Assembly (NCBI GenBank): GCA_947495685.1
Contig: CANLZY010000009.1
Span: 1-64,000, forward strand
DNA: 64,000 bases
Reading direction: 5' to 3'
Origin: an uncultured Tropicimonas sp.
Lineage (GTDB): Bacteria; Pseudomonadota; Alphaproteobacteria; Rhodobacterales; Rhodobacteraceae
The notes under the pieces were generated by a model. It was not told where the DNA came from. It saw nothing but the letters and a program-made list of their open reading frames with translations, and ran no database searches. Each line of letters opens with the position of its first letter. Positions within the stretch are counted from its first letter, which is position 1. Shown in pieces: positions 1 to 64,000 of the stretch. Position numbers and translations under genes: made by a program.

Positions 1-76
1 TTGGGTCTCTTGATCGTCATCTATGGTCCTCCGCTTCCTAATCATAGGGGCGGACCACTTCATTGGGGGAGGCTCA
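1..76 (-). mobile_element. Right end of a probable IS3-type insertion sequence (runs off the window)
   Basis: The first 76 bases look like the terminus of an insertion sequence. Read on the minus strand it starts TGAGCCTCCCCC exactly where the reading frame of the neighbouring ATPase gene is broken. After an untranslated stretch, an ATG at about position 23 opens a frame reading MTIKRPK, which resembles the start of IS3-family OrfA proteins. Only this end is visible, so the family, the other inverted repeat and any target duplication cannot be checked. The assignment is inference from the gene break plus the short N-terminal match. Confidence 0.4.
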
Positions 77-163
77 GCTCTTGTTGTTCATCCCGAAATC
101 AAACGGCAACTCGAAGCGGGCACCACGGAAAGCTGCGATCTTGACATGCCTGAGCTTGGTCAT
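77..163 (-). pseudogene. 5' remnant of an AAA/SMC-like ATPase gene, cut by an insertion
   Basis: An ATG at 163 opens 29 codons beginning MTKLRHVKIAAFRGARF and ending FGMNNKS, then hits a stop that lies inside the inserted DNA. The pattern of a beta strand, AFRG, a second strand and a short turn is how RecF/SMC-like AAA ATPases begin just before their Walker A loop. The start codon lies two bases after the stop of the 68-residue gene upstream, with GGAGA as ribosome site, so the two were one operon. The rest of the ATPase is missing or lies beyond the insertion to the left. The family is inferred from a short N-terminus only. Confidence 0.5.
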
Positions 164-165
164 CG

Positions 166-372
166 TCAGTCTCCTGCTGCCATGTCGTCCTTGAGTTTGG
201 CCTTGCGGGCCTCTTCAAGTTGACGCAGGAGGTTGGTCTTGCTGAGCTTGCCTTCCTTGCGCAGGGACATGATGGCGGACATGCTCGCCGCATTCAGTTC
301 TTCATCCTTGGCCTGCTCGTCCATAAAGTCCGTGAGAACCGTGCTCGCTGATTTGATGTTTTCGGTGGTCAC
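166..372 (-). CDS. Small hypothetical protein upstream of the truncated AAA ATPase
   Basis: This 68-residue protein is rich in Lys, Glu, Ala and Met and is predicted to be helical. It has no signal peptide, membrane segment or cysteine cluster, and I do not recognise the family. It stops two bases before the start of the truncated ATPase gene, so the two were translated together. A gene for a GIY-YIG protein starts 28 bp away on the other strand, so the short gap between them should hold both promoters. Small helical partners are common in ATPase-containing defence operons, but that role is only an inference here. Confidence 0.55.
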   Translation of the reverse strand: MTTENIKSASTVLTDFMDEQAKDEELNAASMSAIMSLRKEGKLSKTNLLRQLEEARKAKLKDDMAAGD

Positions 373-400
373 AATCGGACCTCTCGCCTAAGGTGCTGTA

Positions 401-844
401 ATGAATATTATTTTTACAAGAACCTACAACCTGAGGGAGCAAGAGGTCAAGTTCGTTCAGGGGGTGTCCGGTATCTACTTCATCTTCCTGACGGATGTCG
501 TCATCGCTTATCCGTTTGAAGTCTCGCGCCTGATCTACATCGGGATGAGCGAGTCGCGGCAGAACAGCATTGCGATGCGTCTGCGCGGCCATCTTACAGG
601 TCAGTCCGGCAATCTCGGGATTTCAAACTACGCCAAGACGCATCCGGTGAAGTTCACGTTCTACTCAGCAGATGTTCTGCGAAATTACGGCAACGACAAT
701 GTCTTCGACATGGAAAGCTTCTTCTTGAGTGATTTTCAGGAATGCCACGGCTCATTTCCCATTTGCAATGGCCAAGCGGGGCATCAACTCTCCGACGAAA
801 GGAAGAAGATCACTGCAGATGTGGACTGGAATTTCTTTCAATAA
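401..844 (+). CDS. GIY-YIG nuclease-like protein
   Basis: This 147-residue protein keeps the core of the GIY-YIG endonuclease fold: GIY at residues 24-26, YIG at 46-48, arginines at 60 and 62 in the following helix, a candidate metal-binding Glu at 105 in MESFFL, and Asn123 in PICNGQ. All positions needed for catalysis appear present, so it may cut DNA. No extra DNA-binding domain is visible. It is transcribed away from the small-protein/ATPase pair and sits in clearly more AT-rich sequence than the housekeeping genes to the right, a sign of transfer. It could be a defence or mobile-element nuclease; the biological target is unknown. Confidence 0.7.
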   Translation: MNIIFTRTYNLREQEVKFVQGVSGIYFIFLTDVVIAYPFEVSRLIYIGMSESRQNSIAMRLRGHLTGQSGNLGISNYAKTHPVKFTFYSADVLRNYGNDNVFDMESFFLSDFQECHGSFPICNGQAGHQLSDERKKITADVDWNFFQ

Positions 845-958
845 GACAGAAAAGGTATCCGAAAGCGGCCTTGTCTTAGTGGCGGCTTCGCGGAAGCCGC
901 GTCGCAGCGACCTGACCCTTGGCCAAGTTCCGTTATGGGCCGAGAGTTACGTTTCCGC

Positions 959-1573
959 TCAATTACCCGCGCGCTGCATCATCATCTCGTGGACAGCCTG
1001 CATTCCGCGATCGGCCATGTCTGAGACCTCAGCAGCATGAACGTGCAGCGCCGTGACCATTTCAGGATCGTCAGAGGTCTGAACGACCACGATTCCCTCA
1101 TCAGTGACGTCAATTTTGGTAACAATCGCATTGCCACGGAGGAAAAAGATGTCAAGGGTTGGGCTTTGGATCATGATCTGCGGATCATCGCCGCGCTCAA
1201 CCCGCCCGATCATACCAGCAACGTGGCTCGCCAGCGCACCCATCACTGCCTCGTCTGAAGATATGGTCACGGTACGGATACCATTCGGCAGATCGACGAC
1301 CTCTCGGGAAAGGGTCTGGAAACCACGAAACATCACGGCCAGTTCAGTGCTTTCCTCCGACGTTGCATTCATCCCTCGAAGGCCAGGCATATTGACTTCA
1401 TCGTGACCCGTTCCGTCAGCGCCATGGCCATGCATGCCTTGCCCCATTCCGTGGTTCTGCATCTGGGCCTGAGCGTTCCAGTGACCGAACCCAACGAGGC
1501 CTACAATTGAAACAACAGCGAAAACACCCAGCAGAAATGCGCAACGAACGCTATTGATTGACTTCACTGGCAT
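959..1573 (-). CDS. Exported His/Met-rich hypothetical protein
   Basis: This 204-residue protein starts MPVKSIN with a hydrophobic segment at about residues 10-32 followed by AQAQ, so it is a signal peptide or membrane anchor. Residues 40-58 form a His/Gly/Met-rich stretch (NHGMGQGMHGHG), and the C-terminus contains HVHAAEVSDM and HEMMMQ, all potential metal ligands. The middle part has alternating beta-strand-like segments. An upstream in-frame start exists but would add a charged, low-quality extension, so the start before the hydrophobic segment is preferred. A periplasmic copper- or metal-related role is possible from composition only; I do not recognise the family. Confidence 0.6.
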   Translation of the reverse strand: MPVKSINSVRCAFLLGVFAVVSIVGLVGFGHWNAQAQMQNHGMGQGMHGHGADGTGHDEVNMPGLRGMNATSEESTELAVMFRGFQTLSREVVDLPNGIRTVTISSDEAVMGALASHVAGMIGRVERGDDPQIMIQSPTLDIFFLRGNAIVTKIDVTDEGIVVVQTSDDPEMVTALHVHAAEVSDMADRGMQAVHEMMMQRAGN

Positions 1574-2630
1574 TTGGCGAACCCTCTCTTCGACCTTGGA
1601 CGGAGTCTCTATCAGTATTTTGCCGCGATGACACGGTGCAAACTCTGCCCGCGAGGGGCGTGGCACCGGGCCTCTGGGAGCCACCCGAAAGCGATGGTTG
1701 ACACCTTTGATGTCGAAAGGCGGCCTTGAGATTTGAGCCCCTTTAGCTGGCCGGTTTGAGGAAGCTGCGGCGCGGCATCGGACTCTTCTGCCAGCGGCGG
1801 CACTGGGCCGTTCACGCGCTCTGATCCTTTGCTGCACCTACGAAGTGCCACCACTGACCCGAAGTCAGCAAAGTGCAGTCAGCCGACCTCGCGAAGAAGT
1901 CTTCGAGAGAGAGTTCTGCAAAGGCGGCTTGTGAATTGCTGCCAAATGCCCAGCTCACAAAGAAGTTGCCTCGCCAGGCAAGTGACGGGGCCTGTCAGTG
2001 TCAGCATTGCCGCGGGGGCCGACGACTGAAGGCTCTCCTCTGGATCGTGTGGGGGCGTCCGGAGGACAAGCGGTAGCTGCCTTTCGTGGTCACGCAAAGC
2101 GGCATGCAACGCAGCAGTCATTCGCGCGGCGCAATATGGAAGGCAGAAATGCACGGATTTTGAAGGGCGAAGGGCAGCCGGGAGAAGCGCCGAAAGGTTG
2201 CCCTCGGTCCCTTTCAGAATGCCGGCTACGACCGGGCTTCCGAGAAGCTTGCAAGAGACCTTTCAGTTCCTTGATGGATGCTGGTCGGAACCCCGACTTT
2301 AGCCATTTTCGCGGCCATAGGGTCCCGGTAAACTGGTGGGTCGGCCGAAGAGGCCAAGCACCGAGCCGTGGTGCGTTCGGGAACTTTGGTCGGGCGGAAA
2401 CGACGTCGAATTCTGAAGTCCGGGTGATGGCGGGCCGCATTCGAGGCGGTCACGGAGTGTTTTTCGATGCCGTATCACCCGACGCGCTGCGCCGAGTGGG
2501 GGCATAGAACGTCGGATCGGCATGCAAGGAAGTGGCATAGTATGCCGCTTTTCGGATCTGCCGAGCAGAATGCCACCCAAGTGCCGAAGATCGGCTTGGG
2601 TTCTTATATCCACAATATTCAAGGGGTTAG
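1574..2630. other. Long stretch without a convincing gene
   Basis: About 1 kb between the His-rich protein and tRNA-Ser. Open frames exist on both strands, but none has normal amino-acid composition, a ribosome site or a recognisable motif, and they overlap one another. The part nearest the tRNA has the look of decayed sequence. I see no complete gene, RNA or repeat pair. It may be worn-out insertion DNA next to a tRNA gene, a common integration site, but no attachment-site duplication can be seen. Confidence 0.5.
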
Positions 2631-2722
2631 TGGCGGAGAGACAGGGATTCGAACCCTGGGAAGGCTTTCGCCCTCAACGGTTTTCGAGACCGCCCCGTTC
2701 GACCACTCCGGCACCTCTCCGC
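2631..2722 (-). tRNA. tRNA-Ser (anticodon CGA)
   Basis: Read on the minus strand the sequence opens GCGGAGAGGTGCCGGAGTGG and ends with a matching acceptor arm and an encoded CCA. The anticodon loop is CTCGAAA inside the stem CGGT/ACCG, giving anticodon CGA for the codon UCG. A long variable arm (GAGGGCGAAAGCCTTC) and the T-loop GGTTCGAATCC are present, as expected for a serine tRNA. The length of 92 nt including CCA fits. Confidence 0.95.
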
Positions 2723-2889
2723 GATCCCTTGGTCAGGGTGCGCGCGGTGTAGTTGCCTTGTGCGGCCGGTGCAAGAGGTTTTTGCCGTTCCCGGCAACAG
2801 TTTGTTCCGCGGGCCGTCACCGGACCGCCGGGACTTGGCATTTCGTCTCGACCTGCCTACCGATAGGGGTGGCAACTTGGAGATCGTTC

Positions 2890-3750
2890 ATGCTGTTTCG
2901 CAGGCTCTTGCTCTCGACCCTTTTCGTGTTGGTCGCCGCTGGCGTCGGAGCCCAGACAGTGCCCGATCCGGCACGGGCGACCGAAGAAGCCCGTCAACGG
3001 ATGACGCCGCTGCTGGACGCAATGCGGATCCCGGCCTTGCTGGAGATCATCCAGCGGGAAGGCCTGAAGCACGCCGAGGATCTTGAAGCAGACATGTTTC
3101 CCGGACGCGGTGGCACACAATGGCCGCAGATGGTTGCGCAGATCTATGGGCCCGCGCGGGCGCAAGGCATCATGCTGGACGAGTTGGCGGCCGATCTCGA
3201 GCCCTGGCACATCGATCCCCTGATGGACTTCTTTGAGTCTGAGTTGGGGGCGCGGATCGTTTCGCTCGAAATCTCGGCACGGGAGGCAATGATTGATCCG
3301 TCCGTGGAGACGGCGAGCAACGAGTTTCTGGACGGAATGCGGGCAGGCGGGGCAGGGCGGTTGGACCTGCTGGAAGCATTCGTGACGATCAACGACCTGA
3401 TAGACATGAACGTGACCGGGGCGTTGAATGCCAACTATGCCTTCTATTCAGGGTTGAACAATGCCGGCGCCTTCGACCGGTTTCTCGGCGAAGAGGACAT
3501 GCTGCGGGAGGTCTGGAGCCAGGAAGCAGACATTCGCGACGAGACCGACCTGTGGGTTCATTCCTACCTTGCGCTGGCCTATCAGCCGCTGACAGACGCC
3601 GAACTGGAAAAATACATCGCAATGTCCGAGACCGAGTCCGGAAAGGCGTTGAACACTTACCTGTTTGCGGCCTTTGACGAAGTGTTCCAGACTCTGTCCT
3701 ATGACTTGGGGATGGCGGCGGCCCGGTTCATGTCGGGCGAAGATCTCTGA
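2890..3750 (+). CDS. Exported DUF2059-like protein
   Basis: This 286-residue protein has a signal peptide at residues 1-22 (hydrophobic core LLLSTLFVLVAAGVGAQ). The mature part is largely helical. It contains a segment resembling the DUF2059 pattern (DFFESELGARIVSLE) and a later second block with similar acidic helices (YIAMSETESGKAL), as if the unit were repeated. It stands alone between tRNA-Ser and the L21 gene. The function of DUF2059 proteins is unknown, and periplasmic location is the only firm inference. The start chosen is the ATG directly before the signal peptide. Confidence 0.7.
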   Translation: MLFRRLLLSTLFVLVAAGVGAQTVPDPARATEEARQRMTPLLDAMRIPALLEIIQREGLKHAEDLEADMFPGRGGTQWPQMVAQIYGPARAQGIMLDELAADLEPWHIDPLMDFFESELGARIVSLEISAREAMIDPSVETASNEFLDGMRAGGAGRLDLLEAFVTINDLIDMNVTGALNANYAFYSGLNNAGAFDRFLGEEDMLREVWSQEADIRDETDLWVHSYLALAYQPLTDAELEKYIAMSETESGKALNTYLFAAFDEVFQTLSYDLGMAAARFMSGEDL

Positions 3751-3844
3751 CCCTCCTTTGAACAGGGACGAATGTCGCTCAAGGTGATGCCAGCAGAGCC
3801 TGATTTTCGACCGGTGCTGCCACCGTTGACGTGCCAAGAAGCGC

Positions 3845-3873
3845 TTGACTGACAGGGAATTCTGCTTCATACG
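3845..3873 (+). promoter_or_regulatory. Predicted sigma-70 promoter of rplU-rpmA
   Basis: TTGACT, a 17-base spacer and CATACG stand about 140 bp upstream of the L21 start. The predicted transcript would carry a leader of roughly 135 nt. This is prediction from sequence match only. Confidence 0.45.
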
Positions 3874-4014
3874 CGGCACTCCGTTGGCGGATTCTCTGCC
3901 GCGGGAACCAAGAATTATGCCCCTTCGAAGGGCACGCTGTCCGAGGTGCCGGTCTTCCGGCAAGAACGCCCGAAAGGGGACCACAAGGACGCGGAAGACG
4001 AAAAGGAATGACCC

Positions 4015-4650
4015 ATGTTTGCGGTCCTCAAGACCGGCGGCAAGCAATACCGCGTCCAATCGGGCGACATGCTGCGCGTCGAAAAGCTGGCGGCCACCGC
4101 CGGTGAAACCGTTCAATTCAATGACATCCTTATGGTTGGTGCCACTGTTGGTGCACCGCTGATCGAAGGCGCGGCCGTGCAGGCCGAGGTGATCGATCAG
4201 ATCAAGGGCGTCAAGACGATCAACTTCGTCAAGCGCCGCCGGAAGCATGGCTCCCAGCGGACCAAGGGACACCGTCAGCAGCTGACGCTGCTGCGCGTCA
4301 CCGACATTCTGGAAGCAGGTGCGGACGCGACCGGTGTCAAGGCTGCCGTTGGCGCCGGATCCGTGGCTGGTGTTGCGGTTGCCGCCGTGAAGGCTGAGGC
4401 CCCCAAGGCCAAGCCGAAGGCGAAGGCTCCGAAAGCCGCCGCCGCCGCTGGCGCGGATGACCTGAAGGTGCTGTCGGGCGTCGGCCCTGCACTGGAAAAG
4501 AAGCTGCACGAAGCTGGCGTTACCACATTCGCGCAGATCGCCGCCTGGACCGAGGCCGATATTGCCGAGATGGACGAGAAGCTGTCCTTCAAGGGACGCA
4601 TCGAGCGTGAGGGTTGGGTCGAACAGGCTCAGGCCATCGTCAACGGCTGA
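4015..4650 (+). CDS. rplU: 50S ribosomal protein L21 with C-terminal helix-hairpin-helix extension
   Basis: Residues 1-102 are a normal L21, starting [12 protein letters not shown] and containing [16 protein letters not shown], which binds 23S rRNA. The protein is 211 residues, about twice the usual length. Residues 103-147 are an Ala/Lys/Pro-rich linker, and residues 148-211 form a helix-hairpin-helix-like domain ([15 protein letters not shown]). Such tails are known in alphaproteobacterial L21; their role is not established. The gene is followed 18 bp later by rpmA, the standard L21-L27 pair. Confidence 0.97.
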
Positions 4651-4668
4651 TCATAGGAGACAAGCGAT

Positions 4669-4938
4669 ATGGCACATAAAAAAGCAGGCGGTTCATCCCG
4701 TAACGGTCGCGACTCCGCTGGTCGTCGCCTCGGTGTAAAGAAATACGGCGGTGAAGCCGTCATCCCTGGTAACATCATCGTTCGCCAGCGCGGCAACAAG
4801 TGGTGGCCGGGCGAGGGCGTCGGAGAAGGCAAGGATCACACGATCTTCGCAGTCTCCGAAGGCAACGTGAAGTTCCACAAGGGCCTCAAGGGCCGGACCT
4901 TCATCTCGGTTCTCCCGGTAGCGGAGGCCGCTGAATAA
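4669..4938 (+). CDS. rpmA: 50S ribosomal protein L27
   Basis: The 89-residue product begins [16 protein letters not shown] and carries GNIIVRQRG and [14 protein letters not shown], the hallmarks of L27. Its N-terminal tail reaches the peptidyl-transferase centre. It lies directly after rplU with a GGAGA ribosome site and is surely co-transcribed with it. A terminator-like hairpin lies 28 bp downstream. Confidence 0.97.
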
Positions 4939-4966
4939 GCCGCAACCACCCGGGTTAAGTACTTCT

Positions 4967-5000
4967 CAAGGGGGATCGGCGAAACAGCTGGTCCCCCTTG
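4967..5000 (+). terminator. Hairpin after rpmA
   Basis: CAAGGGGGA at 4967-4975 pairs perfectly with TCCCCCTTG at 4992-5000. There is no clear U-run afterwards, so termination may be partial and the two following genes could be partly read from the rplU promoter. Confidence 0.45.
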
Positions 5001-5025
5001 GTGATTCAAAGAGGACTCTACAGGC

Positions 5026-5400
5026 ATGACCGTCGCCGCGGGCAACAGCCAGGAAATCTTTGTCCCGTCGCGCATCATTGCGCGGCCTGCGGCCATGCGC
5101 CCTGTGTTGTGGGCGTTGGTCTGGGCGTCGTTGGCACACCTGTGCTGGACGATCCACAAGGTCGGCCAGGTCCGGATGCAACCGGATGCGATCGCGACCG
5201 GGGTGCCGGGCTTCATGTTCCGGATTGTGGCCGGACCGCTGGAATGGTCCATGCAGACCATTCACACAAACGATCCCGTGATGCTGTCCTTGCAGGCCGG
5301 GTTGATCGTGGCCATCTGTGGAGCAACACCACAGCTGCCGCAACGCCTGGTTCGGTCTTTGGGAGGAGACCGCGCCGGAGAGAACGACGCTGCGGACTGA
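5026..5400 (+). CDS. Small membrane-associated hypothetical protein
   Basis: This 124-residue protein has a hydrophobic segment at about residues 24-42 (PVLWALVWASLAHLCW) and a second hydrophobic stretch near residues 85-100 (VMLSLQAGLIVAICG). It is probably anchored in the inner membrane by two segments. I do not recognise a named domain. It sits between rpmA and an acetyltransferase gene that begins 29 bp after its stop, so the two are likely co-transcribed. Confidence 0.6.
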   Translation: MTVAAGNSQEIFVPSRIIARPAAMRPVLWALVWASLAHLCWTIHKVGQVRMQPDAIATGVPGFMFRIVAGPLEWSMQTIHTNDPVMLSLQAGLIVAICGATPQLPQRLVRSLGGDRAGENDAAD

Positions 5401-5429
5401 CGTCCGCTTCCCGGGAGGAGGGAAACGAC

Positions 5430-5975
5430 ATGCAAGTCAAGACGATAACCGGACAACCTGTCATCCAGGCCGAGCGCGTGGTGCTGCGTCCATTGCAGAA
5501 ATCCGACCTGGGGTTGCTGGACCTGTACACCGGTGACGCCCGCGTGGCGAAGTTCACCAGCACGATCCCCCATCCCTTGCCACCCGGCTCGTCAGAGGCG
5601 TTCATTGCCCGCAGCCTGGCCGAAGATCGCAAGGAAGACGTCTGGGCGATGGACGGCAGTGGCGGTGGCCTTGGTGAACTGGTTGGCGTGGTCAGCCTGA
5701 CCCGGATGGACGGTGCGCCGCGCCAATCCGAAATCGGCTACTGGGTTGCGCCTGTCGTGTGGAACACGGGGTTGGCGTCAGAGGCCGTGCAAGCGTTGAT
5801 CGACAACAATCCGCAGGACTGCGACACGATCTTTGCCGAGGTGTTCCAGGACAATACGGTTTCGGCGCGCGTGCTGACGAATGCCGGGTTCGAGTACCTG
5901 GGCGATGCAGAGACGTTCTCAGTGGCGCGCAACGCCAGTGTTCCGACGTGGACCTACCTCAAGAAGCTTAGGTAA
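5430..5975 (+). CDS. GNAT-family N-acetyltransferase (RimJ/RimL-like)
   Basis: This 181-residue protein starts MQVKTITG after a strong GGGAGGAG ribosome site. ERVVLRPLQKSDLG at residues 11-25, EIGYWVAP in the core strand, and GLASEAVQALI matching the acetyl-CoA-binding helix mark it as a RimJ/RimL-type GNAT enzyme. The late FAEVFQDNTVSARVLTNAGF segment is also typical. Substrates of this subgroup include protein N-termini and small amines; which applies here cannot be told. A longer in-frame start is open but has no family-like sequence. Confidence 0.85.
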   Translation: MQVKTITGQPVIQAERVVLRPLQKSDLGLLDLYTGDARVAKFTSTIPHPLPPGSSEAFIARSLAEDRKEDVWAMDGSGGGLGELVGVVSLTRMDGAPRQSEIGYWVAPVVWNTGLASEAVQALIDNNPQDCDTIFAEVFQDNTVSARVLTNAGFEYLGDAETFSVARNASVPTWTYLKKLR

Positions 5976-5985
5976 CGCGCTGAAA

Positions 5986-6023
5986 TTAAAAGCATCTTCG
6001 CGACACCTCCGACGCGAAGATGC
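5986..6023 (-). terminator. Rho-independent terminator of the sulfotransferase gene
   Basis: An 11-bp perfect stem (GCATCTTCGCG at 5992-6002 with CGCGAAGATGC at 6013-6023) is followed on the minus strand by TTTTAATTT. It lies 19 bp beyond the stop of the minus-strand gene that ends at 6042. Confidence 0.8.
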
Positions 6024-6041
6024 CCGCGGCCTGCCGCGTCG

Positions 6042-7901
6042 TCAGGTGTAGATCAACGGTGAGGCTCGGAACTTGTCCCGGCGCGGACTGGCCTCCAGAA
6101 GGTTCTTCAACTCCGTCAATTGCGTGTCCGCACGGCCCTGCCGGCCGTCGTCCTGCCGAAGCAACCCTGCCTGGCTGTCTTGTGCCATCGCGTCGGCAAC
6201 GCGATCCTGGGCCTTGCTGTCCAGGGGCGTCCCCAAGAGTCGTTCGACCGAGGCATGCGGCGCCGAGATCAGCGTTTCGTAAGGAATGAAGGCACTTAGC
6301 AAGCCAATTTCGCGCAGGTGGTCGTGGGCCGCAACGGCATTGGTCAGGTTGCGCAGCATCTGCTCGGCTGTCCAGTTGAACACCGTCGCATAGGAGCGCG
6401 ACCAGGGTACGAGGTTGCGGCTGAGAAAGACAAAGCGTGCCCTTGGAAAACACTGGGAAAACCAGCGGATGTCTCGATTGCTGTTGGTCCGCAGCTTGAC
6501 GACGATCGGTTGCCGTCCGGCGTGTCGGTGCAACATCCCAACGACTGACCGCAGCAACCGTTCGACCCGGGGCCTGGCGCCGGGGCTGGTGAAATCGGGC
6601 AGGCCCAGCACGGCGTCCGGCTCGGAATAGGCGGTGACGCCCGCGGCCTTGGCCAGATTGGACACCAGCGTCGAGCCGCAGCGCCCGATGGAAAACACGA
6701 AGGTAACGTCTGGTTCCGCGACTTCGCCAAGGTCAACCGGGATGTGGCGCAGGCGCGTCTTCACGCAATACCGCGCCCGTTCGAACTGCGACAGGTACAG
6801 GAACGGGTCGGACTCCACCTGTGCGCGGCTTGTATCGACCATCATCAACCGCATCGCGTGATAGTCGGCGGCATAGGGCAGCACGGTTTCCGGGTCTACG
6901 TCGGGAAGCGTGGTCGCGACCCCGGTGTCGAAATCCCCAAAGGCGGCGCTGTCAAACCGATATCTTTTCCGCCGGCCGGTGATGAAGGCATGTTCAAAGG
7001 CCTCTCCCCCCTGATGGCGAGCCTTCAGCACGCCCTGAGCGGCGACCGAAACCTCACGCGCCGTTTCAGCGTCGAGATACGTGGCGGCCCAGTCCGAATA
7101 CCGTGGCAGATCACCGACCCCCGCAGAACCCGTGGCCGACAGGCGACGCGCAAATGTCGACGCATCGACAACCGGATACAGGATCCCGGCAGGGAACTCT
7201 CCCACCGCATCGCTCAGGATCAGTCCATCCCGCCGGAGCGGGTCGGTGTCGGGGGCAAAGAACCGCGCCAGCGAGCGTTGCATATCGCCATCGGACAGGT
7301 CCGGATCGTGCCGTACCATCGACGCGAGAAACGTCGCGCCATTGGCACATGGCGTCGCCTGATGGTCCGCGCGCCACTGTCGGAAATAGCGCATCCGTTC
7401 GGGCAGCAGCGCGTCCAGCGCGCGCCCGGAGACACGCAGTATCGTCCCGCCGCACAGAACAGCGGATCGGTCGAACCACGCCATTGCGTCGATTTGCGGA
7501 TCATCCGACGACCAGGGACGGCTCCGGCGCGAGAGGAGATCCTGAGGAAGCCATTGTGCCGCTGCAAAGAAATCGGACGCCGCCACCCCATGAAAGACGA
7601 CCTCGGGATCGATCAGCCAATATCGGTCATAGTCTGGAAAGGCCCGTCGCGCGGCGTGGAGAAAAACGTCCGGGCAGGTCCACGCCCAGTTATCCGGCGG
7701 CGTCAACTCCAGCTGCCGGATCAGGTTTTGCGACACCCGCAGGGTCGGACCGATGTCATCGGGAAGCATCCCGACCCGGTCCGGCCCGGCGACAATCGTG
7801 TCATCGCCAAAGACCTGCTGCAACACGTCCAGGGCCCGGCGCTCGGGCGCCCCGAACGACTGGACCCGAAGGATCGCGACGGTGCGGAAGGTCTGGGACA
7901 T
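6042..7901 (-). CDS. Two-domain protein: unknown N-terminal domain fused to a sulfotransferase
   Basis: This 619-residue protein has two parts. Residues from about 395 to the end look like a PAPS-dependent sulfotransferase: [14 protein letters not shown] at about 400-414 matches the 5'-phosphosulfate loop (GRSGSTLL type), and [13 protein letters not shown] is a plausible 3'-phosphate-binding segment. Residues 1-280 contain [20 protein letters not shown] and [15 protein letters not shown], which resemble a nucleotide-diphospho-sugar transferase-like domain with a DPE in place of DXD, but this is uncertain. There is no signal peptide, so it acts in the cytoplasm, perhaps on a surface glycan or lipid. 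It is transcribed alone and divergently from obgE. Confidence 0.7.
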
Positions 7902-8046
7902 CAGGCGGTGTCCTGTTGGGGGTGTGCAGGCATGGCATTGCTGTTAGCAAGGCCCCCCAACGATGTAAACGCGCCCTTGACCGGTAGAAGTTCGCGCAGG
8001 CTGCTTGTTCCCGGCTGGCTTTGGCAGTATCGCAGGGGATGTTTGA

Positions 8047-10226
<2,180 letters not shown>

Positions 10227-10284
10227 CACGCGCCGTCTTCTTGGTAAAACGATCCGAATCCGTCCCTGAAGCCGAAAGCCCGCC

Positions 10285-11538
10285 ATGACCGTTCAAACAG
10301 ATATCCCCGCCCTGATGGCCGACATCGGGGCCCGCGCCAAGGCCGCTGCGGCCGAACTGGCCTTTGCCTCTGCCGAACGCAAGCACGCTGCCCTGATTGG
10401 TGCGGCTGAGGCCGTCTGGACCCGCCGCGCCGAGATCATCACGGCCAACGCCGAGGATCTTGAGTTTGGCCGCGCCAAGGGGCTGAGCGACGCCATGACG
10501 GACCGGCTGATGCTCGACGAGGATCGCATTCGCGGAATCGTCGATGGCCTGCGCACGGTGGCAGAGCAGAAAGACCCGGTCGGGGAAACGATCTCGGAAT
10601 GGGACATGGCCAGCGGGCTGCACATCCGCCGGGTGCGCACGCCCCTGGGGGTTGTCGGGGTGATCTACGAAAGCCGTCCCAACGTGACCGCCGACGCCGG
10701 TGCGCTGTGTCTGAAGGCCGGCAATGCGGTGATCCTGCGCGGCGGCTCGGAAAGTTTCCATTCCTCGGGGGCGATCCACGCCTGTCTCGTGGACGGTCTG
10801 ACATCGGCCGGTCTGCCCGGCGATGCAGTGCAACGGGTGCCGACCCGCGACCGCGCTGCCGTCACCGAGATGCTGCACATGGTCGATACGATCGACGTGA
10901 TCGTTCCGCGGGGCGGCAAGGGGTTGGTCGGGTTGGTACAACGCGAAGCGCGCGTCCCGGTCTTTGCCCACCTCGAAGGCATCTGCCATGTCTATGTCGA
11001 CAAGGCCGCCGATCCGGACAAGGCGCGCCGGGTCGTTCTGAACGCCAAGACACGCCGGACCGGGATCTGCGGCTCTGCCGAATGCCTGCTGGTACACCGT
11101 GATGTCGCCGCGACGCTGGGCCAACAGATCGTCGATGATCTGATGGCCGCCGGGGTCGAGGTGCGCGCGCAAGGCCTGAACGGGTCCGTCCCGGCGACAG
11201 AGGATGACTTCGGCAAAGAGTTTCTGGATATGAAGATCGCAGCGAAAGTCGTTGATAATGTTGATGAAGCCATTCAGCATATTCGCACATACGGCTCCAG
11301 CCATACCGAAGCGATCCTGACCGAGGACGACATTGCCGCAGACCGGTTTTTCCAGCGTGTCGACAGCGCAATCCTGATGCGCAACGCGTCGACTCAGTTC
11401 GCAGATGGTGGAGAGTTCGGCATGGGGGCCGAGATCGGAATTGCCACAGGCAAGATGCATGCCCGTGGCCCGGTTGGTGCCGAGCAACTGACCAGCTTCA
11501 AATACCTGGTTGATGGGGATGGCACCACGCGCCGGTAG
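10285..11538 (+). CDS. proA: Gamma-glutamyl phosphate reductase
   Basis: This 417-residue enzyme makes glutamate-5-semialdehyde with NADPH, the second step of proline synthesis. [26 protein letters not shown] and PRGGKGLV are family signatures, and Cys262 in RTGICGSAE is the catalytic thiol. The C-terminus contains [19 protein letters not shown], as in all ProA. It forms an operon with obgE and proB and ends 15 bp before the convergent chpT gene. Confidence 0.97.
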
Positions 11539-11553
11539 CCGCGCGGGGCAGGG

Positions 11554-12162
11554 TCAGAACGTCAGCCGGACCGACGTGTCGGTCTTCGATACCTCCAATG
11601 TGCGATCGATCTGCCGCAATGCTTCCGGTAGAAGGGCGAAATGAACGACCGGTGGGGTCAGTGCGGTCATGTCGCCGTCCAGCACCGCCCAATGGTCCGG
11701 GTCGATTTTCAATTTCGTGGCGGTTCCGGTGATGTTCCAGGTGCCGTCCTCCTTGGAAATCCGGACGTCGCCGCCGAAGGGCATTGCCGATTCCAGGCAC
11801 ATCAGAGCCAGGCAGGCGGGCTTGGCCTCGTCGCGCCGACATTCCGACGCCACATCCCAGGTCACCTGGAGTCGGCTGCCGGTGTAGGAATCGCGCAGGA
11901 TCGACAGGATCTCGGCCCGACCGGTGCCCTGACCCCTTGAGGCCTGCCCGAAAGCGATCCGGAAAAACCGGATACGGGCGTTGGCATTGTTGACGCTGTC
12001 CGTGATCAGCGCAACTTCCGGGGCATTGCTGCCGCCATTCGCCATCGCCAGCAGCTCCAGTCCGTTGCCAACAGCGCCGATCGGGCTGATCAGGTCGTGG
12101 CAGATGCGCGATCCGATGAGGGATGGAAGGTCGGGTCGTGTCTGATCGTGATCACTGGACAT
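11554..12162 (-). CDS. chpT: Histidine phosphotransferase ChpT
   Basis: This 202-residue protein matches ChpT, the phosphotransferase between the kinase CckA and the regulators CtrA and CpdR in alphaproteobacterial cell-cycle and motility control. His22 in SRICHDLISPIGAVGNGLEL is the phosphorylation site of the dimerisation helix. The C-terminal half is a degenerate ATPase-like fold without ATP motifs, as expected. It is convergent with proA and divergent from the small DUF3553 gene, the usual neighbourhood in Rhodobacteraceae. Confidence 0.9.
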   Translation of the reverse strand: MSSDHDQTRPDLPSLIGSRICHDLISPIGAVGNGLELLAMANGGSNAPEVALITDSVNNANARIRFFRIAFGQASRGQGTGRAEILSILRDSYTGSRLQVTWDVASECRRDEAKPACLALMCLESAMPFGGDVRISKEDGTWNITGTATKLKIDPDHWAVLDGDMTALTPPVVHFALLPEALRQIDRTLEVSKTDTSVRLTF

Positions 12163-12191
12163 CAGCGGTTGTCCCTGAATGAATGGGGCCC

Positions 12192-12371
12192 ATGATTGAC
12201 CTCAACGCCTTTCTGGAACCCGGGAACCTGGTGCGCCACCCGTCGCGGCCCGACTGGGGGCTTGGGCAGGTGCAATCCAGGATTGGCCATCGGATCACTG
12301 TGAACTTTGAACATGCTGGCAAGGTTGTCGTCGATGGAAGAGTCATTGGCCTCGTTCCGGAGGAAGGGTGA
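12192..12371 (+). CDS. DUF3553 family protein
   Basis: This 59-residue protein (MIDLNAFLEPGNLVRHP) has the DUF3553 pattern with WGLGQVQSRIG and VNFEHAGK, a small beta-barrel resembling the CarD/UvrD C-terminal interaction fold. A start nine bases upstream (MGP) is equally open, but family members usually begin near the methionine chosen here. Its function is unknown. It is divergent from chpT and precedes olsBA. Confidence 0.8.
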   Translation: MIDLNAFLEPGNLVRHPSRPDWGLGQVQSRIGHRITVNFEHAGKVVVDGRVIGLVPEEG

Positions 12372-12527
12372 ACGTCTTACAAACCCTCAAAATCATTTCA
12401 AAACCGATTCAACCTTAACGTGAACATGCGTGCCGTCAACCCGCTGGAATTGGGGAGTGTTGCAAAGAGTAGCGCCACGGCCTAAACCCGCCCGACAACC
12501 TTCACAGGGACAGGGATCGCGACCCGC

Positions 12528-13304
12528 ATGACGCCTGACCACCCGCATTTCCAGATTCGATTGGCCGAATCCGAACAGGACCTGCTGGCGGCGCAGAGGT
12601 TGCGCTATGCGGTCTTTGTCGAGGAACTGGGCGGCGACGGCGAACTGATCGATCACGCGGGCCGTTTCGAGCGTGATCGCTATGACGCATTCTACGATCA
12701 CCTGATCCTGGTGGATGGCCGACGCGACCCGGCTGCGCTGGACCACGTGGTCGGGGTCTACCGGCTGATGCCGGGCGACCGGGCGGTCGATGCCGGGGGG
12801 TTCTATTGTGCCAGCGAATACGACCTGACACTGCTGGAGCAGAGCGGGCGCCGGCTGCTGGAACTGGGCCGCTCCTGCGTGCACCCGGCCTATCGCGGTG
12901 GCACCGCATTATACCATCTTTGGAACGGTTTGGGGGCCTACGTGGCGGAACGGGACACCGAAGTCCTGTTTGGCGTCGCCAGCTTTCATGGCACCGATAC
13001 GCAGGCCCTGGCCGAACCGCTGTCGTTCCTGCATCACAACTACCTTGCCCCCGAGGCGCTGCGGGTGCGGACGGTCGAGGGACACCTCACGGCGATGGAC
13101 ATCCTGCCGCCGGATCAGGTGAACCGGCCCGCCGCGGTACGGGCGATACCGGCCCTGATCAAGGGGTATCTGCGCCTGGGCGGCTATGTCGGCGAGGGGG
13201 CGTTTGTCGACCATGCCTTCAACACCACCGATATCTGCCTGGTGATGGACACGACCAGGATCAGCGACAAGCAGCGCGCGTTCTATTCAGGTGGGCGCGG
13301 ATGA
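12528..13304 (+). CDS. olsB: L-ornithine N-alpha-acyltransferase
   Basis: This 258-residue protein makes lyso-ornithine lipid from ornithine and a 3-hydroxyacyl-ACP. It is a GNAT-fold enzyme: LRYAVFVEELGGDGELIDH near residues 25-45, VVGVYRLMPGD, and LELGRSCVHPAYRGGTA at about 110-126 are typical of OlsB. LSFLHHNYLAPEALR also fits. The stop overlaps the olsA start (ATGA). Ornithine lipids can replace phospholipids under phosphate limitation, but no PHO box was seen here. Confidence 0.93.
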   Translation: MTPDHPHFQIRLAESEQDLLAAQRLRYAVFVEELGGDGELIDHAGRFERDRYDAFYDHLILVDGRRDPAALDHVVGVYRLMPGDRAVDAGGFYCASEYDLTLLEQSGRRLLELGRSCVHPAYRGGTALYHLWNGLGAYVAERDTEVLFGVASFHGTDTQALAEPLSFLHHNYLAPEALRVRTVEGHLTAMDILPPDQVNRPAAVRAIPALIKGYLRLGGYVGEGAFVDHAFNTTDICLVMDTTRISDKQRAFYSGGRG

Positions 13305-14167
13305 GCCCGACCTGGAGGTCCGACGACTTGCCGGACCCGCCGGCGCCGTTGACGGCCCGGGATTGGCTGCGGGTCCTGCGACGCGGGGTGCCGCTGGTGC
13401 TGGTCCTGTTCGGGGGCCTTGGCCTGTTGCTGCTGGCGCGGCTGGTGGAGCGCCCCCTGTTCGGCTTGCGTCGACCGTGGACCCCATGGATCACGCAGTT
13501 TGTCTGTCTGTCGGCATTGTTCTTGCTGGGAATTACCCGTCACGTGCGCGGCACCCCAAGCAATGGCCCAGGGGCGATCGTCTCGAACCACGCGGGCTGG
13601 TTGGATATCCTGACGTTGAACGCCTCCGGACGGCTGTATTTCGTTTCGAAGGCCGAGGTGGCGGGCTGGCCGGGGATTGGTTGGCTGGCTCGGGCCACAG
13701 GGACGGTGTTCATCAACCGAGACCGCAAGGAGGCCCCCGCGCAGGCGCGAATGTTCGAGACCCGGTTGAATGCGGGCCACAGGCTGTTGTTCTTTCCGGA
13801 AGGCACCAGCACCGATGGCCTGCGGATGCTCCCCTTCAAGGCGACCCTCTTTCAGGCCTTCTTCAGCAAGGATCTGCGGTCCGATACGCAGATCCAGCCG
13901 GTTACGGTGACCTACACGGCTCCTGAGGGCGAGGATCCGCGGTTCTATGGTTGGTGGGGCGACATGGAATTTGGCGAGCACAGCCTGAAAGTGCTTGCCT
14001 GCAGGCGACAGGGCTCTGTCGACGTGATCTATCACGACCCGATCCGGGTCGTGGATGCCGGAGACCGCAAGGCGCTTGCCGCGCGGTGCGAGGCGGCTGT
14101 CAGATCCAGCCTGCCACAGCGCACGATGATCCAGGACGGGGAGGCTCCCGCCGGGGCTCGACACTGA
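13301..14167 (+). CDS. olsA: Lyso-ornithine lipid O-acyltransferase
   Basis: This 288-residue membrane enzyme adds the second acyl chain to lyso-ornithine lipid. One membrane segment lies at about residues 28-48 and another at 64-80. The acyltransferase motifs are NHAGWLD (residues 96-102, His97 and Asp102 catalytic) and FPEGTS (165-170). It follows olsB with a 4-bp overlap. A GC-rich hairpin 24 bp beyond the stop lacks a U-run. Confidence 0.93.
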   Translation: MSPTWRSDDLPDPPAPLTARDWLRVLRRGVPLVLVLFGGLGLLLLARLVERPLFGLRRPWTPWITQFVCLSALFLLGITRHVRGTPSNGPGAIVSNHAGWLDILTLNASGRLYFVSKAEVAGWPGIGWLARATGTVFINRDRKEAPAQARMFETRLNAGHRLLFFPEGTSTDGLRMLPFKATLFQAFFSKDLRSDTQIQPVTVTYTAPEGEDPRFYGWWGDMEFGEHSLKVLACRRQGSVDVIYHDPIRVVDAGDRKALAARCEAAVRSSLPQRTMIQDGEAPAGARH

Positions 14168-14396
14168 CGTGTCTCGCCCCGTTTGGGCCAGGCGCGCCTG
14201 CGCGCGCCCCGCACAGCGTCACCGGCACAGCCTTGCCAAACGCAGGGCCGGACCCGTGGTCTGAATGGGTCGGCCTTGATCATCTGATCCAAGGAAAGTC
14301 GGGCCGCCGAAAGCCGAAACAGCACTCGGCAAGCTCGAACACTTAAAGCCCCGCCAGATTGCAGGGAATCGGGTGTCGCCCTGACGGGTTGGGTGA

Positions 14397-15014
14397 TCAG
14401 TCGGCGGCCGCCATGAGGGCGGTCATCGCGGCAACCGGATCGTCGGAAGACCAGATTTCCTCCCCGATCCCGAAGAAATCGGTCACCGCGACAAGATCGG
14501 CCACGCGTTCTGCGGTCAAGGCACCTTCGGCGACGATGGGAACCTCGATCATTTCCGACCACCAGGCGAACAGGTCAAGATCGGCCATGCTGCCATCTCC
14601 CAGACCGGTCTCTGCCACGGGTCCGAAGGCGACGTAATCCGCGCCAGCCTCGGCCGCGTTCAGCCCGCTGTGGCGGGAGGCGCCGCAATAGGCTCCGACA
14701 ATGGCATCCTCGCCGAGTTCCTTGCGGGCGTCGCGAATGTTGCGGGATCCGTTCAGGTGCACGCCGTCCAGCCCCAGCCGCTCGACCAGACGCAGATGGG
14801 TGTCGATCACCATGGCGATGTCGCGCTCGTGGCAGACCGCGCGGCAGGCATCGGCAGCGCGGGCGATCCGGTCCTCGTCCTGGCTCGACAGGCTCAGCCG
14901 CACGCAAGCGATCTCGCGCGCGTCCAGCACACGGGCCAGCGTGGTGGGAAACAGGTCCAGTTCGAACTCGGGGGGCGTGATCAGATAGATCTGCGGCTTC
15001 TCGGGTTCTTCCAT
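14397..15014 (-). CDS. ThiE/TenI-like TIM-barrel protein
   Basis: This 205-residue protein begins MEEPEKPQIYLITPP and follows the thiamine-phosphate synthase/TenI pattern: IDTHLRLVERLGLDGVHLNG, GAYCGASRHSGLNAAEAGADYVAFGPV and PIVAEGALTAE. The usual phosphate-binding TK after the GP motif is replaced by AETGLGDG, and no other thiamine gene is nearby. It may therefore be a TenI-like paralog and not the main ThiE. A longer start adds residues with no family similarity. It is divergent from the TrmJ-type gene. Confidence 0.75.
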   Translation of the reverse strand: MEEPEKPQIYLITPPEFELDLFPTTLARVLDAREIACVRLSLSSQDEDRIARAADACRAVCHERDIAMVIDTHLRLVERLGLDGVHLNGSRNIRDARKELGEDAIVGAYCGASRHSGLNAAEAGADYVAFGPVAETGLGDGSMADLDLFAWWSEMIEVPIVAEGALTAERVADLVAVTDFFGIGEEIWSSDDPVAAMTALMAAAD

Positions 15015-15143
15015 CTGTCTCTCCGACGTCGTGTGGGTAGGGTACTGCCCTATACCGCCCTTTTTCGACCTGCGCCATGGCTGCTTGAAGGCAGATGCGG
15101 GGCGGCGTATCAGGTCCGGGTCCAATCAGCCACGGAAGCCCGC

Positions 15144-15884
15144 ATGCAGCAGCCAACCATCATCCTTGTCCGGCCCCAGATGGGCGAGAACATCGGCGGG
15201 GCCGCGCGCGCCATGTGGAACTTCGGGCTGGACCGGATGCGACTGGTTGATCCGCGCGATGGCTGGCCAAACCCGCGCGCCGTGGCGCTGGCCAGCGGGG
15301 CCGGGCGGTTGCTGGACGAGGCCGGGCTGTATGGCGACGTCAAGGATGCCATCGCCGACTGTACCCATGTTTATGCGACGACCGCCCGCGTGCGTGGGTT
15401 GACCAAGCCGGTGATGAGCCCCGAGCAGGCCATGGCGGAGGCCCGCGCGGTGACCGAAGCGGGCGGCAAGGTCGGGATCATGTTTGGCCCCGAGCGGGCC
15501 GGGTTGGAGAACGAGGACGTGGCCCGCGCCCGTGCGATCATCACGGTACCGGTGAACCCGGAGTTCTTTTCGTTGAACCTGGCGCAATGTGTGCTGCTGA
15601 CGGCCTATGAATGGCGCCGCCAGACCGCCGAGGCGCAGCCCGCACCCGATATCGAACGCGCTGCCGCCATCGAGGTGGAAAAGCTGGGCGATCACTTCGT
15701 GGAAAAACTTTCGACCGCCGGGTTCTTCTTTCCCGAGACCAAGGCGCCGGGAATGAAGCTGGCCCTGCGCAACATGCTGTCACGGCTGGCGCTGACCCGC
15801 GCCGATGTGCAGATCTTTCATGGCATGCTGCGGCAGCTGACCCGCACGCAACCGCCCCGCAAACCCGATGACAGCGACGCCTGA
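15144..15884 (+). CDS. trmJ: TrmJ-type RNA 2'-O-methyltransferase (SPOUT family)
   Basis: This 246-residue protein has the three SPOUT motifs: NIGGAARAMWNFG near the N-terminus, GIMFGPERAGLENEDV in the middle, and FFSLNLAQCVLLTAYEW forming the knotted SAM site. The C-terminal helical region (FFFPETKAPGMKLALRNML) is typical of TrmJ, which methylates position 32 of tRNAs. The exact substrate cannot be read from sequence. ctaA follows 23 bp later and is probably in the same transcript. Confidence 0.85.
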   Translation: MQQPTIILVRPQMGENIGGAARAMWNFGLDRMRLVDPRDGWPNPRAVALASGAGRLLDEAGLYGDVKDAIADCTHVYATTARVRGLTKPVMSPEQAMAEARAVTEAGGKVGIMFGPERAGLENEDVARARAIITVPVNPEFFSLNLAQCVLLTAYEWRRQTAEAQPAPDIERAAAIEVEKLGDHFVEKLSTAGFFFPETKAPGMKLALRNMLSRLALTRADVQIFHGMLRQLTRTQPPRKPDDSDA

Positions 15885-15907
15885 GCCAACGCCAACAGGA
15901 GACTGAG

Positions 15908-17062
15908 ATGGCCGCCAAACGCAGCATTTTCGAAGAGGTGAGCGAGGAGACGCGCTCTGCGCAGGTTCCGAGCACGCCCAAACCGGGCCTGATCGACCGC
16001 GCGAGTTCTGGCGCCCGCAGGGCAATCCGGGCCTGGCTGATGGTGTTGTTCGCGATGGTCGTGGCGATGATTGTCGTCGGCGGGCTGACCCGGTTGACGG
16101 ATTCCGGGCTGTCGATCACCGAATGGGCGCCGATCACCGGTGCGGTGCCGCCGATGTCCGAGGCGGCCTGGACGGCGGAATTCGAGAAATACCAACAGAT
16201 CCCGCAATACGAACTGATGAACGAGGGCATGACCCTGGCCGAGTTCAAGGGCATCTATTGGTGGGAATGGGGCCACCGGCAGTTGGGCCGGTTGGTCGGG
16301 TTGGTCTGGGCGGTGGGCTACCTTGCATTTCTGGCGCTTGGCAAGATCCCGACCGGCTGGACCGGGCGGCTTGCGATCCCCGGCGCGCTTGGCGGCCTGC
16401 AGGGCGCGATCGGCTGGTGGATGGTGTCCAGCGGCCTGGGCGGCGAGATGGTCTCGGTGGCATCCTATCGGCTTGCAATCCACCTTGGCCTGGCATTTGC
16501 GATCCTTGGCTTGCTGGCGTGGTACATCTTCAAGATGTCCCGCCGCGAGCGGGACCTGATGCAGGCCCGCCGGGCCAAGGAACCCAAGCTGTGGGGGCTG
16601 AGCACCGGGCTGATGCACCTGGTGTTCCTGCAGATCCTGTTGGGCGCGCTGGTGGCAGGCATTGACGCCGGCAGGGCCTTTCCCGAATGGCCGACGATGG
16701 GGGGCGGGCTGTTTCCGCCCGATCCGTTCCAGCTGAGCCCGATCTGGCGAAACTTCTTCGAGGATGCCGGTCTGGTGCAGTTCATGCACCGGATGGTGGG
16801 GTACCTCGCGCTTGGCTTTGGCATCTTTGCCTGGATAAAGGGGCGCGCCTCCGTGCATCGTCGCACCCGGCGGGCCTTTCACTGGGTGCTGGCCGTTCTG
16901 GTCGGGCAGGTGGGGCTGGGCATCGTGGCGGTGCTGACCTCGGCGCAGTTGCATGTGGCGATCACGCATCAGCTGATTGCCGTCGTCCTCTGGGTGGTGA
17001 TCCTGCGGGCGCGGTTCCTGAGCGGCTATCCGGTCGCCAGCTCTGTCAGAGAAGGTCTGTAG
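15908..17062 (+). CDS. ctaA: Heme A synthase
   Basis: This 384-residue inner-membrane protein oxidises heme O to heme A for the aa3-type cytochrome oxidase. About eight membrane segments are visible. GLTRLTDSGLSITEW after the first segment, FKGIYWWEWGHRQLGRLVG and the later FMHRMVGYLAL provide the conserved histidines. The long cytoplasmic N-terminus before residue 35 is normal for the alphaproteobacterial type. It lies between trmJ and an M32 carboxypeptidase, with a 3-bp gap to the latter. Confidence 0.95.
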   Translation: MAAKRSIFEEVSEETRSAQVPSTPKPGLIDRASSGARRAIRAWLMVLFAMVVAMIVVGGLTRLTDSGLSITEWAPITGAVPPMSEAAWTAEFEKYQQIPQYELMNEGMTLAEFKGIYWWEWGHRQLGRLVGLVWAVGYLAFLALGKIPTGWTGRLAIPGALGGLQGAIGWWMVSSGLGGEMVSVASYRLAIHLGLAFAILGLLAWYIFKMSRRERDLMQARRAKEPKLWGLSTGLMHLVFLQILLGALVAGIDAGRAFPEWPTMGGGLFPPDPFQLSPIWRNFFEDAGLVQFMHRMVGYLALGFGIFAWIKGRASVHRRTRRAFHWVLAVLVGQVGLGIVAVLTSAQLHVAITHQLIAVVLWVVILRARFLSGYPVASSVREGL

Positions 17063-17065
17063 CTC

Positions 17066-18541
17066 ATGCGCGCTTATGAAAACCTCATGCTGCACGCCCG
17101 CGACACCGCGGCGCTGAAGCAGGTGCTTGGTCGGTTGGGCTGGGACCAGGAAACGGTGATGCCGCGTGGCGCGGCCCCGCAACGGGCCGAGGAAATGGCG
17201 GCGCTGGACCGGGTCCTGCACGCCCGCAAGGTGGACCCCCAGGTGGCAGACTGGCTGGAGGCCGCTGACCCGGCCGACGCGGAGGAGGTGGCGCAACTGC
17301 ACCAGATCCGGCGCGAATTCGACCGGGCGACCAAGGTGCCCGCCGACCTGTCGGCAGAACTGACGCGGGTCACCAGCCTCAGCCAGGGGATCTGGGCCGA
17401 GGCCCGGGCCAACGATGATTTCAACGCCTTTGCGCCGACGTTTTCCGAGGTGTTGTCGCTGCGCCGCCAGGAGGCTGCTGCGTTGGCCGGGGGCGGCGAC
17501 GATCTTTATGACGCGCTGCTGGATGACTACGAGCCGGGCGAGACATCGGAGAGCCTTGCCGCGATGTTTGCCGCGATGCGACCCCGGCTGGTGGCGTTGC
17601 GCGAACGGATCCTGGGCAGTGGCAAGGCCATGCCGCGCCTGAGCGGGTGCTTTGACGAAGCGGTACAGATGCAGTTGACCGAAGCCGCCGCGCGCGCCTT
17701 TGGCTATGATTTTGACCGTGGACGGCTGGACAAGGCGGTGCATCCGTTCTCGTCCGGGCAGGGGCTCGATTCGCGCATCACCACCCGCACCAGTCCGCAC
17801 GATCCGCTGGGGTGTTTCTATTCGACCATCCACGAGGTCGGGCACGGCTGTTACGAACAGAACGTGCGGCGTGATTTCCTGCTGACCCCGATCGGCGAAG
17901 GTGTGTCGATGGGCGTGCACGAGAGCCAGAGCCGGATCTACGAGAACCAGCTTGGCCGGGGGCGGGCCTTCACCGGCTGGCTCTACGAACGCTGCCGCGA
18001 CAGCTTTGGCGACATGGGGCTGGCGGATGCCGAGGCTTTCCATGCGGCAGTGAACGCGGTGGATTCGGGCTTTATCCGCACCGAGGCCGACGAGGTGCAC
18101 TACAACCTGCATATCCTGCTGCGGTTTGACCTGGAGCGCGCGTTGATCCGGGGCGAGCTGGAGGTGGACGACCTGGAGGCGGCGTGGAACGACCGGTTCG
18201 AGGCCGATTTTGGCGTGGCCGTCGACAAGGCGTCCAACGGGGTACTGCAGGATGTGCACTGGCCGGTTGGGCTGTTCGGCTATTTCCCGACCTATACGCT
18301 GGGCAATGTCTATGCCGGATGCCTGTTCGAGGCGCTGAAGGCGGGCGTTCCAGAATGGGAAAGTGGTTTGGCGCGGGGCGATGCCGGGGCGGCAACCGGC
18401 TGGCTGCGAGAGGCCGTTCAGCAGCACGGGTCGCTGTACCACCCACGCGAGGTGATCGAGCGGGCCACCGGCAGGCCCGTGTCAGTCGAGCCACTGCTGG
18501 CCTACCTGGAAGAGAAATTCGGGGCGCTCTACGATCTGTAG
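17066..18541 (+). CDS. M32 (Taq-type) metallocarboxypeptidase
   Basis: This 491-residue enzyme removes C-terminal residues from peptides. HEVGH at residues 256-260 is the HExxH zinc site, and HESQSRIYENQLGR supplies the third ligand. HPFSSGQGLDSRITTR upstream and IRTEADEVHYNLHI downstream are also conserved. It has no signal peptide and is cytoplasmic. It begins 3 bp after ctaA, and a hairpin lies in the short convergent gap downstream. Confidence 0.95.
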   Translation: MRAYENLMLHARDTAALKQVLGRLGWDQETVMPRGAAPQRAEEMAALDRVLHARKVDPQVADWLEAADPADAEEVAQLHQIRREFDRATKVPADLSAELTRVTSLSQGIWAEARANDDFNAFAPTFSEVLSLRRQEAAALAGGGDDLYDALLDDYEPGETSESLAAMFAAMRPRLVALRERILGSGKAMPRLSGCFDEAVQMQLTEAAARAFGYDFDRGRLDKAVHPFSSGQGLDSRITTRTSPHDPLGCFYSTIHEVGHGCYEQNVRRDFLLTPIGEGVSMGVHESQSRIYENQLGRGRAFTGWLYERCRDSFGDMGLADAEAFHAAVNAVDSGFIRTEADEVHYNLHILLRFDLERALIRGELEVDDLEAAWNDRFEADFGVAVDKASNGVLQDVHWPVGLFGYFPTYTLGNVYAGCLFEALKAGVPEWESGLARGDAGAATGWLREAVQQHGSLYHPREVIERATGRPVSVEPLLAYLEEKFGALYDL

Positions 18542-18608
18542 CAGGCAGACCCGGGGCACTCCCGCCCCTTTGCGCCGCCCTGACGGGCGTAACAAAGCGT
18601 TGGGCGTG

Positions 18609-18630
18609 GCACCCGCCCAAGGGCGGGTGC
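18609..18630. terminator. Palindromic hairpin between convergent genes
   Basis: GCACCCGCCC is followed, after AA, by its perfect complement GGGCGGGTGC. It lies between the end of the carboxypeptidase gene and the end of the minus-strand gene at 18640. Neither side has a U-run, so it may act only as a pause or processing barrier. Confidence 0.4.
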
Positions 18631-18639
18631 GGTCGCGCG

Positions 18640-19059
18640 TCAGTCGAGGCTGAAGGCGCGGGGGTTGACGGTCAGGGTGCGTCCAGCCCGTTCAACGCGT
18701 GCCGCAGATTGGCCACGCACCCGGTCCCCGGTGGCCGGGTTCAGCAGGTAGACATCGTTTCCGGACCGCTCCAGCACCATGGGCTGGCCGGCGACCGTCA
18801 CCGGCTGAAGTGTTCCGCCCGCGTCCGCGCCCGTGTCAGTTAAGGCGATCGCCACCGGGCGATCCGCAAGCTCGAAGTAGTACTTCATATCGCCGGTGTC
18901 GGTCCGATAGTAGTACTTGATCGGATAGGGCTTGATGACGGAGATGACATCGCCGTCGGAATCCCGGTTCTGGGCCAAGGCAGGCACGGCGACGGACAGG
19001 CACAGGGCGGCCAGAAGGGGCAGGGTTGTTTTCGCTGGTCTCATCAAATCCATCCTCAC
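18640..19059 (-). CDS. Exported hypothetical protein
   Basis: This 139-residue protein has a signal peptide (about residues 1-29, ending VPALAQ). The mature part contains two paired beta-like segments, VIKPYPIKYYYRTDTGDMKYYFEL and a later VAGQPMVLERSGNDVYLLNP that suggests a small beta domain. I do not recognise it. It follows the gene at 19070-20080 by 10 bp and is probably co-transcribed with it, so the two may act together in the periplasm or outer membrane. Confidence 0.6.
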   Translation of the reverse strand: MRMDLMRPAKTTLPLLAALCLSVAVPALAQNRDSDGDVISVIKPYPIKYYYRTDTGDMKYYFELADRPVAIALTDTGADAGGTLQPVTVAGQPMVLERSGNDVYLLNPATGDRVRGQSAARVERAGRTLTVNPRAFSLD

Positions 19060-19069
19060 TCTTGAAATC

Positions 19070-20080
19070 TCAGAACCGCAACACCGTCACGCCAAGCGAT
19101 CCGGTCAGGCGAGGACCGTCGCCGCTGTTTCCGGTGACGTCCCGTACGCCGAGCCTAACAGAAATCCCGTTGCCTGGAAACCGGTAGCCAACCCCCAGTG
19201 ACAGGTTCCGCCCGTTCCAGTCGGCGATCAGGTTGGCATTTTCGCCAACTTCCACCGCGAGGGCCCCGAACAGGGCGGTGGCACTGTCACCTTTGCCCTC
19301 GACAATGTCGCGTTCTGTCATGTTGGCGAAACGGCCCGATCCCGCCCCAAGGGTCAGCACGCCGTCGAATGGCAGGGCAGAGCTGTCCTGATCGAAAGCC
19401 CAGCTTCCGACCATGTAAAAGCTTTCCTCGCCATCCGTCTCCTTTACCAGGAGGTTCTCGCCGCCAACCGACAGGGACAACCCGTCCCAAAGGTAGCGGC
19501 TGAGCTGGAACGAGAGCGAGACCCTATCGGAATTGCCAATGTCGGACAGGTCGTTGAAGGACAGCGCGACAGAGGCGCCCACGGTCTCGAAGGCGTTCCC
19601 AAATCCAAGGCCGATGGCGACGCCACCGTCCGGGTCTTCGGTATAGGGCACCCGGCTGACACCGCCGATGCCGAGGCCCAGGACCGGGCCTTCGCGTTGG
19701 CCTGTGAAAACGGCCGGACCATAGCCAGAGGGCACCGTCAAAGTGTGCGCGGCTGCGTTGGGCAACGGCACATGGGCCAATCGATACAGATCGCGGATCG
19801 GGCGGGTTTCGACGTCGGGAACGGCATTGAGCGCCCGGCCGAGCTGGCGTTCGGAGGTCACCGATGGATTGAACGAGAACTTTTGCTGTTCGGGGTCGTA
19901 GACCAGCAACCCGGCCGCGATCAGGCGATCAATGTCGTCCAGCGCGAGCACGACACCGTTGACCGTGATGGCATCGTAGGCGCCGCCGTCCCGCAGGTCG
20001 TCGGACGGCGCGGCCCCGACCGGCGCCGTGGTTGCGATACCGAAAACCACGGCGGTTGCTGCACATACGCGTCCAAACAC
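19070..20080 (-). CDS. Exported protein with a probable outer-membrane beta-barrel
   Basis: This 336-residue protein has a signal peptide ending APVGAAP near residue 24. Residues 25-110 form a soluble N-terminal part. From about 115 on there are many alternating strands rich in Gly, Ser and aromatic residues (for example VGASVALSFNDLSD and GLSLSVGGENLLV), and the protein ends with a strand finishing in Phe (VTVLRF), the usual signal for barrel assembly. It likely sits in the outer membrane. No specific family is recognised. The small exported gene downstream is likely in the same operon. Confidence 0.6.
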   Translation of the reverse strand: MFGRVCAATAVVFGIATTAPVGAAPSDDLRDGGAYDAITVNGVVLALDDIDRLIAAGLLVYDPEQQKFSFNPSVTSERQLGRALNAVPDVETRPIRDLYRLAHVPLPNAAAHTLTVPSGYGPAVFTGQREGPVLGLGIGGVSRVPYTEDPDGGVAIGLGFGNAFETVGASVALSFNDLSDIGNSDRVSLSFQLSRYLWDGLSLSVGGENLLVKETDGEESFYMVGSWAFDQDSSALPFDGVLTLGAGSGRFANMTERDIVEGKGDSATALFGALAVEVGENANLIADWNGRNLSLGVGYRFPGNGISVRLGVRDVTGNSGDGPRLTGSLGVTVLRF

Positions 20081-20217
20081 CAGAATCCACCCTCAAACAA
20101 TACCAAGGAACGATGCACAGCTTGCCAAGGAAGGGCAAACACTAAACGCACGCCACGGCAGCTTGCCCAACGGGTGTGGGGCAGGCGCCGTGGGTGATCT
20201 GCCAAACGGGTGACTGG

Positions 20218-21510
20218 TTACTTTTCGGGAATCAGCCCGCGTGGACTGAACCGTAGCACCAGCAACAGGACAATCCCCATCGTCAACAGACGGATGTGTT
20301 GGACCGAATCCAGAAGGTGTTCCTTCAGTCCGCTGCCATCCGGCAGGGGCAGGGTGATGATGTTCATGAGCGCCCCGCCGATCGGCTCGACCTGAATCCA
20401 CAGCCACCAGATCAGGAACCCTCCCAGAACCGAGCCCCAGTTGTTGCCGGACCCACCGACGATCACCATCACCCAGATGAGGAAGGTAAACCGCAGCGGC
20501 TGGTAGGTGCCCGGGGTCAACTGACCGTCCAGCGTGGTCATCATGGCGCCGGCCATTCCGCAAATTGCCGATCCGATGATGAAGATCTGCAGGTGGCGGC
20601 GGGTGACGTCCTTGCCCATCGCCTCGGCTGCGGTCTCGTTGTCGCGAATGGCGCGCATCATGCGCCCCCAGGGCGAATTGAGCGCCATCTGGGTCAGCAG
20701 GATCAGAACCAGCAGCACCGAGGCAAACATGCTGGCGTACAGCAGCTTGACCCAGAGTGACGACGCGATGGTCGGGTCCAGTCCCAGTCCGACAGCCCGA
20801 TCCACGAACGACGCGCTGTCCTGCAGATCGACCTCGTAGGGCACCGGGCGGGGCAGGCCGACGACGTTCTTGACGCCGCGCGCCATCCAGTCTTCGTTCT
20901 TCATCACGGCGATGATGATCTCGGCGATGCCCAGAGTCGCGATGGCCAGATAGTCGGAACGCAGCCCAAGGGCCGTCTTGCCGATCAACCAGGCCACGCC
21001 CCCCGCCAGCAACCCGCCCAGCGGCCAGGCAAACACGATGGGCAGGTTCATGCCCCCGAGGTAGCCGGTCACCGAAGGGTTCACGCTTTCGATCGCGTCG
21101 CGGGCCGGGTCGAACAGGCCCCGGAACACCACGAATCCGACCACGAAGATGGCAACGACCACCAGCGTTCGCCGCCGCCCGGGCTGCATCCGCTTGAAGG
21201 CAAGCACACCGCCGGTGACGGTGGCGGCTCCCATCGCCAGCGCGACGATGATGCGCCCTCCACCGGCCGCCCAGGCTTCGGTGACGGGCGGCATGGCGAC
21301 GAACACCGTGGCCAGACCGCCAAGGGCGACAAAGCCCATGATGCCGACGTTGAACAGGCCGGCATAGCCCCACTGGATGTTCACCCCAAGCGCCATGACC
21401 GCCGAGATCAGGCCCATGTTGAAGATCGCCAGCGCGGTGTTCCAGCTCTGGAACATGCCGGTGGCGATGTAGAGGACCGCGACGAAGCCAAACAGAAGCG
21501 CGTTCTTCAT
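20218..21510 (-). CDS. livM: Branched-chain amino-acid ABC transporter permease LivM
   Basis: This 430-residue permease has about ten membrane segments and the LivM hallmark GLRSDYLAIATLGIAEI, with GRMMRAIRDNETAAEAMGKD as the loop contacting the ATPases. IQWGYAGLFNVGIMGFVALG near residues 48-68 is also typical. It is longer than the E. coli protein because of an extra region between the first helices. It overlaps livH by 4 bp and is the last gene of the liv operon. Confidence 0.92.
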   Translation of the reverse strand: MKNALLFGFVAVLYIATGMFQSWNTALAIFNMGLISAVMALGVNIQWGYAGLFNVGIMGFVALGGLATVFVAMPPVTEAWAAGGGRIIVALAMGAATVTGGVLAFKRMQPGRRRTLVVVAIFVVGFVVFRGLFDPARDAIESVNPSVTGYLGGMNLPIVFAWPLGGLLAGGVAWLIGKTALGLRSDYLAIATLGIAEIIIAVMKNEDWMARGVKNVVGLPRPVPYEVDLQDSASFVDRAVGLGLDPTIASSLWVKLLYASMFASVLLVLILLTQMALNSPWGRMMRAIRDNETAAEAMGKDVTRRHLQIFIIGSAICGMAGAMMTTLDGQLTPGTYQPLRFTFLIWVMVIVGGSGNNWGSVLGGFLIWWLWIQVEPIGGALMNIITLPLPDGSGLKEHLLDSVQHIRLLTMGIVLLLVLRFSPRGLIPEK

Positions 21511-22520
21511 ACCGCTTTCCCCCGGAACAGCCCGTAGGGCTTGAAGATCAAGACCACGACAAGGATCGCAAAGGACACCGCGAACTTGTAATCGGTGGAC
21601 AGCAGTTGCACGAGCCCGTCAGGCTTCAACGACTCGGGCAGCACGTAGACCGCGACCTTTTTCCAGGCATAGGTCAAGGTGACCTCGGAAAAGGCGATGA
21701 TGTAGCCGCCTGCGATCGCGCCCAGCGGATTGCCCAGCCCGCCAACGATGGCAGCGGCAAAGATCGGCAGAAGCAACTGGAAATACGTGAAAGGCTTGAA
21801 CGCCTTGTCGAGCCCGTAAAGCACCCCCGCCGTGGTGGCGAGGATCGCGGCGAGGATCCACGTGACCCGCACGACCTTTTCGGGGTTGATGCCCGACAAC
21901 AGCGCCAGATCCTCGTTGTCCGAATAGGCACGCATCGATTTTCCGGTGCGGGTGCGGTTGAGAAACCAGAACAGCGCGATCACGGCGATCACCGTCACCA
22001 CGATGGTGATCCCCTGGCTGGACTTGAAGGCCAGACCTTCCTTCAGGCCGGTCATCACCTTGAAATCCTTGGCCCTCATGATGAACCGCGCGCCATCGTT
22101 GAAGTTCTGTTCGCCGGGGCCGATGATGACCCGGACGACGCCGTTCAGGATGAACATCACCCCCAGCGACACCATCACCAGGATGATCGGCTTGGCCTTC
22201 TGTTCCCGGTAGAAGCGATAGACCCACCGGTCGGTGGCAAGCATCATCAGCGCGGTCCCCGCGATGCCGAACGGTAACGCCAGCAGCGCGGTGGGCAAGG
22301 GATAGATGCTCAGCCCCATGGCCTGGAACAACCAGGTAACCAGGATCGTCACCATCGCGCCAAAGGCCATCGTGTCGCCGTGGGCGAAGTTGGAGAACCG
22401 CAGGATGCCGTAGATCAGCGTGACCCCGAGTGCGCCAAGCGCCAGTTGGCTGCCATAGGCGGTGGCGGGGATCAGTACGAAGTTGGAGAGCGCCACGAAG
22501 GCGTTGAGGAAATCCATCAA
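21507..22520 (-). CDS. livH: Branched-chain amino-acid ABC transporter permease LivH
   Basis: This 337-residue permease has eight or nine membrane segments. LALGALGVTLIYGILRFSNF and AHGDTMAFGAM near the N-terminus are LivH signatures, and MRAYSDNEDLALLSGINPEK is the ATPase-coupling loop. GGLGNPLGAIAGG is also conserved. It overlaps both neighbours by 4 bp, so the operon is translationally coupled through the small exported gene upstream. Confidence 0.92.
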   Translation of the reverse strand: MMDFLNAFVALSNFVLIPATAYGSQLALGALGVTLIYGILRFSNFAHGDTMAFGAMVTILVTWLFQAMGLSIYPLPTALLALPFGIAGTALMMLATDRWVYRFYREQKAKPIILVMVSLGVMFILNGVVRVIIGPGEQNFNDGARFIMRAKDFKVMTGLKEGLAFKSSQGITIVVTVIAVIALFWFLNRTRTGKSMRAYSDNEDLALLSGINPEKVVRVTWILAAILATTAGVLYGLDKAFKPFTYFQLLLPIFAAAIVGGLGNPLGAIAGGYIIAFSEVTLTYAWKKVAVYVLPESLKPDGLVQLLSTDYKFAVSFAILVVVLIFKPYGLFRGKAV

Positions 22521-22903
22521 TCTTCCTTAAGGCAGGTTCTGGCGTAGTTGACCATCATGGCGTCGTCGCCACCGTGAACGGACATACGAGCCTGATCGGC
22601 GTGAACGGTCACCATCATCGGGCCGAAATCCGAGACGAGATGAAACAGCCACCCGTCCTCGCCAAGCGCGTAGGCGCTGCCCGGGAAGGTGCCGTCGGCG
22701 GCGGTTGCTTGCACGGCGCGGTCGCCGTCGGTCTCATTGGCCAGCGCGATCGACAGCGCGTACCCGCTTTGGGCGCAGGGCTCGGTTTCGAAACACTCGG
22801 TCTGGAACGTGCACCCCAGCTGCGCCACGGCGGCGGCGCTGCCTGCGGCCGGCAGGGCCAGCAACGCCGCGGTCAGGCCGGTTAGCAGGATATGAGACAT
22901 CAC
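22517..22903 (-). CDS. Small exported four-cysteine protein inside the liv operon (copy 2)
   Basis: This 128-residue protein has a signal peptide of about 26 residues (ending AAAVA). The mature part has cysteines at 31, 37, 43 and 124, the same C-x5-C-x5-C pattern plus one Cys near the C-terminus as the protein at 23624-24031. Overall sequence identity between the two is low, so they look like old paralogs with two disulfides. It overlaps livF and livH by 4 bp on each side. A periplasmic role tied to the transporter is inferred from position only; the family is not recognised. Confidence 0.7.
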   Translation of the reverse strand: MMSHILLTGLTAALLALPAAGSAAAVAQLGCTFQTECFETEPCAQSGYALSIALANETDGDRAVQATAADGTFPGSAYALGEDGWLFHLVSDFGPMMVTVHADQARMSVHGGDDAMMVNYARTCLKED

Positions 22904-23616
22904 GTGCCCCCCAGAAAGGTCCGGCGGACCTCGGGGTTGGCCAAAAGCTCCTTGCCGGAGCCGGTATGAGCGTTGCGCCCCTGTACCAGAACGTACCCTG
23001 TATCAGCGATTTCAAGCGCTTGCCGGGCGTTCTGCTCCACCATCAGGATCGAGATCCCAGTGCGGGCCACCTCGATGATCCGGTCGAACAGCTCATCCAT
23101 GACAATGGGGCTGACGCCGGCGGTAGGCTCGTCGAGCATCAGCACGGAGGGTTGGGTCATCAAGGCACGGCCAACGGCAACTTGTTGGCGTTGACCGCCT
23201 GACAGTTCGCCCGCCGCCTGCCTGCGCTTGTCCTTGAGGATCGGGAACAGGGTATAGACCTGCTCCATCGAGTCCGTCATGTCGTCTTCGCGCAGGAAGG
23301 CACCCATTTCGAGGTTCTCCTCGACGGTCATCGAGGTGAAGATGTTGTTGTTCTGCGGCACGAAGGCCATGCCCTTGGCGACCCGTGCCTGTGGGCTCAG
23401 CGCGGTAATATCCTCGCCGTCCAGCCGCACGGCGCCTTCGCGCACGTCCATCATGCCGAAAACGGCCTTCATCGCGGTGGACTTGCCGGCACCGTTGGGG
23501 CCGACGATCACCGCGATCTCGCCCTTTTCAACCGCAAGGGTGCAGCCATGCAGGATATTCGGACCCTGGCCGTAGCCACCCGATATCCGGTCACCGATCA
23601 GGAATTTCTCGTTCAT
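22900..23616 (-). CDS. livF: Branched-chain amino-acid ABC transporter ATPase LivF
   Basis: This 238-residue ATPase has GPNGAGKST as Walker A, LSGGQRQQVAVGRAL as ABC signature, and VLMLDEPTAGVSP as Walker B. The short length and the ending without a C-terminal extension fit LivF. It energises amino-acid uptake with LivG. A small exported gene lies on each side. Confidence 0.93.
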   Translation of the reverse strand: MNEKFLIGDRISGGYGQGPNILHGCTLAVEKGEIAVIVGPNGAGKSTAMKAVFGMMDVREGAVRLDGEDITALSPQARVAKGMAFVPQNNNIFTSMTVEENLEMGAFLREDDMTDSMEQVYTLFPILKDKRRQAAGELSGGQRQQVAVGRALMTQPSVLMLDEPTAGVSPIVMDELFDRIIEVARTGISILMVEQNARQALEIADTGYVLVQGRNAHTGSGKELLANPEVRRTFLGGT

Positions 23617-23623
23617 CTACTGA

Positions 23624-24031
23624 TCACTCCGTCGAGGGCAGGGCGGCGCATTCGCCGAGGTATTGCATCGGGGTCAGCGTGATCCCGTCGATCTTGTGCG
23701 TCGAATGCACAGCCTCGCCGTTCATCAGCTTGATCGTGGTCACATCGACCGCGCCCGAGATCTGGTAGGCGAGGAAACTGACAGACCGGTCACCGATGTG
23801 AACGCCGATCTGGTCCAGCGGGCTGCGGCCCAGAACCTCGGCCTCGTTGGTATCGGTGTTGTGCTTGATCCGCAGGTCAAGGTCTGCGTCGATGCACTTG
23901 CGGTTCGGATCGCATTTCCAATCGAAGAAGCACTTGAACAGGATCACTTCGTCGGCCTGCGCCGGAACTGGCGAAAACGCGATAACCGATGCGGAAACAA
24001 TGCCCTGGAGGATGAACTTCAGGCGCGTCAT
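23624..24031 (-). CDS. Small exported four-cysteine protein inside the liv operon (copy 1)
   Basis: This 135-residue protein has a signal peptide of about 26 residues (ending VPAQA). The mature part starts near DEVILFKC and has cysteines at 34, 40, 46 and 128. The spacing (6, 6, 82) is almost identical to the second copy at 22517-22903 (6, 6, 81). It overlaps livG by 4 bp and ends 7 bp before livF. Two disulfides in the periplasm are likely. I do not recognise the family, and the link to amino-acid uptake is inferred from position. Confidence 0.7.
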   Translation of the reverse strand: MTRLKFILQGIVSASVIAFSPVPAQADEVILFKCFFDWKCDPNRKCIDADLDLRIKHNTDTNEAEVLGRSPLDQIGVHIGDRSVSFLAYQISGAVDVTTIKLMNGEAVHSTHKIDGITLTPMQYLGECAALPSTE

Positions 24032-24810
24032 GCCTCCTCCTTCTTCTTGTTCTTCAGGCCGGTGCCCAGGTAGGCCTCGATCACGCGATCGTCCTGCATG
24101 ATCTCGGCGGCCTTGCCGACGGCAAGGACCTTGCCCTCGGCCATGCAGATCACCGGATCGCAGAGCCGGGCGATGAAGTCCATGTCGTGCTCGATCAGGC
24201 AGAAGGTATAGCCGCGTTCCTTGTTCAGGCGGATGATGGCATCGCCGATGGTGCGCAGCAGGGTGCGGTTCACACCGGCGCCGACCTCGTCCAGGAACAC
24301 GATCTTGGCGTCCACCATCATCGTCCGGCCCAGCTCCAGAAGCTTTTTCTGGCCGCCCGACAAGTTTCCGGCGCGCTCGTCGGCCAGATGGTCGATCGTC
24401 AGGAATTCAAGGACTTCGTCGGCCTTGCGCTTCAGGGCGACTTCCTCCCGGGCGATCTGGCCCCGCTTGACCCAGGTGTTCCAGAGGGTTTCGCCGGATT
24501 GCCCTCCGGGCACCATCATCAGGTTTTCGCGCACCGTCATCGAGGAGAACTCGTGGGCGATCTGGAAAGTCCGCAACAGCCCCTTGTGGAACAGCTCGTG
24601 CGGCGGCAGGCCGGTAATGTCCTCGTCGCCCATGTAGACCTTGCCCGAGGTGGGCGGCAGGACACCGGCGATGACATTGAAAAGCGTGGTCTTGCCGGCC
24701 CCATTCGGGCCGATCAGCCCGGTGATGGAACCCTCGGCGATCTCGATTGACGCGCCGTCGCAGGCGCGGAAACCGCCAAAGTGCTTGTGGAGAGTCTCGA
24801 CCCGGATCAT
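24028..24810 (-). CDS. livG: Branched-chain amino-acid ABC transporter ATPase LivG
   Basis: This 260-residue ATPase has GPNGAGKTT as Walker A, NLSGGQKKLLELGRTMM as signature and FLDEVGAGVN as Walker B with D-loop, where the usual Pro after DE is Val. The C-terminal tail (VIEAYLGTGLKNKKKEEA) is the LivG type. It is the first gene after the terminator that follows livK. Confidence 0.92.
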   Translation of the reverse strand: MIRVETLHKHFGGFRACDGASIEIAEGSITGLIGPNGAGKTTLFNVIAGVLPPTSGKVYMGDEDITGLPPHELFHKGLLRTFQIAHEFSSMTVRENLMMVPGGQSGETLWNTWVKRGQIAREEVALKRKADEVLEFLTIDHLADERAGNLSGGQKKLLELGRTMMVDAKIVFLDEVGAGVNRTLLRTIGDAIIRLNKERGYTFCLIEHDMDFIARLCDPVICMAEGKVLAVGKAAEIMQDDRVIEAYLGTGLKNKKKEEA

Positions 24811-24850
24811 TCTCGCGTCCTTCGGTTCATGGCGGGTGGTCTTATGGCAA

Positions 24851-24878
24851 GCAAACGGCCCGGGAAAGACCCGGGCCG
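24851..24878 (-). terminator. Terminator or attenuator between livK and livG
   Basis: A 9-bp perfect GC-rich stem (CGGCCCGGG at 24856-24864 with CCCGGGCCG at 24870-24878) is followed on the minus strand by TTTGCTTG. It lies about 57 bp after the livK stop and before livG. It likely makes the binding protein more abundant than the membrane parts. Confidence 0.65.
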
Positions 24879-24934
24879 CCTGTCGTTACGTCAAGAGTAA
24901 CGGGACGGCAAGAGCGCCATCCGCGCGGGCCCGA

Positions 24935-26113
24935 TCAGTGGTAGCCCACCGTCTCGAACTTGCCATCCTTCATGATGACTTCGCGGAAGGAGCCTGCGGA
25001 ATCGCCATTCTCAAGGAATTCGACCGCGGTCCCACCGACGTAGTCGATTTCGCCACCAGCAGCGAGAATGTCGAGCGCCTTGCCAAGCTCACCGGGAAGA
25101 ATCTCTTCGCCGGGACCATTGGCAACATCCATGACCTTGTCCTTGTAGACCTTGGGATCGGCGGACCCGGCGGCCTGCATGGCGAGCAGCAGGATCGCGG
25201 CGGCGTCATAGGACTCGGCGGAGAAGATCGCAGTGGAGTCGAAGGCGTCGCCAACAATTTCCGCGAACTTTTCGGCACCCGGGCTGTCGGAGCCGGGCAG
25301 CTGGCCGGCCGAGCCGTCAACATCCGCGCCGAACTTTCCCGTGGTCGCATCCGACACCATGCCGTCCGGGAAGTGGAACATGTCGAACGCGCCGGTGTCC
25401 AGCGAGGCCTGTACGATGCCCGCACCGCCACGATCGGCGTAGCCGGCCACGACGAGCAGATCGCCACCAGCCGAGGCCAGCGCGCCGACTTCGGCGGAGT
25501 AGTCGGCCTTGTCGTCCTCGTGGGCTGCCGAGATGGTGATCTCGCCGCCCAGTTCCTTGAAGGCGCCTTCAAAGCTTTCGGCCAGACCCTTGCCGTAATC
25601 GTTGTTGGTATAGGTCACGGCAACCGACTCGACGCCCTTGTCCATCAGGATATTGGCCATCACAACACCTTGGCGGGCATCCGACGGAGGTGTGCGGAAG
25701 AACAGGCCATCGTCCTCGGCCTGGCTGAGGGCCGGCGAGGTCGCCGACGGCGAGATCATCACCATGCCGTTGGCACGGGCGACGTTGGCCAGAACGGCAC
25801 CGGTCACGCCCGAACATGCTGCGCCCATGATACCGGCCACGCCATCGGAGGTGATCAGGCGTTCGGCGGCGGCGGTGGCGGCCGCGGAGTCGATGCAGGT
25901 CGAGTCGGCCCGGACAGGAACCACGGTGGAACCGCCCAGCAGCTTGCCGCTGTCGTTCACTTCCTTGATCGCCAGTTCGGCGCCGGCGCCCATGGCAACG
26001 GCCATGGATTCGATCGGCCCACTAAAGCCAAGCAGCACGCCCAGTTTGATTTCCTCGGCGGTGGCGGCGGTGGCCAGCAGAGTGGCGGCGCTTGCCAGCA
26101 GCAGTTTTTTCAT
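24935..26113 (-). CDS. livK: Branched-chain amino-acid ABC transporter substrate-binding protein
   Basis: This 392-residue periplasmic protein has a signal peptide (MKKLLLASAATLLATAATA) and the two-lobed leucine-binding fold: KLGVLLGFSGPIESMAVAMG near the start, GIMGAACSGVTGAVLANVA and MVMISPSATSPAL in the first lobe, and VAVTYTNNDYGKGLAESFEG in the second. A GGGAG ribosome site is correctly spaced for the ATG at 26113; the ATG nine bases upstream is too close to it. Ligand may be branched-chain or other neutral amino acids. It heads the liv operon. Confidence 0.9.
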   Translation of the reverse strand: MKKLLLASAATLLATAATAEEIKLGVLLGFSGPIESMAVAMGAGAELAIKEVNDSGKLLGGSTVVPVRADSTCIDSAAATAAAERLITSDGVAGIMGAACSGVTGAVLANVARANGMVMISPSATSPALSQAEDDGLFFRTPPSDARQGVVMANILMDKGVESVAVTYTNNDYGKGLAESFEGAFKELGGEITISAAHEDDKADYSAEVGALASAGGDLLVVAGYADRGGAGIVQASLDTGAFDMFHFPDGMVSDATTGKFGADVDGSAGQLPGSDSPGAEKFAEIVGDAFDSTAIFSAESYDAAAILLLAMQAAGSADPKVYKDKVMDVANGPGEEILPGELGKALDILAAGGEIDYVGGTAVEFLENGDSAGSFREVIMKDGKFETVGYH

Positions 26114-26422
26114 TTCGTTCATCTCCCAAATGGAACTCAATTCCGGCGCCACGTTATGGGGCAATCGCGCAAATGGAAAGAACCCCGTGTGCACAGAAGG
26201 AACCATATCGCCTTCGCAGAGCGCTCCGAAACGCCATCGCCACGTGACGCGCACCGCAGACCTCCTCCTGCAAGGTCGCCGGGGCCAGGTTTGGCCGGCT
26301 TCCCGAACCGCAGGGGCCGGGTAGGGGGCTCGGGGGCATCTCTTCGCCGCAGGGGCGGAAATGAACGCGGCATTCGGCACGGCATTGGCTAGGATGCCGG
26401 CAACAGAATCGGAGGTTTCCCC
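26114..26422. other. Divergent intergenic region between livK and an exported protein gene
   Basis: About 310 bp hold the promoters of livK (minus) and the gene at 26423 (plus). No gene, RNA or strong repeat is visible, and no promoter stands out clearly enough to place. Confidence 0.4.
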
Positions 26423-26848
26423 ATGCATCGTTCCCTGTACATCCCGCTTGTTGCAGCGGTGCTTGCCTGTCAGCCCCTGTCGGCAAGTGCCCAGATCCGG
26501 AATTCGGTTTTCGCGAGCTACGAAGACTTCACCACCTTCATCGACGAAAAGATCAAGAAACGGCATTTTGGAGCGTTGTTCCAAAGCTTTGGTGGCAACA
26601 ACCTGTCCTTGACCGATATCCAGAAGATTACCACCCAGGCCCAGAAAGGCTTTCCGGTCGACTTCGAAGAGGTCTCCGTGATGCGCCGCCAGGAACTGGA
26701 AAACGGGTTCGTGCAAGAAGCCCGCGCCTATTGGGTGGGGGACTTTTATGCCTACGTCTATGTGCTGCTGCACCAGCGCGGCGATGAACTGGTGGTGGTC
26801 AATTTCACCATGAATGCACAGCCGGGGCCTGTGATGGCCTTGTTCTGA
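26423..26848 (+). CDS. Exported hypothetical protein
   Basis: This 141-residue protein has a signal peptide (residues 1-24, ending SASAQ). The mature part has a helical first half (YEDFTTFIDEKIKK) and a second half with beta-strand-like segments (ARAYWVGDFYAYVYVLLHQ, ELVVVNFTMN), which would suit a small alpha-beta fold. A GGAGG ribosome site precedes the ATG. I do not recognise the family. It is convergent with the GlxA-type regulator. Confidence 0.65.
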   Translation: MHRSLYIPLVAAVLACQPLSASAQIRNSVFASYEDFTTFIDEKIKKRHFGALFQSFGGNNLSLTDIQKITTQAQKGFPVDFEEVSVMRRQELENGFVQEARAYWVGDFYAYVYVLLHQRGDELVVVNFTMNAQPGPVMALF

Positions 26849-26875
26849 GCAAAACCGGGCCGCAAGCTGGCGCCG

Positions 26876-27898
26876 CTAGATCGACAGGCGGCTCGAATGG
26901 GCACCGCGCTCGCGATAGGGCGTGGTCTGATAGTGCGCCCGGTAGCATTTGGAGAAATGGCTGGGCGAGGTGAAGCCACAGGCGAGGGCCACGTTGATGA
27001 CGCTCATGTCCGTCTGCATCAGCAGGTTGCGGGCCTTTTGCAGGCGCAATTCCATGTAGTAACGCTTGGGCGACCGGTTCAGATACCGGCGAAACAACCG
27101 CTCCAGCTGTCGCGTGGACAGCGCAACACCGCGGGCAAGTACCGCAGGCGAAATGGGGTCTTCCAGGTTCTGCTCCATGATCTGGATGACCTGACTCAGC
27201 TTGGGATGGCGCACACCGATCCGGGTCGGAATCGACAGACGCTGCGTGTCCTGATCGGTGCGGATCGAGGAATAGATCAACTGATCCGCCACGGCGCCGG
27301 CCAGATCCTCGCCATGATCATCGGCGATGATCTTCAGCATCAGATCGATCGAGGCTGTGCCGCCGGCCGTGGTGATCCGGTTGCCATCGGTCACGAAAAC
27401 CGACTTGGTCAGCGTGACTTCTTCGAATTCCTCCGAAAAACTGTCCTGGTTTTCCCAGTGAATGGTGGCGCGTTTGCCGTCCAGCAGACCAGCGCGTGCC
27501 AAGGTGTAGCCTGCGGTACACAACCCGCCGATCGTGGCACCGCGCCGGGCCTCGCGCCGGATCCAGTTCAACAGACGCTTGGTGGTGGCAGCCTGGATGT
27601 CGACACCACCGCAGATCAGGACCGTGTCGTCCCGGCTGACCACGTCGAGATCCGTGTTCAGCATGACCTCCACGCCGTTCGAACTGGTGGTCCGTTCTCC
27701 CCCCTCGCCAGCAATCGACCAAGAATACAACGACTTACCGGACACTCGGTTGGCGATGCGCAATGGCTCCATGGCACAGGAAAACGACAACATCGTGAAC
27801 TGATCAAGCAGGACAAAGATGAAGTGACGGGTCTTGCCGCTCTCGTGAGCGACCTCGACAAGTGTGTCTGGAGGGGCGGGACTCTGGCTCATGTGCAC
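26876..27898 (-). CDS. GlxA-family transcriptional regulator (DJ-1/PfpI-like plus AraC domain)
   Basis: This 340-residue regulator has an N-terminal class I amidotransferase-like domain (about residues 22-200; FVLLDQFTMLSFSCAMEPLR and GGLCTAGYTLARAGLLDG with the nucleophile-elbow Cys) and a C-terminal AraC helix-turn-helix domain (about 230-335; VALSTRQLERLFRRYLN and ALACGFTSPSHFSKCYR). Relatives control catabolism of quaternary amines and arginine, but the target here is unknown. A start six bases later is also possible. It is divergent from the DAHP synthase gene. Confidence 0.9.
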   Translation of the reverse strand: MHMSQSPAPPDTLVEVAHESGKTRHFIFVLLDQFTMLSFSCAMEPLRIANRVSGKSLYSWSIAGEGGERTTSSNGVEVMLNTDLDVVSRDDTVLICGGVDIQAATTKRLLNWIRREARRGATIGGLCTAGYTLARAGLLDGKRATIHWENQDSFSEEFEEVTLTKSVFVTDGNRITTAGGTASIDLMLKIIADDHGEDLAGAVADQLIYSSIRTDQDTQRLSIPTRIGVRHPKLSQVIQIMEQNLEDPISPAVLARGVALSTRQLERLFRRYLNRSPKRYYMELRLQKARNLLMQTDMSVINVALACGFTSPSHFSKCYRAHYQTTPYRERGAHSSRLSI

Positions 27899-28110
27899 TC
27901 GCTCGGATCGGTTCGAACAACAGAACAGGAAAAGGACTTTGCCCGCAATAGCCGAACCCCCGCGACGTGGCCGTCCGTTGCCCGCAATTCGGCCTGCTCA
28001 CCGGGGGGGCGCAGGTCGGCAGCGATGCGGGGCAGACATTTCTCGTTTTCATCCCGCAGACTGGCGTTTATACACCGTGAACCATTACGCTTACAGGGCT
28101 GGAGAACCAT

Positions 28111-29478
28111 ATGACACGGGTCTGGAATAAATCTGACTGGCGCGCCAAGCCGCGGGTGCAGATGCCCGACTATCCTGATCAGGATAAACTCGATGCCGTC
28201 GAGGCCCGTCTTGCAAAGTATCCGCCGCTGGTCTTTGCCGGCGAAGCGCGGCGCCTGAAAAACGAGCTTGCCAAGGCGTCCCGCGGTGAGGCCTTCCTGT
28301 TGCAGGGCGGCGATTGCGCCGAGAGCTTTGCGGAGTTTTCCGCTGACAGCATCCGCGAGACCTTCAAGGTCATGCTGCAGATGGCAGTCGTGCTGACCTA
28401 TGGTGCCAAGGTGCCGGTGGTGAAGGTCGGCCGGATGGCCGGTCAGTTCGCCAAGCCGCGCTCGGCGCCGACCGAGGTCAAGAACGGTGTGGAACTGCCC
28501 AGCTACCGTGGTGACATCATCAACGAACTGGATTTCACCCCCGAGGCCCGCAACCCCGATCCCGACAAGATGCTGCAGGCCTACACCCAGGCGGCGGCCT
28601 CGTTGAACCTGTTGCGCGCCTTCTCGACCGGCGGTTTTGCCGATATCCAGCGTGTGCACAGCTGGACAACCGGTTTTGCCGAGGAAGACAAGGCAGAGCA
28701 GTACCGGGCGTTGTCCAACCGGATCTCGGATGCGCTCAGCTTCATGACTGCGGCTGGACTGGATTCGGAAAGCGTCGATGCGATGAGCTCGGTCAGCTTC
28801 TACACCAGCCACGAAGCGCTGCTGCTGGAGTATGAAGAGGCCCTGACACGGGTGGATTCGACGACCGGGCAGATCATCGCCGGATCGGGGCACATGCTGT
28901 GGATCGGGGATCGGACACGCCAGCCCGACGGCGCGCACGTGGAGTTCTGCAAGGGGGTCATCAACCCGATCGGGATGAAATGCGGCCCCTCGATGACCGC
29001 GGAAGACCTGAAGGTGTTGATGGCGTCGTTGAACCCGGAGAACGAGCCGGGCCGTCTGACCTTGATCGCCCGTTTTGGTGCCGGACAGGTCACCGAACAC
29101 CTGCCCCGCCTGATCGAGACGGTGCGGGCCGAAGGTGCCAATGTTGTATGGTCCTGCGATCCGATGCACGGCAACACGATCAAATCCGCCACCGGTTACA
29201 AGACCCGGCCCTTTGACCGGGTTCTGAGCGAAGTGCGCGAGTTCTTTGCCGTGCACCGCGAGTACGGAACCATTCCCGGCGGCGTGCATTTCGAAATGAC
29301 GGGGCAGGACGTGACCGAGTGCACCGGTGGTGTGCGCGCGGTGACCGACGAGGATCTGTCGGACCGCTATCACACCGCCTGTGATCCGCGCCTGAACGCT
29401 TCCCAATCGCTGGAACTGGCGTTCCTGGTCGCCGAAGAACTGTCGAACCGTCGCGAGGCATCGCGGGCCGCCGGCTAA
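28111..29478 (+). CDS. Class II 3-deoxy-7-phosphoheptulonate (DAHP) synthase
   Basis: This 455-residue enzyme condenses phosphoenolpyruvate and erythrose-4-phosphate, the first step of the shikimate pathway. Family segments are [44 protein letters not shown]-type residues ([11 protein letters not shown]) and [10 protein letters not shown]. It is the plant/microbial class II type with no added chorismate mutase. A second shikimate enzyme, aroQ, lies near 48 kb. A strong terminator follows. Confidence 0.95.
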
Positions 29479-29511
29479 GTCAGGTCGCCCCGCAATCCGA
29501 CACTACGAATC

Positions 29512-29545
29512 AAACGGCGGCACCCCTAACAGGGCGCCGCCGTTT
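29512..29545. terminator. Rho-independent terminator after the DAHP synthase gene
   Basis: AAACGGCGGC (29512-29521) pairs perfectly with GCCGCCGTTT (29536-29545) around a 14-base loop. T-rich ends are present on both strands, so it may also serve the convergent gene at 29633. Confidence 0.8.
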
Positions 29546-29632
29546 CCATATGTTCGAACCCTGCGCAGCCCTTTGGGTGAGACGGACAGAGACCCTCGGA
29601 CCTTGTGGCTGCGGGCGACAGGCAAACAGTGC

Positions 29633-30361
29633 TCAATCGTCTGATTTGACCAGGTAAAGCTGCGGTTTGTCGGTCCGCTCGGGGCGGTGGGGCGATGGAT
29701 TGAACCCGACCGCTGGCTCCTGAAAGCCATTGACGACCTCGTGAGGCGGTGTCGCGGCGGCCGGAGTCTGCCAGGTCTCCGGCGTCATGTCAGGCACCGC
29801 CATCGACCCATTGGGCAGAATCGGCGTGACCGCCGCCGTGCGCACCACGAACCGACGGGGCGTGCGGCCGACGGGGCCGAGACTGGCCAGACATCCGAGC
29901 GCCCGGGTGATTTCGCCCTGATCGCTTTTCAGCGGCAACAGCATCATGCAGGCGTCCAGCGGCGGCTTGCCGAGTCCCCGGTCACCCGCCAATGTCAGCC
30001 AGGCCTTGGCAGGGGTGGAAAAAACCTGTTCCAACGCCGAGCTCACACGGTCGCGGGCTTCCGGCATGTAAAGCGTGGTCAATGGCATCCCGCGAATTTC
30101 CATGCCCATCAGCTCCGTCAGGTGGCTGCCGGCCAACCGGAAACGGGCAATTCCAGGCGCAAGGCGTTCCAGTATGAACGCGGAACGCAGGGCTTTTTCA
30201 ATTTTTCGCGGATCTACATCCGCGCGAAACGGAATCGCATGGTCGCCCCGCAGGGCGTCCCAATATGACTCGACTTCCTGCAAGACCGGAAACCGCATCG
30301 CCACTCCTTTGGCGTCCCCCAGAGACACCACATTTCGACCTCGGACGGCATCATCCGACAT
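29633..30361 (-). CDS. PAS_5 domain protein
   Basis: This 242-residue protein fits the PAS_5 family common in alphaproteobacteria: VLQEVESYWDALRGDHAIPFRADVDP near residues 26-50, ERLAPGIARFRLAGSHLTELMG, and MPLTTLYMPEARDRV. The second half (RRFVVRTAAVTPI onward) is Pro-rich and likely disordered. No output domain is present. The start is the ATG before SDDAVRGRN; upstream in-frame sequence covers the promoter region of yicC and is not protein-like. Its function is unknown. Confidence 0.8.
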   Translation of the reverse strand: MSDDAVRGRNVVSLGDAKGVAMRFPVLQEVESYWDALRGDHAIPFRADVDPRKIEKALRSAFILERLAPGIARFRLAGSHLTELMGMEIRGMPLTTLYMPEARDRVSSALEQVFSTPAKAWLTLAGDRGLGKPPLDACMMLLPLKSDQGEITRALGCLASLGPVGRTPRRFVVRTAAVTPILPNGSMAVPDMTPETWQTPAAATPPHEVVNGFQEPAVGFNPSPHRPERTDKPQLYLVKSDD

Positions 30362-30420
30362 GGTCCTGACCTCTTTTGCTCCCGAGTGAGACCGCAAATG
30401 CCGACTCACTCTAGCCCCGT

Positions 30421-30481
30421 ATTGTTGTTCCCACGGTAAGTGTCTGTTAACCCATGACTCAACAATACTTACCCAAGTATT
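30421..30481. repeat. Nested inverted repeats in the divergent promoter region
   Basis: ATTGTTG at 30421-30427 is matched by CAACAAT at 30460-30466, and AATACTT at 30464-30470 by AAGTATT at 30475-30481. They lie between the PAS_5 gene and yicC in AT-rich sequence. They could be operator sites or chance palindromes. Confidence 0.3.
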
Positions 30482-30524
30482 AAGATGCCATGTTTTGGCG
30501 GTTTTGTGGGGAAAAAGAGGCAAA

Positions 30525-31415
30525 ATGGTTAACTCGATGACCGGCTTCGCGGCCAGGACCGGACAGTCCGGAGAGTATAGCTGGAGCTGGGATCTCAGGA
30601 GCCTGAACTCCAAGGGCCTGGACCTGCGGATGCGCGTGCCGGACTGGATCGACGGGTTGGAGGTCGGTCTTCGGGGCCAGATCACCGGCGTGCTGAAACG
30701 CGGCAGCCTGTCGCTGGGTCTGAAGCTGAGCCGGGAGGCGCCAGAGGGGGCTGTCGAGATTGATCCGGCGGGGCTCGACCGGGTGCTGGGCGCGCTTGCC
30801 CATGTGACCCTCGCGGCAGAGGCCAGGGGCGTCGCGCTGGCGCAGGCAAGGGCCAGCGATATCCTTAGCATGAAGGGCGTTCAGCGTGCCGAGGGGCTGG
30901 CGTCCGACACCACCGTTCTGCGCGATACCCTGCTGGCGGACTTTGCACCGCTGCTGAAGGATTTCCTGGAGATGCGCGCCCGAGAGGGCACGGCGCTTCA
31001 GGCCATCCTGTCCGAACAGCTTGACGAGGTTGCGCGCCTGCGCGACGGCGCCGTGGAATGCCTGGCGGCCCGGGCAGCCAAATCGGCCGCTGCGCTGAAG
31101 GCCGCGCTGACCCGCGTGCTCGACGCCGCCGAGACCGTCGATGACGCTCGTGTGGCCCAGGAATTGGCGATGATTGCCGTTAAGGCTGATATCACCGAAG
31201 AGCTTGACCGACTGGCAGCACATGTCGTAGCGGCACGCGCCCTGTTGCAGGAAGATGGTCCCATCGGTCGCAAGTTGGATTTCCTGACCCAGGAGTTCAA
31301 CCGCGAAGCGAACACGCTGTGCTCGAAGTCCCAGGATGTCGCGCTGACCCGGATCGGCCTTGACCTCAAGACGGTCATCGACCAGATGCGCGAGCAGGTC
31401 CAGAATGTGGAGTGA
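30525..31415 (+). CDS. YicC family endoribonuclease
   Basis: This 296-residue protein starts [13 protein letters not shown] and has the YicC pattern: [19 protein letters not shown] near residues 25-45 and, at the C-terminus, [20 protein letters not shown], which carries acidic residues needed for metal-dependent RNA cleavage in the family. E. coli YicC acts in small-RNA decay. The start four codons later (MTGF) is also possible. It overlaps gmk by 4 bp, a pairing conserved in many bacteria. Confidence 0.92.
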
Positions 31416-32068
31416 ACCCAATGCAGTCTGATCGTCGTGGTCTGCTGATCATCTTGTCGTCGCCCTCGGGCGCGGGAAAATCAACCTTGGCCCAGAGGAT
31501 GATGGAGTGGGACCCGACGCTGTCGTTTTCGGTTTCGGCCACAACCCGGGCGCCGCGTGACGGCGAGCGCGACGGCGCGGATTATCATTTCCTGTCCGTT
31601 CCCGGATTCAAGGAAATGGTCACCGCTGGAAAGATGCTGGAACATGCCCACGTCTTTGGCAATTTCTATGGATCGCCGCAGGCACCGGTCAGTGCCGCCA
31701 TCGAGGCTGGGCGGGACGTTCTGTTCGATGTCGACTGGCAGGGGGCACAGCAGATCCGCAATTCGGATCTTGGCAAGCACACACTGTCGATCTTCATCCT
31801 GCCGCCCTCGATCACCGAGTTGCGCCGACGCCTGATTTCGCGTGGCAAGGACACGCCGGATGTCATCGCCAAACGGATGCAGAAAAGCTGGGACGAGATC
31901 AGCCACTGGGACGGGTATGATTATGTGCTGATCAACGACGATCTGGACGAGACCTTCCAGCGATTGAAGACCATCGTGAAGGCAGAGCGGATGCGCCGTC
32001 CGCAACAGCCGCGCCTGCAGGAACACGTCCGCGGGCTGCACATCGAGTTCGAGGAGGGCGAAGAATGA
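31412..32068 (+). CDS. gmk: Guanylate kinase
   Basis: This 218-residue enzyme converts GMP to [15 protein letters not shown] is the P-loop near residues 15-26, [21 protein letters not shown] the GMP-binding region, and [11 protein letters not shown] the second nucleotide motif. A start three codons later (MQSDRRG) is possible. It overlaps yicC upstream and the carbonic-anhydrase-like gene downstream by 4 bp each. Confidence 0.95.
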
Positions 32069-32583
32069 TCTACACGCTGGATGGAATTGCGCCCGACGTG
32101 GACGCCGCCGCCTGGATCGCGCCGGATGCCAACCTGATCGGTCGGATTGTCGTGGAGGCGGATGCGTCGGTCTGGTTTGGCAGCACGTTGAGGGGTGACA
32201 ACGAGGCGATCCGCGTCGGGCGGGGCAGCAACGTGCAGGAGAACAGCGTTCTGCACACCGACATGGGCTATCCGCTGGAGATCGGCGCCAACTGCACCAT
32301 TGGCCACAAGGCGATGCTGCACGGCTGCACGATCGGCGATCAGACGCTGATCGGCATGGGCGCGACGGTGTTGAATGGCGCAAGGATCGGTCGGAATTGC
32401 CTGATCGGAGCCTGTGCGCTGATCACCGAGGGTAAGGAAATACCGGACAACAGCCTCGTGATGGGCGCTCCGGGCAAGGTTGTCCGGCAACTGGACGAGG
32501 CCGCCATCCAGGGGCTTCTGGCCTCGGCCCTGAACTACCAGCAGAACGCCAGACGGTTCCGCAAGGGACTGGCTGCCGTCTAG
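32065..32583 (+). CDS. Gamma-carbonic-anhydrase-like left-handed beta-helix protein
   Basis: This 172-residue protein has the repeated hexapeptide pattern of a left-handed beta helix ([38 protein letters not shown]). The metal-site histidines are present in [39 protein letters not shown] matches the gamma carbonic anhydrase family. Such proteins may be carbonic anhydrases, acyltransferase-like or structural, so the activity is unproven. It is the last gene of the yicC-gmk operon. Confidence 0.85.
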
Positions 32584-32811
32584 GCCGTTTCCGGAGTGCG
32601 CACGGATGCATCGGGCTTGGCAACGCGGTGGGATGGTGGTCGCAACGGCCCAGTATGATGTGGGAATACGTGCGACGTAGCCCCCGATGACCGACCTGCG
32701 CCGCGAGCCCCCCGTCGGGAGCAGTCGGCCACGCCCCCTGGCCAGACGTGACATGGGAAGGCAATGCTTTATGGAAGATGCAGACCAGCCGCGTCGACAG
32801 GGGCAGACAGG

Positions 32812-33867
32812 ATGAATTCGTCTCTCACGGAAAGCCTTCTGGCCGGCATTCCGATGCCGTTGGTTCTGATCGGCCCGGACCAGCGTATCAAGGCGGTGAA
32901 CTCTGCTGCCGGAGAGATGTTCGGGGCAACGGCCAAGGGGCGCCCTTATCAGGCAATCCTGCGACAGCCCAACCTGATCCAATGCATCGAGACCGGTCTG
33001 AGCAGTCCGACGACCAGCACTGCGCGGTACGTCGACCGCACCATGACGCGCGAAACCATTTATCTGGTGCGGGCGGCGCCGGTGCAGTCGACGACGGGGC
33101 AGGGGGTCATCGTTTCGTTCCATGACACCACCGAGAGCGAACGCGTCGGAGAGATGCGGCGCGACTTCGTCGCCAATGTCAGCCACGAGCTGAAATCACC
33201 GCTGACGGCGCTTCTGGGGTTCATCGAGACATTGCGCGGCGCGGCGCGGGACGATCCGGACGCACGCGACAGGTTTCTGATCATCATGCAGCGTGAAGCC
33301 GAGCGCATGAACCGGCTGGTGTCGGATCTGCTGTCGCTCAGCCGGGTCGAGTCCAGCGAACGTCAGGTGCCGACCGGGCGTGTGGACGTCAGGGAGCTTG
33401 CAAATTCGGTCAGAACGTTGCTGTTGCCCCAGGCCGAGGCCAAGGGCATGACGCTGGAGGTTGCCCCCGAGGAGGCCGGCAGAATTGCACCGCTATTGGT
33501 GGCGGGCGACCGTGACCAGTTGCAGCAGGTGCTGGTCAACCTGGTCGAGAACGCCATAAAATATGGCCGGTCGGGAACCAGCGTCAAGATCCTGCTGTCG
33601 GGCCAAGAGCGGGAGCTTGCCTTTCGTGGTCCAGGCGTGCGGATCGTGGTTGTCGATGACGGCGACGGGATCGATCCGATACACATCCCTCGGCTGACCG
33701 AACGGTTCTACCGCGTCGACAACCACCGCTCCCGAGAGATGGGGGGCACCGGGCTCGGCCTTGCCATTGCCAAGCATATCGTGAACCGGCACCGTGGCCG
33801 GCTCCAGATCGAGAGCGCGCCGGGAAAAGGTGCACGATTCACGATCCTGCTGCCCGGCCTGACCTAG
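32812..33867 (+). CDS. phoR: Phosphate regulon sensor kinase PhoR
   Basis: This 351-residue histidine kinase has a PAS domain at about residues 5-105 (IPMPLVLIGPDQRIKAVNSA), His125 in NVSHELKSPLTALLGF as phosphorylation site, and a catalytic domain with ENAIKYG, DDGDGIDP and GGTGLGLAIAKHIV. No membrane segment is visible, so it probably senses the state of the Pst transporter through PhoU from the cytoplasm. The start at MNSSLTES is preferred over one 16 codons upstream that reads unlike the family. pstS follows after 232 bp. Confidence 0.93.
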   Translation: MNSSLTESLLAGIPMPLVLIGPDQRIKAVNSAAGEMFGATAKGRPYQAILRQPNLIQCIETGLSSPTTSTARYVDRTMTRETIYLVRAAPVQSTTGQGVIVSFHDTTESERVGEMRRDFVANVSHELKSPLTALLGFIETLRGAARDDPDARDRFLIIMQREAERMNRLVSDLLSLSRVESSERQVPTGRVDVRELANSVRTLLLPQAEAKGMTLEVAPEEAGRIAPLLVAGDRDQLQQVLVNLVENAIKYGRSGTSVKILLSGQERELAFRGPGVRIVVVDDGDGIDPIHIPRLTERFYRVDNHRSREMGGTGLGLAIAKHIVNRHRGRLQIESAPGKGARFTILLPGLT

Positions 33868-33988
33868 CACGCCGGCACCCGGCGATTGATCCGTCAACCG
33901 GCGACGTTTCGAAAAACTCATCACAAGGTGCTCCGAGACGCCCTGCTTTACGTTTGGAAAACTGCCAGATTTCGTCATATCCCGCGCA

Positions 33989-34021
33989 CTGTCATAAAAC
34001 TGTTACCTGCGTGTCACAAAA
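33989..34021 (+). promoter_or_regulatory. PHO box: three 11-bp PhoB half-sites upstream of pstS
   Basis: Three direct 11-bp units follow each other without gap: CTGTCATAAAA, CTGTTACCTGC and GTGTCACAAAA. The first matches the PhoB consensus exactly and the others keep the TGT core. The box ends about 78 bp before the pstS start, a normal place for activation of the pst operon during phosphate starvation. Confidence 0.85.
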
Positions 34022-34099
34022 CACCAACGCAAGCTGCCTAGGAAGCCATCACAGCCGTCGGGGAGCGACGGCATCTTACCTTCTGCCTTGGAGAACGAC

Positions 34100-35140
34100 A
34101 TGTCTCTTTTTAAGCTGACCGCATCGACCGTGGCGATCGCCGCCGTTTCCGCCACTGCTGCGATTGCGCGTGACAATGTTCAGGTTGCCGGTTCCTCGAC
34201 GGTGCTGCCCTATGCGTCGATCGTTGCCGAAGCCTTTGGCGAGAACTTCGATTTCCCGACCCCAGTGGTTGAATCCGGTGGATCCTCGGCCGGCCTCAAG
34301 CGCTTCTGCGAAGGCGTGGGCGAGAACACGATCGACGTTGCGAACGCGTCGCGCAAGATCAAGGAAACAGAGATCGCGGCCTGCGCCGACGCCGGTGTGA
34401 CCGACATCATCGAAGTCCGCATCGGCTACGATGGAATCGTCTTTGCCTCCGACATCGACGGCAACGGTTTCGAGTTCACCCCGATCCAGTGGTACAAGGC
34501 CCTGTCCGACAAGGTCGTGGTTGATGGCGCGCTGGTCGACAATCCCTACACCAAATGGAATGAAGTCGATGCGGCGCTGCCCGACCAGGAGATCGCGGCC
34601 TTTATCCCCGGCACCAAGCACGGCACCCGCGAAGTGTTCGAGGACCAGGTGATCCTTGCCGGTTGCGAAGCCTCCGGTGACTTCGACGTCTTCAAGGCCG
34701 CCAATGGGGACGACACGAAAGCCGCCGAGAAAGCCTGTATCTCGATCCGGACCGACGGGGTGTCCACCGACATCGACGGCGACTACACAGAGACCCTCGC
34801 TCGCATCGAATCCAACAAGGACGGCATCGGTGTCTTTGGCTTGGCGTTCTATGAAAACAACACCGACAAGCTGCAGGTCGCAACCATGTCCGGCGTCGTT
34901 CCCTCGACCGAGTCCATCGCAACCGGCGACTACCCGGTCTCGCGCCCGTTGTACTTCTACGTGAAACGGGCCCACGTCGGCGTGATCCCCGGCCTGCAGG
35001 ACTACGCGTCGTTCTTCGTTGCTGACGAGATCGCCGGCCCCGACGGTCCGCTGGCCGCATATGGCCTGGTGTCCGACCCTGAACTTGCCGCGACCCAGTT
35101 GATCGTCGAAGAGCTGAAGCCGATGAGCGAAGGCATGTAA
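34100..35140 (+). CDS. pstS: Phosphate ABC transporter substrate-binding protein
   Basis: This 346-residue periplasmic protein has a signal peptide (residues 1-22, ending TAAIA). Phosphate-binding segments are QVAGSSTVLPYASIVAEAF, VVESGGSSAGLKRFCEG and KHGTREVFED. The ATG at 34100 with GGAG seven bases upstream is preferred over an earlier TTG. It is the first gene of the operon behind the PHO box. Confidence 0.95.
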   Translation: MSLFKLTASTVAIAAVSATAAIARDNVQVAGSSTVLPYASIVAEAFGENFDFPTPVVESGGSSAGLKRFCEGVGENTIDVANASRKIKETEIAACADAGVTDIIEVRIGYDGIVFASDIDGNGFEFTPIQWYKALSDKVVVDGALVDNPYTKWNEVDAALPDQEIAAFIPGTKHGTREVFEDQVILAGCEASGDFDVFKAANGDDTKAAEKACISIRTDGVSTDIDGDYTETLARIESNKDGIGVFGLAFYENNTDKLQVATMSGVVPSTESIATGDYPVSRPLYFYVKRAHVGVIPGLQDYASFFVADEIAGPDGPLAAYGLVSDPELAATQLIVEELKPMSEGM

Positions 35141-35147
35141 GCTCCGG

Positions 35148-35171
35148 CTTCCCCTGCCTTGGGAGGGGGAG
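35148..35171 (+). terminator. Attenuator-like hairpin after pstS
   Basis: CTTCCCC pairs with GGGGGAG just after the pstS stop. No U-run follows, so it may only pause or protect the pstS message. It lies in the 160-bp gap before pstC. Confidence 0.35.
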
Positions 35172-35300
35172 GCTGATGTCTCCCCTTCCGTCTACGAAGT
35201 GCCTGTTGACCCGCCACCGTGATACGGACCGGCGGGAAAGGCGTTGGAACCGCCGGGACGATACGGCCGTTACGACGCAACGAACTGGAAAGGTTGCCCG

Positions 35301-36782
35301 ATGCCGGTGCTCTGGATCGTCCTTGCAGTCTTCGGACTGGGATTGATCGGTTATTTTGTCGGGCGTCTTCGCGCCCTTGGCTCCGCCGGTGGCGACGCCC
35401 GAACCCTTCATTCGCTCCCATCCTACTACGGCTGGCATGCGTTCATGCTGACGGTGGCGCCGGCGCTGCTGGTGCTGGCTGCATGGAGCCTTCTGGCGCC
35501 CAACCTGATCGACCGGTCGGTTTCAGAAACGATCCCCGAAGCGACAATCGCAGACGCCAGCAACGCGAGTCTCGTCCTGGCCGAGGTGCGCCGCGCCGCA
35601 GGGGCGCTCGACGCCGCTGTCGCGCAGGGTCTGGTCGACCAAGAGACGTCGCGCAATCTTCACACCGAGTCGACCGATGTGACGGCATTGCTCAAGGAAA
35701 CCGGCTCGGTCATCACCTCCGCAGTGACCCAACCGATCCTGCAAGCCGCGCAGGAGTTCCGGGCTCTGACGAAGCGCTCGAACCTTTACCGGACGATCAC
35801 CACCTTCGCGCTGGCGCTCATCGGTTTCGGGTTTGCGATCAAGCGAACGCACAAGGACTTCCGCGCCCGCAACGTCGTGGAAAACGGGATCATGGTGATC
35901 CTGGTTCTCGCCTCGTCAATCGCCATTCTGACCACGGTCGGCATCGTCCTGTCGATGCTGTTCGAGACCAGTCACTTCTTCGGGCTGTATTCGTGGCGGG
36001 AGTTCTTCCTTGGCACCAAGTGGTCGCCGGATTTCCGGGGCGACTCGCAGCTTGGAATCCTGCCGTTGTTGTGGGGCACATTGTACATCTCGCTCGTGGC
36101 GCTGCTGGTGGCGGTTCCGATCGGGTTGTTCGCGGCGATCTACCTGTCGGAATACGCCGGGCCAAGGCTGCGCGCAGTGGCCAAGCCGATGATCGAGATC
36201 CTCGCCGGCATACCGACCATCGTCTATGGCTTGTTCGCGTTGATTACCATCGGCCCGATGATCCGGGACTGGATCGCCCAGCCGCTGGGCCTCGGCAACT
36301 CGTCCAACTCGGTGATGACCGCTGGCCTGGTGATGGGGGTCATGCTGATCCCGTTCGTGTCGTCCCTGTCTGATGACATCATCAACGCGGTGCCGCAGGC
36401 GATGCGCGACGGCTCCTTTGGCCTTGGCGCCACCCATTCCGAGACCATCAAGCAGGTCGTGTTGCCGGCCGCCCTGCCGGGCATCGTCGGCGCCATCCTG
36501 TTGGCCGCCTCGCGCGCCATCGGCGAAACGATGATCGTTGTCATGGGGGCAGGGGCCGCGGCCGCCCAGATGGACCAGGGGCTGGGAGAGATCATCAACC
36601 CGTTCCAGGCCATGACCACGGTCACGGTCAAGATCGTGTCGCAACTGACCGGTGACACCGACTTTGCCAGCCCCGAGACCCTCGTCGCCTTTGCCTTGGG
36701 TCTGTCCCTTTTCGTCATCACGCTGGGCCTGAATGTCCTCGCCCTGTATATCGTGCGCAAGTACCGGGAGCAGTACGAATGA
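35301..36782 (+). CDS. pstC: Phosphate ABC transporter permease PstC
   Basis: This 493-residue permease is longer than the E. coli protein (about 320) because of an N-terminal region of roughly 200 residues with two membrane segments and a periplasmic helical part (LVLAEVRRAAGALDAAV). The C-terminal half has the normal PstC core: LPLLWGTLYISLVALLVAVPIG, IYLSEYAGPRLR, EILAGIPTIVYG and LGATHSETIKQVVLPAALPG. The long form is usual in alphaproteobacteria. It overlaps pstA by 4 bp. Confidence 0.93.
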   Translation: MPVLWIVLAVFGLGLIGYFVGRLRALGSAGGDARTLHSLPSYYGWHAFMLTVAPALLVLAAWSLLAPNLIDRSVSETIPEATIADASNASLVLAEVRRAAGALDAAVAQGLVDQETSRNLHTESTDVTALLKETGSVITSAVTQPILQAAQEFRALTKRSNLYRTITTFALALIGFGFAIKRTHKDFRARNVVENGIMVILVLASSIAILTTVGIVLSMLFETSHFFGLYSWREFFLGTKWSPDFRGDSQLGILPLLWGTLYISLVALLVAVPIGLFAAIYLSEYAGPRLRAVAKPMIEILAGIPTIVYGLFALITIGPMIRDWIAQPLGLGNSSNSVMTAGLVMGVMLIPFVSSLSDDIINAVPQAMRDGSFGLGATHSETIKQVVLPAALPGIVGAILLAASRAIGETMIVVMGAGAAAAQMDQGLGEIINPFQAMTTVTVKIVSQLTGDTDFASPETLVAFALGLSLFVITLGLNVLALYIVRKYREQYE

Positions 36783-38137
36783 CCGACGCGACCTCCAACG
36801 GGCCAACCGCTCGGGCGAAAAAGGAGCACGGTTCGCTGCTGGTTCAGGACGCCCTGACCAAGCGACGCAATGCGTCCGAACGGCGTTTCCGGGCCTACGG
36901 GCTGACCGCCATCGGAATTGGTGTCGCGGCCCTGATCCTGCTGTTGACCTCTATCCTGAGCCAGGGCCTTCCGGCCTTTCAGCAGACCTTCGTTACGCTG
37001 GATGTGGTGTTGGACGAGGCCAAACTCGACAAGAAGGGCAATCGCAACATTGACGAGATCAAGAAGGTCACCACCTTTGGCTATGCGCCGCTGATCAAGA
37101 ACGGGCTGAAGTCCCGGATGGAGGAGCTGAACATCTCCATCGACGGGCTCAGCGACAAGGATGCGGGGGGGATCATCTCCAAGGAGGCCGCCGGCCAGCT
37201 CCGCCGCTATGTTATTGCCAATCCAGACGAAATCGGCAACTCCGTGGAGTTCAGGTTTCTGGCCAACGGCCGGATCGACGGCTACTACAAGGGCCGCGTG
37301 ACGATGCAGAGCGCCGAGCGGGACAACAACGTCAGCCCTCAGCAGCTTCAGCTTGCCGATGCCTTGAAGGACGGTGGCGCCCTGGTGACCCGCTTCAACT
37401 GGGATTTCATCACCAAGGCGGACGCCTCGGAGAACCGCCCCGAAGCCGCAGGCATCGGCGTGGCGATCATCGGGTCGCTTTACATGATGATGATCGTGCT
37501 GGTGCTGGCGCTGCCGATCGGCGTCGCGGCCTCGATCTATCTTGAGGAATTCGCTCCCCAGAACTGGTTCACCGACCTGATCGAGGTGAATATCTCGAAC
37601 CTCGCGGCCGTGCCCTCCATCGTCTACGGCATCCTCGGACTGGCGATCTTCATCAATTACGGTGGCCTGCCACAGTCGGCGCCCATCGTCGGCGGGCTGG
37701 TGCTGACGCTGATGACGCTGCCGACCATCATCATCGCCACCCGCGCGTCGTTGAAGTCTGTTCCCCCGTCGATCCGGGCCGCCGCCCTCGGCGTCGGCGC
37801 ATCAAGGATGCAGTCGGTGTTCCATCACGTTCTGCCACTGGCGATGCCCGGCATCCTGACCGGTACCATCATCGGACTGGCGCAGGCGCTTGGCGAAACC
37901 GCGCCGCTGATGCTGATCGGCATGGTGGCCTTCGTTCGCGATTTTCCGTCGGCTCCACCCGAGGGCTTCTTTGACCCCGCCTCGGCGCTGCCTGTCCAGG
38001 TTTACAACTGGACAACTCGCGCCGACCCCGCCTTTGTGGAGCGGGCGTCGGGCGCCATCATCGTCTTGTTGATGTTCCTGCTGTGCATGAACATGATCGC
38101 CATCATTCTTCGCCGCCGCTTCGAGCGTCGCTGGTAG
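36779..38137 (+). CDS. pstA: Phosphate ABC transporter permease PstA
   Basis: This 452-residue permease has an N-terminal DUF3333-type region (about residues 30-225, one membrane segment and a large periplasmic part), then the PstA core with IGSLYMMMIVLVLALPIGVA, IYLEEFAPQNW, ISNLAAVPSIVYGILGL and ALGVGASRMQSVFHHVLPLA. With PstC it forms the phosphate channel. pstB follows 15 bp later. Confidence 0.93.
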   Translation: MTDATSNGPTARAKKEHGSLLVQDALTKRRNASERRFRAYGLTAIGIGVAALILLLTSILSQGLPAFQQTFVTLDVVLDEAKLDKKGNRNIDEIKKVTTFGYAPLIKNGLKSRMEELNISIDGLSDKDAGGIISKEAAGQLRRYVIANPDEIGNSVEFRFLANGRIDGYYKGRVTMQSAERDNNVSPQQLQLADALKDGGALVTRFNWDFITKADASENRPEAAGIGVAIIGSLYMMMIVLVLALPIGVAASIYLEEFAPQNWFTDLIEVNISNLAAVPSIVYGILGLAIFINYGGLPQSAPIVGGLVLTLMTLPTIIIATRASLKSVPPSIRAAALGVGASRMQSVFHHVLPLAMPGILTGTIIGLAQALGETAPLMLIGMVAFVRDFPSAPPEGFFDPASALPVQVYNWTTRADPAFVERASGAIIVLLMFLLCMNMIAIILRRRFERRW

Positions 38138-38152
38138 GAAGGACCCCGAACC

Positions 38153-38950
38153 ATGAACGACATGCGACACCTGGAGCGAACAGCGGACACCAAGGACATC
38201 AAGATCTCGGCCAGGAATTGTCAGGTGCACTACGGTGACACGCACGCCATCAAGGATGTGAGCGTGGAACTGGAGGACAAGACGGTCACGGCCTTCATCG
38301 GCCCGTCGGGTTGCGGCAAGTCCACCTTCCTGCGCTGTCTCAACCGGATGAACGACACCATCGACATTTGTCGGGTGGAAGGCGATATCCTTCTGGACGG
38401 CGAGGACATCTATGACAAGCGGGTGGATCCGGTCCAGTTGCGCGCCAAGGTCGGCATGGTGTTCCAGAAACCGAACCCGTTCCCCAAGTCGATCTATGAC
38501 AACGTGGCCTACGGCCCCCGCATCCACGGGTTGGCCCGCACCAAGGCAGAACTGGACGAGATCGTCGAGAACAGCCTGCGCCGCGGCGCGATCTGGGACG
38601 AGGTCAAGGACCGGCTGGATGCACCTGGCACCGGCTTGTCGGGCGGGCAACAGCAACGTCTGTGCATCGCGCGGGCGGTGGCGACCGAACCGGAGGTCCT
38701 GTTGATGGATGAGCCCTGTTCGGCGCTCGACCCGATCGCCACGGCCCAGGTCGAGGAATTGATTGACGAACTGCGCGAGCGCTACTCGGTGGTGATCGTC
38801 ACGCACTCGATGCAACAGGCCGCGCGGGTCAGTCAGAAAACCGCGTTTTTCCACCTAGGAAGCCTGGTGGAATACGATGAAACGGGACAGATCTTTACCA
38901 ACCCGAAGGACCCGCGTACCGAAAGCTACATCACCGGCCGGATCGGCTAA
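38153..38950 (+). CDS. pstB: Phosphate ABC transporter ATPase PstB
   Basis: This 265-residue ATPase has [19 protein letters not shown] as Walker [15 protein letters not shown] as signature and [14 protein letters not shown] as Walker B, all exact for Pst[21 protein letters not shown] is the Q-loop region. It powers phosphate uptake and is followed 15 bp later by phoU. Confidence 0.97.
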
Positions 38951-38965
38951 GGGGAGCGACACGTC

Positions 38966-39685
38966 ATGCATGACAATGAACAGCACATCGCACGTGCCTT
39001 TGATCGTGACCTGGAAGCGATCCAGGCGCACATCATGAAAATGGGAGGGCTGGTCGAGGCCGCCATTCTCGATGCCGCCGAAAGCCTGGCCACCCGCGAC
39101 GAGGAACTGGCCGAACGGGTGCGCAACGGCGACCATGCCGTCGACCAACTGGATCTCATGATCAACGAGCAGACCGCGTTGCTGATCGCGCAACGCCAGC
39201 CCATTGCCTTTGATCTGCGCACCGTTCTGGCGGTGATGAAGGTGTCCAGCAACCTTGAACGCATCGGCGACTACGCCAAGAACATGGCCAAGCGCACGGG
39301 TGTGCTGGTCCAGATGAACGAGATCGAGGGCGGAAATTCGGCCGTGCGCCGGATGGCAAAGACCGTTCAGGTGATGTTGAAGGACGCCCTGGACGCGATG
39401 ATCCAGCGGGACCCGGAACTGGCCGAGGATGTCCGCCAGCGTGATCTTGAAGTCGACCAGATGTACAACACGCTGTTCCGCGAGTTCCTGACCTACATGA
39501 TGGAAGACCCGCGCAACATCACGGCCTGCATGCACCTGCACTTCATTGCCAAGAACATCGAGCGCATGGGCGACCATGTCACCGCCATCGCCGAACAGGT
39601 AATCTATATGTCCACCGGCGCGCTGCCGTCCGAAGAACGCCCCAAGGGGGACCGGACGTCGACCGACACGACCGGAATATCCTGA
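38966..39685 (+). CDS. phoU: Phosphate signalling protein PhoU
   Basis: This 239-residue protein is two copies of a three-helix bundle. The metal-binding ends are seen in ERIGDYAKNMAKR (first repeat) and ERMGDHVTAIAEQV (second). It links transporter activity to PhoR and PhoB. Its last base overlaps the start of phoB. Confidence 0.95.
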   Translation: MHDNEQHIARAFDRDLEAIQAHIMKMGGLVEAAILDAAESLATRDEELAERVRNGDHAVDQLDLMINEQTALLIAQRQPIAFDLRTVLAVMKVSSNLERIGDYAKNMAKRTGVLVQMNEIEGGNSAVRRMAKTVQVMLKDALDAMIQRDPELAEDVRQRDLEVDQMYNTLFREFLTYMMEDPRNITACMHLHFIAKNIERMGDHVTAIAEQVIYMSTGALPSEERPKGDRTSTDTTGIS

Positions 39686-40377
39686 TGTCACAGCCGGAAA
39701 GACCAAGAATTCTCGTGGTCGAGGACGAGCCGGCCCAGCGGGAGGTTCTCGCCTACAACCTGGAGGCCGAAGGCTATCAGGTCAGTCGGGCCGAAAACGG
39801 CGAGGAGGCGCTGCTGCTTGTCGCCGAGGACGCGCCCGACGTGATTGTCCTGGACTGGATGCTGCCCAATGTATCGGGGATCGAGGTCTGTCGACGCCTG
39901 AAGGTACGTACGGAAACGCGCACCATTCCGATCATCATGCTCAGTGCCCGTTCCGAGGAGGTCGACCGGGTGCGGGGGCTGGAAACCGGTGCGGACGATT
40001 ACGTCGTCAAACCGTATTCGGTGGTGGAACTGATGGCGCGAGTCCGCGCTCAACTGCGCCGGACCCGGCCGGCCAGCGTGGGAGAGCGGCTCAGCTTCGA
40101 GGGGATCGTTCTGGACCCCGAAACCCACAAGGTTCTGCGCGACGACAAACCGTTGAAGCTCGGTCCGACCGAGTTTCGCCTGCTGAGCACCTTCATGGAA
40201 AAGCCGGGCCGGGTCTGGAGCCGGGAACAGCTTCTCGATCGGGTGTGGGGCCGGGACATCTATGTCGATACCCGCACCGTGGATGTGCACATCGGGCGGC
40301 TCCGCAAGGCGTTGTGCCAGCACGGCGGCGACGACCCGCTGCGCACGGTTCGCGGCGCAGGCTATGCCTTGGGGTAG
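39685..40377 (+). CDS. phoB: Phosphate regulon response regulator PhoB
   Basis: This 230-residue regulator has a receiver domain (1-120) with phospho-acceptor Asp57 in VIVLDWMLPN and Lys108-type site in VVKPYS, and a winged-helix domain (about 130-228) with GPTEFRLLSTFMEKPGRVWSR and TVDVHIGRLRKAL. It binds PHO boxes such as the one at 33989. It closes the pst operon, so the regulator is probably under its own control. Confidence 0.95.
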   Translation: MSQPERPRILVVEDEPAQREVLAYNLEAEGYQVSRAENGEEALLLVAEDAPDVIVLDWMLPNVSGIEVCRRLKVRTETRTIPIIMLSARSEEVDRVRGLETGADDYVVKPYSVVELMARVRAQLRRTRPASVGERLSFEGIVLDPETHKVLRDDKPLKLGPTEFRLLSTFMEKPGRVWSREQLLDRVWGRDIYVDTRTVDVHIGRLRKALCQHGGDDPLRTVRGAGYALG

Positions 40378-40402
40378 AGCGCGTGCGGGGCAGGGTGGCC
40401 TG

Positions 40403-40672
40403 TCACTTCAATTGGCTGTCCTTGCTGCCCCGCCGATTGATGCCGCCACGGGATGTCTTGTGCTGATCGTGTTCCTGCTGGCAATCGATGCAGAGCTTGA
40501 CGCCGACAACCGCCAGACGCCGGGCTTCCGGGATCGGGTCTCCACAGTCGGCGCAATGGGTCAGGCTCTCGCCGGCGGGCGCGCGATGCGCCTGCATTCG
40601 GGCAAGCTCGTCCTTGATGGAATCCTCGATCTGTTCGTTCACCGCGCCATCGCGCGCCCATCCACCGGCCAT
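40403..40672 (-). CDS. DksA/TraR-type zinc-finger protein
   Basis: This 89-residue protein has the C4 zinc finger of the DksA/TraR family: Cys40 and Cys43 in HCADCGDPIP, Cys61 and Cys64 in LCIDCQQEHD. The long coiled-coil of DksA is missing, as in phage TraR and YbiI-type proteins, and no DxxDxA tip motif is visible. It might bind RNA polymerase. It is convergent with phoB. Confidence 0.85.
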   Translation of the reverse strand: MAGGWARDGAVNEQIEDSIKDELARMQAHRAPAGESLTHCADCGDPIPEARRLAVVGVKLCIDCQQEHDQHKTSRGGINRRGSKDSQLK

Positions 40673-40751
40673 GCCAAATCTCCTCCGACCTCAGGATACC
40701 ACCCAGATGGATGTCGGTTCAATCGGTGTGAGCGAGAGGAACGCCTCTGTT

Positions 40752-40785
40752 CCTGGACCAGGTGTGTCAAGACACATGGCCCAGG
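40752..40785 (-). terminator. Hairpin downstream of the flavoprotein gene
   Basis: A 34-base imperfect palindrome (CCTGGACCAGGTGTGTC against GACACATGGCCCAGG) with two mismatches lies about 28 bp after the stop of the minus-strand flavoprotein gene. It lacks a U-run; it may end the operon or separate it from the DksA-type gene. Confidence 0.4.
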
Positions 40786-40813
40786 ATCTCTGGCGAGGAA
40801 GCCTGGAGTGATT

Positions 40814-42568
40814 TCAGGCTGATTCCGGCCAGGCGTCAAAGGGTTGTTTTGCCAACTGCATACTGCCATCCGCGCCTTGGTAAATATTGATCCAGGCCCG
40901 CCAGTTCGCATCGTCCGTTTCAGGGTAGTCGAGCCGATAGTGGCTGCATCGGCTTTCCGTTCGCATGAGGGAGGCGCGCAGCTTCATTTCAGCCGACAGG
41001 ACCATGTTCGACGTCTCGACCGCCAGCCGCAGCTCGTGCATGTCGGCGGCGCGAAGCATCGGCAAGTGATGGTCGCGCAGTTCTTCGACATAGGCCAGTG
41101 CGGCCCGCAACATGCTGTCTTTCTTGATGTAGAGCACGAAGTTCGGGATCATTATCCCCTGAAGAACCTGTGTTACCCAGGCAGGGCCATACCCGGCCTC
41201 ACGCCGCAAGGGGGCAAGGATTTCTTCGCGGATGCTGGTCAACTGCGTATCCGGAATGACTGTCAGCTTGGTCGACATGGCCAAATCTGCGGCGGCGGCG
41301 CCTGCAATGGCGCCCTGAACCGCCGACCCCGCCAGCGACGAACCGATCTGGGTGTAGATGCCACCGGACATGTGGGAGCCGAGCGCATCGCCCGCCGCGT
41401 ACAACCCGGGCACGGTTGATGCGCCCCGGTCGTCGATCGGCACCAGGCCTTCGGATTTGTGGATGGACATGCCCGCCGAGGCTCCCCCCATCTGCGGTGC
41501 ATCCATCGGACCGGGCGCACCACCCTTGCCGGCACCAGGCGGGCCGCCCCGACCCCCACCGAGCGGCGGAGGTCCCGCGTCACCGTCTTCGGGTGCACGG
41601 CGTTCAAACTCCGCAGGCGTCGTGGGGCCGCCGCCGATGCGACCATCGGCCAGCACTCCCGGTGGTCCACCGGGCAATGGGTTGCCAGTTTGGTAGGCGA
41701 CATAATTTGCATCGACGCCAAGGTCATGGTGCACCTCGACGCCGTTTGTCCCGGGAACTCGGTCGAACATGTCGCCCCAGTTGTCATAGCAAGCTGCCGG
41801 ATTGACCGCGCGGGTCGAATGCCCGTCATTCCATTCCTTGCCGGTGATCCGCGCGCCGATCTTGTAGGCCATGATCGAGCCATCGTGGGTCAGGTCGCAT
41901 ACCGGAAACCCGCTCGGCTTGAAGCCACCCGCGCCGGTGCACAGGATCACGGACTTGGCCCGGCACACGACGATTTCCTCGCCGTCCAGACGGAACCCCG
42001 CAGCACCGGCGATCTGGTCGTCATGCTTGATCAGGTGGGTGATCATCACTCGTTCCATCACGGGGATCTTTCGGTCCGCCATGGGTTTCAGGAAAGCCCG
42101 GTGACACAGGGTCTGATCGAAAAAACCCCAGTCTTTCAAATCTCTTGCACGATCCAGCGCATGTTCGGCAAGCTGTCGCGTGAACACCGGGTTGTTGGTG
42201 CCAAGCGCAGAGCGATTGACCTGTTCGGTGAACTCGTCAATCGACAGGGTCTCCTTGGTGGGGTCGAAGACAAAGAACCCCTTGGCAAACGGCGTCAATC
42301 CGGACGCCCCAAGGCGCCCCTTGGACACCATCAGAACCCGCGCGCCGGCATCGTGCGCCTTGACCGCTGCGAACAGGCCCGCCATTCCGCCACCGATCAC
42401 CAGCACGTCGGTGGTGTGATCCGTACCATTGACCGTGGAGGCATCGACCTGCGGTTGGTTCTGGGCCCATCCTGCCGACGCACCAACGGCCGCCAGACCT
42501 GTCAAGGCGCCACCGAACGCCAGGAACTCGCGGCGCGAGGGGCAGGGGGTGGAAACAGGTGAAGTCAT
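40814..42568 (-). CDS. Tat-exported FAD-dependent oxidoreductase (fumarate-reductase/AprA-like flavoprotein)
   Basis: This 584-residue protein has a Tat signal: SRREFLAFGGALTGLAAVGA at about residues 11-30. The FAD-binding site is VLVIGGGMAGLFAAVKAHDAG near 54-75, with GLYAAGDALGSHMSGG and GSSLAGSAVQGAIAG for the flavin near the end. This is the fold of fumarate reductase, succinate dehydrogenase and adenylylsulfate reductase flavoproteins, and the C-terminal RCSHYRLDYPETDD also fits. Residues 322-363 are a Gly/Pro-rich insert not normal in the family. There is no heme or FeS motif, so electrons must come from partners: the heme-b protein and ferredoxin encoded next to it. The substrate is unknown. 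Confidence 0.8.
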   Translation of the reverse strand: MTSPVSTPCPSRREFLAFGGALTGLAAVGASAGWAQNQPQVDASTVNGTDHTTDVLVIGGGMAGLFAAVKAHDAGARVLMVSKGRLGASGLTPFAKGFFVFDPTKETLSIDEFTEQVNRSALGTNNPVFTRQLAEHALDRARDLKDWGFFDQTLCHRAFLKPMADRKIPVMERVMITHLIKHDDQIAGAAGFRLDGEEIVVCRAKSVILCTGAGGFKPSGFPVCDLTHDGSIMAYKIGARITGKEWNDGHSTRAVNPAACYDNWGDMFDRVPGTNGVEVHHDLGVDANYVAYQTGNPLPGGPPGVLADGRIGGGPTTPAEFERRAPEDGDAGPPPLGGGRGGPPGAGKGGAPGPMDAPQMGGASAGMSIHKSEGLVPIDDRGASTVPGLYAAGDALGSHMSGGIYTQIGSSLAGSAVQGAIAGAAAADLAMSTKLTVIPDTQLTSIREEILAPLRREAGYGPAWVTQVLQGIMIPNFVLYIKKDSMLRAALAYVEELRDHHLPMLRAADMHELRLAVETSNMVLSAEMKLRASLMRTESRCSHYRLDYPETDDANWRAWINIYQGADGSMQLAKQPFDAWPESA

Positions 42569-43233
42569 GTTTTTGCTCCTTGGGGCGTCGGCGCATGGCG
42601 CGGCAGTTCTCCGTGGTACCGCCGGGCCAACAGGCCGATACCGGTGACCGCAAGCACGATGAACAGGCCACTCATCACCAGGTCGGTGTGCCGGCCAATG
42701 TCGATTGCGTGCCACAGGGCCAGCCCCACGAAGCCGGAGGCCAGACCGGCGTGGATGTATCGCCAGGTGCGGTACCGGAGCGCGAAATGCTTCATCAGGC
42801 GCAACCGGAACAGCGACGTCAGGCCGAGGGCGATCATCACCACCCAGGCCGCAAGGCCCAGAACGGTGCCCAGGTTGTCGAACGTGGTCAGCATCGTGAT
42901 GAAGGCGTCCTGCGGTCTTACCCCGGCTTCGAAGTAACGGGGCAGCACGATCAGGACGGGATGCAGCAACAGCACGCTGAGGGCGCCATAGGCGATGGCC
43001 TTGTGAAGCCATTGCAACCTGCGTGGTTGGATCTGCCCCTCGACGACCGGGTTGCAGCGGGTCAGATGGAATTGCCCCAACACCAGCGCAAACGACGACA
43101 GCGTGAGGAGCGACAAGGTCTCCTTGAGCAAGGACCTGCGCGGGGCATCGCCAATCGCATAGCAAACGAATGTCGTGGCAAGCAGCAGCATGATGGCGGC
43201 TGTGACGAGACGGGTTCCAAGGTCAGGTTTCAT
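42565..43233 (-). CDS. Membrane protein with a ferric-reductase-like heme b core
   Basis: This 222-residue protein has about six membrane segments. His77 and His91 lie 14 residues apart in one segment, and His161 and His175 lie 14 apart in another. That spacing places two hemes on either side of the membrane, as in ferric-reductase and NADPH-oxidase membrane domains. No flavin or NAD domain is present, so it only passes electrons across the membrane. It overlaps the flavoprotein by 4 bp and follows the ferredoxin by 2 bp. The role as electron conduit is inferred. Confidence 0.75.
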   Translation of the reverse strand: MKPDLGTRLVTAAIMLLLATTFVCYAIGDAPRRSLLKETLSLLTLSSFALVLGQFHLTRCNPVVEGQIQPRRLQWLHKAIAYGALSVLLLHPVLIVLPRYFEAGVRPQDAFITMLTTFDNLGTVLGLAAWVVMIALGLTSLFRLRLMKHFALRYRTWRYIHAGLASGFVGLALWHAIDIGRHTDLVMSGLFIVLAVTGIGLLARRYHGELPRHAPTPQGAKT

Positions 43234-43235
43234 GT

Positions 43236-43451
43236 CTATCCCCAGGCGACAATGACGGGGATGGTCTTGTCCGGCGATATCTCGATGGCATCGACCGGGC
43301 AGTACATCCGGCAAAGGTGGCAGATCTGGCAATCGGCGGGATAGGCGATGACTGCCTTGCCGGTGGACGGATCCAGGCGGATCACGTCGCAGGGGCAGGA
43401 TTTCACGCATTCCCCGCAACCGATACACCCGTTGATACTCTTGATGGTCAT
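43236..43451 (-). CDS. Two-cluster 4Fe-4S ferredoxin
   Basis: This 71-residue protein has two complete 4Fe-4S motifs, CIGCGECVKSCP (residues 9-20) and CQICHLCRMYCP (41-52). It has no signal peptide, so it works in the cytoplasm. It is the first gene of a three-gene operon with the heme-b membrane protein and the exported flavoprotein, and probably hands electrons to the former. Confidence 0.93.
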   Translation of the reverse strand: MTIKSINGCIGCGECVKSCPCDVIRLDPSTGKAVIAYPADCQICHLCRMYCPVDAIEISPDKTIPVIVAWG

Positions 43452-43882
43452 GAACTTGCCTGCTCATTGCATTCAGACGGTTCGGCCACCCAGGTTGCGG
43501 CGTGCCCTGGGGCAGACGTCCGATTTCATCCGTGAGATTGATCCCGGATTGTGCAGCGAGAACGAAGGAACCGCAAAATCCAGCAACGTGTTGAAGGAAC
43601 TCCGCAGGCGTGTGGATTGTGGTTTGGAATCAATGAGATTTCGCCCGACCTGATCGAGAGGCCTCAGCCCTGAACACGTCAGGAATCGCGGGCCTGCACA
43701 TTCAAACCATACTGGCGCCGTCGGCGAAGCGGGGCCGCAACAGGTTGAGCGTATGGAAGTGGACGGGTGTTCGCCGATGTGCCAGGCGGCGTCTGGGCGA
43801 ATGGATGCGGTATCTTCAGGTAACAGTCGAAGGCGGAAAAGGGCAGATCGCCATGCGCTGCAGGGTAAGGCGTTTGTGTGCA
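43452..43882. other. Promoter region of the ferredoxin operon and IS flank
   Basis: About 430 bp between the ferredoxin start and the insertion sequence. It should contain the promoter of the minus-strand operon. A short plus-strand frame from 43753 runs into the insertion, but it has no ribosome site or family match. No gene is supported. Confidence 0.4.
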
Positions 43883-43887
43883 CTGAA
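43883..43887. repeat. Left copy of the 5-bp target duplication (CTGAA)
   Basis: CTGAA directly precedes the left end of the insertion sequence and is repeated at 45425-45429 directly after the right end. This marks the exact insertion point. Confidence 0.75.
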
Positions 43888-43937
43888 TGTTGCAACCATC
43901 CAGAAATGTCACCGGTTGTGCAAAGCAGAAACGTCAC
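43888..43937 (+). repeat. Left terminal inverted repeat of the insertion sequence
   Basis: It begins TGTTGCAACC and has AATGTCAC at 43905-43912 and ACGTCAC at 43931-43937, matching the right repeat read on the other strand (about 60 percent overall). Confidence 0.7.
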
Positions 43938-43978
43938 CCATAAGGCGGAACAGAGCGTGGCCTGACTGGGCGGAGACC

Positions 43979-45339
43979 TCATGTATCGCAGCCCAGGCTG
44001 GCCACGCGTTTCGCCTTCGCAGCCTTTGCCCGTTTTGAGTTCCATCCGTCGTTGCGGCGCCCGTTGGGCGTGTAGCGTGTCTTCTGCTTTCCCGCACGGC
44101 GCTTCTTTGGAGGCGCCTCGGCCTGCTCGGCCTTGATGTGTTCCAGAACGGCGCTCAGGTGCTTGTTCTCGGTGATCGCGGCGTGGCTCACGCGCTGATC
44201 CTTGTCGAAGGCGGAGTAGGGGAGCGAGATACCTTTCCAGCGAATGTCCAGCCGCCCGTCTGCAAACTCGTAAGTACCGACGTACTTGCCAGCCAGGCCA
44301 CGGGTGATCTCGCTTTCTTGCAGGATGATCCGCTTGCGCTCGTAGGACAGCGCCAGCTGTTTGCCGACATAACGCTCGTCACGCAAACAGAAGATATCCC
44401 GCAGTCGATCTGGCCCCATGTTCAGGGCGCGGTGAAGGTTGTCAGCACGGCGCGGAACCTTGGAAAACCGTGCGTTGTAGCGTTCCATGAAGGCAGGGAG
44501 AAATGCGTTTGCAGCATCGATATCTGAAACCCCGGCAAGGCGAAGCTCCTTGACCAGCCGATCCTGCAATGTCCGGTTTGCCCGTTCCACACGCCCCTTG
44601 GCCTGGGAGGAGTTGGCGCAAAGGATCTCGATGTTCAGCTCGTTCAGGGCGCGCCCGAACTGGGTCATCCCGTGGCCGGTCCTGGCGGCCTGTTGAGCAA
44701 CCCGGAAAACGGTGTGCTTGTCGGAATAGAACGCAACCGGACGCCCATGTGCCGCCAGATACAGCTCCAGCGCCTCGAAATAGGAGAACGTGCTCTCGGA
44801 CTTCACGAAACGCAGTTGCATCAGCGTGCTGGTGGCATCGTCGATGAAGACCAGCAGCGTGCAGGACGGCGCGCGATCCTCAAACCAGCGATGATCCGAG
44901 CCGTCGATCTGGATCAGCTCGCCATAGCATTCCCGACGCAGGCGCGGCTGGTGGAAGCTCTTTCTTTGCTTCCGTGACAGCCACAGGCCATCTTCGATCA
45001 TCCATTTGCGCAATGTCTCACGCGACACTTTCAAAGAATGACGGGCTTCGAGTTGCTCAGCCGCCAACGTCGGACCAAAATCGCATAGTTCTCTCGCACC
45101 AGGTCGAGCGCGTAGACCTTCAATGAATCGCGATACCGCTTGTTCGGCGGCTTGCCTCGGGCCTTGTGCCGGATGGCCGACGGCCCATCTTCTCGGAACC
45201 GGCGCAGAAGGCGGAACACCTGGCGACGCGTGACGCACAGCAGGTTTGCTGCCGCCGCCACATCCAGCCTTCCATCCTCAACTTGGCTCAGAACCTCGAT
45301 CCGATTCAGCTCGCGCTCGCTCATCACCACCAGTCCCAT
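43979..45339 (-). pseudogene. ISNCY-type transposase, one-base frameshift
   Basis: The first part (from 45339, MGLVVMSEREL) carries a helix-turn-helix (NLLCVTRRQVFRLLRRF). Near 45082 the frame breaks: the expected ENYA-DFGPTLAAEQL continues one base off, consistent with loss of one G. The second part holds the integrase core with acidic residues in LIQIDGSDHRWFED, AFYSDKHTVF and AKGRVERANRTLQ. The site is not a typical slippery sequence, so a deletion is more likely than programmed frameshifting. Joined, the protein would be about 450 residues, normal for the family. Confidence 0.85.
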
Positions 45340-45375
45340 GCCCGGTCCCCACGTCTTTTGTCATTGACGGGGAGA

Positions 45376-45424
45376 GTGACATTCCTGAATTGCTCATCCG
45401 TGACATTTTAGCTTTGCGACTACA
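45376..45424 (-). repeat. Right terminal inverted repeat of the insertion sequence
   Basis: Read on the minus strand it begins TGTAGTCGC and carries AATGTCAC twice, as in the left repeat. Confidence 0.7.
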
Positions 45425-45429
45425 CTGAA
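45425..45429. repeat. Right copy of the 5-bp target duplication (CTGAA)
   Basis: CTGAA directly follows the right end of the insertion sequence and matches 43883-43887. Confidence 0.75.
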
Positions 45430-45470
45430 GAGTCGTATAATCAGTATTATGTAATTTTCGGAATTGATGA

Positions 45471-45517
45471 AAAACAAGCCTGATGCACACAAGGTCACTC
45501 TCCCTGCATCAGGCTTG
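45471..45517 (-). terminator. Rho-independent terminator of the metalloprotease gene
   Basis: CAAGCCTGATGCA (45475-45487) pairs perfectly over 13 bp with TGCATCAGGCTTG (45505-45517) and is followed on the minus strand by TTTTTCATC. It ends 6 bp beyond the stop of the gene at 45523. Confidence 0.88.
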
Positions 45518-45522
45518 TCGGA

Positions 45523-46518
45523 TCAGGCTGCCGCTTGGCGCTTGGAACGACGCCGCAAACCACCAAGGACAAGAACCCCGGAGCCAAGGAACATCACTGA
45601 TGTCGGAACCGGAACCAGTGCAAGGTCTCTGGCGACGGTGGCGTAGCCAAGGTCGTCAAAGCTTGCCACTGTCGTGTTCGACAGGGTCGTCGGAAGAGTA
45701 TCGAGGAACCCCGTCATGAGTTCGGGATTCTGGGAATTGCCGGTCGCCGCCAGATGGCCGGCAAACAGATCCTCGTCCCAATGCGCAAACGCTGTGCCCG
45801 GGCCGCCATTGTCTTCGACGGGAACGAACAAATCGCTGTTGCCGTACTCCCGATTGTACATGGCCAGTCCTATTTCACCTACGTACGACGTGTCTGTGCC
45901 CGAACCGTCCGTTGCGGCCACGAAGTCCCAAAACAGATCCGTGAAACCAATGACATGCGCCATCTCGTGACGGATGACGGCGGCAAAGGACCCAGCGGTT
46001 TCAAGGCCTGGAATGTCGGCCGGGTCAAAGTTCATGGCACCTGCAATCGCCACGATGACATTGGCGGGATCTGCGGCAATCCCAGTGAAACCACCTGTCG
46101 CCGCAACACTTGTGGCACCCGCAGATCCCAGAATTCCTCCAGGTCCATCGATAGTCGAAAACAGATCTGCTGTGATCTGCAGCTGTGGGAAATTGGTCGA
46201 GATGAACGCGGCAAGCACCGGGTCCTCGTACCCAAGGATGCGGGCCTCCCAAAAGGTCGCGGCATCGTCAAAGGCCGCTTGCTGCGTCACGCTGGGCGTT
46301 CCGTTGATAAAGGACACGGCAATATCGAAAATGCCGAAGCTGGCCAGGCTGCTCGTCCCGCCACCCGTCCCGGCCGACAATGACGAGATCGGCGGAAGCG
46401 CAATCGCGGTTTCCAGAGGGACTTCGTCAAAGTATCCAAACGGTGCCGCCACCGCCTCAAGTCCAAACAAAGGACAAAACGCAACGGTCAAAACAAGGCT
46501 TTTGCTATAATCTTTCAT
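45523..46518 (-). CDS. CTERM-anchored zinc metalloprotease-like protein
   Basis: This 331-residue protein has a signal peptide (to about residue 25). HEMAH at 184-188 in VIRHEMAHVIGFTD is an HExxHxxGFxD zinc site, as in leishmanolysin-like or metzincin-related peptidases. The C-terminus (302-331) has VPVPTSVMFLGSGVLVLGG followed by RRRSKR, a VPLPA-CTERM-type sorting signal cut by an exosortase. It is therefore probably exported and anchored or released at the surface. No exosortase gene is in the window. A strong terminator follows. Confidence 0.8.
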   Translation of the reverse strand: MKDYSKSLVLTVAFCPLFGLEAVAAPFGYFDEVPLETAIALPPISSLSAGTGGGTSSLASFGIFDIAVSFINGTPSVTQQAAFDDAATFWEARILGYEDPVLAAFISTNFPQLQITADLFSTIDGPGGILGSAGATSVAATGGFTGIAADPANVIVAIAGAMNFDPADIPGLETAGSFAAVIRHEMAHVIGFTDLFWDFVAATDGSGTDTSYVGEIGLAMYNREYGNSDLFVPVEDNGGPGTAFAHWDEDLFAGHLAATGNSQNPELMTGFLDTLPTTLSNTTVASFDDLGYATVARDLALVPVPTSVMFLGSGVLVLGGLRRRSKRQAAA

Positions 46519-46725
46519 TGGGCCAATCCTGAGTTCCAGATCTACTGCTCACGACCTGCACACCTGTTTTTCGGGAGGTGCATCAGGACATTGAACGTAG
46601 CGTAAGCGAGACAGAGGATTCTGGCAACATTGCCATATGGACACCCCATCTGGTCCGGCCGCGACAGGACGCGGCCGTCTGGAAATCTGAACGAACGGGA
46701 TGTCAGGGCCGGGCGCCCTGCCCCG

Positions 46726-47454
46726 TCAGGCCCGTTTTACGCCTACGACCTTTTGGTACAGCCCACCAAAGAACGTTTCCTTGCGCCACTCGAAGGCGTC
46801 GCTCTCGTCGACGTATTCCTTCAACTCATGGCTCCACAGCGCCTTTGCAAAGGGTTCCAACCATTTGAAAACCAACCAGATGATCGGTCGCATCGGATGC
46901 AGGAATGCGGGCTCGTGGTAGTCCACGAACATCAGCTTGCCGCCCGGACGGACGCGGCTGGCCAGGTTGTTCGCGATGTCGCGTTTGTAGTCGTCCGGCA
47001 CCTCGTGCATCAGGAAATAGCAACAGACCGTGTCGTACAGGCCGTCGCCCGTTGTCCGAGCGTCGCTGATGCCCGTCCGGGTCTGCGGCAAGGTTCCGAT
47101 CTTGCGATTCACATGTTCGATCTGGACGTTCTGGATGTCGGTCACATGATATTCGCCCTCGGGGCCGATCTTTTCGGCCAGATGTGACACCAGTTTTCCA
47201 TATACCGCTGCCGGTTGCAGAACACGCGACCCCGGCTCCAACTCGTCTCGCGCGGCGCGCATCAGCTTGTTCTGCTGGCACCACAGGATCGTCGCGACGA
47301 CGAGTTCCCGGTCCAGCAGCTCCACGTTCGATGGAGCGACATACGCCCAGGTGTAGACGTCAACGAGATAGTCTGGGAGTTGGGTGGCCGCGGTCGCGGC
47401 GACCGCCTGGGACTCCGCGGGTTTCGGGTGCCTGAAGTCGACGCTGGCATTCAT
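46726..47454 (-). CDS. rquA: RquA-like protein (rhodoquinone biosynthesis)
   Basis: This 242-residue protein resembles RquA, which swaps a methoxy group of ubiquinone for an amino group to make rhodoquinone using SAM. Similar segments are PDYLVDVYTWAYVAPSNVEL (27-46), VLQPAAVYGKL (78-88, a VYG motif where methyltransferases have GxGxG), CYFLMHEVPDD (145-155), RPGGKLMFVDYH and the ending FFGGLYQKVVGVK. The fold is that of UbiE-like class I methyltransferases, and a mere methyltransferase cannot be excluded. A GGAAAGG ribosome site supports the start at MNASVD. It is a single gene. Confidence 0.65.
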   Translation of the reverse strand: MNASVDFRHPKPAESQAVAATAATQLPDYLVDVYTWAYVAPSNVELLDRELVVATILWCQQNKLMRAARDELEPGSRVLQPAAVYGKLVSHLAEKIGPEGEYHVTDIQNVQIEHVNRKIGTLPQTRTGISDARTTGDGLYDTVCCYFLMHEVPDDYKRDIANNLASRVRPGGKLMFVDYHEPAFLHPMRPIIWLVFKWLEPFAKALWSHELKEYVDESDAFEWRKETFFGGLYQKVVGVKRA

Positions 47455-47918
47455 GGCTGAACCTTTCCATTCCTGTGGTGGCACGGTGCCCCTGTCTGGC
47501 CGAGGCGCATCGCCCGAGAGATCTACGCCGCAGGATGGTCGGGTTTCACGCTCGAGGCGGACCCTAGTCCCCTCGCCTCCCGGAGAAAATGCGGCAAACC
47601 CGCTAAACACTTGCAATCACTGCATTTCGGACTTAACGCAGACGCAAGGCTTTGCCCCTGTTCAGCCGGCGGAGGTCCATGCCAAACCGGCGACGTTTCG
47701 CACGGTTGCTTCCAGGGACATCAATTCAAATCAGATAGCTGCGGCGCGTCCCTGAATTGGCTCGGTCCCTCGCCAGCATGTCGCCTCGCGGGCCAATTGC
47801 CCCCTGTTGTCGGCATTCCAAACGGCGCTGATCGTGTTGCGCTCGCAACGTCGGTCAGATCTCGACAGCCTGTGGTCCGATCCTTATGCTCAAATGAGCA
47901 AAAAGGACATTTTCACTC
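47455..47918. other. Divergent intergenic region between rquA-like gene and aroQ
   Basis: About 460 bp hold the promoters of the rquA-like gene (minus) and of aroQ (plus). I see no gene, RNA or terminator in it; open frames have unlikely composition. Confidence 0.4.
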
Positions 47919-48362
47919 ATGACATCTCTTTTGGTCCTCAACGGTCCCAACCTGAATCTGTTGGGGACACGCCAGCCAGAGGTCTATGGCGCCACAACCC
48001 TCGCCGAGATCGAGGCCATGTGCCAGGCCACCGCCGAACGCCTGGGCATCGGTCTGGCGTTTGCACAATCCAACCACGAGGGCGTCCTGATCGACACGAT
48101 CCACGCCGCCAAGGGGGTCCACGACGGCATCGTGGTGAACGCGGGGGCCTATACCCATACATCGGTTGCCTTGATGGATGCCATCGCTTCGGTGGAACTG
48201 CCGGTCATCGAACTTCACCTCAGCAATGTGCACGCCCGCGAACCGTTCCGCCATGTGTCCTATATCTCCAAGGTAGCCGTCGGGCTGATCTGCGGGTTCG
48301 GACCGGCGGGGTATTCGCTTGCCCTTCAGGCGCTTGCGGACAGACTGGAGGATCATTCTTGA
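47919..48362 (+). CDS. aroQ: Type II 3-dehydroquinate dehydratase
   Basis: This 147-residue enzyme performs the third step of the shikimate pathway. [18 protein letters not shown] at the N-terminus, [30 protein letters not shown], and [18 protein letters not shown] are diagnostic; Tyr23-type base and His101-type acid are included. Its stop overlaps the TTG start of the LuxR-type gene. Confidence 0.95.
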
Positions 48363-49111
48363 TCCTGGACTATATCGAACGGGTGACGTCGCTGTCCGAA
48401 GTTCAGGACGTCTGGGAGTATCACAAGGAAGTCATGGAGTCCTTCGGCTTCAACCGCGTGCTCTATGGCTTCACGCGCTTTCGGACAGAGAACTCTCTGG
48501 GCGACCCGCAGGACATGCTGATCCTGACCAACCACGATCGCAGCTATATCCGGCCGTTTCTGGACGACGGTCTGTACATGAAGGCGCCCATGACGATCTG
48601 GGCGCTCAACAATGTCGGCGCAAGTTCCTGGCGCGAGACCGACCGGATGATCCGCGACAAGACCCTGAACGACAGCGCCCGACGGATCTGGGAATTCAAC
48701 CGCAGCCAAGGGTTCGGCGCAGGTTTCACGATCAGCTTTCAGACCAATTCCACCCGGGCCAAGGGCGCCGTCAGTCTGACCTCGATCCCGGCCCTGTCCT
48801 TTGACGAGGCAGACGCCATCTGGGCCGAACATGGGCGGGCGATCGAGGCGATGAACAATGTGCTGCACCTGCGGCTGATTTCGATGCCGAACCCGGGTGC
48901 CCGCCGTCCACTGACACCGCGCCAGCGGGAGGTTCTGGAATGGGTGGGCGACGGCAAGACGACGGCGGATATTGGTGCGATCATGGGGCTGACATCCGCA
49001 ACTGTCGAAAAGCATCTGCGCCTGGCGCGTGAGGCTCTGGATGTCGGCACCACGGCTCAGGCGATCCTGAAGGCCTCGTTCCAGAATCAGATATTCGTCA
49101 TGGAGCACTGA
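48359..49111 (+). CDS. LuxR-type regulator with autoinducer-binding-like domain (LuxR solo)
   Basis: This 250-residue protein has an N-terminal autoinducer-binding-like domain (about 15-160; [46 protein letters not shown]) and a C-terminal LuxR helix-turn-helix ([21 protein letters not shown] onward, about 185-245). The start is a TTG seven bases after GGAGG and overlaps the aroQ stop, so translation is coupled. No ATG alternative gives the full N-terminus. No luxI gene is in the window. Confidence 0.85.
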
Positions 49112-49484
49112 CGGGTGTCAGGAGCAAAGCGCTCCTCCGGTCGCTCCTTGGATTCCGTCGGAAAAGGGCAAAAAAAGACCAAAAGTCAGGGATTCCGTAC
49201 TTCCTTGACCAAAGGTAAACGTGCAAGATAATCGTGTTCCGTGAGTGGTGGCAATTAGCCAAGGAACTGCGAACCGGTCGATCCCGCGATTTCGGGTAGA
49301 CAGGCAAGCTCCGGGAAACCGGATTGTCGATCCGAGGGCTTATTGTTCGGTCCTCGGGTCGACGCCTCTCCATGAGCAGCGCTTCATCCCCATTAAGCGC
49401 GGCGAGCAAAGTGGACATGAAACGGCGCAGCCTGCCCGTGCTGCGCCGTTTCTGACTCTCCGACCCTGTTTCAGAAATCCCGTC
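49112..49484. other. Convergent intergenic region
   Basis: About 370 bp between two genes transcribed toward each other. A small hairpin (AGGAGC/GCTCCT, 49120-49136) follows the LuxR-type gene, and a strong terminator lies at 49420. The middle has an AT-rich stretch but no supported gene. Confidence 0.4.
49420..49451 (-). terminator. Terminator of the CTERM protein gene
   Basis: AAACGGCGCAG (49420-49430) pairs with CTGCGCCGTTT (49441-49451) around a 10-base loop, with T-rich edges on both strands. It lies 34 bp beyond the stop at 49485. Confidence 0.75.
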
Positions 49485-50114
49485 TCAAGTGCGGCGCCGG
49501 CGCGACAGCGCGGCACCCCCGACCAACGCGCACAGCAACGAAAGCCCGGTTCCTGGCAGAGGCACCTGCGACCAAAGGACAAGCTCGTCGATTTGCGAGA
49601 CGTCGATTCCCGACACATTGTGCGTGAGCGAATAGGTTTCGCCAGCAAGGAAGACCGGAATGGTCCCCATGTCGAAACCGAAATCACTTATCGCGTCGAA
49701 ATCGTTCCAACCGGAATCACCATTCACGCCGGACAACATGAAGGCCGCGGTGTTTGTCGGGTCTTCAAGGAACACGTAGTCGATGTCATAACTCAGGATG
49801 ACCGTGTCGATCCCAAAGACCAGATCCATGGAAACAACTGCAAAATCAAACGGATCCACGCCAAAGAAGATTCCGTCAGAATCGACCTGGGCACCCGGCA
49901 ATCCGTCGCTCGTCACGACATTTGTGAAGGTGATCGAAAATGGCCCGGCAATGGCACTGTCGCCGTTGTCGAGGGTCTCGTCCGCGAAATCTGCCTGTCC
50001 TTCGGGAGGCAGGTCATCGTCCAGGTTCATCGTAACCGTCAAGGCGTTTGCCTGAGATGCAGTCAGAGCCAGAGCAAGTGCCACCCCCAAGAGCGGTATC
50101 GTCATAAGCCTCAT
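49485..50114 (-). CDS. Exported VPLPA-CTERM-type surface protein
   Basis: This 209-residue protein has a signal peptide (about 1-24, ending SQANA) and a C-terminal sorting signal: VPLPGTGLSLLCALVGGAAL followed by SRRRRT. The mature part is acidic, rich in Asp, Phe and Gly, with many beta-strand-like segments and no cysteine. Such proteins are processed by an exosortase and often belong to the biofilm matrix. The function is unknown. It shares the sorting type with the metalloprotease at 45523. Confidence 0.78.
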   Translation of the reverse strand: MRLMTIPLLGVALALALTASQANALTVTMNLDDDLPPEGQADFADETLDNGDSAIAGPFSITFTNVVTSDGLPGAQVDSDGIFFGVDPFDFAVVSMDLVFGIDTVILSYDIDYVFLEDPTNTAAFMLSGVNGDSGWNDFDAISDFGFDMGTIPVFLAGETYSLTHNVSGIDVSQIDELVLWSQVPLPGTGLSLLCALVGGAALSRRRRT

Positions 50115-50192
50115 CTGTCGCGTCTCCTGTTGCGGTTCATCCAGCGTAGAGGATTGATCCAGAGGCGTCTACCAATGCAGCCGTCAAACAGA

Positions 50193-50222
50193 GAAAGGGC
50201 GCGCCGATACCCAGGCGCGCCC
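50193..50222 (-). terminator. Terminator of tsf
   Basis: GGGCGCGCC (50197-50205) pairs with GGCGCGCCC (50214-50222), followed on the minus strand by TTTCTCTG. It lies 33 bp after the tsf stop. Confidence 0.7.
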
Positions 50223-50254
50223 CTATTTCATCTCGGAAGCAGTGGAAGGGCGGA

Positions 50255-51127
50255 TCAGCCCTGCATTGCGGCAACTTCGGCAGCGAAGTCGTCCTGCTTT
50301 TTCTCGATGCCTTCGCCAACTTCCATACGCACGAATGCGACAACCTCGGCACCGGCCTCCTTGGCGGCCTCGCCAACGGTCAGGTCCGGGTTCACGACAA
50401 AGGACTGACCCAGAAGCGTCACTTCAGCCATGAACTTCTTCATGCGGCCAACGATCATCTTCTCGATCACGGCTTCCGGCTTGCCGGATTCGCGGGCGAT
50501 GTCCATCTGCACATGCTTTTCGTGCTCGACAACCGACGGGTCCAGATCGGCTTCGCTCAGCGAGGCCGGGTTGGCAGCTGCAATGTGCATCGCAACCTGC
50601 TTGCCAAAGGCTTCGTCGCCGCCTTTCAGCGCGACCAGAACGCCAATCTTGCCGAGCCCGGGAGCCACGGCGTTGTGGACGTAGGAGGCGACAACGTCCC
50701 CCTCCACAGCGGCCATGCGGCGCAGCGACATGTTTTCGCCGATGGTGGCGATTTTCGCGGTCAGGACTTCGGACACCGTCTGGCCATTCAGGTCGGCACC
50801 GGCCAGGGCCTCGACGTCGGAAACGGTCAGTGCAGCTGCTGTGATCGCAGATACCATTTCCTGGAATTCGGCATTCTTGCCAACGAAGTCGGTCTCGGAG
50901 TTCACTTCGACGGCCACGCCCTTGCCGCCCTCGACCTTGACGCCGACGAGTCCTTCGGCCGCGGTGCGGCCAGATTTCTTGGCAGCCTTTGCCAGGCCCT
51001 TGGTGCGCAGCCAGTCGATAGCTGCTTCGATCTCGCCTTCAACTTCGGTCAGCGCCTTCTTGGCGTCCATCATGCCTGCGCCGGTCAGGTCGCGCAGTTC
51101 CTTCACCAGTTTCGCGGTGATAGCCAT
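50255..51127 (-). CDS. tsf: Elongation factor Ts
   Basis: This 290-residue factor recharges EF-Tu with [24 protein letters not shown] is the N-terminal UBA-like signature, [12 protein letters not shown] the TDFV motif, and HIAAANP and GQSFV mark the dimerisation domain. It lies after rpsB in the universal order and has its own terminator. Confidence 0.97.
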
Positions 51128-51219
51128 CTTGGCTCTCCTCGATTGGGGGTAGCTTTGCGGCAGGCTTTCGCCCGCCGCATGTGTCAGGTCCGTGACGTTT
51201 CGGTCCCGGACAGAAGGCA

Positions 51220-52011
51220 TCAGCTTGCGGCAGGAGCCTCTTCGGCGGCCGGAGCTGCCTCTTCGACGGCCTCTTCCACCAGAGCGTGTTCCATCTCGCC
51301 AAGGTCGATGCCGGCGGCATCCATCTGAGCCGACATGCCGTCCAGCGCCGCGCGCGAAACCAGGTCGCAATAGAGCGCGATGGCACGGGCCGCGTCGTCG
51401 TTGCCGGGGATCACGTAGTCCACGTCGTTGGGCGAAGCGTTGGTGTCGACGATGCCCACAACCGGGATACCCAGCTTCTTGGCTTCGGCGATGGCCAGAT
51501 CTTCCTTGCTCACGTCGATGACGAACAGCAGGTCGGGCACGCCACCCATTTCGCGGATGCCGCCCAGCGACGCCTGCAGCTTGGCCTGGTCACGTTCCAT
51601 GTGAAGGCGCTCTTTCTTGGTGAGACCCTCGGCGCCCATCGCCATCTGCTCGTCGATGTTCTTGAGGCGCTGGATCGACTGGGAGACGGTCTTCCAGTTG
51701 GTCAGCGTGCCACCCAGCCAGCGGTGGTTCATGTAGTACTGCGCACAACGCTCGGCGGCATCGGCGATCGGCTTCTGCGCCTGACGCTTGGTGCCAACGA
51801 ACAGGATCCGGCCGCCACGGGCGACGGTGTCGCGTACGACGGTCAGCGCCTGGTCCAGCAGGGGGACCGTCTGCGTCAGGTCGAGAATGTGAATTCCGTT
51901 GCGGTCACCATAGATGTACTCGCCCATGCGGGGATTCCACCGCTGGGTTTGGTGACCGAAGTGAACGCCAGCTTCAAGCAGCTGACGCAGAGAGAACTCA
52001 GGAAGCGCCAT
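51220..52011 (-). CDS. rpsB: 30S ribosomal protein S2
   Basis: This 263-residue protein starts [20 protein letters not shown] and has [30 protein letters not shown] and [20 protein letters not shown], all typical. The acidic/alanine tail after residue 245 is usual in alphaproteobacteria. Longer in-frame starts read unlike protein and cover the promoter region shared with the cupin gene. Confidence 0.97.
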
Positions 52012-52227
52012 GTAATATCCTTTCCGGTTTCGCATCCTCAACGGGGCATACAGGGATCTCTCCCAACCGGCGGACCGAACGAGGATGTCTCCCCCGATGG
52101 CCCAGGCCCCGTCTGTGAAGTGCGCCGCAGGTACTGCATTGGCGGGAGTGGTGCAACCCCCTGCCCCGGTTTTTCGACCCAACTGGAAAAAACCTGCTAT
52201 GTTCGACCGATCCAAGGAGGATTTTTC

Positions 52228-52563
52228 ATGAAACTCCCCGATTTCCTGATGGCTTTGCCGCGCCTGGATGTCCCCTTTCCCATTGATGTGGTCGAGAGCC
52301 GGGCCATGAGAACCGACGATGCTCTTGTCGTCTTTTTCATCTTTCACAAGGATGCATCCCTGCCTCCGCATTCACACGGACCGCAATGGGGCACCGTCCT
52401 GCATGGCGAGGTGACCATTACCATGAACAGCGCGACGCGAACGTACCACCCCGGCGAAACTTATGACATCGGGGACGGTGTCGTGCACGCGGTGGAGGTC
52501 AAGGCCGGCACGATTGCCATCGATGCCTTTGCCGAGGCCGACAGGTATCCGCTGAAGGGCTGA
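52228..52563 (+). CDS. Cupin-domain protein
   Basis: This 111-residue protein is a single cupin barrel: [20 protein letters not shown] carries two His and the following Glu of motif 1, and [13 protein letters not shown] the His of motif 2, so a metal site is complete. An AAGGAGG ribosome site is placed exactly before the ATG. It is divergent from rpsB; the substrate is unknown. Confidence 0.85.
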
Positions 52564-52657
52564 GGTTCGGCCGAAAGCTCGTTCCTCCGGCGGTATATTT
52601 CCGGACAGAAGGCGGAACGCGCTTGCGCTTGGCTGCGTGGCGCGGTCATTTGATGTC

Positions 52658-53548
52658 ATGGAACAAAAGGCAGATATTCTGTGTATCGGCTCGGTGTTGT
52701 GGGACGTCATCGGACGCACTCCGCGGTACATGGCCGTCGGGCACGATGTGCCGGGCAGAATCACGCGCTTGCCCGGGGGCGTGGCGATGAATATCGCGAT
52801 GGCCCTCGTACGAGAGGGTCTGCGCCCCGCCTTGCTCACGGTTCTGGGCGAGGATGGCGAGGGGCGCGACCTGGCGCGGGCCGCCGAAGACATGGGCATG
52901 AACACCGGGCATGTAACCTGGTCGGATACTCTGCCCACGGATCAGTACATGGCGATCGAGGGCGAGAACGGGCTTGTCGCGGCGATTGCCGATGCCCACT
53001 CGTTGGAACGGGCCGGGGATCGGATCCTGGAACCGCTGGCAGATGGCCGGCTCGGCTCCATCGACTCGCCCTATGCCGGCGTTGTTGCGCTGGACGGCAA
53101 CCTGACCGAAGAACTCCTGTCAAGAGTGTCCGACAGCCTGTTGTTTTCACGCGCCGATCTTCGAGTCGCGCCGGCATCCCCCGGCAAGGCCGGGCGTCTG
53201 ACCCCGCTGTTGCGACATCCCGGGGCAACCGTGTACGTCAACCGGATCGAGGCTGGCCTGATCTGTGACAAGAAGGTCCGCACGGCCCGGGCGGGCGCCG
53301 AAGCGCTGATCGAGGCCGGGGCGCAGCGGGTCCTGGTCACCGACGGCGCCGACCCGATGGCGATGGCCACGCCGGACCAGATCCTGACAGCCAGCCCGCC
53401 ACAGGTCGCGGTGACCCGTGTCACCGGGGCCGGCGACACGTTCATGGCCGCCCATATCGCCGCCGAGGCCCGCGGGCTCTCCGGCATCTTTGCCATCGAA
53501 GCCGCTCTTGGCATCACCGCAGCCTATGTTTCGGAGTCCGGATCTTGA
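52658..53548 (+). CDS. psuK: PfkB-type sugar kinase, probable pseudouridine kinase
   Basis: This 296-residue kinase has the PfkB fold: LPGGVAMNIAMALVREG near residues 40-56 and TRVTGAGDTFMAAHIAAEA with the catalytic Asp at the C-terminal end. It directly precedes psuG and overlaps it by 4 bp, which points to phosphorylation of pseudouridine. A GTG seven codons upstream is possible, but the ATG is preferred. Sugar specificity is inferred from its partner. Confidence 0.85.
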   Translation: MEQKADILCIGSVLWDVIGRTPRYMAVGHDVPGRITRLPGGVAMNIAMALVREGLRPALLTVLGEDGEGRDLARAAEDMGMNTGHVTWSDTLPTDQYMAIEGENGLVAAIADAHSLERAGDRILEPLADGRLGSIDSPYAGVVALDGNLTEELLSRVSDSLLFSRADLRVAPASPGKAGRLTPLLRHPGATVYVNRIEAGLICDKKVRTARAGAEALIEAGAQRVLVTDGADPMAMATPDQILTASPPQVAVTRVTGAGDTFMAAHIAAEARGLSGIFAIEAALGITAAYVSESGS

Positions 53549-54459
53549 CCCTTCCCCTTACCCTGTCGTCCGAGGTGGCCGAGGCCACAGCAAATGGTGG
53601 CGCCATCGTTGCGCTGGAAAGCACAATCATTACCCATGGCATGCCTTGGCCACAGAACCTCGAAACCGCGCGTTCGGTCGAGGCGACGGTCCGTTCCGCA
53701 GGTGCCGTGCCTGCCACCATTGCAGTCCTGAACGGACGTTTGCATGTCGGGCTGGAGGGGGACCAGCTGGAACAGTTGGCGCAGGCCAAGGACGTTGCCA
53801 AGGTCAGTCGCGCCGATCTGGCGGTGTGCATGGCATCCGGTGGAAACGGGGCAACCACCGTCGCCGCAACGATGATCGCGGCACAGCTGGCCGGTATCCA
53901 TGTCTTTGCCACCGGCGGGATCGGCGGTGTGCACAAGGGAGCCGAGACAACCTTTGATATCTCGGCCGACCTTCAGGAACTGGCTCAGACCCCAGTGACG
54001 GTTGTTGCCGCGGGCGCCAAGGCGATTCTTGACATCCCGAAGACGCTGGAAGTACTTGAAACTCTTGGTGTTCCGGTAATTTCCGTGGGGCAGGACAACA
54101 TGCCGGCCTTCTGGTCGCGCGACGCCGGCCTGCGGGCACCGTTGCGGATGGACGATGCCGCAGCCATTGCCGCCGCTCACCGGATGCGGGTGGCACTTGG
54201 GCTGCCGGGCGGTCAACTGGTGGCCAATCCTATCCCGGTCCCTGCAGAAATCGCTGCTGACACGCTTGCGCCGATCATCGCCCAGGCCCAGGCCGAGGCA
54301 GAGGCGCAAGGGGTTGCGGCCAAGGCGGTGACGCCTTTCCTGCTGAAGCGTATCTTCGAGTTGACCGATGGCAGTTCGCTGGTCGCCAACATCGCGTTGG
54401 TGCTGAACAATGCGCGTCTTGCGGCGGCAATCGCCCGCGAAATCACCGCCTCAGGGTGA
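53545..54459 (+). CDS. psuG: Pseudouridine-5'-phosphate glycosidase
   Basis: This 304-residue enzyme splits pseudouridine phosphate to uracil and ribose-5-phosphate. ALESTIITHGMPWPQN near residues 27-42, CMASGGNGATTVAATM, FATGGIGGVHKGAE and VISVGQDNMPAFWSRD are family signatures. The start is a TTG overlapping the psuK stop, as no later ATG keeps the first strand. With psuK it degrades modified nucleosides from RNA turnover. Confidence 0.95.
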   Translation: MTLPLTLSSEVAEATANGGAIVALESTIITHGMPWPQNLETARSVEATVRSAGAVPATIAVLNGRLHVGLEGDQLEQLAQAKDVAKVSRADLAVCMASGGNGATTVAATMIAAQLAGIHVFATGGIGGVHKGAETTFDISADLQELAQTPVTVVAAGAKAILDIPKTLEVLETLGVPVISVGQDNMPAFWSRDAGLRAPLRMDDAAAIAAAHRMRVALGLPGGQLVANPIPVPAEIAADTLAPIIAQAQAEAEAQGVAAKAVTPFLLKRIFELTDGSSLVANIALVLNNARLAAAIAREITASG

Positions 54460-54499
54460 AACCCGGAACGAGATGAGGCGACAGCCTTGCGATGCAGTT

Positions 54500-54530
54500 A
54501 CTGGGCGCTTAGCTAAGCGCCAGTGCTTTA
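54500..54530 (+). terminator. Terminator of psuKG
   Basis: The perfect palindrome GCGCTTAGCTAAGCGC (54505-54520), extended by CTG/CAG arms, is followed by GCTTTATT. It lies 45 bp after psuG and close before the next gene, so it might also be an operator. Confidence 0.5.
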
Positions 54531-54542
54531 TTCAGGAACATC

Positions 54543-55325
54543 ATGCCACACCGTCAAGGCCCCGAACACCATCCGGACCCGCACGCCCCGCGCCGCCGAC
54601 CCGGGCTGTTGGCCAACCTGAGATCGTCTTTCCTGACCGGTCTGGTCGTGATCGCTCCTGTGGGCTTGACCGTCTGGCTGATCTGGACCGTCGTTGGCTG
54701 GTTCGATGCCTTCGTGCTGCCCTTCGTGCCCGACGCCTACAAGCCGGAAACCCTGCTGCGGCTGTTGTTTGGCGAAGAGTCCACGGTCAATGTCCGCGGC
54801 GTCGGCGTTGTGGTGTTCCTGATGTTCACGGTGATCATCGGCTGGATCGCCAAGGGCGTGATCGGCCGGTCGTTCATCGCCTGGGCAGAGCGCCTCGTCG
54901 ATCGCATGCCGATCGTCCGCTCCATCTACAACGGGGTGAAGCAGATCGCGGAGACGGTATTTGCCCAGACGGATACCAAGTTCGACAAGGCCTGCATGAT
55001 CCAGTACCCGCGTCCCGGTCTCTGGGCCATCGCCTTTGTGTCGACGTCCGCCAAGGGAGAAATCAGCCGACGGGTGCCACGGGACGAGTCGATCGTTTCG
55101 GTCTTTCTTCCGACCACTCCGAACCCGACATCCGGCTTCCTGTTGTTCGTTCCCGAAAGCGAAGTGATCTATCTGGACATGAGCGTCGAGGACGCAGCCA
55201 AACTGGTGATTTCGGCCGGGCTGGTCTATCCCAATGATCGCAACGGCGAGGTTCCGGCCGTTCCTGGTGATGACACGCCGGTCGAAATCAAGGGCGCGCA
55301 CGAGCCGGCCCGGTTGGATGCCTGA
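54543..55325 (+). CDS. DUF502 family membrane protein
   Basis: This 260-residue protein has two membrane segments near the N-terminus (SFLTGLVVIAPVGLTVWLIW and VGVVVFLMFTVIIGWIAKG) and the DUF502 pattern (PIVRSIYNGVKQIAETVF, SGFLLFVPESEVIYLDMS, VEDAAKLVISAGLVYP). The function is unknown; relatives in plants (LCV-like) and bacteria exist. It is convergent with the patatin-like gene. Confidence 0.88.
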   Translation: MPHRQGPEHHPDPHAPRRRPGLLANLRSSFLTGLVVIAPVGLTVWLIWTVVGWFDAFVLPFVPDAYKPETLLRLLFGEESTVNVRGVGVVVFLMFTVIIGWIAKGVIGRSFIAWAERLVDRMPIVRSIYNGVKQIAETVFAQTDTKFDKACMIQYPRPGLWAIAFVSTSAKGEISRRVPRDESIVSVFLPTTPNPTSGFLLFVPESEVIYLDMSVEDAAKLVISAGLVYPNDRNGEVPAVPGDDTPVEIKGAHEPARLDA

Positions 55326-55331
55326 GCGGCG

Positions 55332-56384
55332 CTAGCGGAACATCGCTTCCAGATCCGTTGATGCCCGCTGGGTCAGATCGGCCTTGTGATCAACCAGAAA
55401 CGCGTCGGCGGCCGCGCGGCCGGCCTGCTTCAGCCGAGACAGGATCACCGGCGACGGCACGATCTTGGTCCCGACCGACAGGTCTTGCATGAAGGCATCG
55501 TCGGCAATCATGTGGATGCGCACGTCCTTCATGCTGCCCTGTTCCACCCGCCCATCGGCAATCAGTTCGCGCACGAACTGGATCGACCGCAGTTCTCTCA
55601 GCAGGGAGGAATTGAAGCTGATCTCGTTGATCCGGTTCTGAATGTCCGCGGCACTGCGCGGCACATCCGGTCGGTACAGCGGGTTGATGTTGACGATCAC
55701 GATGTCGGCCGGCAATTCCGGATCGAACAGCGGAAACAACGCCGGGTTTCCGGTGTACCCACCGTCCCAGAACGCCTCCCGATTCCCGGTTTCCGAATCG
55801 TCGATTTCGACCGCCTTGAAGATCGTTGGCAGACAGCCGGACGCAAGGATGACCGACGTATCGATCTCGGTGCCCTGGAAGACCCGGATCTTGCCGCTGC
55901 GCACATTGGTGGCCGACACGAACAGCGCCGGCCCGGTCGCTGCACAGACCCGATCAAAGGCAAACCGGCTGACGATCCGCTCCAGCGGATTGGCGTAGAA
56001 CGGTCCATAGCTGTAGGGGCTGATCGAGCGGCTCGCGGCATCCGCCACCGCGTACAGCGGCGAGGCCTCGATCACCTGCGAATAGACATCGCTTGGTGGG
56101 GCAAAGGGGGCGAACCAATGGGTCAGCCGAAGGTCCCGTACTCCGGCAACCTGATGCCACAGCCAGTCGAGGTTGGCCTTCGCGGCCTGCCGGTCAGCCC
56201 CCGTACCGTCGCTCACCAGCCCGGCCTTCAGCGCCGCTCCGTTCAAGGCGCCCGCCGAGGTGCCGGAAATGCCGGCGATCTCGATGTCGTCCTCTTCCAG
56301 CAGCCTGTCGATCACGCCCCAGGTAAAGGCACCATGGGCCCCACCCCCTTGCAGCGCCAGGTTGATCCGCTTCACTGCTGCCAT
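55332..56384 (-). CDS. Patatin-like phospholipase
   Basis: This 350-residue protein has the patatin motifs: GGGAHG (residues 13-18, oxyanion hole), GTSAG (41-45) with nucleophile Ser43, and the catalytic Asp in FWDGGYTGN at about 206. It has no signal peptide. It lies 74 bp after the 3-hydroxybutyrate dehydrogenase gene on the same strand and is likely co-transcribed. In relatives such a pair is linked to polyhydroxybutyrate turnover, but a lipid substrate is also possible. Confidence 0.88.
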   Translation of the reverse strand: MAAVKRINLALQGGGAHGAFTWGVIDRLLEEDDIEIAGISGTSAGALNGAALKAGLVSDGTGADRQAAKANLDWLWHQVAGVRDLRLTHWFAPFAPPSDVYSQVIEASPLYAVADAASRSISPYSYGPFYANPLERIVSRFAFDRVCAATGPALFVSATNVRSGKIRVFQGTEIDTSVILASGCLPTIFKAVEIDDSETGNREAFWDGGYTGNPALFPLFDPELPADIVIVNINPLYRPDVPRSAADIQNRINEISFNSSLLRELRSIQFVRELIADGRVEQGSMKDVRIHMIADDAFMQDLSVGTKIVPSPVILSRLKQAGRAAADAFLVDHKADLTQRASTDLEAMFR

Positions 56385-56458
56385 GGGTCTGCTTTCTGTT
56401 GCGCGGGAGGGTCCCGGTGAAAGGGTTGAACCGGGGGTGTCCCCCGGCTCGGCTTGGC

Positions 56459-57232
56459 TTATAGAGCGGTCCAACCGCCATCGACACTGATGGTTGTCCC
56501 GGTGATCTGGGCGGCCGCATCCGAGCACAGGAATATGGTGGTCCCACCCAGCTGCTCGGTCGTGGCAAATTCCTTCGAGGGCTGACGCGCCAGCAAAACG
56601 TTGCGGATCACTTCCTCCCGCTCCATGCCGTATTCCTTCATCGTGTTCGGGATCTGCTCTTCGACCAGCGGTGTCAGCACATAGCCGGGGCAGATCGCGT
56701 TGCAGGTGATCGGTTCCTCCGCCGTCTCCAGCGCAACGGTCTTGCTCATGCCCACCACACCGTGCTTGGCCGCGATGTAGGCCGCCTTGAAGGGCGACGC
56801 GGTCAGACCGTGTGCCGAGGCGATATTGACCACCCTGCCCCAGCCAGCCGCGCGCATCATCGGCAGTGCCGCCGCCGTGGTATGAAAGACCGAAGTCATG
56901 TTGATCGCGATGATCGCGTCCCACTTGTCGACCGGAAATTCATCGATCGGCGCGACGAACTGGATACCGGCGTTGTTCACCAGGATATCACAGCGTCCGG
57001 CCTGGGCGATCAGGTCCCGGCATTCGGTGCCTTTCGACATGTCGGCCTTGATGTACCGCGCCGTCGTGCCCGTCTCCTTGCTGATCGCTGCGGCAAGTGC
57101 GTGATCGGCTTCGGTGTCGGTAAACGAGTTCAGCACCACATCCGCGCCCGCCCGGGCAAGCTCCCGCGCGATACCCAACCCGATGCCCGAATTCGACCCG
57201 GTGATAACGGCCGTTTTCCCCTTGAGTGACAT
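56459..57232 (-). CDS. bdhA: 3-Hydroxybutyrate dehydrogenase
   Basis: This 257-residue short-chain dehydrogenase has TGSNSGIGLGIA (11-22) for NAD, NNAG (86-89), and the catalytic Ser139, Tyr152 and Lys156 in ASAHGLTASPFKAAYIAAKHG-type order. LVEEQIPNTMKEYGM and LLARQPSKEFATTEQL are specific to D-3-hydroxybutyrate dehydrogenases. The ATG at 57232 has GGAGAG correctly spaced; one four codons upstream does not. It makes acetoacetate from the storage polymer monomer. Confidence 0.92.
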   Translation of the reverse strand: MSLKGKTAVITGSNSGIGLGIARELARAGADVVLNSFTDTEADHALAAAISKETGTTARYIKADMSKGTECRDLIAQAGRCDILVNNAGIQFVAPIDEFPVDKWDAIIAINMTSVFHTTAAALPMMRAAGWGRVVNIASAHGLTASPFKAAYIAAKHGVVGMSKTVALETAEEPITCNAICPGYVLTPLVEEQIPNTMKEYGMEREEVIRNVLLARQPSKEFATTEQLGGTTIFLCSDAAAQITGTTISVDGGWTAL

Positions 57233-57398
57233 GTCGCTCTCCATCTATGTCCGTCCCGGACGCACCATACATGCTGCAGGCGCGAAATGAAGCGCCCGCG
57301 TCCCTTGGCCGACTTCTGGAAGAGATTGCGCTGGCTGCGTCAGGCCCCGTGACGTCGCCGTCTGCTCAAAGTTTCAGCAAGATCTCTGCCACAGGACC

Positions 57399-57475
57399 AA
57401 AAAAAACGCCCGCACAAGGCGGGCGCTAAGTCATTGAGGCAGGTTTCATACAGGCAAGAAACCTATCGAGCAGTG
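57399..57475 (-). ncRNA. Candidate small RNA, about 75-80 nt
   Basis: A full transcription unit lies on the minus strand between two genes that point away from it. It starts near 57475, forms a 7-bp stem (AGGTTTC/GAAACCT, 57441-57464) with a 10-base loop containing TTGCCTG, then a 7-bp GC stem (57407-57425) followed by eight T. No open reading frame fits. It has its own promoter just upstream. The terminator cannot belong to any gene, since none reads into it. Confidence 0.65.
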
Positions 57476-57480
57476 CCCTC

Positions 57481-57509
57481 TTTATACCCAAACGATGGGC
57501 TCAGGCCAA
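57481..57509 (-). promoter_or_regulatory. Predicted sigma-70 promoter of the candidate small RNA
   Basis: On the minus strand TTGGCC (57504-57509), a 17-base spacer and TATAAA (57481-57486) form a good sigma-70 promoter. The predicted start is near 57475, giving an RNA that ends at the U-run. Confidence 0.6.
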
Positions 57510-57588
57510 GTTAAAAGTTTGAAATGCTTGACTTGCACGACTACGCTCTCATCCAAGAATACAAGGGCAGAGAGGGATTGTTGCCAAA

Positions 57589-59403
57589 ATGCTATCTGAT
57601 TATTTCGTCCGGCGGTCGATCATCGCGACGGTTGTGACCATCCTGGCAACCGGGGGATTCGTTAACGCGGAGCCCGCACATGGCATAGCTATGTATGGTG
57701 AGCCAGCGCTTACACCTGATTTTGTGTCTCTCCCGTACGTCAACCCGCAGGCACCCAAGGGCGGCAGGATCGTCTTGTCGGAGGTCGGCAGCTTCGACAG
57801 CCTCAACCCGTTCATCCTGAAAGGGAACTCGGTTTATGGTTTCCGCTCCTATGGGTTCGAGACCCTGATGGGCCGAAACTGGGACGAACCGTTCACCTTG
57901 TACGGGCTTCTGGCCGAGTCGATCGAGACCGGACCGAATCGGGAGTGGGTCGAATTCACCCTTCGCCCGGAGGCCCGGTTCTCGGATGGCAGCCCGGTTA
58001 CGGTCGAAGATGTGCTCTGGTCCTTCGAAACCCTCGGCACCCTCGGCCATCCCCGGTATCACGGTGCGTGGAAAAAGATCGAGACCGCCGAGGCGGTGGG
58101 CGAGCGCACCGTGCGCTTTACCTTCAACACGATCGACAACGAGTTGCCGCTGATCCTGGGCCTGCGTCCGATCCTGAAAAAGGCCGAATATGACGACCGG
58201 CCGTTCGACGAAAGCTCGCTGCAACCGCCGGTCGGTTCCGGACCGTACGTGATTTCCGACTTCGAAGCCGGGCGCTATGTGTCGTTGAAGAAAGACCCGG
58301 ACTGGTGGGGCGCCGCCCTGCCCTTCAACGCCGGTCTGCACAACATCGGCGAAATCCGCTATGAATGGTTCGGCGACAGCGATGTCGCTTTCGAGGCGTT
58401 TCGCGCCGGCGAGGTCAGTTCCAACCGCGAGGGCAATATCGCAAAGTGGAAGACCGCCTATGATTTTCCGGCGGTGCACTCCGGCGAGATCGTGAAATCG
58501 ACCATCCCGCACCAACGTCCCTCGGGCATCCGTGGCATGGTGATGAACACGCGCCGCGCGCCATTTGACGACTGGCGGGTGCGCGATGCGCTGATCCACG
58601 CCTTCAATTTCGAGTTCATCAACAACGCCATCAACGACGGCGAAGAACCCCGGATCACGTCGTATTTCTCCAACTCCGTGCTGGGGATGTCGGACGGCCC
58701 GGCGGAGGGCAAGGTAAAGGCGTTGCTGGAGCCCTTTGCGGACGAGCTGTTGCCAGGCGCGCTGGAAGGGTACGCCCTGCCTGCCTCCGACGGCTCGGAG
58801 GCCAATCGCAAGAACACCCGCAAGGCGTTGAAGATCCTCGCGGATGCCGGATGGTCCGTTCAGGATGGCGTGATGAAGGACGCGAATGGCGCCGCACTGG
58901 AGTTCGACATCCTGCTGCGGTCCGGTGCCACCCAGACGATCAACATTGCAGAGCTGTATGCCGAACAGCTCAAACGCATTGGTGTGGTCGCCAACCTCGT
59001 GACCGTGGATGCTGCCCAATACAAGGAACGCACCCAGAACTACGATTTCGACATGGCCTATTACATCCGCTACATGTCCCTCAGCCCGGGCAATGAGCAG
59101 AACCTCTATTGGGGTTCGGAGGGCCTGACCAAGCCCGGCACCCGCAACTGGATGGGGGTCGCCTCGCCTGCAGTAGAGGCGATGATCGACGCATTGCTCA
59201 ACGGTGAGAGCCAGGACGACTTCCGGGCCGCGACCAAGGCGCTCGACCGGGTGCTGACGACCGGGCGCTATGTGGTGCCAATCTGGTATTCGCCGGTCAG
59301 CCGGCTCGCCCATCAATCGACGTTGAAATACCCGGAAGGAAAGACGCAGATGTATGGTGACTGGATCGGCTTCCAACCCGACGTGTGGTGGATCGAACCC
59401 TGA
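57589..59403 (+). CDS. Periplasmic peptide-binding protein (SBP family 5)
   Basis: This 604-residue protein has a signal peptide (about 1-28, ending GFVNA). YVNPQAPKGGRIVLSEVGSF, FTLRPEARFSDGSPVTVEDV and SGPYVISDFEAGRYVSLKKD are typical of the SBP_bac_5 family, and the YejA-like branch fits best. It binds peptides or related solutes for an ABC importer, yet no permease or ATPase gene follows it; its partners must be elsewhere. A terminator lies 25 bp downstream. Confidence 0.9.
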   Translation: MLSDYFVRRSIIATVVTILATGGFVNAEPAHGIAMYGEPALTPDFVSLPYVNPQAPKGGRIVLSEVGSFDSLNPFILKGNSVYGFRSYGFETLMGRNWDEPFTLYGLLAESIETGPNREWVEFTLRPEARFSDGSPVTVEDVLWSFETLGTLGHPRYHGAWKKIETAEAVGERTVRFTFNTIDNELPLILGLRPILKKAEYDDRPFDESSLQPPVGSGPYVISDFEAGRYVSLKKDPDWWGAALPFNAGLHNIGEIRYEWFGDSDVAFEAFRAGEVSSNREGNIAKWKTAYDFPAVHSGEIVKSTIPHQRPSGIRGMVMNTRRAPFDDWRVRDALIHAFNFEFINNAINDGEEPRITSYFSNSVLGMSDGPAEGKVKALLEPFADELLPGALEGYALPASDGSEANRKNTRKALKILADAGWSVQDGVMKDANGAALEFDILLRSGATQTINIAELYAEQLKRIGVVANLVTVDAAQYKERTQNYDFDMAYYIRYMSLSPGNEQNLYWGSEGLTKPGTRNWMGVASPAVEAMIDALLNGESQDDFRAATKALDRVLTTGRYVVPIWYSPVSRLAHQSTLKYPEGKTQMYGDWIGFQPDVWWIEP

Positions 59404-59427
59404 TCCGGGCCACAGGCGATCAACGAC

Positions 59428-59460
59428 AACGGCCCTGGAGTGATCCGGGGCCGTTTGGTG
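59428..59460 (+). terminator. Terminator of the peptide-binding protein gene
   Basis: AACGGCCC (59428-59435) pairs with GGGCCGTT (59448-59455), followed by TTTGGTGTTT. It lies between two convergent genes. Confidence 0.7.
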
Positions 59461-59494
59461 TTTGGGGGCACGTGAAACGGGGCCGCGAAACCCG

Positions 59495-60742
59495 TCAGCC
59501 CATCTGACCGACCGCCAGCGCCAATCCGTCGACCACTGCGGTAAAGGCGGCGGCCTGCTGGACATCGGCTGTGGGAAACGCCGCCTGCATCTCGTCCACC
59601 ACCAGCCGCATCAGGCTGGACCCGCCAACAAAGATCACGCACCCGACGTCTGACGGCACCAGATTGGCCGCCGCGACCGGTGCGAGGGCTGCGGCGCGCA
59701 GGTCCGGTCCAAAGGGCGCCAGCGTCGCCGCCAGCGCGTCCGGCGAGATCGGCGCGATCAGCCCCGCCTCGACCATGTGCATGTCGATATGCGCCCCCGC
59801 CTGCGCGCCGTTGGCGGCAATCTTGCCCGCCTCCACCGCGAAGGCCAGCGAATGCCCGGTTTCGTGTTCGATCACCGCTCCCAGACGGGCCAACCGGCGC
59901 GGCTCCACCGCAAGTCGCTCCATCGCGCGCACGTCCCGCAACGCCTTGGGGCCATAGACGAACGGGATCTTTTCCCAGGTCGCCAGGTCGCTGTAGATCG
60001 CATTTGGCACCGGCACGAGGCCCGCGCCCATTTCCCGGCGCAACTGGCCACCGCGTCCCAGCAATGGCATGGCCTGTCGGACGGACACCGCGTGATCGAA
60101 GTTCGTCCCGCCCAGACGGATGCCGTGGCTGGCCAGAACCTCGATCGACGCGCCCGTCCGCCGGAACACCGTGAAATCCGAGGTGCCACCGCCGATGTCG
60201 ACCACCAGCCCGATCCGGCCATCGGCCACCGCCGCATGGCTGGTCAGCGCGGCGGCCTCGGGTTCGAACCGGAAGGTCACGCGCGAAAACCCTGCTGCCT
60301 CGTAGCAAGCCCGCAGATCCGCTTCGGCTTGTTGGTCCCGCTGCGCATCGGCGGAGTGAAACCGCACCGGCCGCCCCGACAGGACACCGTCAAACTGCTG
60401 CCCGGTGACGGCCTCCGCCCGGCTCTTGACCTTGATCAGAAACGCCGTGACGACCTCGCTCAACGTCTGCCGCCGCCCACCGATCGGACGTTTCTCGTGC
60501 ATCAACTCTGTGCCCAGAACGCTTTTGATCGCCCGCATGTAGCGACCTTCCTCGCCGGCAATCAGCGCTTCGTTGGCCGCCGATCCCACCAGCATTCCTT
60601 GGGTGCCGGGGCGAAAAAACACCGCCGTCGGGATCGTGTCCGAGCCCGGTTCCAAGGGAACTCGGCGCAGGCCGGGGCCTTCGGGAATGGCAGCTGCGGA
60701 ATTGGACGTGCCAAAATCGATGGCCAGGGTTCGCAAAGACAT
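59495..60742 (-). CDS. Hsp70-like protein (YegD type)
   Basis: This 415-residue protein has the actin/Hsp70 ATPase fold only: LAIDFGTSNSAAA (phosphate 1), LVVDIGGGTSDFTVF (phosphate 2) and VIFVGGSSLMRLVVD (adenosine). There is no substrate-binding domain, as in E. coli YegD. The function is unknown, perhaps a chaperone-like or assembly ATPase. It lies alone between convergent neighbours and rpsI. Confidence 0.9.
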   Translation of the reverse strand: MSLRTLAIDFGTSNSAAAIPEGPGLRRVPLEPGSDTIPTAVFFRPGTQGMLVGSAANEALIAGEEGRYMRAIKSVLGTELMHEKRPIGGRRQTLSEVVTAFLIKVKSRAEAVTGQQFDGVLSGRPVRFHSADAQRDQQAEADLRACYEAAGFSRVTFRFEPEAAALTSHAAVADGRIGLVVDIGGGTSDFTVFRRTGASIEVLASHGIRLGGTNFDHAVSVRQAMPLLGRGGQLRREMGAGLVPVPNAIYSDLATWEKIPFVYGPKALRDVRAMERLAVEPRRLARLGAVIEHETGHSLAFAVEAGKIAANGAQAGAHIDMHMVEAGLIAPISPDALAATLAPFGPDLRAAALAPVAAANLVPSDVGCVIFVGGSSLMRLVVDEMQAAFPTADVQQAAAFTAVVDGLALAVGQMG

Positions 60743-60870
60743 GGGTGCGCTCTTTGATCAGCTCGGAATAGGCGGTGGATTTACCGTCGGACGGGCCGCC
60801 GGAAAGACCGGGCTTCTAGAAAGAAGCCGCCGGCCTTGCAAGCCCAACCGCAAAAGTGGGCCACGAAAAG

Positions 60871-60897
60871 CAGAAAGGGCCGCGCGATGCGCAGCCC
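60871..60897 (-). terminator. Terminator of rplM-rpsI
   Basis: GGGCCGCGC (60877-60885) pairs with GCGCAGCCC (60889-60897, one G-U pair), followed on the minus strand by TTTCTGCTTTTC. It lies 27 bp after the rpsI stop. Confidence 0.65.
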
Positions 60898-60923
60898 CTT
60901 CCAGAAAATCGTCTGATCGCAGA

Positions 60924-61418
60924 TCAGCGCTTGGAGAACTGGAAGCTCCGACGCGCCTTGCGACGACCGAACTTCTTGCGTTCCACCACGCGGCTGTCGC
61001 GGGTCAGGAAGCCTGCAGCCTTCAGAGCCGCCCGCATGGACGGATCGTACAGTTGCAGCGCCTTGGAGATGCCGTGCTTGACCGCACCAGCCTGACCGGA
61101 CAGACCGCCGCCCTTGACGGTGGCAATCACGTCGAACTCGCCGACGACGCCAGCGATCTGGAACGGCTGGTTCAGGATCAGCTGCTGCACCGGACGGGCA
61201 AAATAGACAGACATGTCACGACCGTTGACGGTGACCTTGCCGGAACCCGGCTTGATCCAGACACGGGCGACCGCGTCCTTCCGCTTGCCGGTGGCATATG
61301 AACGGCCCAGTTCGTCACGGACCTGCTCGCGCGGAGCGGCCAACGAGACTTCGCTGGTGGCGATAGCGCCTTCAGCAACGTCGCTCAGCTCGGCGAGGGA
61401 TTTGATTTCTTCGACCAT
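60924..61418 (-). CDS. rpsI: 30S ribosomal protein S9
   Basis: This 164-residue protein has [21 protein letters not shown] and [19 protein letters not shown], ending in [16 protein letters not shown] whose last Arg touches the P-site tRNA. A 35-residue N-terminal extension ([13 protein letters not shown]) is usual in alphaproteobacteria. It follows rplM by 5 bp. Confidence 0.97.
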
Positions 61419-61423
61419 TGTCC

Positions 61424-61882
61424 TCAGCTCCGGGTGTTTTTCTTGTTCATGGACTTGACGTCGAGCACTTCGGGCTGTTGGGCCTCATGGGGGTGCTCGG
61501 TGCCGGCGTAGACGCGCAGATTGGTCATCTGCTGGCGGCTCAGCTTGTTGCCGGGCAGCATGCGCTTGACGGCCTGCATGACCACACGCTCGGGGTACTT
61601 GCCCTCGAGGATCTGTCCGGTGGTCCGGAACTTGATGCCACCCGGATACCCGGTGTGCCAGTAGTTCTTTTCCGTGCGCTTGTTGCCAGTGATCTGCACC
61701 TTGTCGGCGTTGATCACGATGACATTGTCGCCCATATCCATGTGCGGGGTGAACGTCGCCTTGTGCTTGCCGCGCAGGCGCATGGCGATGATCGAGGCGA
61801 GGCGGCCAAGGACGACGCCTTCGGCGTCGATAATGATCCACTTCTTGTCGATCTCCGCCGGAGTCGCAGTGTAGGTTTTCAT
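61424..61882 (-). CDS. rplM: 50S ribosomal protein L13
   Basis: This 152-residue protein starts [20 protein letters not shown] and has [20 protein letters not shown] and [12 protein letters not shown], with [21 protein letters not shown] longer in-frame start covers the promoter and is rejected. With rpsI it forms the universal L13-S9 operon. Confidence 0.97.
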
Positions 61883-61938
61883 GTTATTGCTCTTGTCTTG
61901 ACGGGGGACACGGGTGTGCCCGAGCGATTGATCAGGCG

Positions 61939-61966
61939 GTTCTAAGGATTTGAGCGCTCCGGTCAA
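61939..61966 (-). promoter_or_regulatory. Predicted promoter of rplM-rpsI
   Basis: On the minus strand TTGACC (61961-61966), a 16-base spacer and TAGAAC (61939-61944) lie about 57 bp before the rplM start. The -10 element is weak; placement is tentative. Confidence 0.35.
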
Positions 61967-62136
61967 GTGCAATTACTCCGATTTAGTCAAGCAAATACAA
62001 TAGGTTGAAATTACGGTATCTTTATACCCCATTTTCGTGGGGTCATCCGGGCGAAACTCGCGCCCGATTGTGCCCGCTTTCGCCCTCTGCCGCCCCCCGC
62101 TTGGCCGGCCAATCCCCGGTCAAGCGGCGCCGGCGA

Positions 62137-63507
62137 TCACCGTGGTGTCAAGCGCAGCCAGATCCCGTCGCGTGCACGCACGGTCAGGTGGGCAACCGGC
62201 ACCGGTTCACGCCCCTCGACCGGCTCGATTCGGAACCGCCGGACGATCATCGCCAGCAGCAGGGCACCCTCGATCATCGCGAACCCGGCGCCGGTACAGA
62301 CCCGCGCGCCCGAGGAAAACGGGATATAGGCATCGCGCTGGCACTGCTTGCCATTCTCGGTCTTCCAACGATCCGGATCAAACCCGTCCGGGTCGTCCCA
62401 AAGCCGCGGTGTACGGTGCAGGTGCCAGGGCGACACGACGATCTGGCTGCCCCTTGGCACATCCCTGCCCCGGAAGGTTTCCGGACAGGTCGCCTGCCGC
62501 ACCATCATCGGCACCGGCGGGTACAGCCGCAGCACCTCGCGAAAGACATCCCGGGTGAACGAGAGCCGCGATACCATCGAAAACGTTGGCGTCGCAGGGT
62601 CGATTCCATTCAACGCCTCGGCCGCGACCCGATCCTGAACCTCCGGATAGATCGCCAACAGGTACAAGGCCCAGGCCAGGGCCGACGCCGATGTCTCGTG
62701 CCCGGCCAGAAAAAAGATCGCCACCTGGTCCACCATCTCGGCCGGTTCGAACACATCGCCGGTGACCGGATCACGGGTGGTCATGATCTTGGTGGCCAGG
62801 TCGTCTGGTGCCCGCCCTTCGGTGATCTCCTGCTGGCGCGCCTCGGTCAGCCGCGCGATCAGCTTGCGAATACTCTCGGCGCTGGCCCGGGTTCGGCGGG
62901 CGTGCAGCCGGGGCATCCAGCGCGGGATCGGCAGGAACGCCGCCAGGTTCACCAAGGGCTGGGTACGTTGATAGGTGCGGAATTCCTCGAACACCCCGGC
63001 TGCGATCTCGTGTTCGATCGGAATCGAGAACAACGTGCGAAAGATCACGTCGGCGGCGGCGTGGCTGGTTTCGGCCTCGATCTCGATCGGTGCACCGTCG
63101 GCCCGGGTCGCCAGCCGGGCCAGCGCCGCCTCGGTGGCCTGCCACATCGCCGGAAAGGTTTCCTTCAGCCGCCCGCCCTCGAAGGCCGGGTCGATGATCC
63201 GGCGCTGGCGTTTCCAGACCTCGCCGTTGGTGACAAAGACGCTGTTGCCCAGCAGCGGCGCCAACCCTTCGCGAACCCGGTCGGATTTGGGAAAGTCGTC
63301 GGGCCGCTCGTTCAGCACTGTCTTCACCAGCGATGGCTCGTTGATCATGAAACTGCGGAAAAAGGGTGTGCGAAACTCGGCCATTCGGGCGCGGTAGAGC
63401 TTTTGCGGTTGGGCCGACAGGATATCCTGTCGAAACAGCCGGACATAACGCCAGAGCGAGACCTTGTCGGGGCGCGACGGGGGCTTGGGAGGTGTGGGGC
63501 GGGTCAT
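62137..63507 (-). CDS. Cytochrome P450
   Basis: This 456-residue protein has FFLAGHETSASALAW (oxygen-binding I helix, AGxET), FREVLRLYPP (ExxR), and FSSGARVCTGAGFAMIEG with heme-ligand Cys404. It has no membrane anchor and is soluble. The closest-looking relatives are bacterial fatty-acid or terpene P450s, but the substrate cannot be assigned. No ferredoxin or reductase gene is next to it. Its start lies one base after the stop of the upstream gene, so the two are coupled. The start chosen is MTRPTPPK; a longer frame reads into the upstream gene. Confidence 0.93.
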   Translation of the reverse strand: MTRPTPPKPPSRPDKVSLWRYVRLFRQDILSAQPQKLYRARMAEFRTPFFRSFMINEPSLVKTVLNERPDDFPKSDRVREGLAPLLGNSVFVTNGEVWKRQRRIIDPAFEGGRLKETFPAMWQATEAALARLATRADGAPIEIEAETSHAAADVIFRTLFSIPIEHEIAAGVFEEFRTYQRTQPLVNLAAFLPIPRWMPRLHARRTRASAESIRKLIARLTEARQQEITEGRAPDDLATKIMTTRDPVTGDVFEPAEMVDQVAIFFLAGHETSASALAWALYLLAIYPEVQDRVAAEALNGIDPATPTFSMVSRLSFTRDVFREVLRLYPPVPMMVRQATCPETFRGRDVPRGSQIVVSPWHLHRTPRLWDDPDGFDPDRWKTENGKQCQRDAYIPFSSGARVCTGAGFAMIEGALLLAMIVRRFRIEPVEGREPVPVAHLTVRARDGIWLRLTPR

Positions 63508-63508
63508 G

Positions 63509-64000
63509 TCAGGCCGCCATACTGCGGCAGCGCGACACCGCCATGCGTTTGCAACTCGCCGACGATTTGCGGTGCGCGAACCGCTGGCCAAGGGTCTGCG
63601 GCCCGGCGGTGATCCGAAAGTAATCGTACTCCCCCGGTTGATCGAAGGCGCACAGGTATTGAAAATGCAGCCGGAAGAACCGCCACCGCAGCGCCTTCCA
63701 CCGCGCCGGGCTGAGGGTCTGGCTGAAGGCAGCCGACAGCATCAGCGGCCATTTCTGTCCGTCCGGGGCAACGCCGCTGACGCCCACCGGGTCACACAGC
63801 GCAAAGGCGCAGCCATCGCCGGGGGCCGTGACGTCGATCCAGACGAGCTCCCGCCGGGTGGACAGGAAATTCAGGTCCGCCCGCAGCCGATCCGCCGTCG
63901 GCAGAAAGGACACCATCGGGATCACATGGCCCAGCGTCAGGACGGACAACACCGGGCCGCCCTCGGGCACCCTGCCCGTCCGGATCAGGTCGGAAAGGAT
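63509..64000 (-). CDS. Hypothetical protein, 5' part outside the window
   Basis: The visible 163 codons run to the window edge without a start, reading ILSDLIRTGRVPEGGPVLSV at the left of the protein. Segments such as LTLGHVIPMVSFLP, LVWIDVTAPGDGCAFALCDP and RFFRLHFQYLCAFDQPGEYDYFRITAG look like a folded alpha-beta protein. The C-terminal 25 residues are basic with two Cys. It ends one base before the P450 start, so the two genes are an operon. I do not recognise the family. Confidence 0.65.
   Translation of the reverse strand: MLSDLIRTGRVPEGGPVLSVLTLGHVIPMVSFLPTADRLRADLNFLSTRRELVWIDVTAPGDGCAFALCDPVGVSGVAPDGQKWPLMLSAAFSQTLSPARWKALRWRFFRLHFQYLCAFDQPGEYDYFRITAGPQTLGQRFAHRKSSASCKRMAVSRCRSMAA

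Follow-up and report, generated by a model that had tools for sequence, protein, structure and literature searches.

The window analysed here, a 64,000-nucleotide stretch of DNA from an uncultured Tropicimonas sp., carries on its minus strand three genes that form one operon. All three open reading frames lie where a preceding sequence-only reading had placed them. That reading described one overlapping operon; the operon stands, but its genes overlap at a single junction. The membrane-protein gene shares 4 bases with the flavoprotein gene and is separated from the ferredoxin gene by a gap of 2 bases. The genes and their main features are:

43236..43451, minus strand: dicluster 2x[4Fe-4S] ferredoxin of 71 aa that probably serves as the flavoprotein's beta subunit (Fer4_7, 37.4 bits)
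42565..43233, minus strand: six-helix ferric-reductase/NOX-type membrane protein of 222 aa (PF01794 at 42.4 bits, model pLDDT 92.9, fold matches, topology)
42709..43005, minus strand: span of four heme-ligand-type His codons (77, 91, 161, 175), from conservation; heme binding predicted
40814..42568, minus strand: FAD protein of 584 aa on the AprA/PAPS-reductase/complex II side (FAD_binding_2 at 65 bits, Succ_DH_flav_C at 51 bits)
42461..42568, minus strand: twin-arginine signal region, residues about 1-36 (motif conservation in relatives)
41495..41605, minus strand: Gly/Pro-rich insert, residues about 322-358 (pLDDT and composition)
41351..41353, minus strand: codon of Thr406, which aligns with the carboxylate-binding Arg386 of NadB

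Co-occurrence of the three genes elsewhere had been named in advance as a check, and it is seen. Across the window and 81 relatives, 82 loci in all, a ferredoxin of the window's family is present in 74 and the membrane protein in 72, so the trio exceeds chance. The eight loci without ferredoxin stay in the count, seven of them being lacking, contig-end or broken-gene cases. Relatives of the trio are spread over several phyla. The flavoprotein is rare (2 of 295 genomes of the family and, in a second count, 1 of 385, the window itself), which shows a patchy distribution and no more. The flavoprotein tree groups by phylum, with 10 changes against a minimum of 6 (50 rows, quick method), and horizontal transfer was not adopted as an explanation, as a tree clustered in this way gives no proof of it. 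No name for the trio was found in the open-licence literature searched, in agreement with the earlier remark that no named system is known with exactly these three genes.

With its six helices, the membrane protein resembles NOX and STEAP proteins. Its PF01794 score exceeds the cut-off of 28 bits, and the top fold matches of its model are SpNOX, STEAP1 and NOX5. The His pairs 77/91 and 161/175 lie in two helices at the positions reported earlier, and the four residues are conserved in 71, 72, 72 and 72 of 72 aligned proteins, respectively; His182 is likewise present in all 72. This combination of profile match and His pairs is that of the NOX/ferric reductase domain, and it supports the suggested di-heme-type transmembrane protein, with heme binding itself predicted from sequence. 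The periplasmic loops have conservation values of 0.63-0.67, compared with 0.24-0.52 for the cytoplasmic loops and ends (36 sequences, with loop boundaries set by hand on the predicted topology). Identity to the window's protein is 36-49%, and 20 and 25% for two fusions; these pairwise values were compared instead of the mean column identity of 26%, which is pulled down by the tails of the two fusions. Six gammaproteobacterial loci encode a longer membrane protein of 453-505 aa, and the one long form scanned (L066) contains FAD- and NAD-binding domains, which means that a cytosolic electron input is already present there. In another locus (L061), a NapH-like protein takes the place of the membrane protein.

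The Tat signal proposed for the flavoprotein was borne out. The window's protein has the motif SRREF, and RRx(hydrophobic) is found in 72 of 73 assessable relatives (nine incomplete rows left out), with L017 as the sole exception. Homologues that lose the signal peptide, which had been named as evidence that would count against the earlier reading, were thus not seen. The Pfam TAT_signal model stays below its cut-off on the flavoprotein (15.9 vs. 22.7 bits). Tat genes follow the flavoprotein gene in four spirochaete loci (TatC verified in L072), and they follow it in Ilyobacter as well.

Relatives of the flavoprotein are 60-75% identical to the window's protein. Its fold is complex II-like by fold search, it scores best against the profiles of AprA, SdhA and PAPS reductase, and the nearest solved enzymes by profile and fold are AprA and PAPS reductase, with aligned stretches that do not reach the AprA catalytic residues. 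His250 and His370 align with the active-site residues His244 and His351 of NadB and are conserved in 50 of 50 relatives. In contrast, the carboxylate-binding Arg of complex II-type enzymes is replaced by Thr406, and Thr stands there in 49 of 50 relatives. The sequence-only reading had compared the flavoprotein with urocanate reductase, but the best profile matches indicate that this comparison points to the wrong branch. Because of the Thr at the Arg position and the AprA-like branch, reduction of urocanate or fumarate is not the leading idea, and a dicarboxylate is unlikely as substrate. The Gly/Pro-rich insert is predicted to be disordered, with a pLDDT below 50 at residues 326-355 of the predicted structure, and its median Gly plus Pro content is 45% in 45 of 50 relatives measured.

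The ferredoxin is the best conserved protein of the trio, with 66-86% identity to the window's over 29 relatives and 51% in Ilyobacter. One ferredoxin per trio, located at the trio, was found in 18 of 19 genomes searched, and no ferredoxin of the trio type was found anywhere in the genome of Desulfopila aestuarii. It is retained in all six loci with a membrane protein of 453-505 aa and beside the NapH-like protein in L061. The beta chain of PAPS reductase matches it from residue 1, although methanogen polyferredoxins and several PsaC chains score higher against it. A cytoplasmic ferredoxin acting as electron source, as first suggested, is not supported, given its retention beside these other membrane partners and the periplasmic location of the membrane protein's conserved loops. 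As the ferredoxin is the most conserved member and survives swaps of the membrane partner, and as the conserved loops of that partner are periplasmic, we infer that an AprB-like role, as an exported subunit of the flavoprotein, is more likely than that of a donor in the cytosol.

A cytoplasmic ferredoxin could nevertheless feed the di-heme protein, which would then reduce the exported flavoprotein directly. The ferredoxin has no signal sequence of its own, its gene is usually first in the locus and adjoins the membrane-protein gene, and two loci (L027 and L070) keep the membrane protein and flavoprotein without a ferredoxin match, all of which would fit this route. However, the ferredoxin is also kept with an NAD(P)H-type fusion and in three loci with no membrane protein alongside (L021, L062 and L065), conservation is low in the membrane protein's cytosolic loops, and the nearest solved flavoenzymes possess a ferredoxin-type subunit. 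We regard the route as possible but on the unlikely side.

Recurrent neighbours of the trio include BaeSR-like systems and Spy/CpxP-like, Lcl_C and EF-hand proteins. Several neighbour proteins contain GPPP/PPPP runs, compared in 14 of 80 loci with hand-picked control stretches, longest-ORF calls that miss some genes, and ORFs that are not independent within one locus. In the window's own genome, a BaeS-like kinase, a BaeR-like regulator, an Lcl_C protein and GPPPEA proteins are clustered on another contig. A search of this genome with a distant Lcl_C protein was empty for lack of sensitivity, since an Lcl_C protein does lie next to the kinase. BaeS was the best model in four of five kinases (330-467 bits, under the equivalog cut-off of 500) and BaeR in three of four regulators (277-280 bits, under the cut-off of 380); the kinase and regulator of L061 are nearest to other families. 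The LTXXQ model gave 18.2 and 19.4 bits (cut-off 24.3) and the Spy model 20.8 bits (cut-off 174), all below threshold. Of the 295 family genomes, four contain the kinase and two the flavoprotein, with the window's genome as the sole overlap, and outside that genome the kinase does not track the trio. Gene neighbourhoods across the loci suggest an envelope stress role.

In the window, the trio operon is convergent with a PhoB-like regulator gene. Phosphate regulation was considered and set aside, with no pho genes among the annotated families of recurrent neighbours. CotH, VTC and DUF4956 genes recur next to Bacteroidota trios, with no fitting mechanism.

Our preferred reading, held with modest confidence, is an AprAB-like pair that is exported by Tat, sits on the di-heme protein and reduces a periplasmic acceptor, the system probably being part of a BaeSR/Spy-like envelope stress response. 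The flavoprotein and ferredoxin would pair into an AprAB-like heterodimer, fold in the cytoplasm and be exported on the flavoprotein signal, with the ferredoxin as passenger, and the heterodimer would dock to the membrane protein from the periplasmic side. The electrons would be supplied by quinol or by a flavin or NAD(P)H donor in the cytosol, traverse the membrane via the hemes and then pass through two [4Fe-4S] clusters to FAD, and the FAD enzyme would reduce a periplasmic compound or protein. Tat co-export has a precedent in the 8-methylmenaquinol:fumarate reductase MFR, where a signal on SdhA goes together with export of the hydrophilic subunits (PMC2680327).

A broader and tentative idea, which we consider unlikely, is that the trio forms the reductase arm of an undescribed cross-phylum envelope pathway marked by GPPP/PPPP. 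The carriers would be the kinase sensor loop, a group of small exported proteins (the GPPPEA Cys protein and the Spy-like, EF-hand and Lcl_C proteins) and the flavoprotein insert, and their Pro-rich segments might bind one ligand class, or the Pro-rich proteins might be the substrates. Salivary proline-rich proteins bind polyphenols, and the ligands would perhaps be polyphenols or quinones, then reduced by the flavoenzyme.

The exported pair might also oxidise or reduce a substrate and exchange electrons with the quinone pool, as in MFR, in a periplasmic respiratory enzyme with reverse flow or a role in energy metabolism. This is consistent with the complex II-like fold, with the NapH-like partner of quinol-dehydrogenase type in L061 and with many hosts that are likely anaerobes judged from their names, such as Desulfobacterota. 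However, aerobic hosts such as Maribacter and relatives of Roseobacter carry the trio too, the neighbours are of the stress type, and the NAD(P)H-type fusion suggests that the enzyme works as a reductase. A respiratory role thus seems improbable.

An MsrPQ-like repair system would reduce oxidised residues of periplasmic proteins, perhaps those of the Pro-rich neighbours. In both systems, an enzyme exported by Tat has a heme protein of the ferric-reductase kind as its partner, and Spy/CpxP-like and BaeSR-like neighbours are found at trio loci. Repair of Spy by MsrPQ under BaeSR control is described in PMC12503329. However, Pfam shows no relation between the catalytic protein and MsrP, and the trio is also present in obligate anaerobes, which makes repair of this kind rather doubtful. 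A sulfur enzyme of the APS- or PAPS-reductase kind in the periplasm would agree with the top profile and fold matches, but is highly improbable given 66.9 bits against the aprA equivalog cut-off of 641.75 and the implausibility of a nucleotide substrate outside the cytoplasm.

If the exported pair is real, it would represent a new way of wiring catalytic subunits of the AprBA/complex II type to the membrane exterior, in which a NOX-like heme anchor replaces the quinone anchor and a small ferredoxin is exported as passenger. Different lineages use different membrane partners, so that both the choice of anchor and the export of the passenger can be tested directly. The recurring association with BaeSR/Spy-like genes and Pro-rich exported proteins offers a concrete lead on an uncharacterised envelope redox response.

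Among known systems, the adenylylsulfate reductase AprBA (1jnr) and the Methanothermococcus PAPS reductase (8a8o) consist of a flavoprotein with this fold and a ferredoxin-type subunit with 2x[4Fe-4S], and a dicluster ferredoxin adjacent to the flavoprotein is likewise found in the 74 loci. Both enzymes are cytosolic, whereas the trio combines a Tat signal with a heme membrane partner and with a flavoprotein that carries a Gly/Pro-rich insert and falls far under the aprA cut-off. MsrPQ consists of a redox enzyme exported by Tat and a heme protein of the ferric-reductase kind in the membrane. Its catalytic subunit MsrP contains molybdenum, while the catalytic part of the trio is an FAD protein with a ferredoxin. 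MsrPQ has been linked to Spy and BaeSR (PMC12503329). MFR (SdhABE) of Wolinella resembles the trio in its complex II-like flavoprotein with a Tat signal and in the export of its hydrophilic subunits (PMC2680327). It differs in its larger Fe-S subunit, SdhE anchor and fumarate reduction, compared with the NOX-like anchor and the Thr at the carboxylate Arg position in the trio. Enzymes of the flavocytochrome c/urocanate-reductase type are, like the trio flavoprotein, extracytosolic members of the PF00890 superfamily (PMC8238504). However, the best matching stretch of flavocytochrome c chains covers only about residues 33-140 of the flavoprotein, in which the Pfam scan found no FMN-binding or cytochrome domain. 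The NOX/STEAP/ferric reductase family shares PF01794 and the top fold matches with the membrane protein. In contrast to that family, most trio membrane proteins have no fused cytosolic FAD/NAD domain, the exception being the six long gammaproteobacterial forms, with the domain identified in L066.

The sequence-only reading described the trio as an operon for electron transfer, and its open reading frames, coordinates and histidines all agree with the gene calls in the window. The draft genome behind the window comprises 5.64 Mb, and on its contig C9 the trio and its neighbour are arranged as follows:

43451 to 40814, - strand: within this interval, dicluster ferredoxin (71 aa), membrane protein (222 aa) and FAD protein (584 aa)
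43979-45339, - strand: ISNCY family transposase (410 bits against a cut-off of 250)

The transposase and a helix-turn-helix ORF overlapping it lie directly upstream of the trio operon, and this 5' side holds no two-component system. A leishmanolysin-like protein (PF01457, 34 bits) is encoded at 45523-46518 (- strand) and has a C-terminal VPLPA-CTERM-like sorting end, matched under the cut-off.

The flavoprotein is rare, being found in 2/295 genomes drawn from the family and 1/385 drawn from the class, the latter the window's own; an uncultured Tropicimonas provides its closest named relative (76% across 562 columns). Of the 98 pattern matches from a GTDB contig scan, confirmation left 92; 80 were retained and studied together with L003 from the 295-genome family sample and the window. 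Going by record titles, the hosts include Rhodobacterales, Desulfobacterota, Bacteroidota, Spirochaetota, Campylobacterota and gammaproteobacteria. The neighbourhood check showed that the three genes co-occur elsewhere: a ferredoxin of the same family is present in 74 and the membrane protein in 72 of the 82 loci. Some missing partners are accounted for by flavoproteins starting within 220 bases of a contig end (L039, L063, L074, L077). The membrane protein is present without a ferredoxin match in L027 and L070, the ferredoxin without a membrane-protein match in L021, L061, L062 and L065, and the flavoprotein frame is broken or truncated in L072 and L078.

The predicted membrane protein has six main helices (pLDDT 92.9). 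Foldseek E-values were weak (best 0.015, none below 0.001), and the top nine matches are all transmembrane heme electron carriers (probability 0.99-1.00), including SpNOX, STEAP1, STEAP2, cytochrome b561 and NOX5. Charge counts over 36 sequences yield a positive-inside topology, with 4.5 and 5.1 Lys/Arg per sequence in cytoplasmic loops 2 and 4 and 1.1-1.6 in periplasmic loops 1, 3 and 5. Conservation is higher in the periplasmic loops (0.63-0.67) than in the cytoplasmic loops and ends (0.24-0.52), with region boundaries set by us. By analogy with NOX, His77 and His161 would presumably be the ligands of the inner heme, and His91 and His175 those of the outer heme.

The flavoprotein (FAD_binding_2 and Succ_DH_flav_C in Pfam) carries a twin-arginine signal, which proved to be conserved, with the motif in 72/73 assessable sequences. 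TatC and TatA-like family genes directly follow it in spirochaete loci L035, L043, L055 and L072, with TatC confirmed by Pfam in L072 only, and annotated tatA, tatC and tatA follow one ferredoxin and three FAD proteins in Ilyobacter. This Ilyobacter polytropus locus, on plasmid pILYOP01 (L085 6290-12723), also has an FMN-binding protein upstream of its trio-related genes. A profile of 50 flavoproteins matched four PDB sequences below 1e-20: two AprA (best 8e-32), SdhA (2e-29) and PAPS reductase alpha (4e-24). The predicted structure (pLDDT 78.2, pTM 0.84) likewise has PAPS reductase and AprA as top Foldseek matches, at query TM-scores of 0.63-0.66 and a large full-length rmsd of 8.7-9.8 A. His250 and His370, unchanged in 50/50 sequences, align with the active-site residues His244 and His351 of NadB. 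NadB Arg386 is replaced by Thr406 (Thr in 49/50), and a dicarboxylate substrate is therefore unlikely. The protein also contains an insert:

flavoprotein residues about 322-358: Gly/Pro-rich insert (residues 326-355 with pLDDT <50)

The insert could be delimited by pattern in 45/50 sequences (29-62 aa), where its median Gly plus Pro content is 45% vs 15% in the rest of the protein; PP occurs in 44 and PPP in 29 of these inserts.

Proline runs also mark the neighbourhood, as GPPP or PPPP occurs in 8/160 neighbouring ORFs of 14 loci vs 1/376 control ORFs (Fisher p = 4e-4), or in 7/14 loci vs 1/20 control stretches taken from the same 14 genomes. Recurrent neighbours are two-component systems, Lcl_C proteins, EF-hand proteins, small Spy/CpxP/LTXXQ-like proteins (every match under cut-off) and an exported, unnamed GPPPEA-containing Cys protein, which matches no Pfam or NCBIfam family. 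CotH, VTC and DUF4956 recur mainly in Bacteroidota, with one example of each confirmed by Pfam; across L018, L024, L032, L041, L045, L050 and L079 (Bacteroidota and related) these and an outer-membrane-like protein recur next to the trio. Among the scanned genes, 4/5 kinases are closest to BaeS and 3/4 regulators to BaeR, the L061 pair being closest to other families, and every score falls under the equivalog cut-off. Tannin, ethanol and butanol induce Spy, which is under the control of BaeSR and CpxAR (PMC8144458), and in chlorite stress it is repaired by MsrPQ (PMC12503329). An envelope-stress role of the trio is plausible. No paper with a title or abstract describing the trio came up in searches of the open-licence literature, nor is it described in the consulted part of PMC8238504.

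With a Paracoccus kinase as query, one close kinase was found in the window's own genome (contig C19; 47%, E 2.5e-114). It is closest to BaeS, and its neighbours are a regulator closest to BaeR, a protein matching Lcl_C at 47.7 bits, and a Cys protein with GPPPEA:

L108 (G000:C19:26001-46000) 8517-11969: BaeR-like regulator, BaeS-like kinase (PPPPPGG in the part predicted to be periplasmic), Lcl_C protein, GPPPEA Cys protein
L080 3183-3473; L021 5175-5483; L108 11676-11969: small exported-looking Cys protein, GPPPEA or close variant (no Pfam/NCBIfam match among those scanned)

As the trio's 5' neighbour is a transposase and this cluster lies on C19, the companion set is present in the genome but unlinked. 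The GPPPEA protein occurs in 3/295 family genomes at E 1e-6 (our own and two without the trio) and in 8/18 trio genomes at E 1e-4. At 1e-6 it is found in 4/10 alphaproteobacterial trio genomes (the available ones, including members of other families and excluding the window's own) vs 2/293 without the trio (p = 9e-6). This association is not independent of linkage, because at least two of these four genomes (L010, L013) have the gene no more than about 4 kb away from the trio. Counted against a companion link, the kinase occurs in 4/295 family genomes and overlaps with the trio in our own only; thus, G134, another family genome, has the trio without the kinase, and three have the kinase without the trio.

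The ferredoxin is the most conserved member, with 66-86% identity to the window's copy in 29 relatives (Ilyobacter 51%), compared with 60-75% for the flavoprotein and 36-49% for the membrane protein (20 and 25% in fusions). It was found in 18/19 genomes searched, once per trio and located at the trio by coordinates; a genome with two trios has two, and Desulfopila aestuarii gave no match. It is kept in all six gammaproteobacterial loci with a 453-505 aa membrane protein (L059, L060, L066, L067, L068, L075); FAD- and NAD-binding domains were identified in L066, the one of these that was scanned. The L061 flavoprotein is followed by a NapH-like protein (TIGR02163 at 90 bits, under the cut-off of 213).

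The sequence-only reading held the ferredoxin to be a cytosolic electron donor, and two observations count against its export: it has no signal of its own, and two loci lack it. Export together with the flavoprotein has a precedent in MFR, where SdhA carries the signal and Tat exports the hydrophilic subunits (PMC2680327). The solved enzymes closest to the flavoprotein carry a ferredoxin-type subunit. The PAPS reductase beta chain matches the window's ferredoxin from residue 1, and is outscored by methanogen polyferredoxins and several PsaC chains. Overall, we favour, with moderate confidence, the reading in which an AprAB-like pair is exported by Tat and sits on a heme anchor of the NOX type.
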